DNA of 64,000 nt from Halorussus caseinilyticus. GTDB lineage: Archaea > Halobacteriota > Halobacteria > Halobacteriales > Haladaptataceae. The translations under genes were made by a program, and so were the position numbers. The DNA is taken from assembly GCF_029338395.1 (NCBI RefSeq), contig NZ_CP119809.1:1240001-1304000 (forward strand), given 5' to 3'. Of the stretch, positions 1 to 64,000 are shown piece by piece (within the stretch, counting starts at the first letter, position 1; the number at the start of each line of letters is the position of its first letter). A model generated the notes under the pieces. The model was given only the letters and a program-made list of their open reading frames with translations, had not been told where the DNA came from and did no database searches.

Positions 1-693
1 GCGGCCCTCCTCGCCGAGGCGTCGGTCCTCGGGGATGCGCATGTCGTCGAACCGGAGTTCTGCGGTCGGACAGCCCTTGTCGCCGAGTTTGTCCTCGGTG
101 CCCTCGACGTGGAAGCCGTCGTCCTCCTCCGGCCGGACGACGAACGACGAGATGCCTTTGTTGCCCGCCTCGGGGTCGGTCTTGGCGAACAGCGTCACCG
201 TGTCGGCCACCGAACCGTTGGAAATCCAGAGTTTGCCGCCGTTGACGACGTACTCGTCGCCGTCCTTCTCGGCGGTGGTGTCCATCGCGGGCACGTCCGA
301 CCCCGCGCCCGCCTCCGAGAGGGCAAATGCGCCGATGTCTTCGCCCTGATTCAGTGGCGTCAGGTACTCCTGTTTCTGGTTCTCGTCGCCGAACTCGTAG
401 AGCATGTTGCCCGCCAGACTGGTGTGGGCCGCGACGACGGTGCCGAGTCCGCCCGACCCGCGGGAAATCTCCTCGAGTCCGATGGCGTAGGAGTGGTAGT
501 CGAGCCCGGCCCCGCCGTACTCCTCGGGGAACGGCATCCCCATCAGACCCAACTCGGCCATCTCATCCACGAGGTCTTGGGGGAACTCGTCGGTCTCGTC
601 TATCTCGTCGGCGCGCGGCTTGATTTCCTCGTCTGCGAACTCCGCTACCATATCCCGTATCTGCTTCTGCTCGGCGGAGAGACTGAAGTCCAT
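1..693 (-). CDS. Acyl-CoA dehydrogenase, N-terminal 231 residues (runs off the left edge)
   Basis: FAD-dependent alpha,beta-dehydrogenation of acyl-CoA in beta-oxidation or branched-chain amino-acid breakdown; electrons go to ETF. The ATG at 693 opens a frame without stops to base 1. Visible are the helical N-terminal domain, then the family signature ALSEAGAGSD at residues 124-133 and NGGKLWISNG at 151-160 in the middle beta domain. The C-terminal helical domain with the catalytic Glu lies outside the window. The family is normally about 380 residues. Substrate chain length cannot be told. A 3-hydroxyacyl-CoA dehydrogenase at 3.7-4.5 kb fits the same pathway but is not in the same operon. 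Confidence 0.93.
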   Translation of the reverse strand, partial: MDFSLSAEQKQIRDMVAEFADEEIKPRADEIDETDEFPQDLVDEMAELGLMGMPFPEEYGGAGLDYHSYAIGLEEISRGSGGLGTVVAAHTSLAGNMLYEFGDENQKQEYLTPLNQGEDIGAFALSEAGAGSDVPAMDTTAEKDGDEYVVNGGKLWISNGSVADTVTLFAKTDPEAGNKGISSFVVRPEEDDGFHVEGTEDKLGDKGCPTAELRFDDMRIPEDRRLGEEGR

Positions 694-764
694 GCGCAAA
701 AATTGGGTAGGAGTCACCCTTTAGTTTTCCCTTCCGGGCGCGGGCGGTGTTCGAGAGAGACGGG

Positions 765-898
765 TCAGTTGCCACGAATCGCCAAAGCGACCGCAGAAAT
801 CGCGGCGAAGAAGTCCTCGAAAGCCCCCGCCCGCTCGCGGGTCACGCGAGCGGGCGGCCCCTTTATCCACCCAGTCGGTTGGTCGGCCGAGCGCGTCC
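765..898. repeat. Dispersed palindromic element, copy 1
   Basis: A perfect hairpin with 13-base arms (827-839 and 845-857, loop 840-844) is flanked by CCCTTTATCCACCC (859-872) and GGTTGGTCGGCCGAGCGCG (878-896). All of these recur around 52.78-52.94 kb. On the minus strand the left side can be read as a 26-residue peptide (GTG 845, TGA 767-765) containing RERAGAF followed by a hydrophobic stretch; copy 2 has the same RERAGAF plus a hydrophobic tail. Whether the peptide is made is unknown. The element lies just upstream of the acyl-CoA dehydrogenase. Confidence 0.75.
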
Positions 899-925
899 CG
901 AATCGGGTCGGTCGCGACCTCCGCG

Positions 926-1193
926 GTGGACGAACTCCCGCTGGGCGCGACGACTATCGTCGGTCTCACCGCGTCCGGTTTCCTGTGGGTCGCCGTCGTC
1001 GGGAGCGCGCTGAGTCTGGTCCTCCCGGCGGGGATGCTTCTGGGCGGTCTGGCGGGCGCGCGAGTCGGCAAGTCGGACGGTGATGCTCGCCAGCGCCCTC
1101 GGGTCGGTGCTGGCGGCGGCCTACCGGCTCGGCGTCCCGTCGCTCCGGCGGTTCGGCCCGCCGACCGGCGTCTCTTCGGGTCAGTTCGGGTAG
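926..1193 (+). pseudogene. Small membrane protein gene, apparently frameshifted
   Basis: From the GTG at 926 one frame encodes about 52 residues with two hydrophobic segments (for example TTIVGLTASGFLWVAVV, then a Gly/Leu-rich stretch). Around 1075-1085 coding character passes to another frame, where MLASALGSVLAAAYRLG continues to a TAG at 1191-1193 that abuts the stop of the next, convergent gene. I infer one protein of about 88 residues with two or three membrane segments, broken by a single-base change or a sequencing error. No family is recognised. The left boundary is uncertain because the frame is also open a little upstream of 926. Confidence 0.4.
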
Positions 1194-1559
1194 CTACTCG
1201 CGGTCCAGCGCGTCCGCCAGCACGCGCTCTACGAACTCGCCCTTCTTCGCGGTGTAGGCGTCCCGGTCGTCGGCGTGTCCGTCGGCCAACTCGCGTTTCA
1301 GTTCCTCGTACTCCGCGGCGACTTCGGGGTGGTCACGGAGGTAGTCCCGGAACGCCAGTTTCTCTCGGTAGAGGTCGATGACGGGCTTGGCGGCGAGTCC
1401 TTCGACCGCCGTGCTTCCGATATGCTCGAAGTCGAGGAGTCGCTCACCGGCGACGGACTGCAGTCGCTCGACTTCCGCCTCGTAGTGGCGTCCCCACTCG
1501 GGTCGATACGACCGGATTTCGACCGTTCCGCGCTCTAAGCCGACCATCGTTTCGGTCAC
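1194..1559 (-). CDS. GrpB-family protein, internally shortened
   Basis: GrpB proteins (nucleotidyltransferase-like fold, function poorly known) normally have about 160-180 residues. This one has 121. The N-terminal block with FEHIGSTAVEGLAAKPVIDL and the C-terminal block with LAFRDYLRDHPEVAAEYEEL are both well kept, but the approximately 50 residues that normally separate them are absent, so the two blocks join at about residue 64. The start is a GTG at 1559, placed directly after the TGA (1562-1560) of the upstream gene; an ATG lies a few codons further in. An active enzyme seems unlikely because part of the core sheet would be missing. Confidence 0.75.
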   Translation of the reverse strand: MTETMVGLERGTVEIRSYRPEWGRHYEAEVERLQSVAGERLLDFEHIGSTAVEGLAAKPVIDLYREKLAFRDYLRDHPEVAAEYEELKRELADGHADDRDAYTAKKGEFVERVLADALDRE

Positions 1560-1799
1560 TCAGAACAGCTTTCGCCGCACGTCGTCGGCGGCGAGCGCAC
1601 CCTGCAAGAGCCACGAGGCGGCGGGATGCCGAGGCGCGACACTGGCCGCACCGAGCAGGAGGAACGCGCGGGTTGGCTTCCCGTTTCGGAGCGCGAGCGC
1701 GGCCTGCACGACGAACGACGCGGCGTTGAGCCGGTTCTTCTGGAGTTTCAGGGGCTTGCCGACGAGGACCTTCGCGGCGTCTTTGGGCGTCGGAATCAT
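1560..1799 (-). CDS. Hypothetical 79-residue basic protein
   Basis: ATG at 1799; ends with a TGA that touches the GTG start of the shortened GrpB gene, so the two are probably co-transcribed. The protein begins MIPTPKDAAKVLVGK, is Lys/Arg-rich, and carries an Ala/Leu-rich amphipathic or weakly hydrophobic stretch (ASFVVQAALAL, then AFLLLGAASVA). That composition is unusual among the acidic proteins of this genome. No domain is recognised; it may be a small membrane-associated protein. Confidence 0.6.
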   Translation of the reverse strand: MIPTPKDAAKVLVGKPLKLQKNRLNAASFVVQAALALRNGKPTRAFLLLGAASVAPRHPAASWLLQGALAADDVRRKLF

Positions 1800-1978
1800 A
1801 TCTACTCGGTCGTGACCCGCGAGAATAAGCGTTGGGCCGGTGGCGTCGGGGCGGTGTGTCGGCGAGTTCTCGTCGGTCCGGTTCGTCGTCGGCCCGGACC
1901 CGCCGCGCTTCGCTGGCGGTAAATTCTAAGGCATTTGCTCAAGCTTTTCAATCTCGGGTCCCTAGGTTCCAAAAGTCA

Positions 1979-3049
1979 ATGGATACGGAGTCGCCCACCG
2001 AACGTCTCGCGGACGCCGACATCGAGTGGTGCTTCGATGCCGTACAAGGCGTCTCGCGGACGTTCGCCATCACTATCGACGTGTTGGAAGAGCCGATGGC
2101 CTCCTACATCTGCGTCGGCTACTTGCTCTGCCGTGTCGCCGACACCGTCGAGGACGCCGGACACATCTCGCCGGAGGACCAATCGCATCTTCTCCACCTG
2201 TACGACCGAGCGCTCGACCCGGACGACCCGACGAGCATCGAGGAGTTCCGGGAGGCAGTCGAGCCGTGGCTTCCGGCCAACACCGACGAGGTAGAGACGG
2301 ACGAGGACTGGAAAGTCGTCGCCCGGTCGCCGCGCATCGTCGCCACGTTCCAGTCGCTGGGCGACGACGCCCAAGCCGCCATCTACCCGCCGGTGAGCGA
2401 GTTGGTCTGCGGAATGGCGGAGTTCGTCGAGCGCTACGAGGACGACGGAGGTCTCCGAATCGGCACGATAGACGAACTCGAAGAGTACTGCTGGTACGCC
2501 GCCGGGACCGTCGGCGAACTCATCACGAATCTGGTCGCCCAAGACGTGGACGACCGGCGCGCCGAGATTCTCCGGGCGAACGCCCGCGGGTTCGCGCTCC
2601 TGCTCCAGTTGGTCAACGTCGCCAAGGACGTGTCCGACGACTTCCGCGAGGAGAACAACGTCTACCTCCCGGCGACGTGGTTGCGCGAACACGGCGTCAA
2701 CCCCTCGAACGTCACGGCTCCCGAGAACGAGACTGCGGTCGCTGGCGTCATCCGGCGGGTCACGCGCCACGCGCGGGGCTACATGGACGACGCCCAGCGG
2801 TACCTCGAAGTTCTCCCCGAGTCGCAGGGCAACACCCTCGAAGCGTGGGCCATCCCGTATCTCCTCGCGGTCGGCACCAGCCGCGAACTGCTCAAGCGCC
2901 CCGAGGACGTGGTGAAGGAGGGCGGCGTGAAAGTCTCGCGCGCCGAAGTGATGGGCCTGATTCAGTTGTTCAAGTCCGGCAACGTCGAGCGCGAGCGAAT
3001 CGGCGAGTTGCGGTCGCAGTTGGAAGACGAACCGTTCTCGCCGTCGTGA
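1979..3049 (+). CDS. Squalene/phytoene synthase family protein, squalene-synthase type
   Basis: Head-to-head condensation of two farnesyl diphosphates to squalene; haloarchaea accumulate squalene and its reduced forms as neutral membrane lipids. The ATG at 1979 gives 356 residues, the normal length. The substrate-binding VSRTFA lies at 25-30. The first Asp-rich motif ADTVED (54-59) has the squalene-synthase form, and the second, DVSDD, lies at 217-221 after the QLVNVAKD helix. Phytoene synthase is the alternative, but DTVED favours squalene synthase. A T-rich stretch just after the stop (3060-3076) probably terminates it. It is monocistronic. Confidence 0.9.
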   Translation: MDTESPTERLADADIEWCFDAVQGVSRTFAITIDVLEEPMASYICVGYLLCRVADTVEDAGHISPEDQSHLLHLYDRALDPDDPTSIEEFREAVEPWLPANTDEVETDEDWKVVARSPRIVATFQSLGDDAQAAIYPPVSELVCGMAEFVERYEDDGGLRIGTIDELEEYCWYAAGTVGELITNLVAQDVDDRRAEILRANARGFALLLQLVNVAKDVSDDFREENNVYLPATWLREHGVNPSNVTAPENETAVAGVIRRVTRHARGYMDDAQRYLEVLPESQGNTLEAWAIPYLLAVGTSRELLKRPEDVVKEGGVKVSRAEVMGLIQLFKSGNVERERIGELRSQLEDEPFSPS

Positions 3050-3189
3050 GCGTTCGGACGTATTTTTGTTTCTTTTAGAAACGATATTATTGCTCTAAGA
3101 TACGTAATTGATTCGCTGACGACTGACGTTTGCTGACTCGACTGCGTATCGGTACCAGCGACCACAGGATTATCCCGTTCGCCCTCCTA

Positions 3190-3585
3190 ATGAGGAGGAT
3201 GCCAGACACGAAGGACGGTCGAGAGAAGAAAGCGGCCGACCGGGAACGACGCCAGCGCGAGCGAGAAATCGACGAGGCGCGTCGTCGCGCCGACGAGGCC
3301 GAACCGCCGGACGAAGCCGAGTCGGGTGACTCGGACGCCGACTCCGGCGAAATCCGGCGTGCGGAAACCCGACGCGAGGAACGCTCCGACTCGCCGAGCG
3401 AGTGCCACCGGCGCGGTTGTGACGAGCCACCGGCGTTCGCAGTCCTCGAACGGTATCAGGAGGAGACCGGCCACGGTGCCGTCGAGGCCGAGGCCTTCCT
3501 CTGTCAGGAACATACCGCCGAGGAGAGTCCCGTGAACCTCGATGCCGCCTATCCTGACTACGTGTTCCGTGTCGTGCCGGTGTAG
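3190..3585 (+). CDS. Hypothetical haloarchaeal protein with Cys/His C-terminal domain
   Basis: 131 residues from the ATG at 3190 (alternative ATG at 3199). The first 80 or so residues are a highly charged Arg/Glu/Asp-rich segment, probably coiled coil or disordered. The C-terminal 55 residues are ordered and hold CHRRGCDEPPAFAVLERY and a later LCQEH, so two Cys, then Cys and His could form a metal site. No enzymatic family is recognised. It faces the convergent 3-hydroxyacyl-CoA dehydrogenase across a short tandem repeat. Confidence 0.65.
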   Translation: MRRMPDTKDGREKKAADRERRQREREIDEARRRADEAEPPDEAESGDSDADSGEIRRAETRREERSDSPSECHRRGCDEPPAFAVLERYQEETGHGAVEAEAFLCQEHTAEESPVNLDAAYPDYVFRVVPV

Positions 3586-3592
3586 AAGACGG

Positions 3593-3662
3593 GCGAGACG
3601 GAGCGAGTGAGACGGAGCGGGCGAGACGGAGCGGGCGAGATAGAGCGAGTGAGACAGACGTA
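3593..3662. repeat. Tandem 14-base repeat, about five copies
   Basis: Five consecutive 14-base units with consensus GYGAGACGGAGCGR begin at 3593, 3607, 3621, 3635 and 3649; the last two are diverged. The array fills the gap between two convergent genes. It is strongly purine-biased on the plus strand. No function can be assigned. Confidence 0.75.
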
Positions 3663-3670
3663 TCGAGGAC

Positions 3671-4531
3671 TCAGTATTCGTAGAAGCCCTTCCCCGTCTT
3701 CTTCCCGAGGTCCCCGGCGTCAACCTTGCGCTTCAGGAGGTAGGCGGGCTTGTACCGGTCGCCCAGTTCCTCGTGGAGCGTCTCGCTGGCGTCGAGACAG
3801 ATGTCGAGACCGATGTGGTCGGCGAGTTCGAGCGGACCCATCGGGACGTTCGTGCCGAGTTTCATCCCCTTGTCGATGTCCTCCTTGGAGGCGACCCCTT
3901 CGTCGTAGGCCCGGATGCCCTCGTTGAGCCACGGCATCAGGATGCGGTTGGTGACGAAACCGGGCTTGTCGTCGGACTCCCACGTTTCTTTCCCCAAATC
4001 TTCGGCGAGAGCGTGGGCGAACTCTACCACCTCGTCGTCGGTCTTCTCGCCGACGACGACTTCGACGCCTTTCATCACCGGCACGGGGTTCATGAAGTGG
4101 AGTCCGACGATGCTCTCCTCGCGGTCCGTGACCGAGGCGATGGTCGTGATGGAGAGCGTGGAGGTGTTCGTGGCGAGTACCACGTCGTCGGGAATCTCCT
4201 CGTCCAAGTCCGCGAAGATGTCCTGCTTGATGTCCATGTCCTCGACTGCGGCCTCGATTACCACGTCGCAGTCCGCGAGGTCCGAGAGTTCGGTCGTGCC
4301 CGCGATGCGGTCGAGAGTCGCCTCGGCCTCGTCCTCGGCGATTTTGTCCTTCGAGACGAATCGGTCGAGACTGCTCTCGATGGAGTCGAACCCGTTCTGG
4401 ACGAACTCCTCCTCGATGTCGCGCATCACCACGTCGTAGCCCGATTGGGCCGCGACCTGCGCGATGCCGCTTCCCATCGTGCCTGCGCCGACGACGCCGA
4501 TACGCTCGATGCTGTCGAGACTGCGTGCCAT
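3671..4531 (-). CDS. 3-hydroxyacyl-CoA dehydrogenase (monofunctional HBD type)
   Basis: NAD-dependent oxidation of 3-hydroxyacyl-CoA to 3-ketoacyl-CoA (or the reverse). 286 residues, the usual length of the monofunctional enzyme. The NAD-binding GAGTMG lies at 15-20, the conserved TNTSTLSIT begins at 121, and the catalytic-His segment GLHFMNPVPVMKGVEVV has His145. The C-terminal half carries the helical dimerisation domain with KPGFVTNRI. The ATG at 4531 is preferred to an in-frame TTG three codons earlier. The end GLGKKTGKGFYEY-like tail is typical of the family. Likely role: fatty-acid breakdown or polyhydroxyalkanoate metabolism. Confidence 0.93.
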   Translation of the reverse strand: MARSLDSIERIGVVGAGTMGSGIAQVAAQSGYDVVMRDIEEEFVQNGFDSIESSLDRFVSKDKIAEDEAEATLDRIAGTTELSDLADCDVVIEAAVEDMDIKQDIFADLDEEIPDDVVLATNTSTLSITTIASVTDREESIVGLHFMNPVPVMKGVEVVVGEKTDDEVVEFAHALAEDLGKETWESDDKPGFVTNRILMPWLNEGIRAYDEGVASKEDIDKGMKLGTNVPMGPLELADHIGLDICLDASETLHEELGDRYKPAYLLKRKVDAGDLGKKTGKGFYEY

Positions 4532-4579
4532 AGCGGGCAATTCTTGCGGTCGGGCCGTAAGCCTACCGAAGAATGCCGC

Positions 4580-5242
4580 TCACTCGAACGCGGCGACCAC
4601 GCCCGCCGCGTCCGCAATCTCGGCGAACTCGCCGGACAACTGGGCCAGCGCGACCCGGTGGTTCCGCTCGGCGGGAATCGTCCCGCCGTCGGGTGCCTCG
4701 CGGTCGAACGTCGCGGTGGCGTCCGAGACGACGACCGGCCGAAAGCCGAGGTTCTCGGCCATCCGCGTCGTGGTCGAGACGCAGTGGTCGGTGGTCAGGC
4801 CCGCGACGACGAGGGTGTCGAGACCGCGCTCGCGGAGCCACGACTCCAGTTCCGTGCCGACGAACGCGCTGTTGACGCGCTTGACGACTTCGAGTTCGGT
4901 CGCGCTCTCCCCCTCGTTACCGTCACCCGCGCGGCGCGCGTCCCCGCGCGCCGCGCTCTCGTCCGCGTCGCCCACGTCACCCGCGCGCGACGCGGGTGAC
5001 GCGGGCGCGAGACCGGACTTGAATGCGAACCCCTCCCGGTCGTTCCGGAGCGGCGAGTCGTCTTCCTGCGAGGCGTGGCGGACGTGGACCACCGGCCGGT
5101 CTTCCCGCCGCCACGCGCCGAGGAGGTCGCGCGCGACCTCCTCGGCGTCGGGGTTGTTCCGGTCGCCCCATCGGGGGTCGTCGAACCCGCGCTGGAAGTC
5201 CACGAGGACGAGAACCGCGTCCTCGGGCAGGTCGAGGCTCAC
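4580..5242 (-). CDS. Isochorismatase-like cysteine hydrolase
   Basis: 220 residues from a GTG at 5242, which overlaps the TGA of the upstream YqcI/YcgG gene (GTGA), so both belong to one operon. The catalytic triad of the superfamily is visible: Asp15 (LVDFQRGF), Lys121 ([10 protein letters not shown]) and Cys154 (LTTDHCVST). Known members hydrolyse nicotinamide, isochorismate or N-carbamoyl compounds; the substrate here is open. Residues 80-113 are a Gly/Ala/Asp/Glu/Arg-rich insertion not expected in the fold. Its DNA holds two perfect hairpins (4929-4956 and 4976-5000) and a 13-base direct repeat (4921-4933 and 4975-4987). Confidence 0.88.
4921..5000. repeat. Palindrome-rich insertion inside the isochorismatase-like gene
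   Basis: Hairpin one: 12-base perfect arms 4929-4940 and 4945-4956 with a 4-base loop. Hairpin two: 10-base perfect arms 4976-4985 and 4991-5000 with a 5-base loop. CGTCACCCGCGCG occurs at 4921 and again at 4975, a spacing of 54 bases (18 codons), so a duplication would keep the frame. The encoded stretch falls between conserved strands of the hydrolase. Confidence 0.85.
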
Positions 5243-6039
5243 GCTCCCACCAGCAGTTCCGGGTCGGCCTTCGGGTGTTCGCGGGTCACTCGAATCGGGC
5301 ACTCGTCGGGGGCTTGGCTCTCGTCCGACGAGAAGAGGTACTGCTTCCACTCCCGGTCGCCCTCGACGCCCCAGTCGCCGAGGTCCGCGTGGGGACAAAC
5401 CCCGTCGTACTCCTCCAGTCGGTTCTGGATGACTTCCCGTGCCTGTTGGCCCGCCTCGGTGTCGGCGGTGACGCCCTCGAACAGGTCGCGGGGTTGGAAC
5501 GTGATTTCGAGTCCGACCGGGCAGTATCGGCTCTTGCGGTCGTCGTAGAACGGCGCGCGGGAGGTCGGGAACATCGGCGTCCCGCCGAAGCAGAACTCCC
5601 AGTACTCGTCGTCGGGGTCGGTCGGTACCTCGTCGGGCCACGGTTCGGGGTCGTGGACGTGGAGGAACTGGAGGACGTGCCAGAGCGTCTCGTGGTACTT
5701 CGCTTCGGTCCACTCCTCGTCGGGCGGTCGGAAGAACACGGTCAGGGGTGCCCGCTCGCTGTGGTCCTCGTAGGTGTCGAGATACTCCAGTAGCGTCTCG
5801 CCGAGGCCGAAGAGGGCGTCCACGTCGGTCGCCGAGTCGCAGAACGTGTACAGTCCCATCCCTTCGCGCTCGGACTCGACGCCGAAGTAGCAGGGAAACG
5901 GCGTGTCGTTTCGCTCGCCGAGTATCCCGTCGTGAAAGCTCCGGTAGTGGGCGACCGCCCAGTCGGGCAGTTTCCCCGTTTCGACCCGGCGCTCGACGGT
6001 CGATTGGTCCATCAGCACGTGCAGGCCGGACTCGTTCAT
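5239..6039 (-). CDS. YqcI/YcgG-family (FPC/CPF motif) protein
   Basis: 266 residues from the ATG at 6039. The family marker FPC is at 48-50 ([10 protein letters not shown]), and the second conserved block [19 protein letters not shown] lies around 150-168, followed by [12 protein letters not shown]. These match the YqcI/YcgG family, whose biochemical role is unknown; members are cytosolic and some occur near haem or siderophore genes. The stop overlaps the start of the isochorismatase-like hydrolase, suggesting the two act in one pathway. The divergent HhH gene begins about 150 bases upstream. Confidence 0.82.
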
Positions 6040-6186
6040 ACCCGTGAGTTGCGATTCACCGATAGTATGCGTTTCGTTACACGATGTCGTAGCTCATTCC
6101 GGAGGCTACGCTCGGAATTTGATTCGCTCTATGCAAAACATTCAAGCCATGCCAGCGTGAGTCGGAAACAAACTGGTGACGCCCTC

Positions 6187-6819
6187 GTGAGCCAAAACGA
6201 CGCCTCCGACGACGAATCCCCCGACGGCGTGGCGGAGTTGACAGACATCCACTTCGTCGGCCCGGCGACGGCCGAAGTGCTGGCCGACGCCGACTTCGAC
6301 GCGACCGGCATCGCCGACAAGTCCGTCTCCTACGAGATGCTCATCGACGCGGGCGTGAACCCCGGCGTCGCCACCCGCCTTCGAAAGATACACTCCCTGC
6401 ACTGGTCGTTCGGCGGGAGCGACGAAGACGACGACTCGCTCGAACAGCGTTCCGAGAAGATTCGAGGGCTTCAGGACGACGAACGCGAATGGGTCGCCGC
6501 GAGCAGTGGCGACTGGGAGTCGTCGGAACCCGAGACCACCCAGACCACCAGCGGCGACTGGACGCCGACCGGCGAGGCCACCGCGGACGGAAGCGGGGCC
6601 GCCGAGGAAGCGGAGGCGGCGTGGCGCGAGCGGAGCAAACCCGACCCCGTGACCGACGTGCCCGGCGTGGACGAGGAAATCGCCGAGATACTCGCCAACG
6701 GCGGGGTCACGTCGGTCCGGAGTCTCGCTACCGCCGACCCCGAACACGTCGCCGACTCGTTGGGACTCGACACCGAGCGCGTCTCCCAGTGGCGCGACGA
6801 CGCTCGGGACCTCGCCTGA
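6187..6819 (+). CDS. Helix-hairpin-helix domain protein
   Basis: 210 residues from a GTG at 6187 (MSQND-type start, no good upstream start with coding character). Two regions resemble helix-hairpin-helix units: residues about 17-60 (IHFVGPATAEVLADADFDATGIAD) and the C-terminal 50 residues (VPGVDEEIAEILANGGVTSVRSLA). They are joined by a Thr/Ser/Glu-rich linker with two copies of an SGDW motif (SSGDWES, TSGDWTP). HhH pairs usually bind DNA nonspecifically, as in repair proteins. The linker looks disordered. Exact function unknown. Confidence 0.7.
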   Translation: MSQNDASDDESPDGVAELTDIHFVGPATAEVLADADFDATGIADKSVSYEMLIDAGVNPGVATRLRKIHSLHWSFGGSDEDDDSLEQRSEKIRGLQDDEREWVAASSGDWESSEPETTQTTSGDWTPTGEATADGSGAAEEAEAAWRERSKPDPVTDVPGVDEEIAEILANGGVTSVRSLATADPEHVADSLGLDTERVSQWRDDARDLA

Positions 6820-6822
6820 TTT

Positions 6823-6840
6823 TTACTATCTGAGTAGTAA
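6823..6840. promoter_or_regulatory. Perfect dyad TTACTA-N6-TAGTAA upstream of fba-fbp
   Basis: TTACTATCTGAGTAGTAA is an exact inverted repeat with 6-base arms. It lies four bases after the HhH stop and about 120 bases before the aldolase start. It contains TACT and GAGTA, the two halves reported for the haloarchaeal TrmB site, but with a 4-base spacer instead of the reported 7-8. It is a candidate operator for the gluconeogenic operon; alternatively it belongs to a terminator of the HhH gene. Confidence 0.45.
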
Positions 6841-6963
6841 GTCACCAGATTCCCAAAACGTATTCAAGTCGCCATTTCCGGCGTTTTATTGGCTCTGCGA
6901 CGTTCTCACAGGGAGCGCGCTGACCATTAGACTCTTATGTGATGTTACCGGAGATTGGAATGG

Positions 6964-7758
6964 ATGATACCACTCGAAGACTCCCCGGTAACGCGCGACG
7001 GCAAGGCGCTCATCCTCGCTTACGACCACGGTCTCGAACACGGACCCTCCGCGGACTTCAGTTCGGTGCCGGAGACGCTCGACCCCGAGCAGATTTTCGA
7101 CATCGCCACCCACGACGCGGTTACGTCGTTGGCAGTCCAGAAGGGGGTCGCCGAGACGTACTACCCCTCCTACGACGACTCGGTGAACCTGCTGGCGAAA
7201 CTCAACGGGACGAGCAACCTCTGGATGGGCGAACCCCACTCGCCGCAGAACTGGTCGGTGGAGTACGCCGCCGAACTCGGGGCCGACGCGGTGGGCTACA
7301 CGGTCTACTCCGGGTCGAACCACGAGAAGGAGATGTACGAGGACTTCCGCGACGTGCAGGAGGAGGCCCACAGCGAGTACGACCTGCCGGTCGTCATGTG
7401 GTCGTACCCCCGCGGGCAGGGTCTCAAGAACGACACCAAAGAGAGCGTCATCGCCTACGCCACCCGCATCGCGCTCGAAATCGGCGCGGACATGGCGAAG
7501 GTCAAGTACCCCGGCACGCGGGAGTCGATGGACTGGGCCGTCAAGTCCGCGGGCGACATGCCGGTCGTGATGAGCGGCGGGTCGAAGGTCAGCGACTACG
7601 AGTTCCTCTCCAGCGTCGAGGCCGTGATGGACGCGGGCGGGTCCGGTCTCGCCGTCGGCCGGAACGTCTGGCAGCGCGACGAACCCGAGCGCATCCTCGA
7701 CGCGCTCGAACAGGTCATCTTCGAGGACGCCACCGCCGACGAAGCACTCGACGAATGA
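6964..7758 (+). CDS. fba: Class I fructose-bisphosphate aldolase, archaeal DhnA type
   Basis: Interconverts fructose 1,6-bisphosphate with glyceraldehyde 3-phosphate and dihydroxyacetone phosphate by a Schiff base. 264 residues from the ATG at 6964 (a TTG three codons earlier is less likely because relatives begin near IPLEDSPVTRDGK). Family blocks include ILAYDHGLEHGP (17-28) and MAKVKYPGT (177-185), where Lys181 is the probable Schiff-base residue. The C-terminal phosphate-binding MSGGSKVS and GGSGLAVGRN are present. Its stop overlaps the start of fructose-bisphosphatase (ATGA), so the two are translationally coupled, which points to gluconeogenesis. Related DhnA proteins make a shikimate precursor, so specificity is inferred from this pairing. 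Confidence 0.88.
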   Translation: MIPLEDSPVTRDGKALILAYDHGLEHGPSADFSSVPETLDPEQIFDIATHDAVTSLAVQKGVAETYYPSYDDSVNLLAKLNGTSNLWMGEPHSPQNWSVEYAAELGADAVGYTVYSGSNHEKEMYEDFRDVQEEAHSEYDLPVVMWSYPRGQGLKNDTKESVIAYATRIALEIGADMAKVKYPGTRESMDWAVKSAGDMPVVMSGGSKVSDYEFLSSVEAVMDAGGSGLAVGRNVWQRDEPERILDALEQVIFEDATADEALDE

Positions 7759-8597
7759 GTGACGCGATTTCGGAAGCCATCGGGGTCGTCGCCCGGTCAG
7801 CGCCCGAAATCCGGAACGGACTCGCGGGACGCCGCCGGAAGACCGACGCCGAGAACGCCAGCGGCGAGACGCAACTGGCCGCCGACGTGTGGGCCGACGA
7901 ACTGCTGGCCGAGCGACTCACCGCCATCGACGGCGTGGGCCAGTTCGCCAGCGAGGAACGCGAGGGAGTCGTCGAGTGCGGGGAGGGGTACGGAGTCACG
8001 GTGGACCCCCTCGACGGGTCCTCGAACCTCAAGCCCAACAACTCGATGGGGACCGTCCTCGGGGTCTACGACGCCGAACTCCCCGCCAGCGGCCGGAACC
8101 TCGTCGCCGCGGCGTACGTCCTCTACGGACCCATCACGACGATGGTCGTCGCCCGCGACGGCGACGTAACCGAGTACGTCGTCGAGGACGACGGCACGCG
8201 CAGGGCGGTCACCGAAGACCTCACGCTCCCCGAGGACCCGACCGTCTACGGGTTCGGCGGGCGCGTTCCCGACTGGACCGACCGGTTCGGCGACTACGCC
8301 CGCGAAATCGAGGACGAACTCAAACTCCGGTACGGCGGCGCGATGATTGGCGACGTGAATCAGGTGCTGACCTACGGCGGAGTGTTCGCCTACCCCGAGT
8401 TGGAGTCTCGGCCCGAGGGCAAACTCCGCCTCCAGTTCGAGGGCAACCCCATCGCGTACGTCGTGGAGTCCGCGGGCGGCGCGTCCTCGAACGGCGAGGA
8501 GTCGCTCCTCGACGCCGACGCCGAGGCGATTCACCAGCGCACGCCGGTCTACGTGGGCAACGAGGGACTCATCGAGCGGTTGGAAGCCGGATTCTGA
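7755..8597 (+). CDS. fbp: Fructose-1,6-bisphosphatase, class I type
   Basis: Removes the 1-phosphate of fructose 1,6-bisphosphate, the committed step of gluconeogenesis. 280 residues. The metal-binding motif DPLDGSSN is at 84-91, preceded by SEERE (66-70), which supplies acidic ligands. The phosphate-binding C-terminal block with YGGAMIGDVNQVLTYGG is intact. The ATG at 7755 overlaps the aldolase TGA by four bases. The preceding operator-like dyad and a TrmB regulator 10 kb away suggest repression by glucose, but this is inference. Confidence 0.9.
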   Translation: MSDAISEAIGVVARSAPEIRNGLAGRRRKTDAENASGETQLAADVWADELLAERLTAIDGVGQFASEEREGVVECGEGYGVTVDPLDGSSNLKPNNSMGTVLGVYDAELPASGRNLVAAAYVLYGPITTMVVARDGDVTEYVVEDDGTRRAVTEDLTLPEDPTVYGFGGRVPDWTDRFGDYAREIEDELKLRYGGAMIGDVNQVLTYGGVFAYPELESRPEGKLRLQFEGNPIAYVVESAGGASSNGEESLLDADAEAIHQRTPVYVGNEGLIERLEAGF

Positions 8598-8682
8598 CGA
8601 ATCCGGCGGGCGGTTCGGTCTCTACTTTTGCCGTCGTCTCAGACCGAGACGCGAACGAGTCTACGCTACTCGTCGGCGAGAC

Positions 8683-8714
8683 GCCTCGCGCAGTCGCGCG
8701 CGACTGCGCGAGGC
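8683..8714. terminator. 32-base perfect palindrome, probable terminator of fba-fbp
   Basis: Bases 8683-8698 are the exact reverse complement of 8699-8714, with no central spacer. It lies 86 bases after the fbp stop and before an A/T-rich stretch (8745-8760). It could form a 14-15 bp RNA hairpin. Archaeal termination mainly uses U tracts, so the palindrome may instead be another member of the hairpin elements described elsewhere in the window. Confidence 0.6.
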
Positions 8715-8888
8715 GCAGGTAGCTACACCGTAGTTAGAGAACGAGAAATATTGCTTAGAGCAACTGAAACCGTTTTCTCGGTGAACTGCCACCGTTCGCT
8801 CGTCGGACCGGCCGAGCGCACGGTACCGCCGAGAGTAACCGCTTCCAGTTACGCAAACCTTTTCAAGTGATGTATTGTCGTTACCTTC

Positions 8889-9722
8889 GTGTCGAGTCGC
8901 CGTGAAGTCATCCGGCGGGGTGCTGGCTTGCTCGCAGTCGGGAGTGTCGCGGGCGTCGGGACCGTCGCCGTCCGGTCGGACGGCGACGAGACCGGTTCCG
9001 AGTCCCGTCCGGCGAACGTCCTCGTGGCCGGAAGCCTCCAACAGATTGCCGGAGAAATCGGTGACGCGAGCGTCGAGGCCCACGGGAGCGTGGCCTGCCG
9101 TCGCCTGCTCGAAGACGGCCTGCGCGACCCGGACGCGGTTGCGCTCGCCGACCCGCGACTCTTCTCCGGTCTGGCCGACCGGGTGACTTGCTTCGCCACG
9201 AACGCGCTGGTGGTGGCCGTCGGCGAGTCGGTGGCGGGAGAGTACGACGACTGGCGCGCGCTTCTGGCGGACCCGGACCTCGCGCTCGGCCGGACCGACC
9301 CCGCCCGAGACCCCCTCGGCTACCGGACCGTGATGGCGCTGGACCTCGCCGAGGGCATCGACACCGAGTCGGTCCTCGCCCGGACGAGCGTCTTCCCCGA
9401 GACCGGACTCCTCCGGACGCTCGAAGCGGGCGGCATCGACGCCGCCTTCGCCTACCGGAACATGGCGGTCGAACACGACCTGCCCCACCTCGCGCTACCG
9501 GACCGCATCGACTTCTCGAATCCCGGACTCGCCGACGAGTACGCCGCCGCGAGCGCGGACCTGCCCGACCGGACGATTCGCGGGTCGCCGATTCGCTACG
9601 CCGCCCGCGCGCGCACCGGCCGGGGGCGCGAGTGGGTGCGTGCGCTCGCCTCGGCGCACGCGACGCTACGCGAGGCGGGATTCGGCGTGCCGGAGAAGTA
9701 TCCGGAGAAGGTGGACGCGTAG
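8889..9722 (+). CDS. WtpA/ModA-like tungstate or molybdate substrate-binding protein, Tat exported
   Basis: 277 residues from a GTG at 8889; a TATA-like TTTTCAAG lies about 28 bases upstream, so the transcript is probably leaderless. The Tat signal SRREVIRRGAGLLAVGSVAG is at residues 2-21. The mature part shows archaeal oxyanion-binding features: LVAGSLQQIA, GSVACRRL, ADPRLF, FATNALVVAV, DPLGYRTVM, LEAGGIDAAFAYRNMAVEH. No permease or ATPase gene is adjacent, so it is an orphan here. A tungsten-type oxidoreductase at 50.4 kb would be one consumer of the metal. The stop abuts that of a convergent gene. Confidence 0.82.
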   Translation: MSSRREVIRRGAGLLAVGSVAGVGTVAVRSDGDETGSESRPANVLVAGSLQQIAGEIGDASVEAHGSVACRRLLEDGLRDPDAVALADPRLFSGLADRVTCFATNALVVAVGESVAGEYDDWRALLADPDLALGRTDPARDPLGYRTVMALDLAEGIDTESVLARTSVFPETGLLRTLEAGGIDAAFAYRNMAVEHDLPHLALPDRIDFSNPGLADEYAAASADLPDRTIRGSPIRYAARARTGRGREWVRALASAHATLREAGFGVPEKYPEKVDA

Positions 9723-10187
9723 TCAGGTCTCGAAGTCCGGCAGGTCCTCGGGCGCTTCGTAGTCGGCTTCCCAGTCGATGTAATCGGATTCCAACACGTC
9801 GCAGACGATTTGGCCGAGTTCGGTCATCGCGGCGTTGATGCCCGAGACCGAATTCCACGAGTCGAGGTCCGGGTGGTAGTCGCGTTCCTTCCAGTCTTCG
9901 GGAATACCGGGCGCGTGGTAGCCCACCCGGTCGGCGAAGTCGTCCCAGAAGAAGTCGAACTCGCGGAACAGGTCGAGTTCGCGGGCGATTTCGAACTCCG
10001 ACGCTTCGAGGTCGGTGTGTTCGGACCACTCGCCGAACGCCTCGTTCCACGCGCCCTCGCGCAGGAACTCCTCGAGTTCGGGTCGGCGATACTCGGTGTC
10101 GCCGCGCACCTCCACGTCCTCGTACTCCTGCATGTCGGTCTCTTCGGCAAGTTCGGGCGGGTCCGGTGGCGCCACGTCGAGTCCCAT
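9723..10187 (-). CDS. Hypothetical acidic protein, 154 residues
   Basis: ATG at 10187. Strongly acidic and rich in Trp, Phe and Tyr (FREFDFFWDDFADRVGYHAPGIP), with no signal peptide or membrane segment. It looks like a folded soluble cytosolic protein conserved in haloarchaea. No domain is recognised. It stands convergently to the WtpA-like gene with no gap between their stop codons. Confidence 0.65.
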   Translation of the reverse strand: MGLDVAPPDPPELAEETDMQEYEDVEVRGDTEYRRPELEEFLREGAWNEAFGEWSEHTDLEASEFEIARELDLFREFDFFWDDFADRVGYHAPGIPEDWKERDYHPDLDSWNSVSGINAAMTELGQIVCDVLESDYIDWEADYEAPEDLPDFET

Positions 10188-10360
10188 GCTGGCCGGATAC
10201 GGGAGCGACGCCGATAAGCGTTCCTTCCCGGACGAATCAGCACCGAGTTCGCGGGCGATTTCCGCACGACGACGCCGAAATCGTCGGGGTCTGCCCGACC
10301 AGCGTAATCCGGATTTCGACGCCCTCTACGGCCCGTTACGCCGTGAATGGTCCCGTCGAT

Positions 10361-10368
10361 TTATGATA
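10361..10368 (+). promoter_or_regulatory. TATA-like box for the first DUF4397 gene
   Basis: TTATGATA lies about 30 bases before the ATG at 10395, the spacing of a leaderless haloarchaeal transcript. Confidence 0.55.
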
Positions 10369-10394
10369 GATTCGTCCTGAGAACCGTCCGCAGT

Positions 10395-11156
10395 ATGTGC
10401 GAGATAGAGACACACACGACACGACGAATGGCGACGGTCGGCGTCGTCTTGCTGGTGTTGACGGGATTCGTGGGGGTAGGGGTAGCGACCGTCGGAGCGA
10501 CCGACTCGGGCGCGGCACAGGTGCGGGTGGCCCACCTCTCGCCTGACGCGCCCGCCGTGGACGTTCTCGTGGACGGCGACCCCGTTCTCGAAGGCGTCGA
10601 GTTCGGCACTGTCAGCGACTACTTGCAGGTGCCCGCGGGCGAACGAACGGTGACGATTCAGACTAGCGAGGACGAGACGGTCGTCTTCGAAGGGACCGTC
10701 AGCGTCGAGGCCGGGACGATGTACACCGTCGCGGCCGTCGGCGAGGTCAGCGAAGAGACGTTCCGACCCGAGATTTACGTGGACGACTTCGAGACGCCGA
10801 GCGACGAGAACGCCTCGGTCAGACTAATTCACGCCTCGCCGGACGCGCCCGCCGTGGACGTGACCGTAGAGGAGTCGGGAGCGGTCCTCTACGACAACGT
10901 GTCGTTCAGCAACGCGACCGACTACGTGGAAGTGCCCGCTGGCGACTACACGCTGGAAGTCCGTCCCGCGACCGAGGACAACGACGGCGAAGTCGTGACC
11001 ACCTTCGACGTTTCGGTGGAGGGCGGGACGACGTACTCGGCAGTCGCCGCCGGGTATCTCTCGCCCGACGAGGCACCGGCGGACGTGCCCTTCGACCTCC
11101 TCGTAGCAGTCGATAGCGGCGGGGCGATGATGAACGAGACGACGGCCGAATCGTAG
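10395..11156 (+). CDS. DUF4397-domain secreted protein, paralogue 1
   Basis: 253 residues with a short N-terminal hydrophobic signal (residues 13-35, VGVVLLVLTGFVGVGVATVG). Two DUF4397 repeats follow, each opening with the family signature: VRVAHLSPDAPAVDVLVDG (about 42-60) and VRLIHASPDAPAVDVTV (about 143-159). Beta-sandwich proteins of this family are cell-surface or secreted; the ligand is unknown. Many NAT/NAS-type sequons are present, consistent with N-glycosylation. The C-terminus has no obvious anchor. The next gene is a clear paralogue, so this is a tandem duplication. An alternative ATG lies 11 codons downstream. Confidence 0.88.
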   Translation: MCEIETHTTRRMATVGVVLLVLTGFVGVGVATVGATDSGAAQVRVAHLSPDAPAVDVLVDGDPVLEGVEFGTVSDYLQVPAGERTVTIQTSEDETVVFEGTVSVEAGTMYTVAAVGEVSEETFRPEIYVDDFETPSDENASVRLIHASPDAPAVDVTVEESGAVLYDNVSFSNATDYVEVPAGDYTLEVRPATEDNDGEVVTTFDVSVEGGTTYSAVAAGYLSPDEAPADVPFDLLVAVDSGGAMMNETTAES

Positions 11157-11319
11157 ACCGGACGACGGGGAGCGACGGCACGCGACGGGACCGAACGTCG
11201 GCAGACGCCGAATTTTTCGAGGTAAGGGAGATTTCGAGCGACCTGTATCGGGCCTAACGACGGGAATCGTTCCGTTGTGCCGCTTCGTCGGAGATTACGT
11301 GCTTGGACGGTCGTCGCGC

Positions 11320-11326
11320 TTTATAG
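11320..11326 (+). promoter_or_regulatory. TATA-like box for the second DUF4397 gene
   Basis: TTTATAG lies about 32 bases before the ATG at 11355. Thus the second paralogue has its own promoter, with the same architecture as the first, rather than depending on read-through. Confidence 0.55.
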
Positions 11327-11354
11327 CGTGTCGAATTGCGAACTGTTCCGGAGC

Positions 11355-12179
11355 ATGACAGCGAACAGAACGACATTGAAACGGGCAGTCGCGGTCGGCG
11401 TCGCGCTTCTGGTCGTCGCCAGTTTGGGCGCAGGGACGGTCGCGTCGCTGACCCAAGACGAAGGAAACGCGCAGGTTCGGGTCGCACACATGTCGCCGGA
11501 CGCACCGGCGGTGAACGTACAGGTCGATGGCGAGACGGCGGTCGAGGACCTCGAGTACAGTGACGTGACCGAGTACCTCGACCTCTCGGCGGGCGACCAC
11601 GACGTGACCATCGTCACGGCCGAGAACGAGACCGCGGTCTTCGAAGGGCAAGTCTCGGTCGAGGCGAACGAGAAGTACACCGTCATGGCGGCCGGAGAGG
11701 TCTCCGAGAACGCGACCGAAGAGTTCCAAGTCACCGTACTCTCGGACGCCACCGAAGCGCCGACTGGCAACCAGTCGTCGGTGCGTCTCGTCCACGCCTC
11801 GCCCGACGCGGGTCCGGTCGACGTGACCTTCCAGCAGTCGGGTGACGCGGTGGCCGACAACGCGACGTTCGGCAACGCGACCGACTACACGACCGTCGAG
11901 GACGGCGTGTACACCTTCGAAGTGCGACCCGCGGCCGAGGACAATAACGGTACCGTCGTCGCCACGTTCAACGAAAGTCTCCTCGAAGGGAACGCGTACA
12001 CCGGATTCGTCGCCGGGTACGCCAGCCCGGAGGACGCGCCAGCGAACGAGTCGCTGAGCCTCTTCCTCGAAATTGACGTGAACGGCACCGAACAGGCCGC
12101 AGAGACCACCGAAATGGTCGAAGAGACGACCACGGTGGAGATGGACGGCGAGGAAGAAGAGACGACCACCGAAGCGTAG
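11355..12179 (+). CDS. DUF4397-domain secreted protein, paralogue 2
   Basis: 274 residues. A signal sequence (KRAVAVGVALLVVASLGAG, about 9-27) is followed by two DUF4397 repeats with VRVAHMSPDAPAVNVQVDG and VRLVHASPDAGPVDVTF. Compared with paralogue 1 it has an extra C-terminal tail rich in Thr, Glu and Met (TTEMVEETTTVEMDGEEEE), typical of haloarchaeal surface-protein spacer regions, though no PGF anchor follows. Sequons such as NGT and NAT suggest glycosylation. It converges on the thioesterase gene; their stop codons are adjacent. Confidence 0.88.
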   Translation: MTANRTTLKRAVAVGVALLVVASLGAGTVASLTQDEGNAQVRVAHMSPDAPAVNVQVDGETAVEDLEYSDVTEYLDLSAGDHDVTIVTAENETAVFEGQVSVEANEKYTVMAAGEVSENATEEFQVTVLSDATEAPTGNQSSVRLVHASPDAGPVDVTFQQSGDAVADNATFGNATDYTTVEDGVYTFEVRPAAEDNNGTVVATFNESLLEGNAYTGFVAGYASPEDAPANESLSLFLEIDVNGTEQAAETTEMVEETTTVEMDGEEEETTTEA

Positions 12180-12668
12180 CTATCCCTCGTCGTCGATTTT
12201 TTCCGCGACCGCGGCCAACTGCTCGCGGCGCTGTTCGCGCGCGGCGTCCCGGAGCGCCTGCTGGTTCTCTGTCGGGCAGTCGAGGTCAGGAACTTCGGTC
12301 GGCGTTCCCTCTTCGTCCAACGCGACGAAGGTGAAGAAGGAGGTGGTCGTCTCGCGTTCCTCGCCTTCGCGGGGGTCTTCGGCGCGCACGTCTACCTTCA
12401 CGTCGATGCTAGTCCGACCGGTAGCGAAGACGAACGCCTCCACGATAGCGACTTCGCCGCGGTCTATCGGCGAGATGAAATCTACGTGGTCCATCGAGGC
12501 GGTCACGCACTGGTAGTTCGAGAACCGCATCGCGGCGATGGCCCCGCAGATGTCCATCCAGTGGAGGACCGCGCCCCCGAGCGCCCGCCCGAGGTTGTTG
12601 GTGTCGTTGGGCAACAGTAGTTCCGTCATCTCCGTGTAGGAGTCCATCAGCGTCGCGGTGTCGGACAT
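12180..12668 (-). CDS. Acyl-CoA thioesterase, hotdog fold (YciA/BFIT type)
   Basis: 162 residues. Hydrolyses acyl-CoA to free acid and CoA. The pattern LLLPNDTNNLGRALGGAVLHWMD (about 17-39) matches the acyl-CoA hydrolase hotdog domain, with the Asn/Asp active-site region and the long helix AVLHWMDICGAIAAMR. The block VDFISPIDRGEVAIVEAFV is the conserved strand. A charged C-terminal helix ends the protein. The ATG at 12668 is the first good start. Single gene; substrate range unknown. Confidence 0.88.
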   Translation of the reverse strand: MSDTATLMDSYTEMTELLLPNDTNNLGRALGGAVLHWMDICGAIAAMRFSNYQCVTASMDHVDFISPIDRGEVAIVEAFVFATGRTSIDVKVDVRAEDPREGEERETTTSFFTFVALDEEGTPTEVPDLDCPTENQQALRDAAREQRREQLAAVAEKIDDEG

Positions 12669-12948
12669 CGGTCGAACCGTCTCGCTCGCGCGTCATCCCG
12701 TTTTCGCCTTCCGCCTCGTCGTTCGGGATGTCGAAGGTGCGACCTCGGACAACTACGTAATTCTCTAAGAAACCTTTTCCTTCGTCTCGCATCGAACTAC
12801 GTTTCTTTAGTCGTGGCTTATGACGGCGGCGCGACGAAGGCGGCGGCGACGTGGCGGGAGGAATCGGCCGCGGTCGGGCGGAGTCGGCCGCGAGACGTTA
12901 GTGACTGCTCGAACCAACTGGACCGCACAGCACCGCAGACTGCGACCG
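12669..12948. other. Gene-poor spacer with TTCTCTAAGAAAC element and GC-rich hexamer repeats
   Basis: No gene is supported in these 280 bases. An A/T-rich island at 12757-12780 (TTCTCTAAGAAAC follows CGGACAACTAC at 12746) resembles one at 52950-52990. From about 12917 onward, repeats of ACCGCA-type hexamers begin and continue to about 13015 into the end of the glycosyltransferase frame. Confidence 0.55.
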
Positions 12949-13886
12949 CTACTGAAGCCGACGACAGGGAGACCGCACCGCCACCGCACGGCACCGCAGA
13001 CCGCCACCGCACCGCGCCTCGGGCCGGAACTCGCGGCCGACCGCGAGTTCCGGCCCGCGCCGGACCGCCTCGATTCGGTCGAGCGGGTACCGCTCGCGGC
13101 CGGGCGGCGCGCGCCAGTCGTGGCTCACGACCGCGGCCGACAGCAGGACCCAGAACGAGACGAGGTGGTAGGCGCGAGCGAGACCCTGCGTCCGCGCCAG
13201 CGCGACGACGCCGAGAGCCGAGGCCGCAATCCACGTCGCGAGGACCGGCGGCGCGACCAGCGCCGCCAGTCCGACCGCGAGCCAGCAACTCGAAACCACC
13301 GAGTGGCGGAGGTGTCGGAGGTGGGCGACGAGCAGGCCCGGCGACGACGCCGACCGGAAGAGCGCGTCCGCGACTCCGTGGAAGAAGCCCCGACGCCAGC
13401 GCCGGAGCGGTTCGCGGTAGGTCGCCGGTTCGCTGGCCTCACCGGTCTCGCCGAGGTGCCCGCCGACGCCCGCGAGTCCGGGTCCGCCGCGAGTCGCCGG
13501 GACGCCGCTTCGAGCCATCCGTCCGCCACCACCACGTCGCTGTCCACGAACAGCACCTGCTCGCCCGCCGCGAACGCGCCGCCGACGTACCGGCCCGCCG
13601 CGGGCGTCGAGAGGTCGTCGGTCGGGATTCGCAGGACCGACGCCGGGTGGTCGGTCGCCCGCTCGACGGTCCGGTCCGACGAGTTAGAGTCCACCACGAC
13701 GAGTTCGCTGTCGAACGCCTCGGTCGCCGACCGGACCACGCGCAGACACCGGTCGATGCGGTCGGCCTCGTTGCGGGCGATGACGACGACCGACAGCGAG
13801 GGAAGCGACGCGTCGTTTCGGACAGGATTTTGTTCATCTCGAAATTGTTTTCGATTGCTTCGGAACGAATTTTCGTTCTCGAACAT
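12949..13886 (-). pseudogene. Family 2 glycosyltransferase with membrane C-terminus, frameshifted
   Basis: The ATG at 13886 starts a GT-A domain: LSVVVIARNEADRI near residue 32, SELVVVDSNSSDRT near 58, and the DxD-like FVDSDVVVADGW. At about 13470-13490 the frame stops making sense and coding continues in another frame as LAGVGGHLGETGEA and EPLRRWRRGFFHG, then two hydrophobic segments (SSCWLAVGLAALVAPPVLATW). A one-base change would reunite them into about 300 residues. The 3' end runs through a perfect hairpin and ACCGCA repeats, so the natural terminus may also be altered. The start overlaps the stop of the beta-helix gene (TGATG). Probable role when intact: surface glycan synthesis. Confidence 0.78.
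13021..13056. repeat. Perfect hairpin with 16-base arms at the 3' end of the glycosyltransferase
   Basis: Arms 13021-13036 and 13041-13056 are exact reverse complements with a 4-base loop. It lies inside the last part of the open frame, next to a run of ACCGCA-type repeats (about 12917-13015). It may be a terminator or one of the window's palindromic insertions. Confidence 0.85.
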
Positions 13887-14822
13887 CACGCGCTCACCAC
13901 CTCGACGCCGCGCCGGTTCACCGACGACCGCCTGTCGAGTATCGCGTCGCCCGTCACGTCGATGGTCGTCCCGGCGACGAGACACCGGTCCGACCGGGCG
14001 AACCGAACGCCGCCCCGGTCGTCGCCCGACTGGACGACTCGGCAGTCCCGGAGTTCGGTCCGGTCCCTGCCCGCCACGTCCACGGTTCGGTCCCTGCCCG
14101 CGGTGCCCCGAATCGAGACGTTCTCGAACACCGGGCCGGTCTCGTCGGGGGCCTTCGCGGAGGGCGGCGGGGCGTACACCGCCGGAATCCCGTCGCGGTC
14201 CATCTCCACGTCGCTGTTCCGGACCGAGACCCGGCCCGCGTCGGGGTTGAAGACGATTGCGCCGAGGCTTTCGCCCGCGTCTTCGCCGAGGACGACGCGG
14301 CAGTTCTCGACCCGGTGGTCGCGCCCGTTCCGGAAGAGCAACCCTCTGGCGTTGAGTTCGTTGTACGGCGGCACCTCGTCCACCACGATGGTCACGCCGC
14401 GTGCGACTGCGCCGCGTCCGCCGAGGCGGACGTTGGCGATGTTGTTGTTCCGGTAGCGACCCCCGAGGACCCGGACCACGCCGCCGAACCCCCGCAGACT
14501 CCCGTCGCCGCCGGGCGCGGAGGCGTAGAGTCCGTTGTTCGGGAACCCCTCGAAGACGCAGTTGCGGAAGTGTGAGTTCGCCCGCGTGCCGCCAGTCCAC
14601 GAACGCGCCGATTGACATCCCGCCCTGCGGACCGCCGCCGGGGACCGAGACGTTCTCGACCAGTCCCGCGGCGTCCTCGGACTCCACCGCGAGATGGAAC
14701 CCGCTGGCGTCGGCCGGGTACCGGCCCCGGACACGGACGTTCCGGACCGCGAGGGCCGGACACCCCGCGAGCGAGACTGTCGCGCCCACGGTCGCCCACC
14801 CGAGGAATCGTCGCCGGTTCAT
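13886..14822 (-). pseudogene. Tat-exported beta-helix lipoprotein, frameshifted
   Basis: The ATG at 14822 gives MNRRRFLGWATVGATVSLAGC, a Tat signal ending in a lipobox with Cys21. The mature sequence continues to about residue 75 (MSIGAFVD); near 14595-14605 the frame shifts and the protein continues with GGTRANSHFRNCVFEGFPNNG. The rest has repeated short strands (VRVLGGRYRNNNIANVRLGG, HRVENCRVV, VSVRNSDVEMD), characteristic of right-handed parallel beta-helix proteins, often glycan-active or adhesive. About 310 residues if repaired. It is followed without a gap by the glycosyltransferase, which is also broken. Confidence 0.78.
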
Positions 14823-15002
14823 GAGACGTTCGTGTACTCGTGGAACGCGGGCAATTGTTATTGCACGATTTCTCCCGAGTAACGCGTCGTTCTCAGCGAG
14901 CGGGCCGTGCTACGCCGTCCCGAGAACCGCCGTAACTCTCGGCCGGTTGGTAATTCTTCGGGCACCGACAACGGTAAAAAGGGATAGCGTGTAAGGCGAA
15001 CG

Positions 15003-16304
15003 ATGAGCGATTCAGCCGAGTTGGACGCCGGAGACGGCGGTGGTAGCGTCCACGTCGTCGGGACCGCCCACGTCTCCGCAGACAGCGTCGAGGAGGTCCG
15101 CGAGACCATCGACGCAGAGCGCCCCGACGTGGTCGCGGTCGAACTCGACGAGGGCCGGTACCGCCAGATGCAGGGCGAAGTGGCCCAAGACCTCGAACCC
15201 TCCGACCTGCTCAAAGGCAACACCGTCTTCCAGTTCATCGCCTACTGGATGCTGTCGTACGTGCAGGCCCGGATGGGCGACCGCTTCGACATCGAACCCG
15301 GCGCGGACATGCAGGCGGCCATCGACGCCGCCGAGGGCGTCGGAAGCGAAGTGGCGCTGGTGGACCGCGACATCCAGACGACCATCCAGCGGTTCTGGGC
15401 GCGGATGTCCTTCTTCGAGAAACTCCGGATGGTGTGGGAACTCTGTCTGGCGATGGTCGGCATCGGCGACCCCGAGGACGAAGAGGAGTTCGACATCGAG
15501 GAACTGACCGACGGCGACGTGGTGACGGCGATGATGGAGGAGTTCCGCCAGTTCTCCCCCGGCGGGGCCGAGGCCCTCATCGACGAGCGCGACGCCTTCA
15601 TCGCCCACAACCTCGTCCAACTCCGGGACGCGGGCCACGAAGTCGTCGCAATCGTCGGCGCGGGCCACCGCGCGGGCATCGAGGAGTACCTCGACCACCC
15701 CGAGCGCCTGCCGCCGATGGAGGACCTCGTGGGTACCGAGTCGGGAAGCCGATTCTCGCTGTTCAAGATTTTCGGCTACCTGATGACCGTCGGCTTCCTC
15801 GCGTTCTTCTTCCTGCTGTTCATGGCGGGCGTCCGCGACGGCTTCCTCCTGAAGGTGTTCGCGGCGTGGTTCCTGTTCAACGGCGTCTTCGCGTTCGGAC
15901 TGGCGAAGCTTGCGGGCGCGCGCTGGACTTCCGCGGGCGTCGGCGGCGCCGTCGCGTGGCTCACCAGCGTCAACCCACTGCTCGCGCCGGGGTGGTTCGC
16001 CGGGTACGTCGAGTTGAAGTACACCTCGGTCAACGTCGGCGACATCGCCACGCTCAACGAACTCATGAAAGACGAGGAGACGCCGCTCCGCGACCTCCTC
16101 GGCCAGATGCTCGACGTGCCGCTGTTCCGACTCATCGCCATCGTTGCGATGACCAACGTCGGGAGCATGATTGCGAGTTTCGCGTTCCCGTTCGTGGTCC
16201 TGCCGCTTCTGGGGTCCCAAATCGGCGGCGTCGGCGAGATTACGAACCTGATGATACAGGGCGCACAGAACAGCGCCGACCTCATCGTAGATACGCTGTC
16301 ATGA
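15003..16304 (+). CDS. TraB/PrgY-family membrane protein
   Basis: 433 residues. The N-terminal TraB domain (about 15-240) shows VVGTAHVSADSVEEVRE, the conserved GTAHVS motif, ELDEGRYRQM, and the second conserved block VVAIVGAGHRAGI. From residue 255 on there are about five membrane segments (FGYLMTVGFLAFFFLLFMAG, WFLFNGVFAFGLAKLAG, LFRLIAIVAMTNVGSMIAS and others). Family members include bacterial pheromone-shutdown proteins; a protease-like role has been suggested, but the archaeal function is unknown. Its stop overlaps the start of an M50 metalloprotease homologue, so the two membrane proteins are likely co-expressed. Confidence 0.88.
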   Translation: MSDSAELDAGDGGGSVHVVGTAHVSADSVEEVRETIDAERPDVVAVELDEGRYRQMQGEVAQDLEPSDLLKGNTVFQFIAYWMLSYVQARMGDRFDIEPGADMQAAIDAAEGVGSEVALVDRDIQTTIQRFWARMSFFEKLRMVWELCLAMVGIGDPEDEEEFDIEELTDGDVVTAMMEEFRQFSPGGAEALIDERDAFIAHNLVQLRDAGHEVVAIVGAGHRAGIEEYLDHPERLPPMEDLVGTESGSRFSLFKIFGYLMTVGFLAFFFLLFMAGVRDGFLLKVFAAWFLFNGVFAFGLAKLAGARWTSAGVGGAVAWLTSVNPLLAPGWFAGYVELKYTSVNVGDIATLNELMKDEETPLRDLLGQMLDVPLFRLIAIVAMTNVGSMIASFAFPFVVLPLLGSQIGGVGEITNLMIQGAQNSADLIVDTLS

Positions 16305-16918
16305 AGGTCGGAACCATCCGGTTCAGCACGCGCGAGTTGCTGGACATCGCCATCGCGTGGGCGGCCCTGAGCGTGGCCTTCGCGCTCTTTTTCGGTGGCG
16401 GCGGACAGGCACTTCTCTACCAACCCGCGATTCTGTTCGGCCTGCTCCCGGCGAGTCTCGTCACCGCGGGACTCGGCTTCCTGCTCCACGAGATGGCCCA
16501 CAAGGTGACGGCGATTCGGTACGGACAGGTCGCGGAGTTCCGGGCCGACTACGGCATGCTGTTTCTGGCCGTCGCGGGCGCGCTCGCGGGGTTCCTCTTC
16601 GCCGCGCCGGGTGCGGTCTACCACCGCGGGCAGGCCACGCTCCGGGAACACGGTCTCATCGCCGTCGCCGGACCGCTGACCAACGTGGCGCTCGGGATGG
16701 CGTTCTTCCCGCTGGAGTTGCTCCTCGGCGGGATGCTCGGCGACGTGGCGGGTCTCGGCGTCCGCATCAACTTCCTCCTCGCGGGGTTCAACATGATTCC
16801 GTTCGGTCCACTCGACGGCAACACCGTCAAGAAGTGGAGCTTCGCGGCGTTTCTGGGCTTCGGACTCCCGTGCTTCGCGCTGGCGGTGTGGGCGCTGTTG
16901 GGCTTCTCGTTCGTCTGA
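16301..16918 (+). CDS. M50-family (site-2 protease-like) membrane metalloprotease
   Basis: 205 residues from the ATG at 16301, which overlaps the TraB-like gene by ATGA. The zinc-binding HEMAH is at 63-67 in a hydrophobic helix, and the second ligand motif NMIPFGPLDGN lies near 165-175, in the order expected for intramembrane S2P enzymes. About five or six membrane segments. Short compared with classical S2P, without PDZ or CBS domains. Haloarchaeal relatives are annotated as Zn-dependent proteases. Coupling to TraB suggests joint membrane-protein processing, which is inference. Confidence 0.88.
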   Translation: MKVGTIRFSTRELLDIAIAWAALSVAFALFFGGGGQALLYQPAILFGLLPASLVTAGLGFLLHEMAHKVTAIRYGQVAEFRADYGMLFLAVAGALAGFLFAAPGAVYHRGQATLREHGLIAVAGPLTNVALGMAFFPLELLLGGMLGDVAGLGVRINFLLAGFNMIPFGPLDGNTVKKWSFAAFLGFGLPCFALAVWALLGFSFV

Positions 16919-16957
16919 GACGGGTTTCCGCCTCGGCGCGAGAGGAAGACCGCCGAC

Positions 16958-17188
16958 CTACTCGCTCAACACCACTTCGTCGGCCGTCACCGATTCGACG
17001 TGGGTCTCCTGAAACGTGTAGTCGCCTCGGTCGCTCCAGTCGAGTCGCTCGCGGACCGACTCGGACACCGACGACTCGGGGTGGACGTGCGCCACGCCAG
17101 CGTCCACTTTCTCGACCGTGCCGATTTCCTCGCCGTCGGGTCCGACGACTCGCTTGCCCTCGTCGTCCTCGCTGAGTGGTCGATTCAC
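16958..17188 (-). CDS. PRC-barrel-like small protein
   Basis: 76 residues from a GTG at 17188. The N-terminal part (SEDDEGKRVVGPDGEEIGTVEKVDAG) matches the PRC-barrel fold, which in archaea occurs in RNA-processing or photosynthesis-related adaptors and as stand-alone small proteins. The C-terminal third (YTFQETHVESVTADEVVL) completes the barrel strands. Soluble, very acidic. Upstream codons in the same frame lack coding character, so the GTG start is chosen. Confidence 0.7.
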   Translation of the reverse strand: MNRPLSEDDEGKRVVGPDGEEIGTVEKVDAGVAHVHPESSVSESVRERLDWSDRGDYTFQETHVESVTADEVVLSE

Positions 17189-17348
17189 GGCCCTACCCGC
17201 AACACGGCGGGGCAAGAAGGCTGTGGGCGCAGGCTGATAGGACAGTCCGGCTCGGCGACTCCGCTCCGGCGCGCGTAGCGCGCCTCCGCGCAGAACCGCG
17301 ACCGTGCGCCTGCAAAGAGCTAAGGCCCATTTCGCCGTATTCGTTCGC

Positions 17349-18092
17349 ATGAGTGGGGAACCGCGTTCGGCAGGGGCTTCGTTCGAAATCACGGCCGAGA
17401 ACCCGCAGGAGACGGTCGTCGCGGGGTTCTCGCAGTTCGGACTCGCCGGACTGACGGCGGTGGACTACCTCGTTGACCGCCTCGAATTCGAGCAGGTCGG
17501 CCACATCACCGCCGACCAACTCCCGGCGATTACGCCGTTCGAGAACGGCCGGCCACGACACCACACGCGGGTCTTCTCCCACGAGGAGGCCGGGTTGTCG
17601 GTTCTCGTCGGCGAGTTGTTCGTCCCGGCGTGGGCAGCCCAACAGTTCAGCGAGGCGGTGCTGGAGTGGACCGAGACCGGCGGAATCGACGAGATTGCGG
17701 TCCTCCACGGCGTCACGATTCTCCACGCGCCCGAGGAGCATCAGGTGTTCTACGTCGCCACCGACGACTACCGGGACCACCGCCTCGCCGACGCCGAGAT
17801 TCCCGCGATGGGGAAAGGGTTCCTCGACGGGATGAACGCCGAGTTGGTGGCCCGCGGGATGGAGTCGGACCTCCGGACCGCGGTGTTGGTCACGCCGGTC
17901 CACGCCCAAGCGCCCGACGTGGAAGCGGCGATTCGACTGCTCGACGCGGTGCAGTCCATCTACGACCTCGAAATCGACACGGGACCGCTGGAGGAGTTCG
18001 CTACCGAGGTGCAGGGCTACTACGAGGACCTCGCCGAGCGACTCTCGGAGCGTGCGGAGACCGAGGGACCGGAAGGCCGGATGTACATGTAG
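17349..18092 (+). CDS. PAC2-family protein (proteasome assembly chaperone-like)
   Basis: 247 residues from the ATG at 17349. PAC2 features are GFSQFGLAGLTAVDYLVDRL (about 26-45), the conserved PAITPFENGRPRHHTRVF, and the ILHGVTILHAPEEH and FLDGMNAELVARGME blocks. The C-terminus is a charged helix. Archaeal PAC2 homologues resemble eukaryotic proteasome assembly chaperones, and some bind ligands related to ATP-grasp enzymes; a specific partner is not apparent here. A CTAAGG box about 28 bases upstream is the likely promoter. Stand-alone gene. Confidence 0.88.
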   Translation: MSGEPRSAGASFEITAENPQETVVAGFSQFGLAGLTAVDYLVDRLEFEQVGHITADQLPAITPFENGRPRHHTRVFSHEEAGLSVLVGELFVPAWAAQQFSEAVLEWTETGGIDEIAVLHGVTILHAPEEHQVFYVATDDYRDHRLADAEIPAMGKGFLDGMNAELVARGMESDLRTAVLVTPVHAQAPDVEAAIRLLDAVQSIYDLEIDTGPLEEFATEVQGYYEDLAERLSERAETEGPEGRMYM

Positions 18093-18328
18093 AACCTTCC
18101 CGCGGGCGCGCCCCGAGGGTTTATAAGCGAAGCCGGGACGAACTCGTGGCGTGCCGACTCCGCGTCAGTTCGACCACGAAAGACTGCTTTTAATTCTCCT
18201 TAGAAACATCTGTACTTTCTTGAGACATCTTCGCGATTCTCTCGGCCATCTTCTCGTGTCTCTCGCTCGCGGAGAATATACGCGGAGGATGAAACGCGTT
18301 TTCGGAAACGAGTGCTACTCGAAACCGG

Positions 18329-18340
18329 ATAAATCATTTA
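18329..18340 (+). promoter_or_regulatory. TATA-like box for trmB
   Basis: ATAAATCATTTA, itself nearly symmetrical, lies 25-36 bases before the ATG at 18365, the spacing of a leaderless gene. A GTGCTACTCG immediately upstream (about 18312) resembles half of a TACT-type site. Confidence 0.5.
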
Positions 18341-18364
18341 CCCCTCGCGTGTGTCTCCAGATAC

Positions 18365-19420
18365 ATGACCTCCGACGACCTGCGTGTGACGATAGAGCAA
18401 GTCGGCGACCGATTCGACCTCGGCGAGTACGAAATCGACGCCTATCTCACCGTTCTCGAACACGGCGACTTGACCGCGAGCCAAATCGCCGACCGGACGG
18501 ACATCCCCCAACCCCGCGTCTACGACACGGTTCGGAGCCTCAGCGACCGCGGACTCGTGGAACTGCGCGAATCCCGGCCGATGAAAGTCATCGCGGTGGA
18601 CCCCGAAGAGGCGTTCTCGGGCGTCCAGTCGTCGCTGATGGAGATGGTCTCGGAACTGGAAGCGCGCTACACTGCGCCCGCCCGCGACACCGAGGCCGTC
18701 TCGCTGGTCAAGTCGCGCTCGACCATCCTCCGCTACCTCGAAGACGTGATTGCCGCCGCCGAGTTCGAAGTCGCGCTCTCGCTGACCCCCGACCTGCTGG
18801 AGCGGTTCGAAGACGACCTCAGCGACGCCATCGACTCGGGCGTCAGCGTCGAGTTGTTGGTCACGCCCGCCTCGGAAGCGCCCGACCCCGACGAGTTCGA
18901 CTACCTCGACGTTGCGACGACTGCCCGCGCCCGCCGGGGCATCACCACGCCGGTCATCGCCGTCGCCGACGGCGAGTACTCCATCTACGCCACCCAAGAC
19001 GCCCTGCGCGACGACGAGGACCGCTACGGAGTCATCTTCAACCGGTCGGCGCTCGGCTTCCTCGTCTCCGGATTCTTCGGCACCGTCCTCTGGACCACCG
19101 CCGAGCGAACCCTCGCGGCCGACGGCGAGGACCGCCCGTTCCCCCGCCGCTACGCCTCCATCCGGCGGTGCGTGAAAGAGTTGCAGGAACTCGACGGCGA
19201 CTTCTACGCCAACATCGAGGGCCGGGACATCGAGACCGGTGAGACCCGCATCGTGGAGGGCGAAGTCGTCGGCTTCTCGTTCGAGGCGGGCGAGCGAGTC
19301 GCCGGGATGAAGGTTCAGACCGACAGCGGCGTGGTCACGGTCGGCGGTCAGGTCGCGGCGCTAGAAGACGTGGAGGCCCACGAGATTCGAATCGGTCGGA
19401 ACAGTCCGCCCGCGCGGTGA
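18365..19420 (+). CDS. trmB: TrmB-family sugar-responsive transcriptional regulator
   Basis: 351 residues. The N-terminal winged helix (about 8-75) includes [20 protein letters not shown] and [21 protein letters not shown]. It is followed by a short linker and a phospholipase-D-like/TrmB effector domain (about 105-265; [17 protein letters not shown]). The C-terminal beta domain ([22 protein letters not shown]) is where TrmB proteins bind sugars. In haloarchaea TrmB adjusts gluconeogenesis, glycolysis and cofactor genes to glucose. Here it stands about 2.3 kb before a sugar ABC importer and 10 kb after the fba-fbp operon, both plausible targets. Confidence 0.9.
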
Positions 19421-19450
19421 GCAACAGTTACCCGCGACGCCCGACGCCGA

Positions 19451-20326
19451 CTACTCGAAGGTGTAGAGTCGCGCGCCGCAGTCGCCGCAGGCCAGCACCT
19501 CGTCGGGCGCGTCGGCGCTGGCCCCGCCCGGACCGCCACAGCAATCGACTTCGGTCGTCTCTTCGACCGCTCCGTCGCACGCCGGACAGCGTTCGAGGAA
19601 GGTCCGGAGCGGTCCGGCGGCCTGCGCTCGGCGGCCCTCGGACAGGTCAGTGTCGTCGGCCAGCGTCCGCACGGCGGCGGCCTCCGAGAGCGCGACGGGC
19701 CGAGAGAGCCAGTTCTCGTTCGCGGGGTCGTGGCTCCCGTCGGAGACGACGAACCAGCGGGTGTCGTCCTGACGGAGCCATCCGCTCGGAGTCACCACAT
19801 CTACTTCCTGCCCCGTGGGTGCGGCCGCGCGGAGCGCGGCCGCGAGAGCCTCGTCGTCCCGGTTTCGGAGGTCTCGCATCTCGTCGCGCCACGCCGCTCG
19901 GAAGTCGTCGTCGAGAGACACCCGTTGCTCGTCGGCGAGTACCACGCCAGCGTCGAGGAGCGCCGCGAGAACTTCTTCGCCCGCCTCACCTTCGTCGTCA
20001 TCGTCGTCGGCGTCACCGAGTGACGCCGACGACTCGGGCGCGCCCGGTGGACTGGTCGGAGCGGTGTCGCCGTGGTCGAAGAACTCGCCCGGTAGCCGAG
20101 AGGCGAGTCGCGGCGCGAACCGCGGCGTGTAGGGGACAAGATACCCTCGAAGCGCGATGACCGCCGCGCCACCGAGACCGGCCGCGGCCGCGAGCGACCG
20201 CGAGCGGCGGCGCGCGACCCCTGCGCACGCGGCGAGCAGTATCGCGGCGTTGACCGCAGTGCAGGGCCAGCACCGGCGCTCGCCCGTGTAGTCGTCGTTC
20301 CGAAGTCGTTCGTAGAGAGACGGCAT
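19451..20326 (-). CDS. Hypothetical membrane-anchored zinc-ribbon protein
   Basis: 291 residues. One or two hydrophobic segments near the N-terminus (VNAAILLAACAGVA and LAAAAGLGGAAVIALRG) are followed by a soluble acidic region. The C-terminus holds CPAC about 50 residues from the end, a CCGG pair in a Gly-rich turn, and CGDCGARLYTFE at the very end, consistent with a zinc ribbon. A 10-base perfect hairpin (19821-19830 and 19834-19843) encodes an Ala-rich loop (LAAALRAAAP). No enzymatic function is recognised. It is divergent from the aldo/keto reductase. Confidence 0.65.
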   Translation of the reverse strand: MPSLYERLRNDDYTGERRCWPCTAVNAAILLAACAGVARRRSRSLAAAAGLGGAAVIALRGYLVPYTPRFAPRLASRLPGEFFDHGDTAPTSPPGAPESSASLGDADDDDDEGEAGEEVLAALLDAGVVLADEQRVSLDDDFRAAWRDEMRDLRNRDDEALAAALRAAAPTGQEVDVVTPSGWLRQDDTRWFVVSDGSHDPANENWLSRPVALSEAAAVRTLADDTDLSEGRRAQAAGPLRTFLERCPACDGAVEETTEVDCCGGPGGASADAPDEVLACGDCGARLYTFE

Positions 20327-20425
20327 GTCCGGGCTATCGGGTTCCCGTGGCTTGAGGCTTTCCGAGAGCGCGCGTAGCAGTCGGTCCGCGGTCGAACGCG
20401 TGAGCGTCCCCGCGGCCCCGTAGCG

Positions 20426-20432
20426 TTTTACC
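20426..20432 (+). promoter_or_regulatory. TATA-like box for the aldo/keto reductase
   Basis: TTTTACC lies about 27 bases before the ATG at 20455, a leaderless arrangement. Confidence 0.45.
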
Positions 20433-20454
20433 GGGCCTCGTCGTACGCCGGGGC

Positions 20455-21441
20455 ATGGCCGAAATGGAGTACACGAACCTCGGCGACACCGGACTCGAAG
20501 TCTCGCGGTTCTGCCTCGGGTGCATGAACTTCGGGAGCGACCGCGAGTGGATGATAGCCGACGAGGACGAGAGCCACGAAATCATCGACCGGGCAATCGA
20601 CCTCGGAATCAACTTCCTCGACACCGCGAACGTCTACTCTCACGGAGAGAGCGAGCGAATCGTCGGAAACGCCATCGAAGAGTACGACCGCGAGGAGTTG
20701 GTCGTCGCCACGAAAGTGTACGGGTCGATGGGCGAGGGACCGAACAAGCAAGGTCTCTCGCGCAAGCACGTCCTCGACCAAGTGGAGGGAAGCCTCGAAC
20801 GCCTCGGCACCGACTACATCGACCTCTATCAGATTCACCGGTGGGACGAGACCACCCCGGTCGAAGAGACCCTCCACGCGCTGGACCACCTCGTGGAGAC
20901 CGGCAAAGTCCGGTACATCGGCGCGTCCACGATGGCGGCGTGGCAGTTCACGAAGGCGCTCTACGAGAGCGACGTGAACGATTACGCCCGGTTCACCTGT
21001 ATGCAACCCCAGTACAACCTCGCGGACCGCCAAGAGGAGGAGAACGTCCTGCCGGTGTGCGCCGAGGAGGGTGTCGGCGTCATCCCGTGGAGTCCCCTCG
21101 GCGGCGGGTTCCTGACTGGCAAGTACGACCGCGGTTCCGAACCCGACGCGGGCCGGGCCGCGACCGACGAACACACCTACGAGCGATTCACCGACGAGAA
21201 CTGGGCCGTACTCGACGCGGCGCGGGAAATCGCCGACGAGAAGGGCGTCACGCCCGCGCAGGTCAGTCTCGCGTGGCTTCTCCACAAGGAAGTCGTGGAC
21301 GCACCCATCGTCGGTCCGCGGAGCGTAGACCACCTCGAAGAGAACGTCGCGGCGCTCGACGTATCCCTGTCGGACGACGAACGAGACCGGCTCGAAGGGC
21401 CGAAAGACCCGGTATGGTCGCGGAAGATAGCCGACTTGTAA
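20455..21441 (+). CDS. Aldo/keto reductase
   Basis: NAD(P)H-dependent reductase with a TIM-barrel fold, 328 residues. The catalytic tetrad is complete: Asp56 and Tyr61 (FLDTANVYSHG), Lys87 (VATKVYG) and His128 (YQIHRWD). The coenzyme-binding end shows GPRSVDHLEENVAALDV. The chain is of the YajO/AKR11-12 type that acts on sugars or small aldehydes. It is followed on the same strand, 250 bases later, by a sugar importer operon, so a role in converting an imported sugar is plausible but not proven. Confidence 0.92.
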   Translation: MAEMEYTNLGDTGLEVSRFCLGCMNFGSDREWMIADEDESHEIIDRAIDLGINFLDTANVYSHGESERIVGNAIEEYDREELVVATKVYGSMGEGPNKQGLSRKHVLDQVEGSLERLGTDYIDLYQIHRWDETTPVEETLHALDHLVETGKVRYIGASTMAAWQFTKALYESDVNDYARFTCMQPQYNLADRQEEENVLPVCAEEGVGVIPWSPLGGGFLTGKYDRGSEPDAGRAATDEHTYERFTDENWAVLDAAREIADEKGVTPAQVSLAWLLHKEVVDAPIVGPRSVDHLEENVAALDVSLSDDERDRLEGPKDPVWSRKIADL

Positions 21442-21643
21442 GCCTCGTTTGGCGCATCGACAACAGTTGCGACTGTTTCGTCCCGACGTAGGCCGCCGTT
21501 TCGACGCCGTTACGCCGGACGAGTTGAGGTGGGGGTTTTCGACCGTCGGATACCGGACCTCGAACTTTAGGCACTACACAACCACACAACCCGGTTCGGA
21601 AACCACACATTACCGATGTGCGATTTGTAACAACAGATGTAGT

Positions 21644-21666
21644 TACTATCACTAGGGTATATATGG
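21644..21666 (+). promoter_or_regulatory. TrmB-like half-site pair and TATA box of the sugar ABC operon
   Basis: TACT-N7-GGGTA occupies 21644-21659, one base different from the TACT-N7/8-GAGTA site reported for haloarchaeal TrmB. It overlaps a strong TATA box GGTATATATGG (21656-21666), which lies about 30 bases before the ATG at 21691. Binding there would block promoter access. Confidence 0.5.
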
Positions 21667-21690
21667 GAAAACGCCGTGATACGTAGTGGA

Positions 21691-23232
21691 ATGGTTGACA
21701 GTAGTTCACATGGACCCGACGACAGTAACCGAGACGGGGGAGTCTCGCGTCGAAAGTTCGTTCGGGCAGTGGGTGCATCGGGTGTCGCGGCGGGCATCGC
21801 TGGTTGCACCGGTAGCGACCAGCCACAAGACAGAGAGAGCAACACGGCAAACGACGGTGGAGCCACGGTCGGCAACGTCGAGAATCAGGGTCAGAAGACG
21901 ACGCTCCAGTGGGCCACCGACCCCGATTTTAAAGGAGAGACGTGGAATCAGGAGCTACAGCCGATTTTGTACGAAAACGGTCTCTCGAAGGACATCGAGG
22001 TGAAAATTCTCTCGGGACCATCGGTGACCGACAACCGCCGAGCGCAGTACCAGCAGTGGTTGTCGGCGGGCCGGTCCAAGCCCGACATTCTGTACGTGGA
22101 CAGCGGATGGACGATTCCGTTCATCGTCCGGAATCAGCTTCTCAACCTGAGCAAGTCCGGGGCCTTCCCGCAAGAGCGCATGCAGGAACTCGAAAACCAG
22201 TACTTCGAGGCCAGCGTCTCCACTGCGAAGGGACCGAACGGCGACCTGTACGCCGTTCCGCTGTTCCCCGACTTCCCGACGATGCAGTACAACAAGCAGT
22301 ACCTGAAGAACGCCGGGTACGGGCAGTCGGACTTCGACACGTGGGCGCAGAACTCGATGACGTGGCAGAAGTTCTCGCAGGTGACCAAGGAAGCGATGAA
22401 CAACAACGAGGTTCAGTACGGCTTCACCTTCCAAGGCAACGCCTACGAGGGACTGTCGTGCTGTGACTTCAACGAGTTCATGTCGAGTTGGGGCGGCGCG
22501 TACTTCGGCAACCCCGCGGAGAACCTGTTCGGTCCGGTGGGCAATCGACCCATCACCGTGGACGAACCGCAGGTGGTCAACGCCATCAAGATGGTTCGGA
22601 CGTTCATCCACGGGTCGAACGCCAACAACACACTGAACAACTATCAGGGCCAGATTGCTCCGGCCGCAGTGATGCAGTGGACCGAGGAACCCTCGCGTAA
22701 GCCGTTCACCAACAAGGACGCGGTTATGCACCGCAACTGGCCCTACGCCATTAACATCAGCGGCGCGGAAGACGCCCTCGGCCAGAACCTCGGCGTGATG
22801 CCGATTCCCTACGCCAAGACCGAACAGGAAGCCAAGTACCCGATGACCGGAGGACCGGTCGCGGCGCTGGGTGGGTGGCACAACGCGGTCAATCCCAACT
22901 CCAACAACACGGAGGCGGCAGTCGAGGTGCTGAAGGCGATGATGGGCGACGAGTTCAAGTACAAACTCTTCGAGGTCCTCGGGTTCCTCCCGCCGGAGCC
23001 GAAACTGCTCGACTCCGACCGCGCGAGGCAGGTGCCGGTCATGGGCCGGTACGTGGACCAACTGCGGGTCGCTGGCGAGAACGCCATCCCGCGGCCAGTT
23101 ACCGCGGTGTGGCCCTCTCAGTCGTCGAAGATTTCCCAGCAGGTCAACGGGGCGTTTGGTCAGGGCGGTAGGCCCCAGCAGGCGATGACCCAACTCAAGG
23201 CCCAACTCGAAGCCATCGAATCGAGCGCGTAA
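21691..23232 (+). CDS. Sugar ABC transporter substrate-binding lipoprotein, Tat exported
   Basis: 513 residues from the leaderless ATG at 21691. The N-terminus is an extended n-region, then SRRKFVRAVGASGVAAGIAGC, a Tat signal ending in a lipobox Cys, so the protein is lipid-anchored outside the membrane. The mature part is a family 1 (MalE-like) extracellular solute-binding protein: DILYVDSGWTIPF, YAVPLFPDFPTMQYNKQYL, MSSWGGAYFG, and late GGPVAALGGWHNAVNPNS. The adjacent permeases and ATPase complete a carbohydrate uptake 1 (CUT1) importer. The sugar, perhaps a disaccharide or glucose-type substrate, cannot be read from the sequence. Confidence 0.92.
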   Translation: MVDSSSHGPDDSNRDGGVSRRKFVRAVGASGVAAGIAGCTGSDQPQDRESNTANDGGATVGNVENQGQKTTLQWATDPDFKGETWNQELQPILYENGLSKDIEVKILSGPSVTDNRRAQYQQWLSAGRSKPDILYVDSGWTIPFIVRNQLLNLSKSGAFPQERMQELENQYFEASVSTAKGPNGDLYAVPLFPDFPTMQYNKQYLKNAGYGQSDFDTWAQNSMTWQKFSQVTKEAMNNNEVQYGFTFQGNAYEGLSCCDFNEFMSSWGGAYFGNPAENLFGPVGNRPITVDEPQVVNAIKMVRTFIHGSNANNTLNNYQGQIAPAAVMQWTEEPSRKPFTNKDAVMHRNWPYAINISGAEDALGQNLGVMPIPYAKTEQEAKYPMTGGPVAALGGWHNAVNPNSNNTEAAVEVLKAMMGDEFKYKLFEVLGFLPPEPKLLDSDRARQVPVMGRYVDQLRVAGENAIPRPVTAVWPSQSSKISQQVNGAFGQGGRPQQAMTQLKAQLEAIESSA

Positions 23233-23259
23233 GCAATCCACGAAAACATCAAAATCTTC

Positions 23260-24243
23260 ATGGCAACATCTGAAGAGGGGATTCGGGACTCCGAACGGTC
23301 GGGCCCGTACGTCGCGGCAGTTCGGTGGATGGAGAACCTGAGCGACACCCAGTTCGCGTACCTGCTGTTGACGCCAGTGCTGTTGTTGCTCGGTCTCATC
23401 GCGTTTTGGCCGCTGTTGAGTACCTTCCGGATGTCGCTGTTCGCGGACAATCTGGTGGGGAGCGAGGCGCTCGGCGAGTTCGTCGGACTAGAGAACTACG
23501 TCGCACTGTTGACCGGTGAACGGGACGCGCTGTTGGTCCGGCCGTTTTTCGACCCGGCCACGCCGTTCCAGAGCGCGCTCACCGTGACGCTCATCTTCAC
23601 GCTGGTCAGCGTCTTCTTCGAGACGCTGGTCGGGTTCGCACAGGCGCTGGTGCTGGACCAAGACTTCCGAGGTCGGCGGTGGGTTCGGGTTGCGATTATC
23701 ATCCCGTGGGCGGTGCCAATCGTGATTCAGGGGATGATTTTCTTCCTGCTGTTCCAACCGAACATCGGCTTCCTCGTGGACCCGCTCCAGCAGTGGGGCA
23801 TCTTCACCCAGACGCCGCTGTCGAACTCGGTGGATTCGCTCATCATCCTTATCGTCGCGGACGTGTGGAAGACTTCGGCGTTCATGGCGCTCATCATCCT
23901 CGCGGGACTCCAGAGCGTGGACCGAAGTCTCTACGACGTGGGTCGGGTCGCCGGGGCGTCGAAGTTCCAGCAGTTCCGGATGATAACCCTGCCGCTGGTC
24001 CTGCCGTCGGTGCTGGTGGCGATGCTGTTCCGGACCATCGGCGCGATGCGCATCTACGGTCTCATCGAGACCGTCGTCGGGTGTAACACCGTGCCGTCGC
24101 TGTCGTGTCTCGTGGTCACGACGTTCCGCGGGTCGCGGATGTACGGCACGTCCGCGGCCGTCGCGTTCATCACGGCGGGTCTCATCGGTCTGGTGGTCTC
24201 GGTGTACATCGTCAAGTACGCGGATACGGAGACAGGAGGCTAA
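23260..24243 (+). CDS. Sugar ABC transporter permease, MalF/UgpA type
   Basis: 327 residues with about six membrane helices (first YLLLTPVLLLLGLIAFWPLL, around 35-54). The EAA loop DVGRVAGASKFQQFRMITLP lies near 228-247 and docks the ATPase. The gene begins 27 bases after the binding-protein stop. The chain is short and without the long MalF periplasmic loop, as usual for CUT1 archaeal importers. It forms a heterodimer with the next gene product. Confidence 0.93.
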   Translation: MATSEEGIRDSERSGPYVAAVRWMENLSDTQFAYLLLTPVLLLLGLIAFWPLLSTFRMSLFADNLVGSEALGEFVGLENYVALLTGERDALLVRPFFDPATPFQSALTVTLIFTLVSVFFETLVGFAQALVLDQDFRGRRWVRVAIIIPWAVPIVIQGMIFFLLFQPNIGFLVDPLQQWGIFTQTPLSNSVDSLIILIVADVWKTSAFMALIILAGLQSVDRSLYDVGRVAGASKFQQFRMITLPLVLPSVLVAMLFRTIGAMRIYGLIETVVGCNTVPSLSCLVVTTFRGSRMYGTSAAVAFITAGLIGLVVSVYIVKYADTETGG

Positions 24244-24245
24244 CG

Positions 24246-25169
24246 ATGGCTACGGAAACAGATTCCAACGAAGGCGCGTTCTCGCGGTGGGCAGACTCGG
24301 CGATACAGAACCCCCAGAAGGTGTATCGGGCGATGTTCTACGTCGCCATGATATTCTTCCTGTTCACGACGCTGTTCCCGTTCTACTGGCTGGTCGTGCT
24401 GGCGCTGACGCCCAACGAGGCCATCACGAGTTTCGGCTTCCCGCCGGTTCCCAACGGCTTCAACCCCGGCGCGTTCGTGGAGGTGTTCACGACGGTTCCG
24501 TTCCACCTCTACATGTTCAACAGCTTCGTCCTCGGCATCGCCACGACAGCAGTCGTGTTGGTGCTGGCGAGTCTCGCGGGCTACGTGTTCGGCCGACTCG
24601 ACTTTCCGGGGAAGGGTCCGCTGATGTTGCTCATCCTCGCGGTGTCGTACTTCCCGCCAGCGGCGTTCATCATCCCGCTGTTCCGGTTGTTCACCGGGAA
24701 CGTCTCGGTGTTGGGCGTGTCGAGTCCCAGCCTGTTCAACACGCCGTTCGCGATGATGCTCCCGTTCAGCGCGCTGTTCATGCCCCTGTCCATCTTCATC
24801 CTCTCGACGTTCTACGGCCAGATTCCGGACGGGCTGGAGGACGCCGCGCGCATCGAGGGGACGACGCGACTCGGCGCGCTGTTCCGGGTCATCATGCCCC
24901 TGTCCGCGCCGGGCGTGGCGACGGCGGGCGTGCTGACGTTCATCTCGGTGTACAACGAGTTCTTCTTCTCGTTCCTGATGACATCGGGCGAGGCGCAGAA
25001 CTGGGCACCGATAGTGTGGGGCATCCTGAGCTATCAGGGACAGTACACGCAGTTGTACAATCTCATGGCCGCCGCGAGCATCGTCGGAGTCCTGCCCGTC
25101 GCCATCCTCGTGGTCGTCGCACAGGAGAAGATTGTCAGCGGACTCACCGCAGGAGCGCTCAAGGAGTGA
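24246..25169 (+). CDS. Sugar ABC transporter permease, MalG/UgpE type
   Basis: 307 residues from the ATG at 24246, only two bases after the previous stop. Six predicted membrane helices, starting with FYVAMIFFLFTTLFPFYWLVV. The EAA loop is EDAARIEGTTRLGALFRVIMP (around 195-215). A late conserved segment FISVYNEFFFSFLM is also typical of MalG-like subunits. Partner of the MalF-type subunit. Confidence 0.93.
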   Translation: MATETDSNEGAFSRWADSAIQNPQKVYRAMFYVAMIFFLFTTLFPFYWLVVLALTPNEAITSFGFPPVPNGFNPGAFVEVFTTVPFHLYMFNSFVLGIATTAVVLVLASLAGYVFGRLDFPGKGPLMLLILAVSYFPPAAFIIPLFRLFTGNVSVLGVSSPSLFNTPFAMMLPFSALFMPLSIFILSTFYGQIPDGLEDAARIEGTTRLGALFRVIMPLSAPGVATAGVLTFISVYNEFFFSFLMTSGEAQNWAPIVWGILSYQGQYTQLYNLMAAASIVGVLPVAILVVVAQEKIVSGLTAGALKE

Positions 25170-25175
25170 TTCACA

Positions 25176-26372
25176 ATGGGTAAAGTTATCTTGGACGGCG
25201 TTACCAAACGCTACGCGGACGTAACGGCAGTAGACGACATGAACCTCGAAATCGAGGACGGCGAGTTCGTCACGCTCGTCGGCCCGTCGGGGTGTGGCAA
25301 GTCCACGACGCTGGAGACCATCGCCGGACTGACTATCCCCAGCGAGGGGACCATCACTATCGCGGAACGGGACGTGACGAACCTCCCGCCGAAGGACCGC
25401 GGGATAGCGATGGTGTTCCAGAACATCGCGCTGTTCCCCCACATGGACGTGTACGACAACATCAGCTTCGGCCTGCGGTTGCGCGACTACCCGAAGGAGG
25501 AAATCGACCGGCGGGTCGAACGCGCGTCGGACATCGTGCAGTTGGAGGGAATGTTGGAACGGATGCCCGACGAGATGTCGGGCGGCCAGCGCCAGCGCGT
25601 GGCGATTGCGCGGGCCATCGTCCGGGAACCCGAGGTGTTCCTGATGGACGAACCGCTGGCGAACTTGGACGCGAAACTCCGGGTCCACATGCGGACGGAA
25701 CTCCAGCGACTCCACAAGGAGTTGGACACTACCATCATCTACGTCACCCACGACCAAGCCGAGGCGATGACCATGTCCGACCGCATCGCCATCATCGACG
25801 GCGGCGAACTCCAGCAAATCGCGCCGCCACTGACCTGCTACAACGAACCCGCCAACCTCTTCGTCGCGGGATTCATCGGGTCGCCGAGCATGAACTTCGT
25901 GGAGGGAGAAGTCACGTCCGGCGGTCTCTCGACGCCGGACTTCGACGTGGCGTTCGACCCCGGCCAACTCTCGGGGGTCGCGCAGGGCGACCACCTGACG
26001 CTCGGGGTCCGACCCGAAGACGTGTACCTCCGCGAGGCCAGCGAGGGAGTCGCCAATCCGACTCAACCCATCCCCGCTCAGACCGACGTGCTGGAACCGA
26101 TGGGCGACGAGATATTCGTCTACCTCCTCACGGGGAACGCCTCCGAACCGCAGATAGAGACCGACCCGGAGGCCGAGGCACCGCAGAACCAACTCCTGAT
26201 GAGCGTAGACCCCTCCTCGGACATCGAAGCCGACCAAGACGTGGAGGTGGTCTTAGACCGCGAGCGCGTCCACCTCTTCGACACCGAGACGGGCGACGCC
26301 ATCAGTCACAGCCTCGAATTCGCGGCGGCCGAACCGAGCGCCACCGAGACCGAAGCGGAGGGCGACGACTGA
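25176..26372 (+). CDS. Sugar ABC transporter ATP-binding protein, MalK/UgpC/MsmX type
   Basis: 398 residues. Walker A GPSGCGKST is at 36-44, Q-loop FQNIALFPHM follows at 81-90, the signature MSGGQRQR is at 134-141 and Walker B VFLMDEP at 154-160, with the switch His in YVTHDQAEA. The C-terminal 150 residues form the MalK-type OB-fold regulatory domain (TLGVRPEDVYLR). A Glu-rich insertion (around 315-330, ETDPEAEAPQN) and an acidic C-tail are haloarchaeal traits. Spacing: 6 bases after the permease; the stop overlaps the next start (TGATG). Confidence 0.94.
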   Translation: MGKVILDGVTKRYADVTAVDDMNLEIEDGEFVTLVGPSGCGKSTTLETIAGLTIPSEGTITIAERDVTNLPPKDRGIAMVFQNIALFPHMDVYDNISFGLRLRDYPKEEIDRRVERASDIVQLEGMLERMPDEMSGGQRQRVAIARAIVREPEVFLMDEPLANLDAKLRVHMRTELQRLHKELDTTIIYVTHDQAEAMTMSDRIAIIDGGELQQIAPPLTCYNEPANLFVAGFIGSPSMNFVEGEVTSGGLSTPDFDVAFDPGQLSGVAQGDHLTLGVRPEDVYLREASEGVANPTQPIPAQTDVLEPMGDEIFVYLLTGNASEPQIETDPEAEAPQNQLLMSVDPSSDIEADQDVEVVLDRERVHLFDTETGDAISHSLEFAAAEPSATETEAEGDD

Positions 26373-26575
26373 TGGTCACGACGCTGGGATGGTTCTACCT
26401 GTTCGCCGGGACGCTGTTGTTCTTCTTCTGGGCGTACGGTATCGTCTCGTTCGTGCTGGACTGCAAGAACAAGTTCCTCCCGGCGATTCGGACGTGGGTG
26501 GCGGCCCGCCGAAATCGGAAGCGAGAGGCCGAACGCGAGAGCGAACGCGAAGAGACCGAACGACAGTTGTACTGA
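26372..26575 (+). CDS. Small single-span membrane protein in the sugar ABC operon
   Basis: 67 residues. The ATG at 26372 shares a base with the TGA of the ATPase gene, so it is coupled to it. One strongly hydrophobic helix (LGWFYLFAGTLLFFFWAYGIVSF, split around residue 5-27) is followed by a Lys/Arg-rich cytoplasmic segment and an Arg/Glu-rich helix (AARRNRKREAERESE). The layout suggests a bitopic protein with a charged cytosolic tail, possibly an accessory subunit or regulator of the importer. It matches no ABC subunit family known to me. Confidence 0.75.
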   Translation: MVTTLGWFYLFAGTLLFFFWAYGIVSFVLDCKNKFLPAIRTWVAARRNRKREAERESEREETERQLY

Positions 26576-26725
26576 CAGGAGGCGATGACCCGGTGACGAC
26601 GAACACGGCAGAACCGACCCGCGGACGGCGTTCGACCAATCAACCGGGTTTAGCTTCCCACGAACTGATAGACGGCCGAACAGAAAAGCCTAACAACGAT
26701 TCACGGTTGGCTACCACTAGTAACT

Positions 26726-27799
26726 ATGTCTAGAACGAACGAGCCGGTTCGAGTCGGGTTCGTCGGTCTGGGGAACATCGGACACTATCACGCCGACCGT
26801 CTCTCTGACCTCGAACGGGTGGACATCGTGGGCGGAGTGGACATCAACCCCGACGCTCGCGCTCGATTCGCCGAGAAGTACGGGGTGGAGTCGTTCGAGA
26901 GCCACGAGGACCTCTACAGCGCGGAGGTGGACGCAGTTATCGTCACGACGCCCAACAAGTTCCACGAGGAGTACGCGGTGTCGGCGCTCCGGAGCGGACT
27001 CGACGTACTCCTCGAAAAACCGCTGGCCCACTCGCTCGAAAGCGCCGAGCGCATCGCGGAGGCGGCCCGCAACGCCGACGGATTCTGCATGGTCGGGTTC
27101 CACAACCGCTTCCGGAACCCGGTCGAAGTCGTGAAGTCCTATCAGGAGGAAGGCCGGTTCGGACGGACCCGCCACGTCGAAGCCAACTTCATCCGCCGCC
27201 GCGGGATTCCCGGCCGCGGGTCGTGGTTCACCAACCGCGACATCGCGGGCGGCGGCGCGCTCATCGACATCGGCGTCCACGCAATCGACCTCGCGCTTCA
27301 CTTCCACGACTTCCCGACGGTCCGAGAGGTCAGCGGCACCATCCGGTCGCAGTTCGGGTCCCGCGACGACTACGCCTACCTCGAAATGTGGGGCGAAGAC
27401 GCCCAGACCGGCGAGTTCTCGGTGGACGACTCCGTGAGCGCGTTCGTGCGGTGCGAGGGCGGCAAGACGTTCTCGCTGGAGGTGGCGTGGGCCGCGAATC
27501 GCTCGCCCAACGAGGAGTTCATCGTCCGCGGGACGGAAGCGGGCGCGAACTTTGACAAGGCCGACGACTCGCTGACCATCTACGAGTCGGGCCGACAGGG
27601 GACCGACCACTTCTCGGACTCCGAGATACAGACCCGCCACGAGGACCCCCACAAGGCCGAACAGCGCATCTTCTTCGAGGCGGTCCGCGACGGCGTGGCC
27701 CCGACCCGCAACACCGTGGACCAAGCGCTAGAGGTCCAGCGCGTCATCGACGCCATCTACCGGTCCCACGAACAACAGCGCGCGATTCAACTCGAGTAG
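26726..27799 (+). CDS. Gfo/Idh/MocA-family oxidoreductase
   Basis: NAD(P)-dependent sugar or inositol dehydrogenase, 357 residues. The Rossmann GLGNIG is at 14-19, the family EKP motif appears in VLLEKPLAHS near 97-106, and the catalytic block GGGALIDIGVHAIDLALHF (around 173-191) has the conserved Asp and His. The C-terminal half is the usual beta-sheet substrate domain. It starts 150 bases after the ABC operon in the same direction, and probably oxidises the imported sugar or a derivative. A GC-rich hairpin follows its stop. Confidence 0.92.
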   Translation: MSRTNEPVRVGFVGLGNIGHYHADRLSDLERVDIVGGVDINPDARARFAEKYGVESFESHEDLYSAEVDAVIVTTPNKFHEEYAVSALRSGLDVLLEKPLAHSLESAERIAEAARNADGFCMVGFHNRFRNPVEVVKSYQEEGRFGRTRHVEANFIRRRGIPGRGSWFTNRDIAGGGALIDIGVHAIDLALHFHDFPTVREVSGTIRSQFGSRDDYAYLEMWGEDAQTGEFSVDDSVSAFVRCEGGKTFSLEVAWAANRSPNEEFIVRGTEAGANFDKADDSLTIYESGRQGTDHFSDSEIQTRHEDPHKAEQRIFFEAVRDGVAPTRNTVDQALEVQRVIDAIYRSHEQQRAIQLE

Positions 27800-27806
27800 T
27801 CGAGCG

Positions 27807-27856
27807 AGCGCGGCGGCGAGGCGGCCTCAGCCGCCTCGCCGCCTCGCCGCCGCGCT
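27807..27856 (+). terminator. Long GC-rich hairpin after the Gfo/Idh/MocA gene
   Basis: The left arm is 27807-27825. The right arm, 27830-27856, contains the complement of the whole left arm interrupted by a duplicated GCCGCCTC, so an 11-bp and an 8-bp helix can form around a CTCA loop. It begins eight bases after the TAG stop and is followed by A/T-rich DNA, suiting a terminator. Confidence 0.65.
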
Positions 27857-27934
27857 GGGAGAAATCTAAATCCATCTTATAGCCTCTTTTCGAAGGTGTA
27901 GGAAAACGCAGCTATCTTTATAGGAAATGTGGAA

Positions 27935-28867
27935 TTATCCGAGAACTCCCGTCTCGGCGGCGAACACGGCGGCGTCGTGGGCCAGCGAGATGCCGAGGTA
28001 CGCCAGCGCGGGCACCGCCAGCGAGTCGGTCCGCTCGTAGGTGAACGCCGCGAGTCCGAGGACGACGAGTTGCGTGCCCGCGAACAGCGCACCCGCCGGA
28101 GACTCGACCGCGGCGACGGCCGAGACGACGACTGTGGCGGCGAGCGCCAACGCTGGCACCGCCGCGAGGTACCGGACCCACGGACGCTCGGTCCGACCAA
28201 TCGCGTACGCCGCGACCCCGACGGCGACGGTGAACAGGGCCGCGCCGACGAGTCGTCCCCGGTCGGGGAACGCCGACAGACCGGTCCCGCCGCCGGTTCC
28301 GACCAGCAGGAACCCGGCCGTCGCCGTCGTCAGGACCGCGGCGGCGTCACCGCCGACGACCCGCCCGAAACTCCCCTGCACGACGACCTGACAGAGCAAC
28401 AGATAGCTCGGCACGCCGACGAACAGGCCGAGACCGGTGACGACGAGAACGGGCCGAAGCGCCACGTCCGCGGCGTAACTCGTCCGCGCCAGCGAACTGT
28501 ACGACGCGCCGGTCGCACCGCCGACCAGCGCGGTGAGCGCGACGAGGAGGGCCGGGACTGCGAGCGCCGCGACGACTGCTGGCAGGTCCTCGCGGGTCGG
28601 TCGCGTCAGACGAACGTCGATACCCCGCCACGTCGCGTACGCGCCGACGACCAGTCCGAGTACGACGAGCATCACTGTTCCGTGGAAGAGACCATCGGCC
28701 AGCAGTCTGCCGGGCGGGGCGACGAGTTCCCGGAGTCTGTACGAGACGACGGCGACGGCGCGGAACGCGACGGAGAACACGGCCGCCGCACCGACGACGA
28801 AGGCGAACTCCGTCACCAACGGGTGGTCGTCGGAGTCCGAGCGGAAAATCGAATCGGAGGTTGTCAT
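27935..28867 (-). CDS. Polytopic membrane protein, possibly a degenerate CPBP-family member
   Basis: 310 residues from the ATG at 28867 (an earlier ATG adds three residues). About eight hydrophobic segments, for example FAFVVGAAAVFSVAFRAVAVV, ALAVPALLVALTALVGG and VRYLAAVPALALAATVVVS. Spacing of helices and a late GISLAHDAAVF resemble CPBP intramembrane proteases, but the paired Glu residues and Arg of the first motif are not visible (QVVVQGSFGRVVG instead). It is therefore probably not an active peptidase. Divergent from the CYTH gene, sharing an 87-base promoter region. Confidence 0.7.
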   Translation of the reverse strand: MTTSDSIFRSDSDDHPLVTEFAFVVGAAAVFSVAFRAVAVVSYRLRELVAPPGRLLADGLFHGTVMLVVLGLVVGAYATWRGIDVRLTRPTREDLPAVVAALAVPALLVALTALVGGATGASYSSLARTSYAADVALRPVLVVTGLGLFVGVPSYLLLCQVVVQGSFGRVVGGDAAAVLTTATAGFLLVGTGGGTGLSAFPDRGRLVGAALFTVAVGVAAYAIGRTERPWVRYLAAVPALALAATVVVSAVAAVESPAGALFAGTQLVVLGLAAFTYERTDSLAVPALAYLGISLAHDAAVFAAETGVLG

Positions 28868-28954
28868 GGCGTTCACTCGTCATTCCGTTGTAATAAATAT
28901 TCGTCGGCGAAAGCGCAACCCCGAAACCGCGCCGCGGCCAACGCCGAGGTACGA

Positions 28955-29503
28955 ATGTACGAGGTCGAACTGAAGGTCCCGGCCGACCACGCCACCGTCC
29001 GCGAACGCCTCGCCGAACTCGGGGCCGAACCGGTGAACGAAGTCACGCAGGTAGACACCTACTACGACGCGCCCCACCGCGAGTTCGCCGAGACCGACGA
29101 GGCTCTGCGCGTCCGCCGGGAGAGTCCCACCGATAGCGACTCCTTCGCCGAACTTACTTACAAGGGGCCGCTCGTGGAAGCCGAGTCGAAGACCCGCCGC
29201 GAAGTCGAGACCGAAGTCGAGGACGGCGCGGCGGCCGACGACATCCTCGCGTCGCTCGGGTTCGACCCCGCCGCGACGGTCCGCAAGGACCGCGAGCGGT
29301 TCGCCCTCGACGGCTACACGGTCACGCTCGACGCGGTGGACGGACTCGGCGAGTTCGTGGAAGTCGAGACGGAAGTCGAGGGCGAGGCGTCGGTCGAGTC
29401 GGCCCGCGAGAAGGCGTTCGGAGTGTTGCGGGACCTCGGACTCGACCCCGACGACCAGATTCGGACCTCCTACCTCGGTCTGCTGTTGGAGGGCGACGAG
29501 TAG
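28955..29503 (+). CDS. CYTH-domain protein (class IV adenylate cyclase/CyaB-like)
   Basis: 182 residues. The hallmark ExExK is at residues 3-7 (MYEVELKV), followed by VDTYYDAPHREFAETDEALRVR, TYKGP and ESKTRREVET, which supply the basic and acidic residues of the triphosphate tunnel. Archaeal CYTH proteins are annotated as class IV adenylate cyclases, but several are thiamine- or inorganic triphosphatases, so the activity is open. The protein is full length, soluble and highly acidic. Single gene with its own promoter in the divergent spacer. Confidence 0.88.
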   Translation: MYEVELKVPADHATVRERLAELGAEPVNEVTQVDTYYDAPHREFAETDEALRVRRESPTDSDSFAELTYKGPLVEAESKTRREVETEVEDGAAADDILASLGFDPAATVRKDRERFALDGYTVTLDAVDGLGEFVEVETEVEGEASVESAREKAFGVLRDLGLDPDDQIRTSYLGLLLEGDE

Positions 29504-29692
29504 TCTCGAACGCCGTCCGTTTGGTCGTCCGCGTAGGGGTCGTCCACCGGTCGCCGAAGGGGACGGACGCCCGAGACCCGAGAACCCGCCAACGAAGCGC
29601 CGAGACTGGCGGCTGTCCCGTTTTTCGGCAATTGTTGCCAAATCGCGTGATAACCGGAAGTAATCGCCGATACCCCTCTTCGTTTCCGCAAG

Positions 29693-29700
29693 TTATAGAA
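29693..29700 (+). promoter_or_regulatory. TATA-like box for metK
   Basis: TTATAGAA lies about 30 bases before the ATG at 29725, giving a leaderless transcript. No SAM-sensing riboswitch fold was recognised in the short upstream region. Confidence 0.5.
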
Positions 29701-29724
29701 TCCGTGACCGGATATGAACGAGCA

Positions 29725-30936
29725 ATGACTGACCGGAACATTCAGGTCGAACCCATCGACCGTCCCGCAGTAGAAGACCAAGAGATAGAAATCGTCGAGC
29801 GAAAGGGTCTCGGACACCCCGACTCCATCTGCGACGGCATCGCCGAGAGCGTCTCGCAGGCGCTGGCGAACGCCTACCTCGACCGGGTGGGGAAGGTCCT
29901 CCACTACAACACCGACGAGACCCAACTCGTCGCCGGACGGTCGGACCCCGAGTTCGGCGGCGGCGAGATGCTCGAACCCATCTACCTCCTCATCGTCGGG
30001 CGCGCGACCAAGGAGTACGACGGCGAGACCATCCCCACCGAGACCATCGCGCTCGAAGCGGCCCGCGACTACCTCGGCGAGAACTTCCCCGAACTGGAGT
30101 TCGGCACCGACATCGTGGTGGACGTGAAGTTGGGCGAGGGCAGCGGCGACCTCAAGGAGGTCTTCGGCGAGGACGGCGTGACCGTCCCGATGGCAAACGA
30201 CACGAGTTTCGGCGTCGGCCACGCGCCCCTGACCGAGACCGAACAAATCGTGCTGAACGCCGAGCACCGTCTCAACGGCGAGTTCGCCGACGACCACCCT
30301 GCGCTCGGACAGGACGTGAAAATCATGGGCAAGCGCGAGGGCGACGACATCGACATCACCGTCGCCGCCGCCATGATAGACCGATACGTGGAGGACCGCG
30401 CCGACTACGACGACAAGGTGGAGGCCGTCCGGGAGTTCGTCCGCGAGGTGGCCCACGAGTACACCGACCGCGACGTGAGCGTCTACGTCAACACCGCCGA
30501 CGGCGACGGCGAGGGCGAGGAGAACATCTATCTGACGACCACCGGCACCAGCGCCGAGATGGGCGACGACGGATCGGTCGGCCGGGGCAACCGCTCGAAC
30601 GGTCTCATCACGCCCAACCGCTCGATGTCGATGGAAGCCACTTCCGGCAAGAACCCCGTCAACCACATCGGGAAGATTTACAACCTGCTCGGGACCGAAA
30701 TCGCCGAGTCGGTCGTCGCCGAAGTCGAGGGCATCCGGGACCTCCGGATTCGCCTGCTCAGCCAAATCGGTCGGCCAATCGACCAACCGCACGTCGCCGA
30801 CGCCGAAATCGTCACCGAGGACGGCGTGACCATCGCGGACATCGAGGACGACGTGACCGACATCATCGACAGCGAACTCGCCGACGTGACCTCCATCACT
30901 CAGCGCGTCATCGACGGCGAACTCTCGACGTTCTGA
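29725..30936 (+). CDS. metK: S-adenosylmethionine synthetase, archaeal type
   Basis: Makes S-adenosylmethionine from methionine and ATP. 403 residues, the standard archaeal length, and not related by simple alignment to bacterial MetK. Conserved blocks include [17 protein letters not shown] (26-42), [35 protein letters not shown] and the C-terminal [19 protein letters not shown], all expected for the archaeal enzyme. The ATG at 29725 is preferred over upstream codons that lack coding character. The gene is downstream of, but unconnected to, the CYTH gene. Confidence 0.96.
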
Positions 30937-31162
30937 GGGGCGACCGGATTTTAACCGTACTCGCGGTTTTCACGCTTGGTACTGCCGGTGTTCTTCGACT
31001 CTTGCTCTAACTCGGTAGCGGAGCGACCGATGTCTTCGAAAATCGGGAATTTCGTGGTCGTGACGAATCACCGCTCCGAGGAACGTATATCAACGCTAAA
31101 CACGTCTATAAATTGCTAAAACAAATTTATATACAGCTCAAAGGACGGAGGATACTGCTCCA

Positions 31163-31570
31163 TCACTTCCACGGGTTCGACACCAAGTCGTTCGCCACCG
31201 CCGCGCCGACTTCGATGCGGCAGTCCGACCGCGGTTCGGCGATACAGAGCAGGGCGTACCCGTCTTCGAGGTGGCGCGCCTTGAGACCGCGCGGCGGGCG
31301 GACGTGTTCGAGGTCGCCGTCGAGGACGCGCCCGGTGCAGGTCGCGCACGCGCCGGTCCGACACCCGAACGGGAGACCCGCGCCTTCGCGTCGGGCCGCG
31401 GCCAGCACCGTCTCGTCGGCGTCGGCGGTCAGGACCACCGACGCCGACGCTGGCCCCGCTTCCGAACCCGACTCCGCTTCCGACGCTGATTCGGACCCTG
31501 CTCCCGACGCCGACGCCGCGGCGTCGGCGTCGGTGTCGCGCCCGACGAGTTCGACTTCGTACGCGGTCAC
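31163..31570 (-). CDS. Plant-type [2Fe-2S] ferredoxin with Ser/Ala/Glu-rich insertion
   Basis: 135 residues from a GTG at 31570, overlapping the TGA of the SBP56 gene (GTGA). The cluster ligands are Cys70, Cys75, Cys78 (CRTGACATC) and Cys109 (LLCIAEP), the adrenodoxin/plant-type arrangement. Residues 12-44 are a low-complexity Ala/Ser/Glu/Asp run; its DNA includes a 26-base perfect palindrome (31506-31531), and this run is inserted between the first strand and the rest of the domain. As the second gene of a two-gene unit, it could accept electrons from the SBP56-type oxidase. It is shorter than the typical haloarchaeal photosynthetic-type ferredoxin. Confidence 0.88.
   Translation of the reverse strand: MTAYEVELVGRDTDADAAASASGAGSESASEAESGSEAGPASASVVLTADADETVLAAARREGAGLPFGCRTGACATCTGRVLDGDLEHVRPPRGLKARHLEDGYALLCIAEPRSDCRIEVGAAVANDLVSNPWK
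31506..31531. repeat. 26-base perfect palindrome inside the ferredoxin gene
   Basis: Bases 31506-31518 are the exact reverse complement of 31519-31531 with no spacer. It encodes part of the Asp/Ala/Ser linker (around residues 13-22), outside the iron-sulfur fold. Confidence 0.85.
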
Positions 31571-32967
31571 TGCCACACGTCGCTGGTGCAGTCGCCGTCG
31601 GGCCACCGAATCTCGTGGGCGCGGGCCGGACCGTCCGGCAGGTCGCCGAAGTCCACGAGGAAGTCCTCGTCGAGTTCCATCGTCCCCTTCCGCGGGTTCA
31701 CGTCGGCCTTCAGCATGACCGACCCCTTCTCGGCTTCCTCGGGGTAGAACTGGTCGTCCCACGACGAGAACAGCGAGGTGGTCCAGTAGAGGCGTTCGCC
31801 GTCGAGCGACAACTGGAGCATCTGGGGTCCGCCGACGACTTCGCGGTCGTCCTCGCCGGTCGGGTGACTCGGGCCGAAGGTGCCGCCCGCCCAGATGCGG
31901 TCGGCGAGTCGGGGGTTCGCGGGGTCGCTCACGTCGTACATCCGAACGTCGCCGTGGAGCCAGTTCGAGAAGAACAGATAGCGGTCGTCCATCGAGACCA
32001 GCAGGTCGGTCACGAGACCCGGAACCGGCATGTCCCAGTCGTCGTGTTCGCGGGCCTCCACGTCGATGACCTTCTCGGCGCTCCACGCGCCGTCGCCGTC
32101 TCCGCCGTCCTTCGAGAAGTGGAACACGTTCGAGGAGAGCGCCGTCCCGACGTAGCCGTGGGCCGCCTCCGGGGTGTGGAGGAACCGGACTTCCAGCGGA
32201 ATCTGGCCCTCCTCGCCCAAGTCGATGGTCTGCTCGACCGTGCCTTCCGCCCAGTCCCAGAAGTGAATCTTCCGGCCGTACTTGCCCGCCTCCACGTCTT
32301 CGAGGTCGAACCCGGGGTAGTAGGTCTCTGGCGCGGCCCACTCCGTCGAGACCATGACGTTGTGTCGCGGTTGGTACCAGTAGTCGTAGTTCATCTCGAT
32401 TTCGCCCGGCGGGTCCCACCGGCCGTCAACCTCGAAGTTCTCGTCGAGTTCGAGGAACCCGCCCGGCAGTTCGCCGTCGGCGTCCCCGAGCATCGAAACG
32501 AGAATCTGGCCGTCCGGGATGCAGTGGACCGTGTGGGGTGCCGAGAGGTCGTGTTCGAAGACCTCCTCGGGTTCGATGACCGTCGTAATCTCCGGGTCGC
32601 GCCGGTCTTTGGTGTCCAGAACGTGGATGCGCGACGACCGCTGGCCCGGCACGACGAGGTGTCGGCGTTCGAGTCCATCGACGTGACACGACGATGAACA
32701 GGCGTTCCAACCGAAGTGGTGGAGTTCGTCGCCGACGTTGGGCATCTCGACGCGGTTGACGACTTCGCCGTAGGTGTCGGACTCGGGGTCGAGGTCCACG
32801 ACGCCCACGAAGTCCGGGGCGTCTACGCCCGTGCCGGTGTAGATACCCATGACGTAGGCGGTTCGCTCTCGTTCGGCTTCCTCGATGGCGGCCTGTGGGG
32901 TCGCGTACCCCGGCCCCTCGTGGTCGTGTCCGTGGTCGCAGTGGTCGGGTGACTCGCTGTCGCTCAT
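31567..32967 (-). CDS. Selenium-binding protein SBP56 family (methanethiol oxidase-like)
   Basis: 466 residues from the ATG at 32967. A His-rich N-terminus (DHCDHGHDHEGPGYATP) is followed by the SBP56 beta-propeller. Family landmarks: WNACSSSCHVDGLERRHLVVPG (around 88-109), SAPHTVHCIPDGQILVSMLGDA, LGDADGELPGGFLELD, HNVMVSTEWAAPETYY, WLHGDVRMYDVSDP and the C-terminal EIRWPDGDCTSD. Characterised homologues oxidise methanethiol to formaldehyde, hydrogen peroxide and sulfide with a copper centre; some annotation only says selenium-binding. It is translationally coupled to the ferredoxin. The nearby metK makes a sulfur-metabolism theme possible. Confidence 0.93.
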   Translation of the reverse strand: MSDSESPDHCDHGHDHEGPGYATPQAAIEEAERERTAYVMGIYTGTGVDAPDFVGVVDLDPESDTYGEVVNRVEMPNVGDELHHFGWNACSSSCHVDGLERRHLVVPGQRSSRIHVLDTKDRRDPEITTVIEPEEVFEHDLSAPHTVHCIPDGQILVSMLGDADGELPGGFLELDENFEVDGRWDPPGEIEMNYDYWYQPRHNVMVSTEWAAPETYYPGFDLEDVEAGKYGRKIHFWDWAEGTVEQTIDLGEEGQIPLEVRFLHTPEAAHGYVGTALSSNVFHFSKDGGDGDGAWSAEKVIDVEAREHDDWDMPVPGLVTDLLVSMDDRYLFFSNWLHGDVRMYDVSDPANPRLADRIWAGGTFGPSHPTGEDDREVVGGPQMLQLSLDGERLYWTTSLFSSWDDQFYPEEAEKGSVMLKADVNPRKGTMELDEDFLVDFGDLPDGPARAHEIRWPDGDCTSDVWQ

Positions 32968-33070
32968 ACCGCGACGGTTCCACCTCGCGGAGTTTGACAC
33001 GTCGCGTTCCGGCGCGAACCGCCACTACTCGTGACGCCCGGTCCGAAAAATAAGAAGATTTTGCTGGTTC

Positions 33071-33412
33071 TCAGACGACGCCGCGGACCAGCGACCCGAG
33101 CGCCGCCAACCCGACCGGAATCCCGACGCTCAGGTAGAGCAGTCGGCCCATCCCGGCGTACGCGACGAGTCCGCCGTTCGCGGCCACGAGTCCCGCGAAG
33201 ACGGCCCACGCGACCAAGCCGAACCCGACTCCGGCCAGCAGGCCGCGCTTGGCGTCCGCAGAGACCAGACCGACCAGCGCGCCGCCGACGAGGAACCCGT
33301 ACCAGTGGACCCACGCCGCGGCGAGTCCGACGACAGTTCCGGCGAGCAGTCCGGCCCACCGCGCTCTGGCGTCGGACCGAACTTCCCGCAACCACGCCCG
33401 AGCGACGCTCAT
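33071..33412 (-). CDS. Small polytopic membrane protein following the penicillin acylase-like gene
   Basis: 113 residues. The ATG at 33412 overlaps the TGA of the penicillin-acylase-family gene (ATGA). After a short Arg-rich N-terminus (MSVARAWLREVRSD), about four hydrophobic segments appear (WAGLLAGTVVGLAAAWVHWY, GFLVGGALVGLVS, LLAGVGFGLVAWAVFAGLVA, LLYLSVGIPVGLAALG). No family is recognised. The coupling suggests a partner of the acylase-like enzyme, for example in anchoring or export, but that is inference. Confidence 0.72.
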   Translation of the reverse strand: MSVARAWLREVRSDARARWAGLLAGTVVGLAAAWVHWYGFLVGGALVGLVSADAKRGLLAGVGFGLVAWAVFAGLVAANGGLVAYAGMGRLLYLSVGIPVGLAALGSLVRGVV

Positions 33413-35823
33413 TCGTCGCCCTCCCGCGTATCGCTTCCCTCCGACTTCTGGAAGGAGATTGCGCGCTCGCCCGCCATCTCTCGGCGCATCGACTTGTACT
33501 TCCCGTCGGCCCACAGTCGCAACTGGTCGTCGTAGTGGTCCGAGAAGTACTCGCCGGAGTTGCCCCCCGGCAGGATACACACCGACTGCTCGCGGTCGGC
33601 CATCGGACACACCATCCGCCAACTGCTCCCGACCGCCGACTCCTTCCGGTAGTTGTTCAGCGTGTAGGCAGACCCGTCGGTCGGGTACTCGGGATAGTTC
33701 AGAAACGACTGGTCGAACGGGTGGGTGATGGACGCGGTGGTGTTGTAGTCGCCGTAGGTCGCGCCGTCCTCGATTCCTTCGATGGCCGCTTCGAGCGCCC
33801 GGCCCATCACCGCCTGCCTGCCCTCGTCTCCGAACCATCGACTGTCGTCGGGCAGGGCCGCCAGCACCCAGTCGTTCGGGTAGTACTCCTCGCCGAGGTC
33901 CTTCGCGTCGAACTCGTCGGCGAACGTCTCCCGGCGGAACTGCTCGAACCACTTCACGAAGACGAGCGCCGCGCGCGAGTCGCGGGTCATCCGGGCGTCC
34001 CAATCGCGGAGTGTCTCGGCAACGTCACCGAGTCCTCGACTCTCGGCGGCCGCGACGAGTTCCTCGCGCAACTGCTCGGCCCGCGCGGACTTCGCGTCTC
34101 GCTGGAGTCTGCGCATGAACTGCGGGTCCATCGGCTTCTCGGAGTCGGCCCGCCCGTCGAGCAGTTCGTAGAGTCGCCGACCCCGGTAGGGTGCGGCGTA
34201 CCGCTCGCCGACGTAGTGTTCGGGGTCGTCCTCGACTCGCTGGTTCGCGGTGCCGAGGTAGTCGGGGTTGAGGACGTGGGGTTTCTCCTCGAACGGGACG
34301 AACCCCTCCCACGACGAGACACCGAAGGGTTCGAAGCCCTCCCACTCGGCCTCGCCCGCCGACCCGTCGAAGACGCGGGTGCCCCAGACCTCTTCGCCGT
34401 TTACCGTGCGAATCGGAATCTTGCCCGTCACGTAGTAGAGGGTGCTTCCCTCCCGGTCGGCGTAGACGACGTTCTGAGTGGGCAGGTCCATCTTCCGGGT
34501 CGCCGCGAGGAAGTCCTCGACCCCCTCGGTCTCGCTGTACTCGTGGACCGCCAGCGAGGTCCGGGTCGCGGTGTGGCCGGTCCACGAGACGCCGACTCGC
34601 TGGCCCTCGCGTTCGAGGACCGGACCGTGGACCGTCTTCCGGACCGTGACGGTTCGGTCCTCGCCGTCGGCGACCGGAATCGTCCGGTCCTCGGCCTCGA
34701 ACTCGCGCCACTCGCCGCGGTAGCGATACCGGTCGCCCGCGTCGTCGGTCTCGTAGCTGTAGAAGTCGATTACGTCCGCGCCGGAGTTGGTGAACCCCCA
34801 CGCTCCGGCGTCGTTCTCGCCGATGACGACGAACGGGACGCCGGGGAAAGTGACCCCCCGGACGCTCACGTCGTCGGTCCGAAGGTTCATCTCGTACCAC
34901 ACCGGCGGGGCCATCAGCGTGAGGTGGGGGTCGTTGGCGACGATGGGCTTGCCGCTCTCGGTCTGACTCCCCGAGACCACCCAACTGTTCGACCCGACGC
35001 CGGGCGGCGACTCGAAGTCTCCAAGCCAGTCGAGCAGGTCTGCGTCGGCGAACTCCCCCGAGGGTTCGACGGTGTTCCCCGAGACGGGAGCGGTCCGGCG
35101 ACTGCGAGTCGCAGTCGCCGGACCGCTCCCGTCTCGGATGATTGGCGCGTCGTGGTCCATCCGGAAGGGGTAGAGTTCTTCGACCGTCTCCTCACCGAGT
35201 TTTCGGGCCAGCAGTTCGCGCCGGAGCGTCCAGAAACTCCCGGTCAGCCCCCACGAAATCTGTTGTTCCATCAGCATCGTGTCGGCGGGGGTCCACGGGT
35301 CGGGTTCGTAGTCGAGCAGGCCGAATTCGAGGGGAAGGGCCTCCTGCTCGCGGCAGGCGTTGACGCCCTCGCAGTAGGCTTCGAGCGCCGCGCCGGTCGG
35401 GGTCCCGTCGAGGAGTTCGAGGTTGGCCTCCGCACCGCCCGCGAAGTCCATCCGCACGTGGAACTCGTCGGAGTCGAGCGCGCGCTCACCGACCACCTCC
35501 GAGAGTCGGCCCGCCATCACCCGTCGCTGGAGGTCCATCTGGAAGAGTCGGTCGGCGGCCTGTGCGTACCCCACCGCGAAGTAGAGCGCCTGCTCGCCGT
35601 CGGCCTCAATCTGCGCAGTCCCGTAATCGTCGTAGCGCACCGTCGCCCGACCGTAGGGACTCTCGACCTGCCGGTTCGTCCGGTCGGTCGCGTCCCGCCA
35701 CGCCGACCCCGAGAACGGCGCGAACCGGTCGAGATAACCCCGAACCGGCGAGAGCGAACCCCCGACGGCCCCGCCGCCGACGATGGCGGCGACGAGCGCA
35801 CGTCGCGTGGTATCGATGTCCAT
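33409..35823 (-). CDS. Penicillin acylase-family Ntn-hydrolase
   Basis: 804 residues. The N-terminus has a possible weak signal (RRALVAAIVGGGAVGGSL, 7-24), so export, perhaps Tat, is likely. The precursor arrangement is alpha subunit, spacer, beta subunit. The expected autocatalytic nucleophile is Ser278 at GSNSW (277-281), and the beta subunit continues with SGKPIVANDPHLTLMAPP and FTNSGADVIDFY, which are family landmarks. Substrates of relatives are N-acyl homoserine lactones, penicillins or cyclic lipopeptides. Just before the nucleophile, residues about 231-250 come from a 59-base perfect hairpin (35079-35137), in the spacer that is normally removed. Confidence 0.92.
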   Translation of the reverse strand: MDIDTTRRALVAAIVGGGAVGGSLSPVRGYLDRFAPFSGSAWRDATDRTNRQVESPYGRATVRYDDYGTAQIEADGEQALYFAVGYAQAADRLFQMDLQRRVMAGRLSEVVGERALDSDEFHVRMDFAGGAEANLELLDGTPTGAALEAYCEGVNACREQEALPLEFGLLDYEPDPWTPADTMLMEQQISWGLTGSFWTLRRELLARKLGEETVEELYPFRMDHDAPIIRDGSGPATATRSRRTAPVSGNTVEPSGEFADADLLDWLGDFESPPGVGSNSWVVSGSQTESGKPIVANDPHLTLMAPPVWYEMNLRTDDVSVRGVTFPGVPFVVIGENDAGAWGFTNSGADVIDFYSYETDDAGDRYRYRGEWREFEAEDRTIPVADGEDRTVTVRKTVHGPVLEREGQRVGVSWTGHTATRTSLAVHEYSETEGVEDFLAATRKMDLPTQNVVYADREGSTLYYVTGKIPIRTVNGEEVWGTRVFDGSAGEAEWEGFEPFGVSSWEGFVPFEEKPHVLNPDYLGTANQRVEDDPEHYVGERYAAPYRGRRLYELLDGRADSEKPMDPQFMRRLQRDAKSARAEQLREELVAAAESRGLGDVAETLRDWDARMTRDSRAALVFVKWFEQFRRETFADEFDAKDLGEEYYPNDWVLAALPDDSRWFGDEGRQAVMGRALEAAIEGIEDGATYGDYNTTASITHPFDQSFLNYPEYPTDGSAYTLNNYRKESAVGSSWRMVCPMADREQSVCILPGGNSGEYFSDHYDDQLRLWADGKYKSMRREMAGERAISFQKSEGSDTREGDE
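35079..35137. repeat. Perfect hairpin with 27-base arms inside the acylase spacer
   Basis: The arms 35079-35105 and 35111-35137 are exact complements around a 5-base loop. The reading frame of the acylase runs through it, coding a Ser/Arg/Thr/Ala-rich stretch just upstream of Ser278. It is the longest perfect hairpin seen in the window. Confidence 0.9.
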
Positions 35824-36015
35824 ACCGCTCTGTCGGGTCTCTCACGTAAAACCGCTGTTCCACGGGTCTCGAGTTGTCCGGCGTTGTTTCGCCGACGTGA
35901 TAATATAAAAATGAGTGTTTTGATGCAAAAAATGCCCTCTCGAACGCCGTGACGCCGAAGTTTCCAGTCACACCGAAAGACAAAAATAGGATGTTTGATT
36001 ACGGTTTCACCGATA

Positions 36016-36162
36016 ATGCCTGCCATGAGTACGATTGACTGGCTCGGTTTAGTCGGACCGTACGCCGTATTTTTCGTGATGTTGATAGTTTACTATGTCT
36101 GGGAGGGGAAGCGCGAGCAACAACTCCGCGAGCGCTACGACGAGGTGGACCATGCAGAGTAG
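36016..36162 (+). CDS. Symporter small accessory protein
   Basis: 48 residues from the ATG at 36016 (45 from the ATG at 36025). A single hydrophobic helix (GLVGPYAVFFVMLIVYYVW, about 11-29) is followed by a charged tail (EGKREQQLRERYDEVDHAE). Its last codons overlap the start of the sodium/solute symporter by 11 bases. Such one-span peptides precede several SSS-family symporters and are annotated as small accessory proteins. TAG at 36160-36162. Confidence 0.8.
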   Translation: MPAMSTIDWLGLVGPYAVFFVMLIVYYVWEGKREQQLRERYDEVDHAE

Positions 36163-37849
36163 CGGCGGCATCGCGGGGGACGCCGGGATATGGGTCCTCG
36201 GCACCTTCGGCGTCTACCTACTGGCCCTGTTGGGCATCGGACTCTACTCCTCGCAGTTCATGGATTCGGTCGGCGACTACGTTATCGGTGGCCGGGAAAT
36301 CGGTCCCGTCGTGACCGGGTTCTCCGAGCGCGCCTCCGAGATGAGCGGATGGCTGACTCTTGGGGTGCCCGCGGACGCCTACGGCACCGGCATCATGGCG
36401 TTCCTCAACGGTCTCGGGATGATTCCCGCCGACCTGTTCGCGTGGGCGGGCATCGCCAAGCGTCTGCGCAAGTACACCGAACTCGTCCAGTCGGTGACGC
36501 TCCCCACCTTCTTCGCCACCCGACTCGGCGACGACACCGGCGCGGTCAAAGGCATCTCGGCAATCGTCCTCATGCTGTTCGAGGGCGGGTACGTGGGTGC
36601 CCAAATCGTCGCGGCCGGGACCCTGCTTCAGATTCTGACCGGCATCCAACCGTGGGTCGGCATCGTGGTCGGCGGCGTCATCGTCATCGGCTACACCTTC
36701 CTCGGCGGCTACTTCGCCGTGGCGTGGTCGGACTACTTCCAAGGGGCCATCATCCTCGCGGCGTTCATCCTCCTGCCCGTCATCGCGTTCACCGACATGG
36801 GCCTGCCGTTCGCCGATGTCGCGGCCACCGCGGGGTCGTCGATGACCAGCATCACGGCCGGAACCGCGGGATGGGCCGCCGTCTTCGGCGTCATCAGTTA
36901 CGCGGCCATCGGTCTCGGCGTGCCCGGTAACCCCCACATCATGGTCCGGTTCATGGGCATCGACCGGGTGAAGAACGTCCGCCTCGCGGCGCTGGTGGCC
37001 CAGTTGTTCATGTTCGTCGCGTACGTGGGCGCGGCGCTGGTCGGCCTGTACGCCATCGCCATGTTCGGTGAGGGTGCGCTCGCCAACCCCGACAACGCGA
37101 TGCCGCGCCTGACGCTGGACCTCCTGCCCGGCGCTGTCGCGGGTATCGTCCTCGCGGCGGCGCTCGCGGCGATGATGTCCAGTGCCGACTCCCAGTTGCT
37201 CGTCGCGACGAGCGCAGTCGTTGAGGACGTGTACCACGGCTTCGTCAACGAGGACGCCTCCGAGCAGGAACTGGTGAAGTACTCGCGGTACGTCACCTTC
37301 GGTCTAGGTGCCGCGAGCGTCGCGTTCGCCTACCTCGCCAAGGACACGCCCATCTACACGCTGGTCCTCGACTACGCGTGGGGCGGTCTGGGCGCGGCCA
37401 TCGGCCCGACGGTCATCGCCACGCTCTGGTGGAAGCGCGTGACCGCGAAGGGGTCGGCCGCCAGCATGGTGGTCGGCACGTCAACGATGATTCTGTGGAC
37501 CCAACTCCCGACCGTGCTGGAGGCCGTCGGCATGATGCCGCCGGAGTCCGCGGCGTTCTGGTACGGTCTCGTCACCGTCTACGGCCTGTTCCCGGCGTTC
37601 GTGCTGTCGGCGACCACGCTGGTCGTCGTCTCGCTGTTCACTACGCCGCCGGGCGACGTGGACGACCACTTCGACGTGTTCGACAAGCCCCTGTCGGCGG
37701 TCATCTCCTCGTCGGAGGGCGACGGCGTTCCCGACTACGCCACCGACGGCGGGAGCGCCACCGACACCTCGCCGAAGGTCGTGACCGAGGGCGACAACAT
37801 CCGCGGCCACGTCGCCGCCTCCGGATACTGGGACGACGATGAGCGCTGA
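36152..37849 (+). CDS. Sodium/solute symporter, SSS family (PutP-like)
   Basis: 565 residues from the ATG at 36152. About 13 membrane helices of the LeuT-like fold. PutP-like landmarks: VGDYVIGGREIGPVVTGFSERASEMSGW (helix 1-2), LPTFFATRLGDD, GGYFAVAWSDYFQG, and GNPHIMVRFMGIDR, close to the proline/sodium carriers. The substrate could be proline or a carboxylate. The C-terminus is an acidic cytosolic tail of about 65 residues. A small accessory peptide precedes it with overlap, and a third gene overlaps its end (37839), making a three-gene unit. Confidence 0.92.
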   Translation: MQSSGGIAGDAGIWVLGTFGVYLLALLGIGLYSSQFMDSVGDYVIGGREIGPVVTGFSERASEMSGWLTLGVPADAYGTGIMAFLNGLGMIPADLFAWAGIAKRLRKYTELVQSVTLPTFFATRLGDDTGAVKGISAIVLMLFEGGYVGAQIVAAGTLLQILTGIQPWVGIVVGGVIVIGYTFLGGYFAVAWSDYFQGAIILAAFILLPVIAFTDMGLPFADVAATAGSSMTSITAGTAGWAAVFGVISYAAIGLGVPGNPHIMVRFMGIDRVKNVRLAALVAQLFMFVAYVGAALVGLYAIAMFGEGALANPDNAMPRLTLDLLPGAVAGIVLAAALAAMMSSADSQLLVATSAVVEDVYHGFVNEDASEQELVKYSRYVTFGLGAASVAFAYLAKDTPIYTLVLDYAWGGLGAAIGPTVIATLWWKRVTAKGSAASMVVGTSTMILWTQLPTVLEAVGMMPPESAAFWYGLVTVYGLFPAFVLSATTLVVVSLFTTPPGDVDDHFDVFDKPLSAVISSSEGDGVPDYATDGGSATDTSPKVVTEGDNIRGHVAASGYWDDDER

Positions 37850-38411
37850 CGCCGCCGACTCCAGCGACGGCGCTGACTCGGCGTCCGACCCCGAGCGAGC
37901 GTCCGGGCGCGAGCGCCCGGACGCGAGCGACCACCCGATGGTCGGTCAGCGACACGACGAGGCCGAACTCCCCGTCTTCCCGCCCGCAATCGTCCGCGAG
38001 GAAGTCGAATCGACCGGCCGAGTCGGTGCGGTGGCCTACCCTTACCGGGTGTACGAGACCGAAGTCGAAGTTGACCGACCCCTGCTGTCGCCCCGGCGCG
38101 ACCGGCGGGTCGTCAGCGTGGACTGCTCGCGGCGGCTCGCGCTTCGGGCCGACACCGTGCCGGAGTTCGAGACCCGGACGGTCGAGGACGCGCTGGTGTT
38201 GCCCAGCGAACTCTCGCCCGAACAGGCCGACGAGAAGGCCCGAGACGCCGTGTTCAAGTGGACGCTCCGCACGTCGATTCTCGGCGACGTGCCGGACGTG
38301 GAGTTCGCTCGGGTCGCCGACGCCTACAAGTTGTTCTGGTTGGCGGAGCGACCCGACGGCGACGTGATTCTCGACAGCGTGAACGGGAACGAGCGGTTGC
38401 TCGACGACTGA
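37839..38411 (+). CDS. Hypothetical soluble protein coupled to the symporter
   Basis: 190 residues. Starts 11 bases before the symporter stop. The first 35 residues are Ser/Asp/Ala-rich and disordered, and their DNA includes a 12-base-arm perfect hairpin (37899-37910 and 37913-37924). The folded part (VFPPAIVREEVESTGRVGAVAYPYRVYETEVEV and onward) is acidic without membrane segments. No domain is recognised. Its fixed position behind the symporter suggests a regulator or partner. The stop codon lies within a 23-base-arm hairpin. Confidence 0.7.
   Translation: MSADAADSSDGADSASDPERASGRERPDASDHPMVGQRHDEAELPVFPPAIVREEVESTGRVGAVAYPYRVYETEVEVDRPLLSPRRDRRVVSVDCSRRLALRADTVPEFETRTVEDALVLPSELSPEQADEKARDAVFKWTLRTSILGDVPDVEFARVADAYKLFWLAERPDGDVILDSVNGNERLLDD
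37899..37924. repeat. Perfect hairpin inside the disordered N-terminus of the symporter-linked protein
   Basis: Arms 37899-37910 and 37913-37924, 12 bases each, with a 2-base centre. In frame, it encodes residues about 21-29 (SGRERPDAS region). Confidence 0.85.
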
Positions 38412-38446
38412 CCGGTCCCAATCGGGACCGGTCAGTCGTCGAGCAA
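38397..38446 (+). terminator. Perfect hairpin with 23-base arms over the stop codon of the symporter operon
   Basis: Arms 38397-38419 and 38424-38446 flank a 4-base loop and include the last four codons and TGA. It is followed by T-rich DNA (TTTTCC, then TTTTATTTATTTATC at 38467-38481), which fits a terminator. The downstream gene is convergent, so it would serve the plus-strand operon. Confidence 0.8.
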
Positions 38447-38513
38447 TGTTTTCCGTTCTCTCGCAATTTTATTTATTTATCTAACAATGGTTTTTCTATC
38501 TCCGGACCGGCAC

Positions 38514-39167
38514 TCACAGCGGTTGCGTCGCTATCACGCCGTCTACTCCCCGCCGGACCAGCGCCCACGCGAGCGTCCGTGACCCGACCGGCCACGCGTG
38601 GACGGCCATGTCCGCGTCGTGGGCGCGGTCCACGAGGTCGGTCGCCAGACACAGCGTCCAGTGTGGGTTGACGTACTCGCAGTCGAGCGCCTCGGCGGTC
38701 CGGAAGTTGGCCTCGGGTCGAACGTCGAAGTTGAACGCCAGCGGCATCGACTCGTCCAGCATCCGGGTCCGCCAGAGCGGGTCGGGGTGGAGCGACGAGA
38801 CCACGATGTCGTTCTCGACGCCCGACAGCGCGGCCAGCAGGTCGGCCACGATGCCAGTCTCCTTCACCTCGACGTTGAGACCGACGCTCGGCGGAATCGC
38901 CGCCAACGCTTCGGTCAGCAGGGGGACGCCCGCGTCGGACTCCTCGACGCGGAGGTCCGCGAGTTTCGACGCCGAGAGGTCGTCCACCTCGCCCGTCCCG
39001 TCGGTGACGAACGCCACGTCGTCCCAGTGGCAGACCACGAGTTCGCCGGTGGCGCACCGCCGCGCGTCGATTTCGACCGCACCCGCGAACTGGGAGGCGC
39101 GTCGGACGGCCCGAACCGTGTTCTCGGGATGCTGGTCGCCGAAGCCTCGGTGGGCGGTTACTTGCAC
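38514..39167 (-). CDS. Glycerophosphodiester phosphodiesterase
   Basis: Hydrolyses glycerophosphodiesters to glycerol phosphate and an alcohol. 217 residues from a GTG at 39167. The active-site opening AHRGFGDQHPENTV (5-18) has the catalytic His and Glu/Asp pattern, followed by VEIDARRCATGELVVCHWDD with the metal-binding Glu-Asp and second His. The TIM-barrel C-terminus holds VHAWPVGS and GVDGVIATQP. Slightly short compared with bacterial GDPD, as in haloarchaea. No signal peptide, so cytosolic. Confidence 0.9.
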   Translation of the reverse strand: MQVTAHRGFGDQHPENTVRAVRRASQFAGAVEIDARRCATGELVVCHWDDVAFVTDGTGEVDDLSASKLADLRVEESDAGVPLLTEALAAIPPSVGLNVEVKETGIVADLLAALSGVENDIVVSSLHPDPLWRTRMLDESMPLAFNFDVRPEANFRTAEALDCEYVNPHWTLCLATDLVDRAHDADMAVHAWPVGSRTLAWALVRRGVDGVIATQPL

Positions 39168-39269
39168 GCCGAGGAGTTCGCCGCCGAGCGCAAAGTGGTT
39201 GGCGGCGGGCCGCGGAAGTCGCCGGACGTTCGGTGCGATTCTCCTCGAACGACGCCCCGCGCCAACATC

Positions 39270-39276
39270 TTTTAAG
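39270..39276 (+). promoter_or_regulatory. TATA-like box for the UPF0173 hydrolase
   Basis: TTTTAAG lies about 32 bases before the ATG at 39305. Confidence 0.5.
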
Positions 39277-39304
39277 TGTGAAACGGGTGTAGTTTCGCCC
39301 GCAC

Positions 39305-40042
39305 ATGAAAATCACTTGGTACGGCCACTCGACGTTCCACGTCGAAGTCGGCGAGACCGACCTGCTCGTAGACCCCTTCTTCGACAATCCGAAGACCGAC
39401 ACCGACCCCGAGGAACTCGACCCGGACTACCTCCTGTTGACTCACGGCCACGCCGACCACATCGGCGACGTGGACCGCTACGAGGGCACGAAACTGGTCG
39501 CCACGCCCGAGGTCGTGGAGTACTGCCGCGACGAGTACGGCGACTTCGAGGCCGTCGGCGGCATGGGGATGAACCTCGGCGGCACCGTCGAGTGCGACGA
39601 CGCCTTCGTCACGATGGTCCGTGCCGACCACACCAACGGCATGGACACGAGTTACGGCGCGTCGGGCGGCATGCCCGCCGGGTTCGTCGTCAGCGACACC
39701 AAGCCGACTCAGATTTCCGACGCGGAGAGCCAGTCGTTCTACCACGCCGGGGACACCTCGCTCCAGACCGAGATGCGTGAAGTCGTCGGCCCGTACCTCG
39801 AACCCGACGTGGCCGCGGTGCCCATCGGCGACCACTTCACCATGGGACCGATGCAGGCCGCCATCGCCGTCGATTGGGTGGACGCCGACTACGCCCTCCC
39901 GATGCACTACGACACCTTCCCGCCCATCGAACAGGACCCCGAGGACTTCCGCAAGGAGGTCAAAGGGACGGGTAGCGACGCCGAAGTCCGGATTCTCGAC
40001 GGCGACGAGACGTTCGACCTCGGAGAGGAACTGGACTACTGA
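39305..40042 (+). CDS. UPF0173-type metal-dependent hydrolase (metallo-beta-lactamase fold)
   Basis: 245 residues. The metal-binding HGHADH motif is in [15 protein letters not shown] (around 43-57), with a later RADHTNGMD and [12 protein letters not shown], and a final [13 protein letters not shown] supplying the last His. This matches the UPF0173 (YtkL-like) family of uncharacterised hydrolases. Cytosolic; single gene with its own TATA box. Substrate unknown. Confidence 0.9.
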
Positions 40043-40173
40043 CTCCGGCGGCGGTTCGTTCGCCGCTCGTCGCTTTTTCCCGACCAACGGATAAATATCC
40101 GTATTTAGACGTATATATAACTCATAGAAACTGTAAACGGTCCGTCGGGAACTCCCTCGCGTATGGTGCCACG

Positions 40174-41178
40174 ATGCGGCGAGTAGTCCGATTTCTCGTC
40201 GGAGTCACGCTCGGCGGCAGTGCCTTCGTCGCCTACCTCCGGTTCGTCGGCGTGGACAGCGTGGTAACGCGAGCGACCGCAATCGCGCCGTGGGCGGTCC
40301 CGGTCGTCGTCGCGTTGGTCGTCGCCGAGGGTCTGGCCGACGGTATCGGCGTCTGGGCCTCGGTGAACCCCCTCGGAGACGGTCTCTCTCCCGGCCAAGC
40401 CGTCCAGTTCGCGCTCGCCGGGGACTTCTTCGACACGCTGAGTCCCGCGGGTCCGGTGAGTTCCGAACCAATCATGGCCCGGTTCATCGGCGTCACGACC
40501 GGGACGACCTACAGCGAGGCGCTCGGGGTCCGGGGCGTCGCCAAGTACGTCAAGTCGGGGAGCCAACTGCTCGTCTCGACGGTCCTCGCGGTCGTTCTCC
40601 TCGTCGGCACGCCCTCCGCGCGGTTCGTCGCGGTCACGCTCGGCGGGTCGCTGGTGGGTCTGGTCGCGGTGGGCGGTCTCGCGGTCCGGTCGCGCGACCG
40701 GATTTCCGGGGTCCTCGTCGCTCTCCTCGGCCCGGTCGTCGCCCGGCTTTCGTCGCTGTACCGGGAGACGCCTCACGACCGGTCGGTCGTGGCGAGCGCC
40801 CTCGACCGGTTCTGGTCGCGGGTCGTCCGGTTCCGCGACGAACCGGAACTGGTCGCGCTGGTGGGTCTCGGCGGGGTCCTCGAACAACTGCTGACCGCGG
40901 CGGCGCTCTGGGTCGCGCTCGCCGGGACCGGAACCCCCGTCGGTCTGCTCCCAATCGTCGCGCTGATTCCGCTCCCGCAGGTCGCCAGCGTCGTCCCGGT
41001 CCCGGCAAGCGTCGGCGCGTACGACGTACTCCTCGGTGGCGCGCTCGCCGTCGTCACGGGCGCACCGGCACCCGCGACTGCCGCCGCGGTGGTGGTCGTC
41101 CGAACCGTCAGCATCCCGTTCGGTCTCTCGGCGGGCGGTCTCTCCGCGGCGTTCCTTCGCGGATGGCGTCCCCGCTGA
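40174..41178 (+). CDS. Flippase-like membrane protein (LPG synthase transmembrane family)
   Basis: 334 residues with about eight membrane helices. Landmarks of the UPF0104/lysylphosphatidylglycerol-synthase transmembrane domain: FALAGDFFDTLSPAGPVSSEP (around 89-109), GVTTGTTYSEALGVRG, and near the end LPQVASVVPVPASVGAYDVLL. In archaea these proteins may move lipid-linked sugars or lipids across the membrane; the aminoacyl-transferase half is missing. A TATATATA tract (40112-40119) lies about 55 bases upstream of the start. Confidence 0.85.
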   Translation: MRRVVRFLVGVTLGGSAFVAYLRFVGVDSVVTRATAIAPWAVPVVVALVVAEGLADGIGVWASVNPLGDGLSPGQAVQFALAGDFFDTLSPAGPVSSEPIMARFIGVTTGTTYSEALGVRGVAKYVKSGSQLLVSTVLAVVLLVGTPSARFVAVTLGGSLVGLVAVGGLAVRSRDRISGVLVALLGPVVARLSSLYRETPHDRSVVASALDRFWSRVVRFRDEPELVALVGLGGVLEQLLTAAALWVALAGTGTPVGLLPIVALIPLPQVASVVPVPASVGAYDVLLGGALAVVTGAPAPATAAAVVVVRTVSIPFGLSAGGLSAAFLRGWRPR

Positions 41179-41255
41179 GCGGGTCTCTCGCCGGTCGCGC
41201 TCGTTTTCGCCCTGAGAGCAAACCTTAGGGGTCTGGCGGGCGACGTTCGGGACGC

Positions 41256-41651
41256 ATGTCGAAGAACGTCATCACGATTTCGAAAGAGGGGTACAAGGCC
41301 GACAACGACATCCGGGACTTCGACCTCACCATCGACGCGACCGGCGAGGAGGCCCCGGACACGCTCGAAATCCTGCTCGCGGCCTACGGGTCGTGCTACG
41401 TACCCGCGCTCCGCGTCGGGGCCGAACAGCGCGACGTTGGCGACCTCGGTCGCATCGAAATCGACGTAAGCGGGGACCTGAACGACGACGACAAACTGGA
41501 GGCCGTCGAGTTCACGATTCGGACCGAGACGGAGATGGACGACGAGCAAGCCGACGAGGTGGTCGCGCGGGCGAACGAACTGTGTAAAGTCCACGACGCG
41601 CTGAAGTCCGAACTGAAAGCCAGTATCGCGGTCGAGAGCGGCGCGTTCTGA
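41256..41651 (+). CDS. OsmC-family peroxiredoxin-like protein
   Basis: 131 residues. OsmC/Ohr members reduce organic hydroperoxides with two cysteines. Here Cys47 (LAAYGSCYVP) and Cys110 (NELCKVHDAL) occupy the catalytic positions. N-terminal beta strands and the central helix DTLEILLAAYGS are typical. Slightly shorter than bacterial OsmC. A CTTAGG box lies about 28 bases upstream. Possible oxidative-stress role. Confidence 0.9.
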   Translation: MSKNVITISKEGYKADNDIRDFDLTIDATGEEAPDTLEILLAAYGSCYVPALRVGAEQRDVGDLGRIEIDVSGDLNDDDKLEAVEFTIRTETEMDDEQADEVVARANELCKVHDALKSELKASIAVESGAF

Positions 41652-41761
41652 GACCGGACCGGACCGCGAACTCGGCTCTCTTTTCAGTCTCGGCGAAGGC
41701 CGGGACGCAGACGCGGCGAGTAGGAAAACCCTCATACCCTCCCCAACCGAATAGGTCGGGT

Positions 41762-42220
41762 ATGACCGAACGCGCGTGGCAGGACCTCGTTGTCGGCGAC
41801 CGGATGGCCGTCGATAAGGAGTTCGCACAGCAAGTCACGGACTCGCAGTTCTCCCGGCAGGAGTGGGGTCTCATCATGACCGCGGTGGAGTTCGAAATCG
41901 AGAACCCGTCGGACGACGAGCAGGCGCGCATCGTCGCCGACACCTCGAAAGTAGAGCAGGTGATGCCCGAACTGGAGAACATCCGGAACCAGATGAACTC
42001 CATGGCGGGCGCTGGCGGCGGTGGCGGCGAGCAGGGCGGCGGTGGCGGCGTCTTCGACTCCGTGAAAGACGCCCTCGGTCTCGGCGGCGGCGGTGGCGGC
42101 GTGGACCAAGACCGGGTGGACGCCGCGAGTCGCCTCGCTCAGGAGTACGCGAGCGAACTCCAGCAACGACTCGAATCGCAGGGCAAGTGGGCGAAGGTCC
42201 GCGAGGCCGCGGGCAACTGA
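41762..42220 (+). CDS. DUF5799-like haloarchaeal protein
   Basis: 152 residues. An ordered N-terminus (WQDLVVGDRMAVDKEFAQQV and GLIMTAVEFEIENPSDDEQAR) and a C-terminal helix (YASELQQRLESQGKWAKV) are separated by two Gly-rich linkers (GAGGGGGEQGGGGGVFD and GLGGGGGGV). I recognise it as the DUF5799 type that commonly precedes archaetidylserine decarboxylase; no biochemical role is known. Its TGA overlaps the ATG of the next gene (ATGA-type), showing coupling. Confidence 0.78.
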   Translation: MTERAWQDLVVGDRMAVDKEFAQQVTDSQFSRQEWGLIMTAVEFEIENPSDDEQARIVADTSKVEQVMPELENIRNQMNSMAGAGGGGGEQGGGGGVFDSVKDALGLGGGGGGVDQDRVDAASRLAQEYASELQQRLESQGKWAKVREAAGN

Positions 42221-42885
42221 TGGCCGGAGAGAAGTCCCCCGAACAGCGGCCGCCGAACCCCGATTCCGACCGGTTCGCGCCGGGCGCGTGGCGCTACGCC
42301 CTCGCGGGGTTCGCGCTCGCGGTTCCGGCCGCGATACTCGCTCGACTCCGCGACCGGTCGCGGGCGTGGGGTCTCGGATTCGCCCTGTTGGGCGTCGGTG
42401 CCCTGCTGTTCCACCGCGACCCCGACCGGACGCCGCCCGACTCGGGCGTCCTCGCGCCCGCCGACGGCCGGGTCTCGGTCGTCCGCGAGGAGGGCGACCG
42501 GGTTCGGGTCGGCGTGTTCATGAACGTCACCGACGTTCACGTCAACCGCGCGCCGCTAGGCGGGCGTGTCGAGGCGGTCGAACACGAACCCGGCAAGCAC
42601 CGCCCGGCGTTCTCGAAGGAGTCGGACAAAAACGAGAAACTCCACGTCCGCTTCGCCGACCACGACGTGACGCTCATCGCCGGAGCGTTCGCGCGCCGCA
42701 TCCACCCCTACGTCGAGTCCGGCGACGAACTCGGCCGCGGCGAGCGACTCGGCCACGTCTCGTTCGGCAGTCGCGCCGACGTTCTGCTCCCCGAATCGGT
42801 CGGTCTCGGGGACGTGGCCGTCGAGCGCGGCCAGAAGGTGCGGGCGGGCGAGACGGTACTCGCGGACACTCAGTCGCCGCTGTAG
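42220..42885 (+). CDS. Archaetidylserine decarboxylase (protein-sorting type PSD)
   Basis: Converts archaetidylserine to archaetidylethanolamine; in Haloferax the homologue is needed for archaeosortase-dependent protein lipidation. 221 residues: N-terminal cytosolic tail, one or two membrane helices (WGLGFALLGVGALLFH region), then the PSD domain with VLAPADGRVSVVREEGD, MNVTDVHVNRAPLGG, and VTLIAGAFARRIHPYV. The self-cleavage site is FGSRADVLLP (Gly-Ser near 179), where Ser becomes the pyruvoyl group. It overlaps the convergent RHH gene by 16 bases. Confidence 0.9.
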   Translation: MAGEKSPEQRPPNPDSDRFAPGAWRYALAGFALAVPAAILARLRDRSRAWGLGFALLGVGALLFHRDPDRTPPDSGVLAPADGRVSVVREEGDRVRVGVFMNVTDVHVNRAPLGGRVEAVEHEPGKHRPAFSKESDKNEKLHVRFADHDVTLIAGAFARRIHPYVESGDELGRGERLGHVSFGSRADVLLPESVGLGDVAVERGQKVRAGETVLADTQSPL

Positions 42886-43025
42886 TCTCCGCCGTGGAAC
42901 AGCGTGCGCTCCTCGGCCTCGTAGATGTTGATGAGTTCCTCGACGATTTCGTCGTAGGACTCGTCTTCGACCCGGAGGCTGTCGAGGCGCTCTATCGTCT
43001 CCTCGTCCAGTTGAACTTTGGGCAT
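42870..43025 (-). CDS. Short ribbon-helix-helix-like protein (DUF7557 type)
   Basis: 51 residues from the ATG at 43025. A single RHH-like unit: MPKVQLDEETIERLDSLRVE (strand and helix 1), DESYDEIVEELINIYEAE (helix 2). RHH dimers usually contact the major groove through the first strand (KVQL). The C-terminus (FHGGDYSGD) is flexible. Possibly an autorepressor or an antitoxin-like protein, but no toxin gene is adjacent. It overlaps the end of the decarboxylase gene on the opposite strand. Confidence 0.78.
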   Translation of the reverse strand: MPKVQLDEETIERLDSLRVEDESYDEIVEELINIYEAEERTLFHGGDYSGD

Positions 43026-43077
43026 CGGAGCGAAGTAAGCCGTCGAACCTCTTAAGCGACAGGGCGGGAGCGGCACC

Positions 43078-44700
43078 TCACAACCGGTCGTCCACGTGGT
43101 CGGCGGCCTTCAGCGCGAGGGCCGCGATTGTCAGCGTCGGGTTCAGCGCGCCGCCGGTCACGAAGACGCTACTCGACGCAACCGACAGATTCCGCAGGTC
43201 GTGAGTCCGGAGTCGCGGGTTCACCACGCTCTCGTCGGGGTCGGTACCCATCCGGGTCGTGCCCATGTGGTGGCACGCCGGGCCGGTGTTCGACGGGCCG
43301 ACCGACCACGAGACTTCGACGCCCAACTCGTCCAGAATCGCGCGCTGAATCTCGTTGGCCCGCCGGATGCTGGCCTCCGTCCGGTCGTCCACCCGCCAGT
43401 GGATTTCGGGCACCGGATTCCCGTGGTCGTCGGTCGTCGAGCGGTCGAGCGTGATGCGGTTCTCCTTGCGCGGACGCTGGCCGACCAACCCGCCCATCGC
43501 AATCGAGTTGCCGTAGCTCTCCCGGAGAGTGTCCAACAGGTCGTCGCCGAACTCCTCGCCCGAGAGCGCCATCTCGACCGGCGAGGGACCGGCGTAGTTC
43601 AAGAACTCCAGTTTGATGCTGTCGGGGGCCTTCTCGCCGCTCTCGTTGGACCACTCGGGAATCCCGCCCGCCGACCCCTCGGTCCCTCTCGTCGGGTCGT
43701 CGTAGAACTGGTGGCACTCGCTGGTGATGAACCCGACGTGGTTCTGGCGGGTCTCGCGGTCTATCGTCCCGCCCATCCCCGCGAAGAGGTGGTCCATGAA
43801 GTACCGGCCGACCGCGCCCGAGGAGTTGGCGAGACCGTCGGGGTACTGACCGGATTCGGACAGGAGCAGGAGGCGCGGAATCTCGACGCCGCCCGCCGCG
43901 AGGACGAACTCGCGGGCCGCCTGTCGGTGGGTCTCGCCGTCGGGCGTGGCGTAGACCGCCGCGGTCACGCGCTCGCCCGAGTCGTCGTGTTCGAGGCGCT
44001 GGACCGGGGCTTGGTCTACGACTCGCGCGCCTTCCGCCTCCGCCTTCTCGACGTGGTGGTCGGCCGAGTACTTCGCGCCGGAGGGACACACCGGCTTGCA
44101 GGTGCCGTACCCGACGCACGAACTCCGTCCGTCGTAGCCCTCGCTGTTTCGCGCGTTGGGCACCGAGTGCATCGTCACCCCCAGTCGCTCGCAGGTCTCG
44201 GCGAAGATGGAGTCGCTGTAGGAGGGCGGGAAGGCGGACATCGGGTACGGTTCCTCTCGGGGCGGGGCGTAGGGGTTGTCGTCCGCGCCCGAGACGCCCA
44301 GCGCTCGCTCCGCCTCGGCGTAGTAGGGCCGCAGGTCGTCGTAGTCGATGGGCCACTGCTCGAAGTCCGACTCGTGGAGGCGCATCACCATCCCCTGCCA
44401 GTGAAGCGTCGTGCCGCCGACGCCCTTCACGCGGGCGGCGTTCAGCGGGTAGAACCACTCGCCGCCGGAGGTGAACCGGTCTCGGGGACCGCCCATCTCC
44501 CACACCGAGAGCGGGCCGTGGGCGGGTCGAATCGCCCGTTCCATGCGCTCTTTTCGGTCGGCGAAGTCGAAGCGTTCGCCCGCTTCCAGAACCACCACGT
44601 CGCGGCCCCGGTCGGCGAGTCGGTGGGCGACGAGCGCGCCCGCGGGTCCGGCCCCGACCACGCACACGTCCGCACGGGGCGACGGGGTTCGGTCGGTCAT
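43078..44700 (-). CDS. GMC-family oxidoreductase, large subunit of a membrane dehydrogenase
   Basis: 540 residues from the ATG at 44700. The FAD-binding VCVVGAGPAGALVAHRL lies at 12-28, GVGGTTLHWQGMVMRLH is the second FAD loop, and the C-terminal NTGPACHHMGTTRMG region and TGGALNPTLTIAALALK supply the active-site His and Asn. The CVGYGTCKPVCPSGAKYS block resembles that of gluconate 2-dehydrogenase large subunits. The overlapping upstream gene encodes the matching small subunit. A cytochrome subunit is not nearby, so the electron acceptor is unclear. Probably sugar or sugar-acid oxidation. Confidence 0.92.
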   Translation of the reverse strand: MTDRTPSPRADVCVVGAGPAGALVAHRLADRGRDVVVLEAGERFDFADRKERMERAIRPAHGPLSVWEMGGPRDRFTSGGEWFYPLNAARVKGVGGTTLHWQGMVMRLHESDFEQWPIDYDDLRPYYAEAERALGVSGADDNPYAPPREEPYPMSAFPPSYSDSIFAETCERLGVTMHSVPNARNSEGYDGRSSCVGYGTCKPVCPSGAKYSADHHVEKAEAEGARVVDQAPVQRLEHDDSGERVTAAVYATPDGETHRQAAREFVLAAGGVEIPRLLLLSESGQYPDGLANSSGAVGRYFMDHLFAGMGGTIDRETRQNHVGFITSECHQFYDDPTRGTEGSAGGIPEWSNESGEKAPDSIKLEFLNYAGPSPVEMALSGEEFGDDLLDTLRESYGNSIAMGGLVGQRPRKENRITLDRSTTDDHGNPVPEIHWRVDDRTEASIRRANEIQRAILDELGVEVSWSVGPSNTGPACHHMGTTRMGTDPDESVVNPRLRTHDLRNLSVASSSVFVTGGALNPTLTIAALALKAADHVDDRL

Positions 44701-45236
44701 CCTCGGCCTCCGTCGGAGTTCGGCCCCCGCCGATAGCTTCCGGTCCCGCCGGGGTGTCCCTGCGGGTTCTCGATGCCGACGAGTCTCCCGCCGGTCGGCG
44801 AGGTGTAGAGGGCGTACAGCAGTTCGTTGACGAGGAAGTACCGGACCCGGGCCGGGTCGCTCCCCTCTGGGTCGGGACTCGCGGTATCGACGCCCATCTG
44901 GTCCAGCACGGACTCGCGGGTCTCGGCGTCCAACTCCCGGAAGTCGTCGTCGTGCCACGTCCGGGCGTACTCGTCGAGCGTCGAGAGCGCGGCCACCACC
45001 CCCTCGCGGTACTCGGGTCGGTCCTCGACTCGGCCGAGCGCGTAGGTCCGGACGAACTCCTCGACGCCCGAGACCGGCGAGGGGTAGACGACTTCCGCGA
45101 GCGACAGCAGGGACGCCATCCGGTCTTCGGGCGAGGGGTCGTCGGCGAAGGGATTGCCCGTCAGCACCGCGCCGGTGCCGACGGCGACGCCGCCCGCCGC
45201 GAGTGCGGCCAGCGCGTCCCGACGAGTCAGTTCCAT
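44697..45236 (-). CDS. Gluconate 2-dehydrogenase subunit 3-like protein, Tat exported
   Basis: 179 residues. N-terminal Tat signal (TRRDALAALAAGGVAVGTGAV, about 4-24) then a gamma-subunit-like domain (LLSLAEVVYPSPVSGVEEFVRTYALGR, VRYFLVNELLYALYTSPTGG). In characterised complexes this subunit carries the partner flavoprotein through the Tat system. Its TGA overlaps the GMC start (ATGA), consistent with co-translational assembly and export of the pair to the outer face of the membrane. Confidence 0.88.
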   Translation of the reverse strand: MELTRRDALAALAAGGVAVGTGAVLTGNPFADDPSPEDRMASLLSLAEVVYPSPVSGVEEFVRTYALGRVEDRPEYREGVVAALSTLDEYARTWHDDDFRELDAETRESVLDQMGVDTASPDPEGSDPARVRYFLVNELLYALYTSPTGGRLVGIENPQGHPGGTGSYRRGPNSDGGRG

Positions 45237-45342
45237 TCGGGACGAGTTAGGTCGGCCTAAAACTTAGGGGTTGCCATGTCGGACCGGTCGGCCGAACGTG
45301 TCCGGAGTCGGAACCAAACCCCGCGCCGTCGTACCGTCGAGC

Positions 45343-45525
45343 ATGGTAGACGACCACACACGTCTCCGGGGTGGAATCGCACTCGTCGCGCTCGGGACCG
45401 TCCTGCTTTTCGGACCCGTCGCGCTCGGCCTGCCGTTCGCGGGGACGGCGGGCGCGGTTGCCGTGTTGGGTCTGGCCGCCGGTGCCGTGCTGGTCGGCAC
45501 CGCGGGCGACGGGCGTCCGGTGTGA
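45343..45525 (+). CDS. 60-residue two-span membrane protein, paralogue A
   Basis: ATG at 45343 (MVDDHTRLRGG). Two hydrophobic helices, IALVALGTVLLFGPVALGLP and GAVAVLGLAAGAVLVGTAG, with little else. It resembles the next small gene in length, N-terminal DDxTxLxGG and helix spacing, so the two look like tandem duplicates. Function unknown. Confidence 0.7.
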   Translation: MVDDHTRLRGGIALVALGTVLLFGPVALGLPFAGTAGAVAVLGLAAGAVLVGTAGDGRPV

Positions 45526-45676
45526 GCGCGACGGCGAGAAATGTAAATCGTTATTTAAGAAACTAAACTATTTGTTTCGGAACGAGATACATTTGTCTAG
45601 ACGCACTCCCGACCGTGACGGCCGTAGACGAGTTTCGGCACCCGAAGCTAAGTGGCCGGGCGTCGAGACCGGTTGC

Positions 45677-45856
45677 ATGGACGACAACACGCAACTCTGG
45701 GGCGGGGCAGTCCTCCTCTTTCTCGGTGCGCTGATTCTGTTCGCGCCGCAGATACTCACCCTGCAGTACACGTCGCTGTTGCTCGCAGTCGCCGTCCTCG
45801 TCCTCGCGGCGGGTGCGCTTCTGGTCGGCCTGTCGAGGCGCGGACGCGCCGTCTGA
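45677..45856 (+). CDS. 59-residue two-span membrane protein, paralogue B
   Basis: ATG at 45677 (MDDNTQLWGG). Helices AVLLFLGALILFAPQIL and LLLAVAVLVLAAGALLVGL, then a short basic tail (SRRGRAV). It is the close relative of the gene 150 bases upstream. A 13-base-arm hairpin follows its stop. Function unknown; candidate partner of a larger membrane complex. Confidence 0.7.
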   Translation: MDDNTQLWGGAVLLFLGALILFAPQILTLQYTSLLLAVAVLVLAAGALLVGLSRRGRAV

Positions 45857-45883
45857 AGTCGTCGCGCCGGTCGGTCTCGTCTC

Positions 45884-45912
45884 TGCGCCGCGACGGTTTC
45901 CGTCGCGGCGCA
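45884..45912 (+). terminator. Hairpin after the small membrane gene B
   Basis: Arms 45884-45896 and 45900-45912 are exact complements (13 bases) with a TTT loop, 28 bases after the TGA. It precedes the promoter region of the acyl-CoA synthetase. Confidence 0.7.
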
Positions 45913-45971
45913 CTCCCGCGATTCGGGAACGAGCGATACAATGAAATATCCGTCTGTCGAGGATTCAGGAT

Positions 45972-47612
45972 ATGCCTCTCGACTACGAGCGCGAACGCGA
46001 GACATTCGAGTGGGACATCCCGGACGACTACAACGTACCGGCGGTGGTCGAGGACCACGCCGAGTCGTTCGGCGACCGACTCGCGGTCCGGTTCCGCGAC
46101 GACGAGGGCGGCGAGGCCGAGCGAACCTACGCCGAGATTCGGGACGACGCCAACCGGTTCGCCAACGCGCTGGCCGACCTCGGCGTCGGCGAGGGCGACC
46201 GGGTGATGCACCTGTTCCCGCGCCACCCCGACGCCTTCGCCATCCAAGTCGGCGCGCTGGCCCGCGGCGCGCTTCTGGTCCCCTGTTCGGCCATGCTCAA
46301 GCCGAAAGACCTCGCCTTCCGCGCGAACGACTGCGAGGCCGAGACCGTCGTCGTCCACGAGGACCTGACCGAGATGGTCGAACCGATTCTTTCCGAGACG
46401 CCGATTTCGCGCGTGGTCGTCCTCTCCGCCGAGGGCGAGACCGTCGAGCGCGAGGACTGGCACGCCTTCGAGGACCTCGTAGCGGAACACGACGCCGACC
46501 ACGAGGGACCGGCCCTCGCCGCCGAGGACCCGATGTCCATCAACTACACCAGCGGAACGACCGGCCAACCCAAACCCGTCCTCCACCGCCACCGGTGGCT
46601 TCGGTGCTTCGAACTCGTGAACGGCCCGTACTGGTGGGGCGTCACCAGCGAGACCGACTTCTCCGAGGAACTGCTCTGGGCGACCACCGGCACCGGGTGG
46701 GCCAAGTGGTTCTGGAGTCCGGTCGGCGTGGCGCTGACGACCGGCGCGCCCCAGTTCGTCTACGAGGGCGACTTCGACCCCGAGACGTTCCTCGACCTGA
46801 TGGACGAGGAGGGGGTCACCCGCCTCTGTGCGGTGCCGACCCAGTACCGGATGTTCACGCAGGTGGACGACCTCGCGGGCTACGACCTCGCGCTCGAAGA
46901 GGCGGTCTCGGCGGGCGAACCGCTCAACCGCGAACCGATTCAGGAGTTCGAGGACGCCTTCGGCGTCACCCCCCGCGACGGCTACGGCCAGACCGAAACC
47001 GTCGCCCTCGTCACCAACTACCCCGGCATCGACGTGAAACCCGGAAGCATGGGCAAGCCGGTGCCCGGTATCGACGTGACCCTGCTCGACACCCAAGACG
47101 AGGAGGAGGTCGAACCCGGCGAGACCGGCGAAATCGGCGTCCCCGTGGACAGTCCCGCCATCTTCGACGGCTACTACGAGAAACCAGACCTCGACGCCGA
47201 AACCTTCCACGGCGACTACTACCGGACCGGGGACCTCGCCCGGATGGACGAGGACGGCTACTTCTTCTTCGAGGGCCGGGCCGACGACATCATCATCTCG
47301 TCGGGCTACCGCATCGGCCCGTTCGAGGTCGAAGACGCCCTCGTGGGACACGAAGCGGTCGCGGAGGCCGCGGCGGTCGCAAGCCCCCACGACGAACGCG
47401 GGAACGTCGTCAAAGCCTACGTCGTCCTCGCCGACGGCTACGAGGGCGACGACGAGTTGACCGACCAACTCCAAACGTACATGAAAGAGGAGACGGCCCC
47501 GTACAAGTATCCGCGCCGCATCGAGTACGTCGAGGAACTCCCGACGACTTCCAGCGGGAAGATTCGACGCATCGAGCTTCGAGAGGAGGAACGCCAAAAG
47601 TTCGGCGAGTAA
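45972..47612 (+). CDS. Acyl-CoA synthetase (AMP-forming), medium-chain/acetyl type
   Basis: ATP-dependent activation of a carboxylate to its CoA thioester through an acyl-AMP. 546 residues. The P-loop YTSGTTGQPK is at 192-201; the A8 motif TGDLARMDEDGYFFFEGRADD, the adenine-binding DGYGQTE and the late PTTSSGKIRR with the catalytic Lys are intact. The family is close to haloarchaeal butyrate/medium-chain acyl-CoA synthetases (ACSM-like); substrate unknown. It is followed divergently in context by a histidine kinase. Confidence 0.92.
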   Translation: MPLDYERERETFEWDIPDDYNVPAVVEDHAESFGDRLAVRFRDDEGGEAERTYAEIRDDANRFANALADLGVGEGDRVMHLFPRHPDAFAIQVGALARGALLVPCSAMLKPKDLAFRANDCEAETVVVHEDLTEMVEPILSETPISRVVVLSAEGETVEREDWHAFEDLVAEHDADHEGPALAAEDPMSINYTSGTTGQPKPVLHRHRWLRCFELVNGPYWWGVTSETDFSEELLWATTGTGWAKWFWSPVGVALTTGAPQFVYEGDFDPETFLDLMDEEGVTRLCAVPTQYRMFTQVDDLAGYDLALEEAVSAGEPLNREPIQEFEDAFGVTPRDGYGQTETVALVTNYPGIDVKPGSMGKPVPGIDVTLLDTQDEEEVEPGETGEIGVPVDSPAIFDGYYEKPDLDAETFHGDYYRTGDLARMDEDGYFFFEGRADDIIISSGYRIGPFEVEDALVGHEAVAEAAAVASPHDERGNVVKAYVVLADGYEGDDELTDQLQTYMKEETAPYKYPRRIEYVEELPTTSSGKIRRIELREEERQKFGE

Positions 47613-47794
47613 TATATCTAGTTTCGATTATACGTCTTCGAAAACCGACGCCGCTCGACAGTCGCTACCGACACGAATCGGGACATTCACCGGACAGAGA
47701 CGCCGATACCTGACGTGACGTTCGTTCGCGTGTCTCTGTCTAGTATGGTGACAATCAACAAGACCTATCACAGACGGATATAAATTACGAGAAT

Positions 47795-48955
47795 ATGAAC
47801 TTGAAACGTAACTGGCTCCGGCGGAGGAGCGAGAAGTTACTACCGACGCTCGTCGCCGGTCTCGGTAGCGTCTTGTTCCTCGTCTACGTCGGGGAACGTC
47901 TCATTCTCTACGAGGGTCAAAACTTTCACTCGAACGGCTTTCTCGCGGACCTGCTCATCGCCGTGACCTTCATCCTGCCGCTCGTAGCTGGCGGCTATCA
48001 CCTCGCCCGGAGCGACCTTCCACCGAGTCGCTACCCGCGAATCGTGAAGTGGGTCTTCGGCGGGCTAGCCTTCTTCTTCTTCATCAACAGCATCATGATG
48101 GCGATTTCGTCGTTCGACACCTTCGCGCTCCGGGTCTCGTGGGGACGATGGGCGGCGAGCGTCGGCGGAACGACCGGCCTGCTGGTCGGCTACATCGAGG
48201 CGCGGGCCATCCAGCGCGAACTCGAAGCCCAACGCGCCGCGATACGGGCTGAAGAGGCCGAAAACCAGCGCCAGTGGCTCGACTACCTCAACGGCGTCCT
48301 CCGCCACGAGGTGCTGAACACCGCGAACGTCATCGTGGGTTACGCGTCGCTACTGCTCGAAGACGAGAGCCTCGACGACGCCACCAGAGCGCAACTCGAA
48401 ACGATTCACAGGCAGGGCAAAGACATGACGAAGGTCATCAGGGACGTGCAGGTGTTGTTAGACGCCACGTCTGACGTTGCCCAGTTGGACCCGACGAACC
48501 TCTCGGAGATACTCGACGCCGAACTGGACCAACTTCGGGACACGTACGAGTCCGTGACGGTCGAGGCGTCGATACCGGACGACGTGTTCGTGTTGGCCGA
48601 CGAACTCCTCCCGCGAACGTTCTCGAACCTCCTGCGGAACGCGGTCGAACACAACGACGCCGACTCGCCGGAGGTTCGTCTGAGCGTCGAACGAGTCGGC
48701 GACTCGGCCGTCGTCCGAGTCGCCGACAACGGGCCGGGGATTCCGGCGAACCAACACACGACGCTCTTCGAACGCGGCGACAACACCGGGGCCAAACACG
48801 GTCTCGGTCTCTATCTCGTCCGGACGCTGGTCGAACGCTACGGCGGGTCCGTCGAGTTGGCCGAGACTGGACCCGACGGGAGCGTCTTCACCGTCGAACT
48901 CCCGATAGCCGAGTCAGCGACCGCGGACGGTCACGCCGACGATTCTGCGAAGTAG
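47795..48955 (+). CDS. Membrane sensor histidine kinase
   Basis: 386 residues. Four hydrophobic segments lie within the first 135 residues (for example LVAGLGSVLFLVYVGERLI, LADLLIAVTFILPLVAGG, WVFGGLAFFFFINSIMMAI), like a 4TM sensor without an extended extracellular domain. A coiled linker (around 138-162) leads to the dimerisation helix with the phospho-acceptor His171 (LRHEVLN), then an HATPase domain with NLLRNAVEHN (N box), VADNGPGIP (G1) and GLGLYLVRTLVE (G2). No response regulator is adjacent, so the partner is unknown. A GATATAAATT lies so close to the ATG that transcription would begin inside the gene; the promoter is unclear. The end overlaps the convergent asparaginase by 25 bases. 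Confidence 0.9.
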   Translation: MNLKRNWLRRRSEKLLPTLVAGLGSVLFLVYVGERLILYEGQNFHSNGFLADLLIAVTFILPLVAGGYHLARSDLPPSRYPRIVKWVFGGLAFFFFINSIMMAISSFDTFALRVSWGRWAASVGGTTGLLVGYIEARAIQRELEAQRAAIRAEEAENQRQWLDYLNGVLRHEVLNTANVIVGYASLLLEDESLDDATRAQLETIHRQGKDMTKVIRDVQVLLDATSDVAQLDPTNLSEILDAELDQLRDTYESVTVEASIPDDVFVLADELLPRTFSNLLRNAVEHNDADSPEVRLSVERVGDSAVVRVADNGPGIPANQHTTLFERGDNTGAKHGLGLYLVRTLVERYGGSVELAETGPDGSVFTVELPIAESATADGHADDSAK

Positions 48956-49917
48956 TCCGCCACCTCGTCGTCCACATCTTCTTGGTCCACCGCTTCCAGC
49001 GCCAGCGCGAGTTTCACGCGGGCCTTCCACGGCGCGAGGTCCCCGCCCGGAATCGCGCCCGCGTCCTGCAACGTCTGGCCGCCGCCCGCCGTCCCGTAGA
49101 CTGCGCCGGTCGCGCCCGCACCGCACCGCGAGGTCACCACGACCGGAACGCCCGCGTCCATCGCCTCGACAATCGCCTCGCCGAGGTCGGTCGTCGCGTT
49201 CCCGAGTCCGGTCCCGGCGACGACGATACCGTCCGCACCGGATTCCGCCGCGCGCGTGACCTGCGCTCCGTCCACGCCTGCGGCCGAGACTACCATCTCG
49301 ACGCGGGCGTCGGTTTCCGTCGTCGGAAGGTAGACCGACTCGCTCTCGGGGTCGCGGTGGAACCGAACGCCGTCGCGGGTCAGCGTGGCGACCGGCCCGT
49401 CGTTCGGCGAGGCGAACGCCGCGAGTTTGTGCGAGTGGACCTTCCGCACGTCGCGGGCGGCGTGGAGTTCGTCGTCGAACGCGAGGTAGACTCCCTCCTC
49501 GACCCGCCCGTGGGTCGCGGCGCGCACGGCCGCCAGCAGGTTCGCGGGCGCGTCGGAACTCGGTTCGTCCAGTCGGCGCTGTGCGCCCGTGACGACCACC
49601 GGAACCGGGAGCGAGCGAGTCAAATCGAGGAAGTAGGCGGTCTCGGCCATCGTGTCGGTGCCGTGGGTCACGACGATAGCGTCGGCACCGTCCTCGACCG
49701 CGGCGCGTGCGCGCTCGCCGACTTCCGCCATGATTCCGAAGTCCACGTCGAATCCGGGCACCTGCGAGACCGATTCGACGCTCAGGTCGGCGTAGGCCGA
49801 GAGGTCCGGAACCGAGACGAGGAGGTCCTCGCCGTCGAGACTCGGGGCCGCGCCGCCCTCGTCTGGCGTGCTTGCAATCGTTCCGCCGGTCGCGACGACG
49901 TGAACTCGCGGGAGCAT
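48931..49917 (-). CDS. L-asparaginase, type I
   Basis: Hydrolyses L-asparagine to aspartate and ammonia. 328 residues from the ATG at 49917. The first catalytic Thr is in ATGGTIAS (9-16), the second motif THGTDTMAET begins at 84 with Thr and Asp, and the Lys is in KVHSHKLAAF. The C-terminal domain (AGTGLGNATTDL, VVVTSRCGAGA) is the usual dimer unit. No signal peptide, so it is the cytosolic type. The 3' end overlaps the histidine kinase on the other strand. Confidence 0.92.
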   Translation of the reverse strand: MLPRVHVVATGGTIASTPDEGGAAPSLDGEDLLVSVPDLSAYADLSVESVSQVPGFDVDFGIMAEVGERARAAVEDGADAIVVTHGTDTMAETAYFLDLTRSLPVPVVVTGAQRRLDEPSSDAPANLLAAVRAATHGRVEEGVYLAFDDELHAARDVRKVHSHKLAAFASPNDGPVATLTRDGVRFHRDPESESVYLPTTETDARVEMVVSAAGVDGAQVTRAAESGADGIVVAGTGLGNATTDLGEAIVEAMDAGVPVVVTSRCGAGATGAVYGTAGGGQTLQDAGAIPGGDLAPWKARVKLALALEAVDQEDVDDEVADYFAESSA

Positions 49918-49985
49918 ACGCCTACTCGCGTCCGACGAGTCCAAGAACTTACGGAATCGCGCGCGTTTGCCGACACCGGGTCCGA

Positions 49986-50288
49986 CTACTCGACCCGAAA
50001 GCCTTCGTCGCGCAGAATCTCGTCGACGCGCTCGCGGTGGTCGCCCTGTAGTTCGATGCGGTCGTCGTCCACGGTCCCGCCGGTGGCGAGATTGCTCTTG
50101 AGCGTCGAGGCCAGTTCGCCCACGTCCACCGACGACCGGTCGAACCCCTCCACGATGGTCATCGCTTTCCCGTAGGTTCGCTCTTCGACTCTGACCGAGA
50201 GCTGTTGCTCCGCTCGACCGAGGTCCTCGTCGATTCCGAGTTCGTCCGGAAGCCCCGCCACGTCGCTGATGTCTTTGTCTTCCCCCAT
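49986..50288 (-). CDS. SUI1/eIF1-family translation factor
   Basis: 100 residues. The SUI1 core is seen in MTIVEGFDRSSVDVGELAST and SNLATGGTVDDDRIELQGDH. The archaeal aIF1 helps position the initiator tRNA on the small ribosomal subunit. An N-terminal acidic extension (EDKDISDVAGLPDELG) has about 25 residues, which matches the haloarchaeal version. It is divergent from the tungsten-type AOR gene. Confidence 0.9.
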   Translation of the reverse strand: MGEDKDISDVAGLPDELGIDEDLGRAEQQLSVRVEERTYGKAMTIVEGFDRSSVDVGELASTLKSNLATGGTVDDDRIELQGDHRERVDEILRDEGFRVE

Positions 50289-50387
50289 GCTCGGACGTAG
50301 GCGGTCCGCACCTTTCAGACTTCCCCGAGTCGAGTCGGCTACCGCAATCCCCGGATTTACGTGCTTCCGTCCGAACCCCCGGTAGAG

Positions 50388-52058
50388 ATGTTACGCGCCA
50401 AAGGGACGCTCCTGACCATCGACCTGAGCGAGCGTGAGACCCGCGAAGAGAACGTCGAGGACGTACTGGAATCGTTCGTCGGGGGTCGCGGCGTCGCAAC
50501 CAAACTGGCCCACGACCGGATTCCGTTCGACGCCGACCCACTCGGCCCGGACAACCGCCTCTACTTCTCGTCGGGACCGCTCCAACAGTCCCGGATGAGT
50601 TTCACCGGGCGGATGAACGCCACGGCGATTTCACCGCTGACCGACGGGATTCGCTCGACCAACGCGGGCGGGTTCCTCTCACGGAACTTCGTGGAGACGG
50701 GCCACCCCGTCGTGGAGTTCGTCGGCGAGAGCGACGAGTTGCTGGCGGTCCACGTCACCGACGAGGGCGTCGAGTTCGAGGCAGTGCCCGAACTCGAAGG
50801 GGCGGAAGTCTCGGCCACCAGCGAGTACGTCGAGGCGTCTTGCGGACTCGGGTCCGAACACCTCGTGACCGCGGGACCGGCGGGCGAGAACGAAGTCCGG
50901 TTCGCGGCCGTCATGACCTCCGATACGCGGGCGTTCGGTCGCGGCGGTCTCGGCGCGGTGATGGGTGCGAAGAATCTCAAGTGCGTCAGCTTCGACGGCG
51001 ACTCCGCGCCCGAAATCGAGGTGCCCGACGTGCAGGCCGAAATCCACCGGGACGCCGCGACCGCCGACGACTCGATGAAGCGACAGGGGACGACCGGCGG
51101 CACCGAGTTCATCAACGACGAGTTCTCGCTCCCGACGCGCTACTTCTCGGAGATGGAGTTCGAGGACGCCGAGAACATCGGCGGCGACGCCGTAGAGGAA
51201 AAGAAGTACAAGCGCGGCACCTGCTCGCAGTGCGCGTTCGGGTGCAAGCTTCCGACCAGAGACGAGGAGACCGGTCTCGAAACCGAGGGACCGGAGTTCG
51301 AGACGGTCTTCGCGTTCGGGTCGAACGCGGGCGTCGGCGACATCGTGGACGTGATGAAGTCCAACGAGTTGTGCGACGAACTCGGTCTCGACACCATCTC
51401 GGCGGGCGTCACCGTCTCGGCGTACCTCGCCAGCGAAGACGAGTTCGGCAACGCCGAGTTGGTCCACGAACTCGTGGAGAAAATCGCCCGCAGAGAGGGC
51501 GTCGGCGATTTGCTCGCGGAGGGCGTGGACCGGTGTCACGACGAGTTGGGCGTCGAAAACTGGACCTCGAAGGGGTTGGAGTTCGCGGCCCACGACGGCC
51601 GGGCCATCAACGGGCAAGGTCTCTCCTACGCCACGTCCAACAGCGGGGCCGACCACATGTACTCGGAGATTCTCGGCGCGGAGTACGCGGGCGAACTCGA
51701 CCCCGAGGGTCTGGAGGGGAAAGCCTCGTTCCTCGCGGAGTCCGAGAACGCCGCGGCGTTCAAGGACAGCGGCATCGTCTGTGCGTTCTCCAGCAGTTAC
51801 GTCGGCGAAGAGCGCCTCGAAGCCCTCTTCGGCGCGGACCACGACGACCTGCTCGCAATCGGCGCGCGAGTCGTGGAACTCGAACGCCACTTCAACAACC
51901 GGCGGGGGTTCGACCGGGGCGACGACGACTTGCCCTACGACCTACCGGAGTTCGAGTCGGCGCTGGACGACTACTACGAGGTCCGGGGCTGGAACGACGA
52001 CGGCACGGTTCCCGAGAGCCGGATTTCCGGCGACGAGGGCGCGGCGAACGCGGACTGA
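50388..52058 (+). CDS. Aldehyde:ferredoxin oxidoreductase family tungstoenzyme
   Basis: 556 residues from the ATG at 50388. The AOR N-terminal domain has FSSGPLQQSRMSFTGRM and TSDTRAFGRGGLGAVMGAKNLK, near the pterin site. The cluster-binding Cys motif CSQCAFGCKLP (Cys-x2-Cys-x3-Cys, about 284-294) plus a later Cys in GIVCAFSSS serves the 4Fe-4S cluster. Haloarchaeal relatives take electrons from aldehydes to ferredoxin, but the substrate is not fixed. An orphan WtpA-like protein at 8.9 kb could supply tungstate, and the next convergent gene encodes a MoaD/SAMP-like protein. Confidence 0.92.
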   Translation: MLRAKGTLLTIDLSERETREENVEDVLESFVGGRGVATKLAHDRIPFDADPLGPDNRLYFSSGPLQQSRMSFTGRMNATAISPLTDGIRSTNAGGFLSRNFVETGHPVVEFVGESDELLAVHVTDEGVEFEAVPELEGAEVSATSEYVEASCGLGSEHLVTAGPAGENEVRFAAVMTSDTRAFGRGGLGAVMGAKNLKCVSFDGDSAPEIEVPDVQAEIHRDAATADDSMKRQGTTGGTEFINDEFSLPTRYFSEMEFEDAENIGGDAVEEKKYKRGTCSQCAFGCKLPTRDEETGLETEGPEFETVFAFGSNAGVGDIVDVMKSNELCDELGLDTISAGVTVSAYLASEDEFGNAELVHELVEKIARREGVGDLLAEGVDRCHDELGVENWTSKGLEFAAHDGRAINGQGLSYATSNSGADHMYSEILGAEYAGELDPEGLEGKASFLAESENAAAFKDSGIVCAFSSSYVGEERLEALFGADHDDLLAIGARVVELERHFNNRRGFDRGDDDLPYDLPEFESALDDYYEVRGWNDDGTVPESRISGDEGAANAD

Positions 52059-52091
52059 GCAGGGTCGGAGGGTCGCGCGGACGGCCGCACC

Positions 52092-52154
52092 ACGCACGAG
52101 CGCGTGGTCCCGACGCACGAGCGCGTGGTCCCGACGCACGAGCGCGTGGTCCCC
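52092..52154. repeat. Three tandem copies of a 21-base repeat after the AOR gene
   Basis: Units begin at 52092, 52113 and 52134 and read ACGCACGAGCGCGTGGTCCC plus one base; the third differs only at its end. Each holds an imperfect inverted repeat (CCACGC/GCGTGG). It lies between the convergent AOR and SAMP stop codons and would form an array of small hairpins in RNA. Confidence 0.9.
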
Positions 52155-52161
52155 CGTCGGG

Positions 52162-52455
52162 CTACCCGCCGTGAATCGGCGTCACGAAACTCACCTCGTC
52201 GCCGTCTTCGAGGCGGGTGTCGGCGTCGGCACTCTCCCGGCCGTTCTTGAGCGCACGGACGCCGTGGCGGAGTTCTCCGGACTCGTCCAGTATCTCGCCG
52301 TCGAGGTCCGGGTACTCCTCGGCGGCGTCGGCCAGCGCGTCCCCGAGGGTCGCGCTGGCCGGGAGTTCGCGGGTGAGAGACTTCCGGCCCACCGCCTCGC
52401 GGAACGTGGCGTAGAACGTGAGTTCGACGGTCAGGGTCTCGCTCGGCGTCGTCAT
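52162..52455 (-). CDS. SAMP/MoaD-like ubiquitin-fold protein
   Basis: 97 residues ending in IHGG, the double-Gly tail needed for adenylation by E1/MoeB-like enzymes. Beta-grasp pattern: LTVELTFYATFREAVGRKSL, then LGDALADAAEEYPDLDG and VSFVTPIHGG. It may modify proteins (SAMP1-type) or carry sulfur in molybdopterin synthesis (MoaD). Convergent with the tungsten-pterin enzyme AOR, so the cofactor role fits; both functions are known to be combined in haloarchaeal SAMP1. Confidence 0.88.
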   Translation of the reverse strand: MTTPSETLTVELTFYATFREAVGRKSLTRELPASATLGDALADAAEEYPDLDGEILDESGELRHGVRALKNGRESADADTRLEDGDEVSFVTPIHGG

Positions 52456-53107
52456 TCGTGGTCGCGGGTTGTCGCTCGGATGGATTAAGTGATGGTTCTC
52501 GGCTTCGGGGGGTCGTCGGAGTCAGCGTCTCGACCGTTGCTGTGGCTGTTGTCGTCTCTGCGGTCTTTGTCGTTGTCGTTGTGATTTTTGTCGTCGGTAC
52601 GGTCGTCGTCTCTGCTGTTTTCGTCGGCATCGTCTCTGCTGTTCGTGCGGTCGTCGGCGTCGTCGGAGTCGTTCCTGTCGTCGCTGGTCTCGTCGCGGAG
52701 GGGATTCAGAAATACTCGCTCCGCAACAGCACTGCAACCGCGACCACAGTCACTGCGAGGAAGAACGCCCAGAAAGCCCCCGCCCGCTCGCGGTCGCTCC
52801 GCGGGATATTCTCGCTCGCTTCGCTCGCTCGAATAGTGGCCCGCGGAGGCGACTAAACTGCACGCGAGCGGGCGGCCCCTTTATCCACCCCTGTCGGTTG
52901 GTCGGCCGAGCGCGTTCCGATGGGTTGGTCGGCCGAGCGCGCCTGCTTTCGGACAACTACACGTTTTCTTAGCATGGGTTTATATTTCTTAAACAAACAA
53001 TTTTATACTTCTACTCGGTCGAGAAGAAGACGAACACCCCTCGAAGCGCGGAGCCGAAGCTACTCGACGTGCGACTCGAACCGGACCGCTCGCCGTAAAA
53101 CAGTTAT
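52456..53107. other. Low-complexity, repeat-bearing spacer without an intact gene
   Basis: From 52530 to 52700 the plus strand is a run of GTC/GTT triplets. On the minus strand one frame reads as an Asp/Asn/Arg-rich tail that ends at a TAA near 52492, and another frame as Thr-rich; neither has a good start. From 52706 to 52941 lies copy 2 of the palindromic element. An A/T-rich island (52960-53012) holds TTTTCTTAGC and TTTCTTAAAC, followed by the convergent end of tfb. No promoter can be assigned with certainty. Confidence 0.6.
52706..52941. repeat. Dispersed palindromic element, copy 2 (with inserted inner stem)
   Basis: Outer arms 52780-52792 and 52863-52875 are identical to those of copy 1, with the flank CCCCTTTATCCACCC (52876-52890) and GGTTGGTCGGCCGAGCGCG. 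The flank occurs twice (about 52896 and 52923). Instead of a 5-base loop there are 70 bases carrying an inner near-perfect stem (52793-52805 with 52840-52853). The minus strand reads ...DRERAGAFWAFFLAVTVV... to a TGA at 52708, related to the peptide of copy 1, but the frame has no start codon here. Confidence 0.75.
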
Positions 53108-54076
53108 CTAGGGCGCGATGGCGTCTTCTTTCGCTTCGAGCAGTTCGTGATAGCGGTTGCGAATCGTGACCTCGCTGATGTCGGATACGTCGCTGACCTC
53201 GCTCTGGGTCACTTTCTCGTTGCTGAGCAGTGCGGCGGCGTAGACGGCGGCGGCCGCGAGACCCACCGGCGACTTCCCGCTGTGGATGCCCTTCTCCGTC
53301 GCGGTGTCGAGCAGGTCACGGGCGCGGCGCTCTACCTCGTCGCTGACCCCGAGGTCCGAGACGAACCGCGGGACGTAGCTCTTGGGGTCGGCGGGCTGAA
53401 TCTGGAGGTTCAGCTCCCGGACGACGTAGCGGTACGTCCGGGCGATTTCGTCCTTTTCTACGCGCGAGACGTTGGTAATCTCGTCCAGACTCCGCGGCGT
53501 GCCCGCTTTGCGGGCCGCCGCGTAGAGCGCGCTGGTTGCGACCCCTTCGATGGACCGGCCCGGCAGGAGGTCCTCGTCGAGCGCCCGCCGATAGATGACC
53601 GAAGCGGTCTCTCGAACGTTGTCCGGCAGGCCGAGTGCGGAGGCCATGCGGTCGATTTCGCCGAGCGCCTGCTTGAGGTTGCGCTCCTTGGAGTCGCGGG
53701 TGCGGAACCGCTCGTTCCACTTGCGCAGGCGTTGCATCTTCTCGCGCTGGCGTGACCCCAGCGAGTTGCCGTAGGCGTCCTTGTCCTGCCAGCCGATGTT
53801 GGTCGAGAGACCCTTGTCGTGCATCGTGTTCGTCGTCGGCGCGCCGACCCGACTCTTCTGGTCTTTCTCCTTGGCGTCGAACGCCCGCCACTCCGGACCG
53901 GGGTCGATTTGGTCCTCGTCCACGACGAGACCGCACTCACCGCACACCGTCTCACCGCGTTCGTCGTCGGAGACGAGCTTCCCGCTACACTCCGGACAGC
54001 GGTTCTGCTCGCGTTCGTGGTCAATCTCTTCGGTGGCTCGCTCGTCGGTTCGATTTCGGGTGCGTGTTTCGGTCAT
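53108..54076 (-). CDS. tfb: Transcription initiation factor TFB
   Basis: Archaeal TFIIB homologue that bridges TBP, promoter BRE and RNA polymerase. 322 residues from the ATG at 54076. The zinc ribbon has CPECSGKLV and CGECGLVVD (about 28-51), followed by the B-reader/linker FDAKEKDQKSRVG and NTMHDKGLSTNIGW. Two cyclin-like repeats follow (around 125-215 and 220-315), with ATSALYAAARKAGTPRSLDEI and VGLAAAAVYAAALLSNEKVTQ. One of several TFBs usual for haloarchaea. A CTTTAAGTA-like box about 105 bases upstream suggests a 5' leader. Confidence 0.95.
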   Translation of the reverse strand: MTETRTRNRTDERATEEIDHEREQNRCPECSGKLVSDDERGETVCGECGLVVDEDQIDPGPEWRAFDAKEKDQKSRVGAPTTNTMHDKGLSTNIGWQDKDAYGNSLGSRQREKMQRLRKWNERFRTRDSKERNLKQALGEIDRMASALGLPDNVRETASVIYRRALDEDLLPGRSIEGVATSALYAAARKAGTPRSLDEITNVSRVEKDEIARTYRYVVRELNLQIQPADPKSYVPRFVSDLGVSDEVERRARDLLDTATEKGIHSGKSPVGLAAAAVYAAALLSNEKVTQSEVSDVSDISEVTIRNRYHELLEAKEDAIAP

Positions 54077-54364
54077 GTTGGAAGTTAAATGGGACAGCCA
54101 TCGGTAGATGCGCCGGTACTCCACAGACGGGACGGCTGGACGACGGGATTCAGAAGACGTTCCCTAGTTGTAGCCGTTCGTACTTAAAGACTGTGGCAAC
54201 GACCGGTTCTTCCGATTTCGCGTCCGGCGCGTATCGGCGGTTCTCGGGCCTTCACTCTCGTGTCTCCGAGTTTTCTTCCGCCCCCTCGATTCACCAATCT
54301 TTAATACTTGGTTCGAGGGGTCGGTATCGAAACCCTTACCGACGCGCCACGGGTTGTGACGAAC

Positions 54365-54643
54365 ATGAGCGATACGTCTCCCGGTCCCGAGGAGGTCCGT
54401 CACGTCGCCGACCTCGCGCGCGTCGGACTCGACGACGAGGAGGTCGAGCGGTTCACCGACCAGTTCGCGGACATCCTCGACTACTTCGAGACGCTGGACG
54501 AGGTACCCGAGGTCGAACGCGAGACAGAACTCGTGAACGTCATGCGCGAGGACGAAGCCCGCGAGTGCCTGAGTCAGGACGAGGCGCTGGCGAACGCCCC
54601 CGAGACCGAAGACGGCTACTTCAAGGGACCGAACGTCTCGTAA
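54365..54643 (+). CDS. gatC: Asp-tRNA(Asn)/Glu-tRNA(Gln) amidotransferase subunit C
   Basis: 92 residues from the ATG at 54365. The GatC helical core appears in VRHVADLARVGLDDEEVERFTDQFADILDYF (split across 11-41) and the conserved C-terminal segment (DGYFKGPNVS). It stabilises GatA in the transamidation of misacylated tRNA. A TTAATA box lies about 60 bases upstream. gatA follows 24 bases after the stop; gatB is not in the window. Confidence 0.93.
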   Translation: MSDTSPGPEEVRHVADLARVGLDDEEVERFTDQFADILDYFETLDEVPEVERETELVNVMREDEARECLSQDEALANAPETEDGYFKGPNVS

Positions 54644-54667
54644 CCACCGACTACCAGTCTACTAACC

Positions 54668-55945
54668 ATGAGCGCAGACCACAACATCTTCATCACCGAG
54701 GAGACCATCGAAGGCGAGTCCGACGGTCCCCTCGCCGACAGCACCGTCGCGGTCAAGGACAACATCAGCACCGAGGGCGTCCGGACGACCTGCGCCTCCG
54801 AGATGCTGGCCGACTACGTGCCCCCCTACGACGCAACCGTCGTCCGCCGACTCAAGGAGGCGGGCGCGACCATCGTCGGCAAGGCCAACATGGACGAGTT
54901 CGGCATGGGTTCGACCACCGAAACTTCGGCGTTCGGCGCGGCAGAGAACCCGGTCGCACCGGGCCGCGTCCCCGGCGGGTCCTCGGGGGGAAGCGCCGCC
55001 GCCGTCGCCGCGGGCGAGGCCGACCTCGCGCTCGGGAGCGACACCGGCGGGTCCATCCGGAACCCGGCCGCCTTCTGCGGCGTCGTCGGCATCAAGCCCA
55101 CCTACGGACTCGTCTCGCGCTACGGACTCGTCGCCTACGCCAACAGCCTCGAACAAATCGGTCCGCTCGCGCCCACCGTCGAAGAGGCCGCCGCGCTTCT
55201 GGACGTAATCAGCGGCCCGGACGGAAACGACGCGACGACCCGCGAGGAGGGCGAGGATTCGGACTACGCCAGCGCCGCGACGGGCGACGTTGAGGGCACT
55301 ACCATCGGCGTCCCCACCGAACTCGTGGAGGGGGCGGACGAGGGCGTCAAAGACCGATTCGAGGAGACGCTGGACGACCTCCGAGCGCAGGGCGCGACCG
55401 TCGAAGAAGTCTCGCTCCCCTCGGTCGAACACGCGGTGGAAGCCTACTACGTCATCGCCATGTCCGAGGCGTCCTCGAACCTCGCGCGCTTCGACGGCGT
55501 GCGCTACGGCCACTCCGGAGGCTTCGACGGCAACTGGAACGAGACGTTCTCGAAGGCCCGCGAGGAAGGCTTCGGCGAGGAGGTCAAACGGCGCATCCTG
55601 CTGGGCACCTACGCGCTCTCGGCGGGGTACCACGACAAGTACTACAAGCAGGCCCAAGACGCCCGAGCGTGGGTCAAGCAGGACTTCGACGAGGCCTTCG
55701 AGTCGGTGGACGTGCTTGCGAGTCCGACGATGCCGACCCCGCCGTTCGAGGTCGGCGACAGTCTGGACGACCCCCTCCAGATGTACCTCGCGGACGCCAA
55801 CACGGTCCCGGTGAACCTCGCGGACCTGCCCGCGATTTCGGTGCCCGCGGGCGAGACCGACGGGCTTCCGGTCGGGATTCAGTTCATCGGTCCCGCGTTC
55901 GGTGAGGAGGAGATTATCCGGGTCGGGAGCGCGGTGGAGAACTGA
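54668..55945 (+). CDS. gatA: Asp-tRNA(Asn)/Glu-tRNA(Gln) amidotransferase subunit A
   Basis: 425 residues. Releases ammonia from glutamine for amidation of misacylated tRNA. The amidase Ser-cisSer-Lys triad is visible: Lys30 (VAVKDNI), Ser105 (GGSSGGSAA) and Ser129 (SDTGGSIRNPA). The C-terminal amidase blocks ILLGTYALSAGYHDKYY and DLPAISVPAG are complete. It is shorter at the N-terminus than the bacterial enzyme, as in haloarchaea. Transcribed with gatC; a separately located gatB is expected. Confidence 0.95.
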   Translation: MSADHNIFITEETIEGESDGPLADSTVAVKDNISTEGVRTTCASEMLADYVPPYDATVVRRLKEAGATIVGKANMDEFGMGSTTETSAFGAAENPVAPGRVPGGSSGGSAAAVAAGEADLALGSDTGGSIRNPAAFCGVVGIKPTYGLVSRYGLVAYANSLEQIGPLAPTVEEAAALLDVISGPDGNDATTREEGEDSDYASAATGDVEGTTIGVPTELVEGADEGVKDRFEETLDDLRAQGATVEEVSLPSVEHAVEAYYVIAMSEASSNLARFDGVRYGHSGGFDGNWNETFSKAREEGFGEEVKRRILLGTYALSAGYHDKYYKQAQDARAWVKQDFDEAFESVDVLASPTMPTPPFEVGDSLDDPLQMYLADANTVPVNLADLPAISVPAGETDGLPVGIQFIGPAFGEEEIIRVGSAVEN

Positions 55946-56176
55946 GTCTGTCGGGACCGAAGGGCAACTTGTTATATAAAAAGTGTTGTAGTGGGTTCCG
56001 ACCAAACGGGGCCGTTCGCTTAAGGCGTTCGTGATGTCACGAGGTGGCATATCTGAAATCCCGTTGCTACTTTCGCATAATTTTTGTTGCTGAAAAGCTG
56101 TTTCAGTCTACTCGACGCCAGCAACTATCCGGTCTTCCGGCCACAGAAATTAGTCGGTCGGCGTCGGAGAGACCGT

Positions 56177-57610
56177 ATGACCGATAGCGAGACCGCAGAA
56201 TCCTCCCCACCGCCGAACCCCGAGAAGGAAGGCGTTCACCCCGAAGAAGGCGAGACGACGCCCGAAGCAACGGTCCACGAGGGCGGCGTGGAACTGGAGC
56301 GCACCATCGGTCTCGGCGGGGGAATCGCCATCGGCGTCGGGACGATGGTCGGCGCGGGCATCTTCGTCTTCCCCGGTCTCGCGGCCGGAGAGGCCGGTCC
56401 CGCGGCGGCGCTCTCCTTTGCCATCGGCGCGGCAATCGCGTTGCTCGTGGCCCTGCCGACCGCGGAGTTGGCGACGGCGATGCCCCGGAGCGGCGGGGGC
56501 TACTACTTCGTCTCGCGGGCGATGGGGACCGCGTTCGGGGCCGTCGTGGGCCTGAGCATCTGGCTCGGACTCGTGTTCGCCTCGGCGTTCTACCTCGTCG
56601 GGTTCGGCCAGTACGCGGTGGCCGCGCTGGTCGAGGTGGGGGTTCCGGTCGGCGGCGTCGGTCCGGTCACGCCGCTGGCGCTGGCGTTCGGCGTCCTGTT
56701 GACCGCCATCAGCGTCACCGGGACCGAGAACGCCGCCAAGTTCCAGAATGCGGTGGTCGGCCTGCTGGTCGTCGTCCTCGTCGGCTTCCTGACCTACGGC
56801 ACCTTCGACGCGCTCGGCGTGTTCGGCCGCGAGACGGCACCCGAGACGTTCCTGCCGTTCGGCCCGTTCCCGGTGGTGACGACGGCGGCGCTGGTGTTCA
56901 CGTCGTACCTCGGGTTCGCGCAAGTGGCGACCGTCGCTGGCGAAATCAAAGACCCCTCACGGAACCTTCCGTTGGCGATGGTCGGGTCGGTCCTCGCCGT
57001 CGGGACGCTCTACGTCGTGACTATCTTCGTGGCGACGAGCGCACTCGGGAGCGCGCAACTCTCGGCGTTCGGCGAGACGGCCATCGTCGCGGTTGCCCGC
57101 GACCTGCTCGGGGCCGGGGGTGCCGTCGCCATCCTCGTGGCGGGACTGCTCGCCACGGTGTCTAGCGCGAACGCCTCGATTCTGAGTTCGTCGCGCGCCC
57201 TCTACGCCCTGAGTCGGGACGCGCTGGTCCCCCGGCGCGCGAGCGAGGTCAACCTCCGGTGGGGGACCCCGCACGTCGCGCTGTTGCTGGCTGGCGGGCC
57301 GGTTCTCCTGCTCGTGGCGGTCGGCCGGGTCGAGGTGCTGGCGGAAGTCGCGTCGTTCCTCCACCTCGTGATGTACGGGTTGATGTGCGTGGCGCTGGTC
57401 CGACTCCGACGGTCGGACCCCGACTGGTACGACCCGTCGTTTACCGTGCCGGGCTACCCTCTCGTCCCGGTTCTCGGCGCGGTGGCGAGTTTCGGACTGG
57501 TCGCGTTCATGCAACCGCTCTCGCAGGTCGTCGGCGTCAGTATCATGGTCGGCGCGGGCGTATGGTACCGCCTGTACGCGGCAGACGTGCGACTCCGAGG
57601 TGCCTTATGA
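56177..57610 (+). CDS. APC-family amino acid transporter
   Basis: 477 residues from the ATG at 56177. A disordered, Glu/Pro-rich cytosolic N-terminus of about 40 residues precedes 12 membrane helices. Helix 1 carries the Gly-rich [17 protein letters not shown] typical of APC carriers (the unwound substrate site), and helix 2-3 holds [16 protein letters not shown]. The chain lacks a C-terminal UspA domain. Instead, the next gene encodes it separately and overlaps by ATGA, so the pair corresponds to the fused transporter-UspA proteins of other haloarchaea. Substrate amino acid unknown. Confidence 0.92.
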
Positions 57611-58368
57611 ACGTCCCCGACGAACCCAAGGTGCTGGTCCCGCTCGCGGTCCTCGACGGCGAGAGCCTCGCGCCCGCGCTCGTGGCGGCGCTCTCGACGG
57701 TTCCGGTCGAACTGGTCGGCTACCACGCCCTGCCCGAGCAGACGCCGCCGGGACAGGCCCGGATGCAGTTCGAAGAACGGATGGAACAGGAACTGGCCGA
57801 CCTCGTGGCGGCCTTCGAGGAAGTCGGCGGTACCGTCGAGACCCGCATCGTGTTCACCCACGAACCCGAGCAGACGTTCGAGCGAGTCGCCGTCGAGGAG
57901 TCCTGCGACGCCGTTCTGCTGAACAACCCCGCACCGGTGGTCGAGGACGTGCTGGTTCCGCTCCGGGGCGAGGTCAACGTCGAGCGCGTCGTCGCGCTCG
58001 TCGCCCGACTCCTCGAAGCGACCGACGCGACCGCGACCCTCTACCACGTCGCCGACGCCGAGGACGAGCGAGCGGCGGGACGGGCGCTCATCGACGCCGC
58101 AGTCGAGTCGCTGGTCGCCGCCGGGGTCCCGCGGGCGCGCCTGACCGAGCAAATCGTCGTCTCCGAGACGCCCGTGAAGACGCTCGCCGAGGCCGCGAGC
58201 GAAACCGACCTCGTGGTGATGGGCGAGAGCAAGCCGTCGATTCAGGAGCGGTTCTTCGGCGAGGTGTCCGAGCAGGTCTCGACCCAATCGGTGACGCCCG
58301 CGCTGGTGGTGCGGCGACTGCCAGCGGTGGAGGCGGCGGACGATGGAGACGGCGGAAAAACGGAGTAA
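57607..58368 (+). CDS. UspA-like protein coupled to the APC transporter
   Basis: 253 residues with two universal-stress-protein-like halves. The N-terminal half begins [17 protein letters not shown], and the C-terminal half includes [40 protein letters not shown], with a G-x2-x9-G type nucleotide pattern only partly kept. ATG 57607 overlaps the transporter stop. UspA proteins bind ATP or AMP and may gate the carrier. It is immediately followed by the convergent short peptide gene. Confidence 0.85.
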
Positions 58369-58401
58369 TCGACTGCGGGGCGTGAGTCGGCGGACGGCGA
58401 C

Positions 58402-58536
58402 TTACGGTCCGGCCTTGCCGCCGCCGCCGACCGCGAGGACGTTCCCGACGTTCATCAGCAGAATGGATGCAGTGAACAGTGCGCCGACCAGACGAGGCCG
58501 TTCGCTGAGGGCTTCGATTGCTTGGTTTCGGGACAT
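58402..58536 (-). CDS. Tiny membrane peptide, DUF7503-like
   Basis: 44 residues: MSRNQAIEALSERPRLVGAL, then FTASILLMNVGNVLAVGGGG, ending KAGP. The middle is one hydrophobic helix after an RPRLVGALF motif that I recognise from a family of 40-50-residue haloarchaeal peptides (DUF7503). Too short for normal gene calling. Start ATG 58536, stop TAA 58404-58402. Function unknown; it may regulate a nearby membrane protein or be a secreted/lantibiotic-like peptide. Confidence 0.7.
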   Translation of the reverse strand: MSRNQAIEALSERPRLVGALFTASILLMNVGNVLAVGGGGKAGP

Positions 58537-58681
58537 GCACTTGGGGCGTCAGACCGACTCGATAAATGTTTTCTGTCCGAACCCAATCGTTCGACTCTGC
58601 CGAAGGGACCGACGATTCGGTCGTCGCTGTCGGCACTCGACCACAAAAACGCCAAGAACCGCTAAGAAGAACCGCCGAACC

Positions 58682-59026
58682 TCACTCGCTGTACGCGAGG
58701 TTCATAATCCACTGCGAGAAGGCGTCGCTCTCGGCGTCCACTTCCTCCTCGCCGATGAACGGCGAGAGCATGTCGCCCGCCATCAGAAGCGAGAAATCGA
58801 GGTCACGGGCCGCGGGCGTGATGAGGTAGGTGTTGTGTCCCTCGTAGATGGTCTCCTCGCGCTGGACGAGTCCCTTCTCGAACAGCGATTCCACGATGCG
58901 ACTGCCCTTCCGGGAGTCCACGTCCAACTCCTTCCAGAAGTCGCTCTGGTGGATACCGCCGGACTCCCGGACGAGTTCCAGCCCCGCGCGTTCCGCGTCG
59001 GTGAGGTCCTCCTCGGATACTGCCAT
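58682..59026 (-). CDS. Winged-helix transcriptional regulator
   Basis: 114 residues. A winged-helix core: LTDAERAGLELVRESGGIHQ (helix 1-2), DFWKELDVDSRKGSRIVESLFEKGLVQRE (recognition helix) and YLITPAARDLDF (wing). The C-terminus is a short acidic region (GDMLSPFIGEEEVDA) and an aromatic tail. It lacks the long C-terminal effector domain of Lrp, so a sensing mechanism is not obvious. It stands alone just before the NRDE gene. Confidence 0.82.
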   Translation of the reverse strand: MAVSEEDLTDAERAGLELVRESGGIHQSDFWKELDVDSRKGSRIVESLFEKGLVQREETIYEGHNTYLITPAARDLDFSLLMAGDMLSPFIGEEEVDAESDAFSQWIMNLAYSE

Positions 59027-59051
59027 ACCCCAACCACGGACCCCGAGCGGT

Positions 59052-59762
59052 TTAAAACTGACCGTCCTCGTCGGGCGCGGCGACGACCTCGTAGTCGGTC
59101 TCGCAGGGCGTGCCGTCGGCGAACCAGTAACGGCCGTCGCCCGACTCCTCGACGGCGACCAGCGATGACGACCGGGTGCCGTACCCCTCGCCGTGGACGC
59201 AGGTCTCCAAGTCGTGGTCGCGGAGGACGCCGGTCACGCCGTCGAACCACGTCTCGACTGTCATCTCGCCGTCGGGTCGGGCCGCCTCGCGAACGCGGGC
59301 GGACTTGGCGGCCTCGCCGTTGTAGCCCTCGTTGACCACGACGTGGACGCCGGGGTCGAAGTGGGTCGAGCGAAGCACGCCGTCCCACTCCAGCAGTTCG
59401 GCTTCCTCGGCGTCGGCGACGACGAGGTTGAACCCGGCGTACTCGCGGTCGGCGAGTTCGTTCCGGACGAACGAAATCGCGTCGTTCGCCGACTCCCGCG
59501 CCAGCGCGTCGCGCACCAGCAGGCCGCGCGAACGCTCGCCCGCGAGGTCCGACCGCCGATTCGTCACGCCGACGAACAGGCCCGCGTCGTTGTAGCCTAT
59601 CCACGTTCCTCCGGCCTCTTCGTCCTGCGGCGCGACGACGGTCGGGTCCCGGTCGAGGACTCTCGGCGGCCGCGAGGGTCGGCCGAGCGCTTCGTCGCGG
59701 TTAGCGGCGGCGGCTATCGGCGTCCCGTCGAACACCTGCCACGCGAGGATGAGGGTACACAC
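59052..59762 (-). CDS. NRDE-family (TANGO2-like) protein
   Basis: 236 residues from the ATG at 59762. The defining NRDE tetrapeptide lies at residues about 21-24 (AAANRDEALGRPS), after MCTLILAWQVF; Cys2 is in the Ntn-hydrolase-like position. GGTWIGYNDAGLFVGVTNRR and AGFNLVVADAEEAELLEW are also conserved. The eukaryotic homologue TANGO2 is implicated in haem or lipid metabolism; the archaeal role is unknown. No signal peptide. Confidence 0.88.
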   Translation of the reverse strand: MCTLILAWQVFDGTPIAAAANRDEALGRPSRPPRVLDRDPTVVAPQDEEAGGTWIGYNDAGLFVGVTNRRSDLAGERSRGLLVRDALARESANDAISFVRNELADREYAGFNLVVADAEEAELLEWDGVLRSTHFDPGVHVVVNEGYNGEAAKSARVREAARPDGEMTVETWFDGVTGVLRDHDLETCVHGEGYGTRSSSLVAVEESGDGRYWFADGTPCETDYEVVAAPDEDGQF

Positions 59763-60242
59763 GTCCGAGATTACGCGCTTGTCGGGCTAAAATGTCGCGG
59801 GCGCGGTCGATTCTGTCGGTGGTCGTGAGTGGGTCGTGTGAGGTGTTCGTCTGGGTTTCGAACGGAGAAATAAAATCATTTTCTTAGGAAATGTATTTAT
59901 TTTTCTAACATTCAGATGTGTTTGCCTCTCGACCGGCGCGCGCCGGCGCGACCGCGAAGCGTGTCGCGCCGACCGCGCGAGGGACGACTGAACGACCGAA
60001 GGGAGTGAAGGAGTCGGTTGGGGAGGACGTGGCCCGCGGTTGCGGTGCGGGTGCGGTTTGATAGGAGTCGGCAGTAGCTAGCTTCTCCGAACTGGAGTCG
60101 TCACGACGGCACACGGAAACAGCATCACGACGGCAGAAAGCTAGCTTCAGGCTCGAACCGATGAGGACCGCATCGCACGACACCGCAACCCAACTGACAC
60201 CCTTGCGTCACCAGAACACGAAAAACACCTACTTCAGCTCGT
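59763..60242. other. Gene-free spacer with A/T island, palindromes and a repeat family
   Basis: No gene is supported in 480 bases. Features: an A/T-rich stretch with TTTTCTTAGGAAATG (59879-59893); a 14-base perfect palindrome CCGGCGCGCGCCGG (59933-59946); GCGGTTGCGGTGCGGGTGCGG (60037-60057, split) that resembles the reverse of the ACCGCA repeats at 12.9-13.0 kb; GTCGGCAGTAGCTAG (60067-60081); and the direct repeat TCACGACGGCA at 60100 and 60125 with GCTAGCTT on either side. Confidence 0.6.
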
Positions 60243-61820
60243 CTACCTTCCGTTTCCGCAATCCACGCCCCGAAGCCGTTCCCGAACTGCCTCGCGCTCT
60301 ACCGTCCCCGAGGCAGTCCGCGGGAGTGCGTCGGCGAACCCGACCGTCCGGGGTCGCTTGTACCCCGCGAGTCGGTCCCGGCAGTGGGCCGTCACGTCGT
60401 CCGCGGAGAGGTCCGCACCGCCCGCCGGAACCACCAGCGCCGCGACTCGCTCGCCCCACTCGTCGTCGTCCAGTCCCACGACGGCGGCGTCGCGAACGTC
60501 GGGATGGTCCCGAAGCACCTCGACCACCTCGCCGGGGTGGACGTTCTCGCCGCCGGTGACGATGCGGTCCTCGCGGCGGTTCAGCACCCACACCCGACCC
60601 GCCTCGTCGCGGTAGCCCACGTCGCCGGTGTGGAAGCCGTACTCGCCGAAAGCGTCGGACGTGGCCGCCGAATCTCCGTAGTAACCCCGCGTGACCGTCG
60701 GCCCGGAGACGACGAGTTCGCCCGCCTCGCCCGCCGGAAGCGGGTCGCCGCCGTCGCCGACCACGGTCAGGTCGGTCCAGAGCAGTGGCCGCCCGACGGT
60801 CCCGCGGTGGGCGAACGCCTCGCGGGACCGGGCCGTGGCGATTTGGGAGGCGGTTTCGGTCATGCCGTAGGTCGGGTGGACCGGCACGCCGCGGTCCTCG
60901 CACCGCGCGAGCAGTTCCTCCGAGGCGGGCGCGCCGCCCAACAGGACGAACCGGAGCGAGTCGGCCAGCGAACCTCGGGCGTCCAGCATCCGGCGGAGCA
61001 TCGTCGGCACCAGCGAGACGCCCGTCGCCTCGTACTCGGCGATGGCGTCCGCCGCGTCCGCGGCGTCGAAGCCCTCTCGGAGGACCACCGTGGACCCGTA
61101 GAGCGCCGACCGGAGGACCACGGACAACCCGCCCATGTGGTACATCGACAGGCAGAGCAACCACCTGTCGTCGGGCGTCACGCCGAGTCGGAACGCAGAC
61201 GCCACGGCGCTCGACAGGAAGTTGCCCGTCGCCAACTCGACGGCCTTCGGGTCGCCCGTGGTCCCGGAGGTGAACAGCATCGCTTGGGCGTCCGCCCACG
61301 ACCACGACGCCGGGTCGAAGTCGGCGGGAGTTCGCTCCGCGAGCGCGGCGACCCCCTCGGTCTCCGGCGAATCGACCGACGCGACGGGGACCGCGGTCCC
61401 CGTCGCGGACGCGGTGGCGTCCGCAGTCGCCACCGCGTCCGCCTCGGTCGCTCGCTCGCAGACGACCAGATGCAGGTCCGCGACTTCTGCCTGCCGCGCC
61501 AACTCCGGCCGGGCGAGTCTGGCGTTCAGCGGGACCAGAACCGCGCCGAGGCGCATCGCGGCGTGGACCAGTCGGACGAACGCGACCCGCGTCTCCATCA
61601 GCACGCCGAGGTGGTCGCCCGCCCCGACGCCGAGGGCGGCGAGTCGGCCCGCGGTCCCCTCGACCGCCGCGTCCAACTCGGCGTAGGTCCACCGTCGTCC
61701 GTCGGTCTGCTCACCGTCGTCCGCCTCGACGAGCGCCGTCGCCTCTGGAGAGACCCGAGCGCGGTGGGCCAACCAGTCGCGGGTCGGCGCGGCAGTTCCC
61801 GCGCCGCTCCCGTCAGTCAT
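60243..61820 (-). CDS. menE: o-Succinylbenzoate-CoA ligase (MenE)
   Basis: ATP-dependent activation of o-succinylbenzoate for menaquinone synthesis. 525 residues. The P-loop LFTSGTTGDPK, the adenine site YGMTETASQ and the A8 motif HTGDVGYRDEAGRVWVLNRRED are intact, as is the C-terminal LPRTASGTVERE (Lys replaced by Thr/Glu context, see family variants). Residues about 128-160 are an Ala/Thr-rich loop whose DNA holds a 26-base palindrome (61381-61406) and a 15-base-arm hairpin (61405-61442). It overlaps menC by eight bases, so menA-menC-menE form an operon. Confidence 0.88.
   Translation of the reverse strand: MTDGSGAGTAAPTRDWLAHRARVSPEATALVEADDGEQTDGRRWTYAELDAAVEGTAGRLAALGVGAGDHLGVLMETRVAFVRLVHAAMRLGAVLVPLNARLARPELARQAEVADLHLVVCERATEADAVATADATASATGTAVPVASVDSPETEGVAALAERTPADFDPASWSWADAQAMLFTSGTTGDPKAVELATGNFLSSAVASAFRLGVTPDDRWLLCLSMYHMGGLSVVLRSALYGSTVVLREGFDAADAADAIAEYEATGVSLVPTMLRRMLDARGSLADSLRFVLLGGAPASEELLARCEDRGVPVHPTYGMTETASQIATARSREAFAHRGTVGRPLLWTDLTVVGDGGDPLPAGEAGELVVSGPTVTRGYYGDSAATSDAFGEYGFHTGDVGYRDEAGRVWVLNRREDRIVTGGENVHPGEVVEVLRDHPDVRDAAVVGLDDDEWGERVAALVVPAGGADLSADDVTAHCRDRLAGYKRPRTVGFADALPRTASGTVEREAVRERLRGVDCGNGR
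61381..61442. repeat. Palindrome and hairpin inside menE
   Basis: Bases 61381-61393 and 61394-61406 form a 26-base perfect palindrome. Immediately after, arms 61405-61419 and 61428-61442 form a perfect 15-base stem with an 8-base loop. Both encode an Ala/Thr/Ser-rich loop of MenE around residues 126-147, between conserved parts of the adenylating domain. Confidence 0.88.
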
Positions 61821-62856
61821 CGTACCTCCACGTGTCCGCGGTGCCGTTGCCCTCGCCCTGCGGGACGATTGCCCGGCCGTCGGCGACCGGCGCGATGTCC
61901 GGACCGAGGTCCGTCGCCAGTAACTTGGCCGTCGCCAGTCCGCACGCCGGAACCTCCGGAATCGCCGCCGCGACGTGGACCGCGGCGGTCCGGGCCACCG
62001 CGCCGTCGATGGTGGTCGTCACGACCGGCGCAATCCCCTCCACGAGGGCGCGCTCGGCGATTTCGACCGCCCGCCGGGGACCGCCAAGCGCCATCGGCTT
62101 CAGGACGACCGCCTCGGGATTCGCGTCGAGGGCGTCCGCGAATCCGACCTCGGCGAGCGTCTCGTCCAGCGCGACCGGCCCGGAGAGCGCCGCCAACCCC
62201 GCGATGTCGGTCGCTGGCAGTGGTTGCTCGACGTAGGCGAGTCGGTCGCCCGCGGCGTCGAAAAACTGCTGGGCCTGCTGGCGGGTCCACGCGGCGTTGG
62301 CGTCGGCCCGGAGTTCGACTTCGGGGAGCGCCTCGCTCACGGCCTCGACTCGCTCGATGTCGGCCGACAGCGGACGCGCGCCGACCTTCAGCTTCAGGCA
62401 CTCGAATCCGGCGTCGGCCGCGCACTCGGCCTCGGCGACCGTCTCGTCCGCTGGCGCGTCACCCACCGTCGCGTTGACCGGCACGCTCTCGACGCGCGTC
62501 TCCGAACCGAGAAATCGGTAGAGCGGGACGCCCTCGCGCGAGGCGCGCAGGTCCGCGAGCGCGAGGTCGAGCGCGTGGCGCGCGGCCGGGGTCGAATCGA
62601 GGTCGGCCAGCAGGTCGGCGACGACGGACTGGGGGTCGTCGGCCCGCTCGATTGCCGTGGTCGCGTCGGCGAGGACCGACTCGCACTCGTCGTAGTGTTC
62701 GGTCCACCCCGGAAGCGGCGCGGCCTCGCCGACGCCGACCGCGCCCTCCTCGGTCTCCAGTCTGACCAGCACGCCGTCGCGGCGCTCGATGGTCCCTCGC
62801 GCCGTGTCGAGGGGGTCGGCAAGCGGGAGCGAGAAGGGGCGGAGTTCGGCGTGCAT
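61813..62856 (-). CDS. menC: o-Succinylbenzoate synthase (MenC)
   Basis: Enolase-superfamily dehydratase of menaquinone biosynthesis. 347 residues. The acid/base lysines Lys155 and Lys157 are in CLKLKVG, with metal ligands Asp185 (RADANAAW), Glu209 (YVEQPLP) and Asp230 (VALDET), and the opposite base Lys252 (VVLKPM). The N-terminal capping domain begins MHAELRPFSLPLADPL. The start overlaps nothing; menA ends only two bases upstream, and menE overlaps its end. N-succinylamino-acid racemase is an alternative, but the men context decides it. Confidence 0.92.
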   Translation of the reverse strand: MHAELRPFSLPLADPLDTARGTIERRDGVLVRLETEEGAVGVGEAAPLPGWTEHYDECESVLADATTAIERADDPQSVVADLLADLDSTPAARHALDLALADLRASREGVPLYRFLGSETRVESVPVNATVGDAPADETVAEAECAADAGFECLKLKVGARPLSADIERVEAVSEALPEVELRADANAAWTRQQAQQFFDAAGDRLAYVEQPLPATDIAGLAALSGPVALDETLAEVGFADALDANPEAVVLKPMALGGPRRAVEIAERALVEGIAPVVTTTIDGAVARTAAVHVAAAIPEVPACGLATAKLLATDLGPDIAPVADGRAIVPQGEGNGTADTWRYDD

Positions 62857-62858
62857 GA

Positions 62859-63800
62859 TTAGGCGAGCAACCCGAGGGCGAACAGCACCGAGTGGCCCGC
62901 GAGCAGTTTTCCGGTTCGCTCCAGCGCGGGGTTCAGCGCCTCGCCGGAGGTGTCGGTCAGCATCGTCCGCCCGATGGAGGCGGCGTAGGGAAGCGTGAGC
63001 AGGGGCAAGAGGACCGCCGGGGAGAACCCTCGCGCGAGCCAGAACCAGACCGGCACGGCGTACGAGAGCGCCAGCAGGCCGACGAACTCGGCGCGACTGG
63101 CCGTGTACCCGACGAGGACCGCGAGGGTCTTCTTGCCCGCCTCGCGGTCAGTTTCGAGGTCCCGGACGTTGTTGACGACGAGGATGTCCGTGGAGATGGC
63201 CGCGACCGGAAGACTGGCGACGAACGCCGCGAACGTCACCGTCCCCTCGGGAATCCCCGTCGGGAAGGCCCCGGACAACACGCTGGCCGCCTGCACGTAG
63301 AAGGTGCCCGTGACCGCGACGACGCCGAAGAAGACGAAGACGAACAGGTCGCCGAGTCCGTGCGACCCGAGGGGGTAGGGACCCCCGGCGTAGGCGATGC
63401 CCGAGACGACGCTGGCGAGTCCGATGACGAGGATTGGCAGGCCACCGACCCAGACCAGATAGACCCCGACCAGTATCGCCAGCGCGAAGGTGGCGTACAT
63501 CGCGCGCTTGACCTCGTTCGGCGGGATGAGACCCGACTGGGTGACGCGGGTGAACCCCTCGCGCTCGTCGGTGTCGACGCCCTTCACGGCGTCGTAGTAG
63601 TCGTTGGCGAAGTTGGTGCCGATTTGGATGAGGGCCGCGCCGAGGAAGGCCGCCAGCGCCGGGAGCGGCGCGAACAGACCCTCGTGAACGGCGAGACCGA
63701 CCCCGACGACGACCGGCGCGGCGGCCGCCGGGAGCGTGTGGGGCCGGGCGGCCATCAGCCACGCCTCGCGTCGTGAGTGTTCGGTAGCCATGTCGCTCAT
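62859..63800 (-). CDS. menA: 1,4-dihydroxy-2-naphthoate polyprenyltransferase (MenA)
   Basis: Attaches a polyprenyl chain to dihydroxynaphthoate, giving demethylmenaquinone. 313 residues from the ATG at 63800 (an upstream frame extension lacks coding character). UbiA-type, about eight membrane helices. The first Asp-rich motif is in IQIGTNFANDYYDAVKGVD (about 59-77), and the second in VVNNVRDLETDREAGKKTLAV. First gene of the menA-menC-menE operon. Confidence 0.93.
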   Translation of the reverse strand: MSDMATEHSRREAWLMAARPHTLPAAAAPVVVGVGLAVHEGLFAPLPALAAFLGAALIQIGTNFANDYYDAVKGVDTDEREGFTRVTQSGLIPPNEVKRAMYATFALAILVGVYLVWVGGLPILVIGLASVVSGIAYAGGPYPLGSHGLGDLFVFVFFGVVAVTGTFYVQAASVLSGAFPTGIPEGTVTFAAFVASLPVAAISTDILVVNNVRDLETDREAGKKTLAVLVGYTASRAEFVGLLALSYAVPVWFWLARGFSPAVLLPLLTLPYAASIGRTMLTDTSGEALNPALERTGKLLAGHSVLFALGLLA

Positions 63801-63949
63801 TAGTGGACGGTTACGACGAGCGAACAATAGCACCTACGGTTTTCGACGGGCCGGAGGCTGGCGGATAGAAACTCCCCGGAGAACCGCACCTCGCTCGTAT
63901 CTACTCCTTGTCGCGGGAATCACTTAAAGCCGGAGCGCGTCCGGGCGCG

Positions 63950-64000
63950 TCAGTCGTCGCCCGACGCCCGGAACTCGCGGGCCGCCTCGCGCAACTTCTC
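63950..64000 (-). CDS. C-terminal 16 residues of an unidentified gene entering from the right
   Basis: The minus strand is open from base 64000 to a TGA at 63952-63950, coding EKLREAAREFRASGDD, a charged helix. The stop is about 150 bases upstream of menA, so it could belong to another men gene or an unrelated one. Too short to identify. Confidence 0.55.
   Translation of the reverse strand, partial: EKLREAAREFRASGDD

Follow-up and report, generated by a model that had tools for sequence, protein, structure and literature searches.

A perfect 59-nt hairpin in an acylase gene of Halorussus caseinilyticus and the probable role of fold-back template switching in hairpin-rich Halorussus genomes

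Studies in E. coli, yeast or primates usually treat hairpins arising from template switching as rare events. Rickettsia palindromic elements form families of similar copies that are spread through the genome. During template-switch mutation, the nascent strand is extended on itself or on the opposite strand as template, which either perfects an imperfect repeat or makes a new stem (PMC7202029, PMC8794818, PMC8604942). Such switching at quasi-palindromes is known in E. coli (PMC7202029) and was argued to make perfect stems in one step (PMC8794818). The closest known phenomenon to the hairpins described here is found in the perfect coding palindromes of nematomorph mitochondria (PMC6649704). These are long perfect inverted repeats in functional genes, which are gained and lost between species, show a phase bias and lack an obvious function; as their origin, repeat conversion or template switching was proposed (PMC6649704).

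These features are matched by hairpins of the genus Halorussus, for which template switching is likewise proposed here. Long perfect inverted repeats that vary between species were found there in intact reading frames. In contrast to the nematomorph palindromes, which are mitochondrial, lie in conserved protein parts and are not accompanied by an excess of imperfect repeats (PMC6649704), the Halorussus hairpins are located on a cellular chromosome, have shorter arms and occur mostly in hypervariable linkers and intergenic DNA. Repeats with one mismatch are as common as perfect ones, so that the lack of imperfect repeats is not a trait of this genome. With quasi-palindrome correction as described in E. 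coli, yeast and others (Ripley model; PMC7202029, PMC8604942, PMC8794818), the Halorussus hairpins share clustered multi-base changes in one arm, the occurrence in coding DNA and, putatively, the perfection of an imperfect repeat by copying from the other arm. However, quasi-palindrome correction has been seen at hotspots or on a scale of tens of events in a lineage, whereas about 144 perfect hairpins per Mb are standing in this genome, with sharp variation among congeners. Rickettsia palindromic elements resemble the acylase hairpin in being palindromic, in frame and tolerated inside protein genes, but the former constitute families of similar copies, whereas the arms in Halorussus are unrelated and the acylase hairpin is unique. 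The host gene shares the serine motif GSNSW and the variable segment before it with penicillin G acylase and D-succinylase (Ntn hydrolases, PF01804); the hairpin is not a feature of this family. In the literature searched, no report of such hairpin abundance in Halorussus was found.

The analysed window is a 64,000-nt stretch of the 4.39-Mb genome of H. caseinilyticus. The following features were assigned at the acylase locus:
35079..35107, no strand assigned: left arm of the perfect palindrome, 29 nt (repeat search and RNA fold)
35109..35137, no strand assigned: right arm, 29 nt, exact reverse complement of the left arm (repeat search)
35098..35112, no strand assigned: 15-nt core (gene sense GCGACTCGCAGTCGC), also found in the H. 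ruber hairpin at this site, which is otherwise different (codon alignment and hairpin list)
33409..35823, minus strand: penicillin-amidase (Ntn-hydrolase) family acylase gene, 804 aa, with the hairpin in frame (Pfam and phmmer)
35053..35094, minus strand: proposed 21-nt tandem duplication, residues 244-250 and 251-257 (inferred from alignment by eye)

The palindrome at 35079-35137 is 59 nt long, with perfect 29-nt arms around one central nucleotide. An earlier note had described a perfect hairpin at exactly this position, but with 27-base arms and a 5-base loop; position and perfection were confirmed, while the pairing proved to be longer. Folded as RNA, the hairpin has a loop of 3 nt and a minimum free energy of -68.9 kcal/mol (z = -10.2), and none of 200 shuffled sequences was as stable. 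The expected number of such perfect arms in the 64-kb window is about 4e-11, in line with the claim of the earlier note that chance is an unlikely cause. Its assignment of an in-frame position inside an 804-residue acylase gene also held: the product matches the PF01804 profile over its full length (E 7e-198). The hairpin encodes residues 229-249 and ends about 29 codons before Ser278, the predicted nucleophile, which phmmer places at residue 1 of the solved beta chains and which follows a glycine, as in PF01804. By analogy with the family, the residues encoded by the hairpin would be excised as part of the spacer. The predicted structure of the acylase is of low confidence (mean pLDDT 47.6, shallow alignment).

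When orthologues were compared, the segment between the conserved DHDxPI and GSNSW motifs turned out to be hypervariable. Alignment positions of the hairpin are gapped in 25% of cases compared to 0.1% elsewhere in the gene (15 other Halorussus sequences), and the earlier suggestion that this segment tolerates insertion is thus well founded. A long hairpin at this site was found in only one of 16 other Halorussus orthologues, that of H. ruber; it is perfect, with 16-nt arms and a 3-nt loop. It has the core GCGACTCGCAGTCGC in common with the hairpin of the window, while the outer arms differ between both species and are perfect in each. The longest perfect stem in the remaining orthologues is at most 9 nt, and no long hairpin was present in the examined orthologues from other genera. 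The near absence from the genus makes a required RNA fold unlikely. Neither the genome, in which the earlier note had proposed to look for further copies, nor 17 other Halorussus genomes contain a second copy of the arm. The same note had taken a lack of the 59 bases in close relatives as support for an insertion. The long hairpin is indeed missing except in H. ruber, but relatives hold partly homologous residues at this position and the linker is too variable to define an exact empty site. A segment coding for the same residues by non-palindromic codons, named there as evidence to the contrary, is not applicable since conservation is already lacking at the residue level.

Because of its many gaps, the spacer could not be scored arm by arm and was read by eye. 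In gene sense, the left arm (CGA GAC GGG AGC) aligns to positions at which relatives have residues of the R-D/N-G-S/D type, and homology of core and flanks to relatives runs through the hairpin. The outer right arm is situated in seven extra codons that are missing in relatives. These codons may be a tandem copy of the next seven, in which the middle of copy 1 would have been overwritten by the hairpin arm; the copies match at 12 of 21 positions overall and at 0 of 7 in the putatively overwritten middle. The nearest relatives of the acylase are approximately 86% identical, and no strain pair displays the event before and after. As the acylase tree is poorly resolved within the genus, we claim no history of gain or loss, and the number of changes in the state of hairpin density cannot be told from it.

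Hairpins were counted genome-wide if they were perfect, with arms of at least 12 nt and a loop of 0-8 nt. The sample consisted of the window and 20 further samples of 20 kb each from across the main contig (464 kb, about 11% of the genome). In the window, the census yielded, among others, these palindromes:
38397..38446, plus strand: second-longest palindrome of the window, 23-nt arms, 4-nt loop; end of gene 37839-38411 with its stop codon, followed by the reverse complement (hairpin census and relatives)
13020..13057, no strand assigned: in-gene, 17-nt arms, loop 4 (hairpin census, as for all following lines)
5116..5147, no strand assigned: in-gene, 16-nt arms, loop 0
61405..61442, no strand assigned: in-gene, 15-nt arms, loop 8
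31504..31533, no strand assigned: in-gene, 15-nt arms, loop 0
20003..20033, no strand assigned: in-gene, 14-nt arms, loop 3
48695..48727, no strand assigned: in-gene, 13-nt arms, loop 7
8682..8715, no strand assigned: intergenic, 17-nt arms, loop 0
27812..27843, no strand assigned: intergenic between convergent genes, 14-nt arms, loop 4

Perfect hairpins are enriched throughout the genome, with 67 found in 464 kb (144 per Mb) compared to none when this DNA was simulated with an order-3 Markov model. Only one mirror repeat of the same size was detected, indicating that the excess is specific to inverted symmetry. About half of the hairpins lie inside predicted genes, as called by a simple codon-usage caller instead of a standard annotation, and the reading frames remain open. 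Outside predicted genes, hairpins are about fourfold denser per base (binomial p 3e-8), which would be expected if a neutral process were filtered by coding constraint. One of three codon pairing classes is under-represented among the in-gene hairpins of palindrome-rich species (3 of 59). Shared coding and codon-usage symmetry, with common haloarchaeal codons being mutually reverse-complementary, could in principle produce such repeats, and some in-gene hairpins of 12-13 nt are conserved coding coincidences, e.g. VGRALAPDG in many species. Synonymous shuffling that preserved proteins and codon usage yielded 3 in-gene hairpins compared to 31 in the real sequence, however, and arms of 14 nt or more are found in non-conserved residues. 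Palindrome-poor congeners are also similar to the rich ones in composition. Codon symmetry is therefore insufficient for long arms, and we regard it as a very unlikely general cause.

The arms are unrelated to each other. Almost no common sequence was obtained from a comparison of 112 Halorussus hairpins, and among those with arms of at least 13 nt hardly any pair has the same arm sequence. This argues against an invading palindromic element, one of two readings of the earlier note, which could be similar to those of Rickettsia or of the REP/MITE type and would have been inserted in frame into the acylase spacer. As an element would predict, lineage-specific in-frame insertions in linkers account for several of the long in-gene hairpins and repeated REP-like units for some intergenic ones, but the acylase arm is unique in genome and genus, its core and flanks are homologous to relatives throughout, and arms appear to be locally sourced. 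A Y1 (IS200/REP-type) transposase was found neither in this genome nor in the rich G010, and its presence is not correlated with density. We therefore consider an inserted element quite unlikely.

Some repeated sequences were observed nonetheless. The REP-like hairpin unit (AAAGCCCCCGCCCGCTCGCG ... CGCGAGCGGGCGGCCCCTTT), which is intergenic at 820-864 and 52773-52882 of the window and at L150:17678-17707, is among the few hairpins that recur. A dispersed repeat of about 270 bp at L137:17450-17720 has more than 10 copies in this genome (72-90% identity) and further copies in other Halorussus genomes. The 8-mer GGCGATTC/GAATCGCC is about 50 times over-represented in Halorussus arms (6 seen, 0.12 expected), which is not obviously predicted by purely local copying.

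In-gene hairpins with arms of at least 14 nt, as analysed around the acylase gene in 16 Halorussus species, lie mostly in non-conserved, indel-rich and hence tolerant stretches. Gaps amount to 34% at these hairpins compared to 1.7% elsewhere in the respective genes, and identity to 32% compared to 79%. In single cases, one arm is conserved and the other is new. At 38397-38446, the left arm is the conserved gene end including the stop codon, which is kept in relatives, while the right arm is missing in them; G012 features a different 17-nt hairpin just beyond the end of the same gene. The hairpin at L137:15995-16035 carries four lineage-specific substitutions, all in one arm and each restoring pairing, and none in the other arm; elsewhere in this gene the null mean is 0.61 substitutions per window and no control window reaches four. 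At both sites, one arm is thus ancestral and the other was replaced by its reverse complement. One-sided change was tested in ungapped hairpins and is individually significant in L137:15995 only, with several others leaning in the same direction without significance. Orthologue consensuses at ungapped hairpin sites are 38-92% complementary, but homology to the hairpin confounds these values. For the many long hairpins that are entirely contained in lineage-specific insertions, the source arm cannot be told. Two bases decide between a perfect and an imperfect hairpin in G014 and G003, which are 97.5% identical in the protein concerned. Sites are also used repeatedly: one linker has three different hairpins in G005, G010 and G017, and the acylase linker has different ones in the present genome and H. 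ruber.

Based on these results, the hairpins probably originate from fold-back template switching (quasi-palindrome correction), which would be unusually active or tolerated in some Halorussus lineages and filtered by coding constraint. The 59-nt acylase palindrome would accordingly be the footprint of local fold-back synthesis at a short quasi-palindrome and not an inserted element. Pairing of the nascent strand, either with itself or with the opposite strand, would take place at a small core stem, after which one flank would be copied as the reverse complement of the other. After return of the strand to its template, a perfect hairpin would be left, with a length that keeps the reading frame, and the product would survive in the tolerant acylase linker. 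Loops of 0-2 nt, present in 54 of 112 Halorussus hairpins, favour inter-strand switching over a simple intra-strand fold-back. Perfect 16-nt repeats and those with one or two mismatches number 54, 49 and 69 per Mb in this genome; the near-equal first two classes suggest creation followed by decay, with some upkeep possible. We infer the molecular act itself, as well as a lineage-specific change in replication or repair that would set its rate, from these patterns. Polyploidy with gene conversion was described for Haloferax volcanii (PMC11276520), and we speculate that in haloarchaea both may help to fix hairpin changes.

Hairpin density differs strongly between species. In 16 other Halorussus genomes, values of 317, 217, 188, 100, 75, 62, 50, 50, 38, 33 and 17 per Mb were obtained, along with five zeros (60-80 kb each, about 2% of most of these genomes). 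This heterogeneity is significant (chi-square p 6e-15), and at the rate of this genome the probability of finding no hairpin in the five poor species is 1e-20. Other haloarchaeal genera range from 0 to 15 hairpins per Mb, with 45 in Haladaptatus. For 16-nt arms, the classes with 0-1 mismatches are inflated in rich species only, whereas rich and poor species are similar in those with 4-5 mismatches, indicating that composition is not the cause.

These differences also bear on selection for the RNA or DNA hairpin itself, e.g. to slow translation before the beta subunit, as the earlier note had proposed, or to protect the mRNA, with compensatory changes that keep the pairing. The very stable RNA fold is consistent with such selection, the two different perfect hairpins at the same spot in two species resemble covariation, and the similar frequency of hairpins with 0 and 1 mismatch allows for some upkeep. 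Yet just one other Halorussus orthologue has a long hairpin, similar hairpins are present in unrelated genes and at higher density between genes, and the overall rate ranges from 0 to 317 per Mb among congeners. Selection of this kind is therefore unlikely, and an effect on translation was not corroborated. Fold-back chimeras are a known class of sequencing artefact. An origin of the hairpins from sequencing or assembly is most improbable, because reading frames stay open across in-gene hairpins, a hairpin with an identical core is present in this gene of H. ruber, which was sequenced separately, and the excess occurs in several independent assemblies but is missing in others at equal G+C.

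In this and several other Halorussus species, fold-back template switching would then act chromosome-wide and far exceed that of sister species in its rate or in the survival of its products. Whether some species carry a heritable palindrome-making mutator state, missing in close congeners, that writes hairpins chromosome-wide and repeatedly remodels linkers in frame is a tentative proposal, towards which we remain slightly sceptical. If true, such a state would be the equivalent of the coding palindromes in nematomorph mitochondria at the scale of a cellular chromosome. The gene behind it could then be searched for, given that the state would be on in some species of the genus and off in others. 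As its species range from zero observed perfect palindromes to hundreds per Mb, Halorussus provides a natural experiment on the control of fold-back synthesis and on hairpin survival. The process also offers a route by which protein linkers could acquire many new codons in one go. Furthermore, perfect covarying stems inside genes need not imply a functional RNA.

Among Mre11-Rad50, DinB, MutS, Y1 transposase and ExoVII, no gene was found to explain the species difference. Mre11, part of a hairpin nuclease, is encoded without stops beside Rad50 in 18 of 18 Halorussus genomes. One DinB is present in 17 of the 18, the exception being an incomplete genome, which does not point to an extra Y-family polymerase, and MutS is present in all, which does not point to a loss of mismatch repair. 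The large subunit of ExoVII scored above the cut-off in four of five zero-density species, but also in the rich G012, and is missing from the poor G016 and most other relatives. With a Mann-Whitney p of 0.078 and five families tried, ExoVII is a lead at most.

The gene of the ExoVII large subunit is located on the small contigs L269, L270 and L271 (G013, G003 and G012), which are probably plasmids. Their identity of 98-99.97% over kilobases between species indicates recent transfer. The usual motif III of the Mre11 phosphoesterase is GNHD. All Halorussus Mre11 genes seen feature GNHE instead, including the one at L226:248-1492. A MutS gene was observed at both ends of the main contig C1 (G000), near 11490 and 3457892, in frames of 597 and 924 aa with the same score, possibly reflecting circular overlap or a real duplication.
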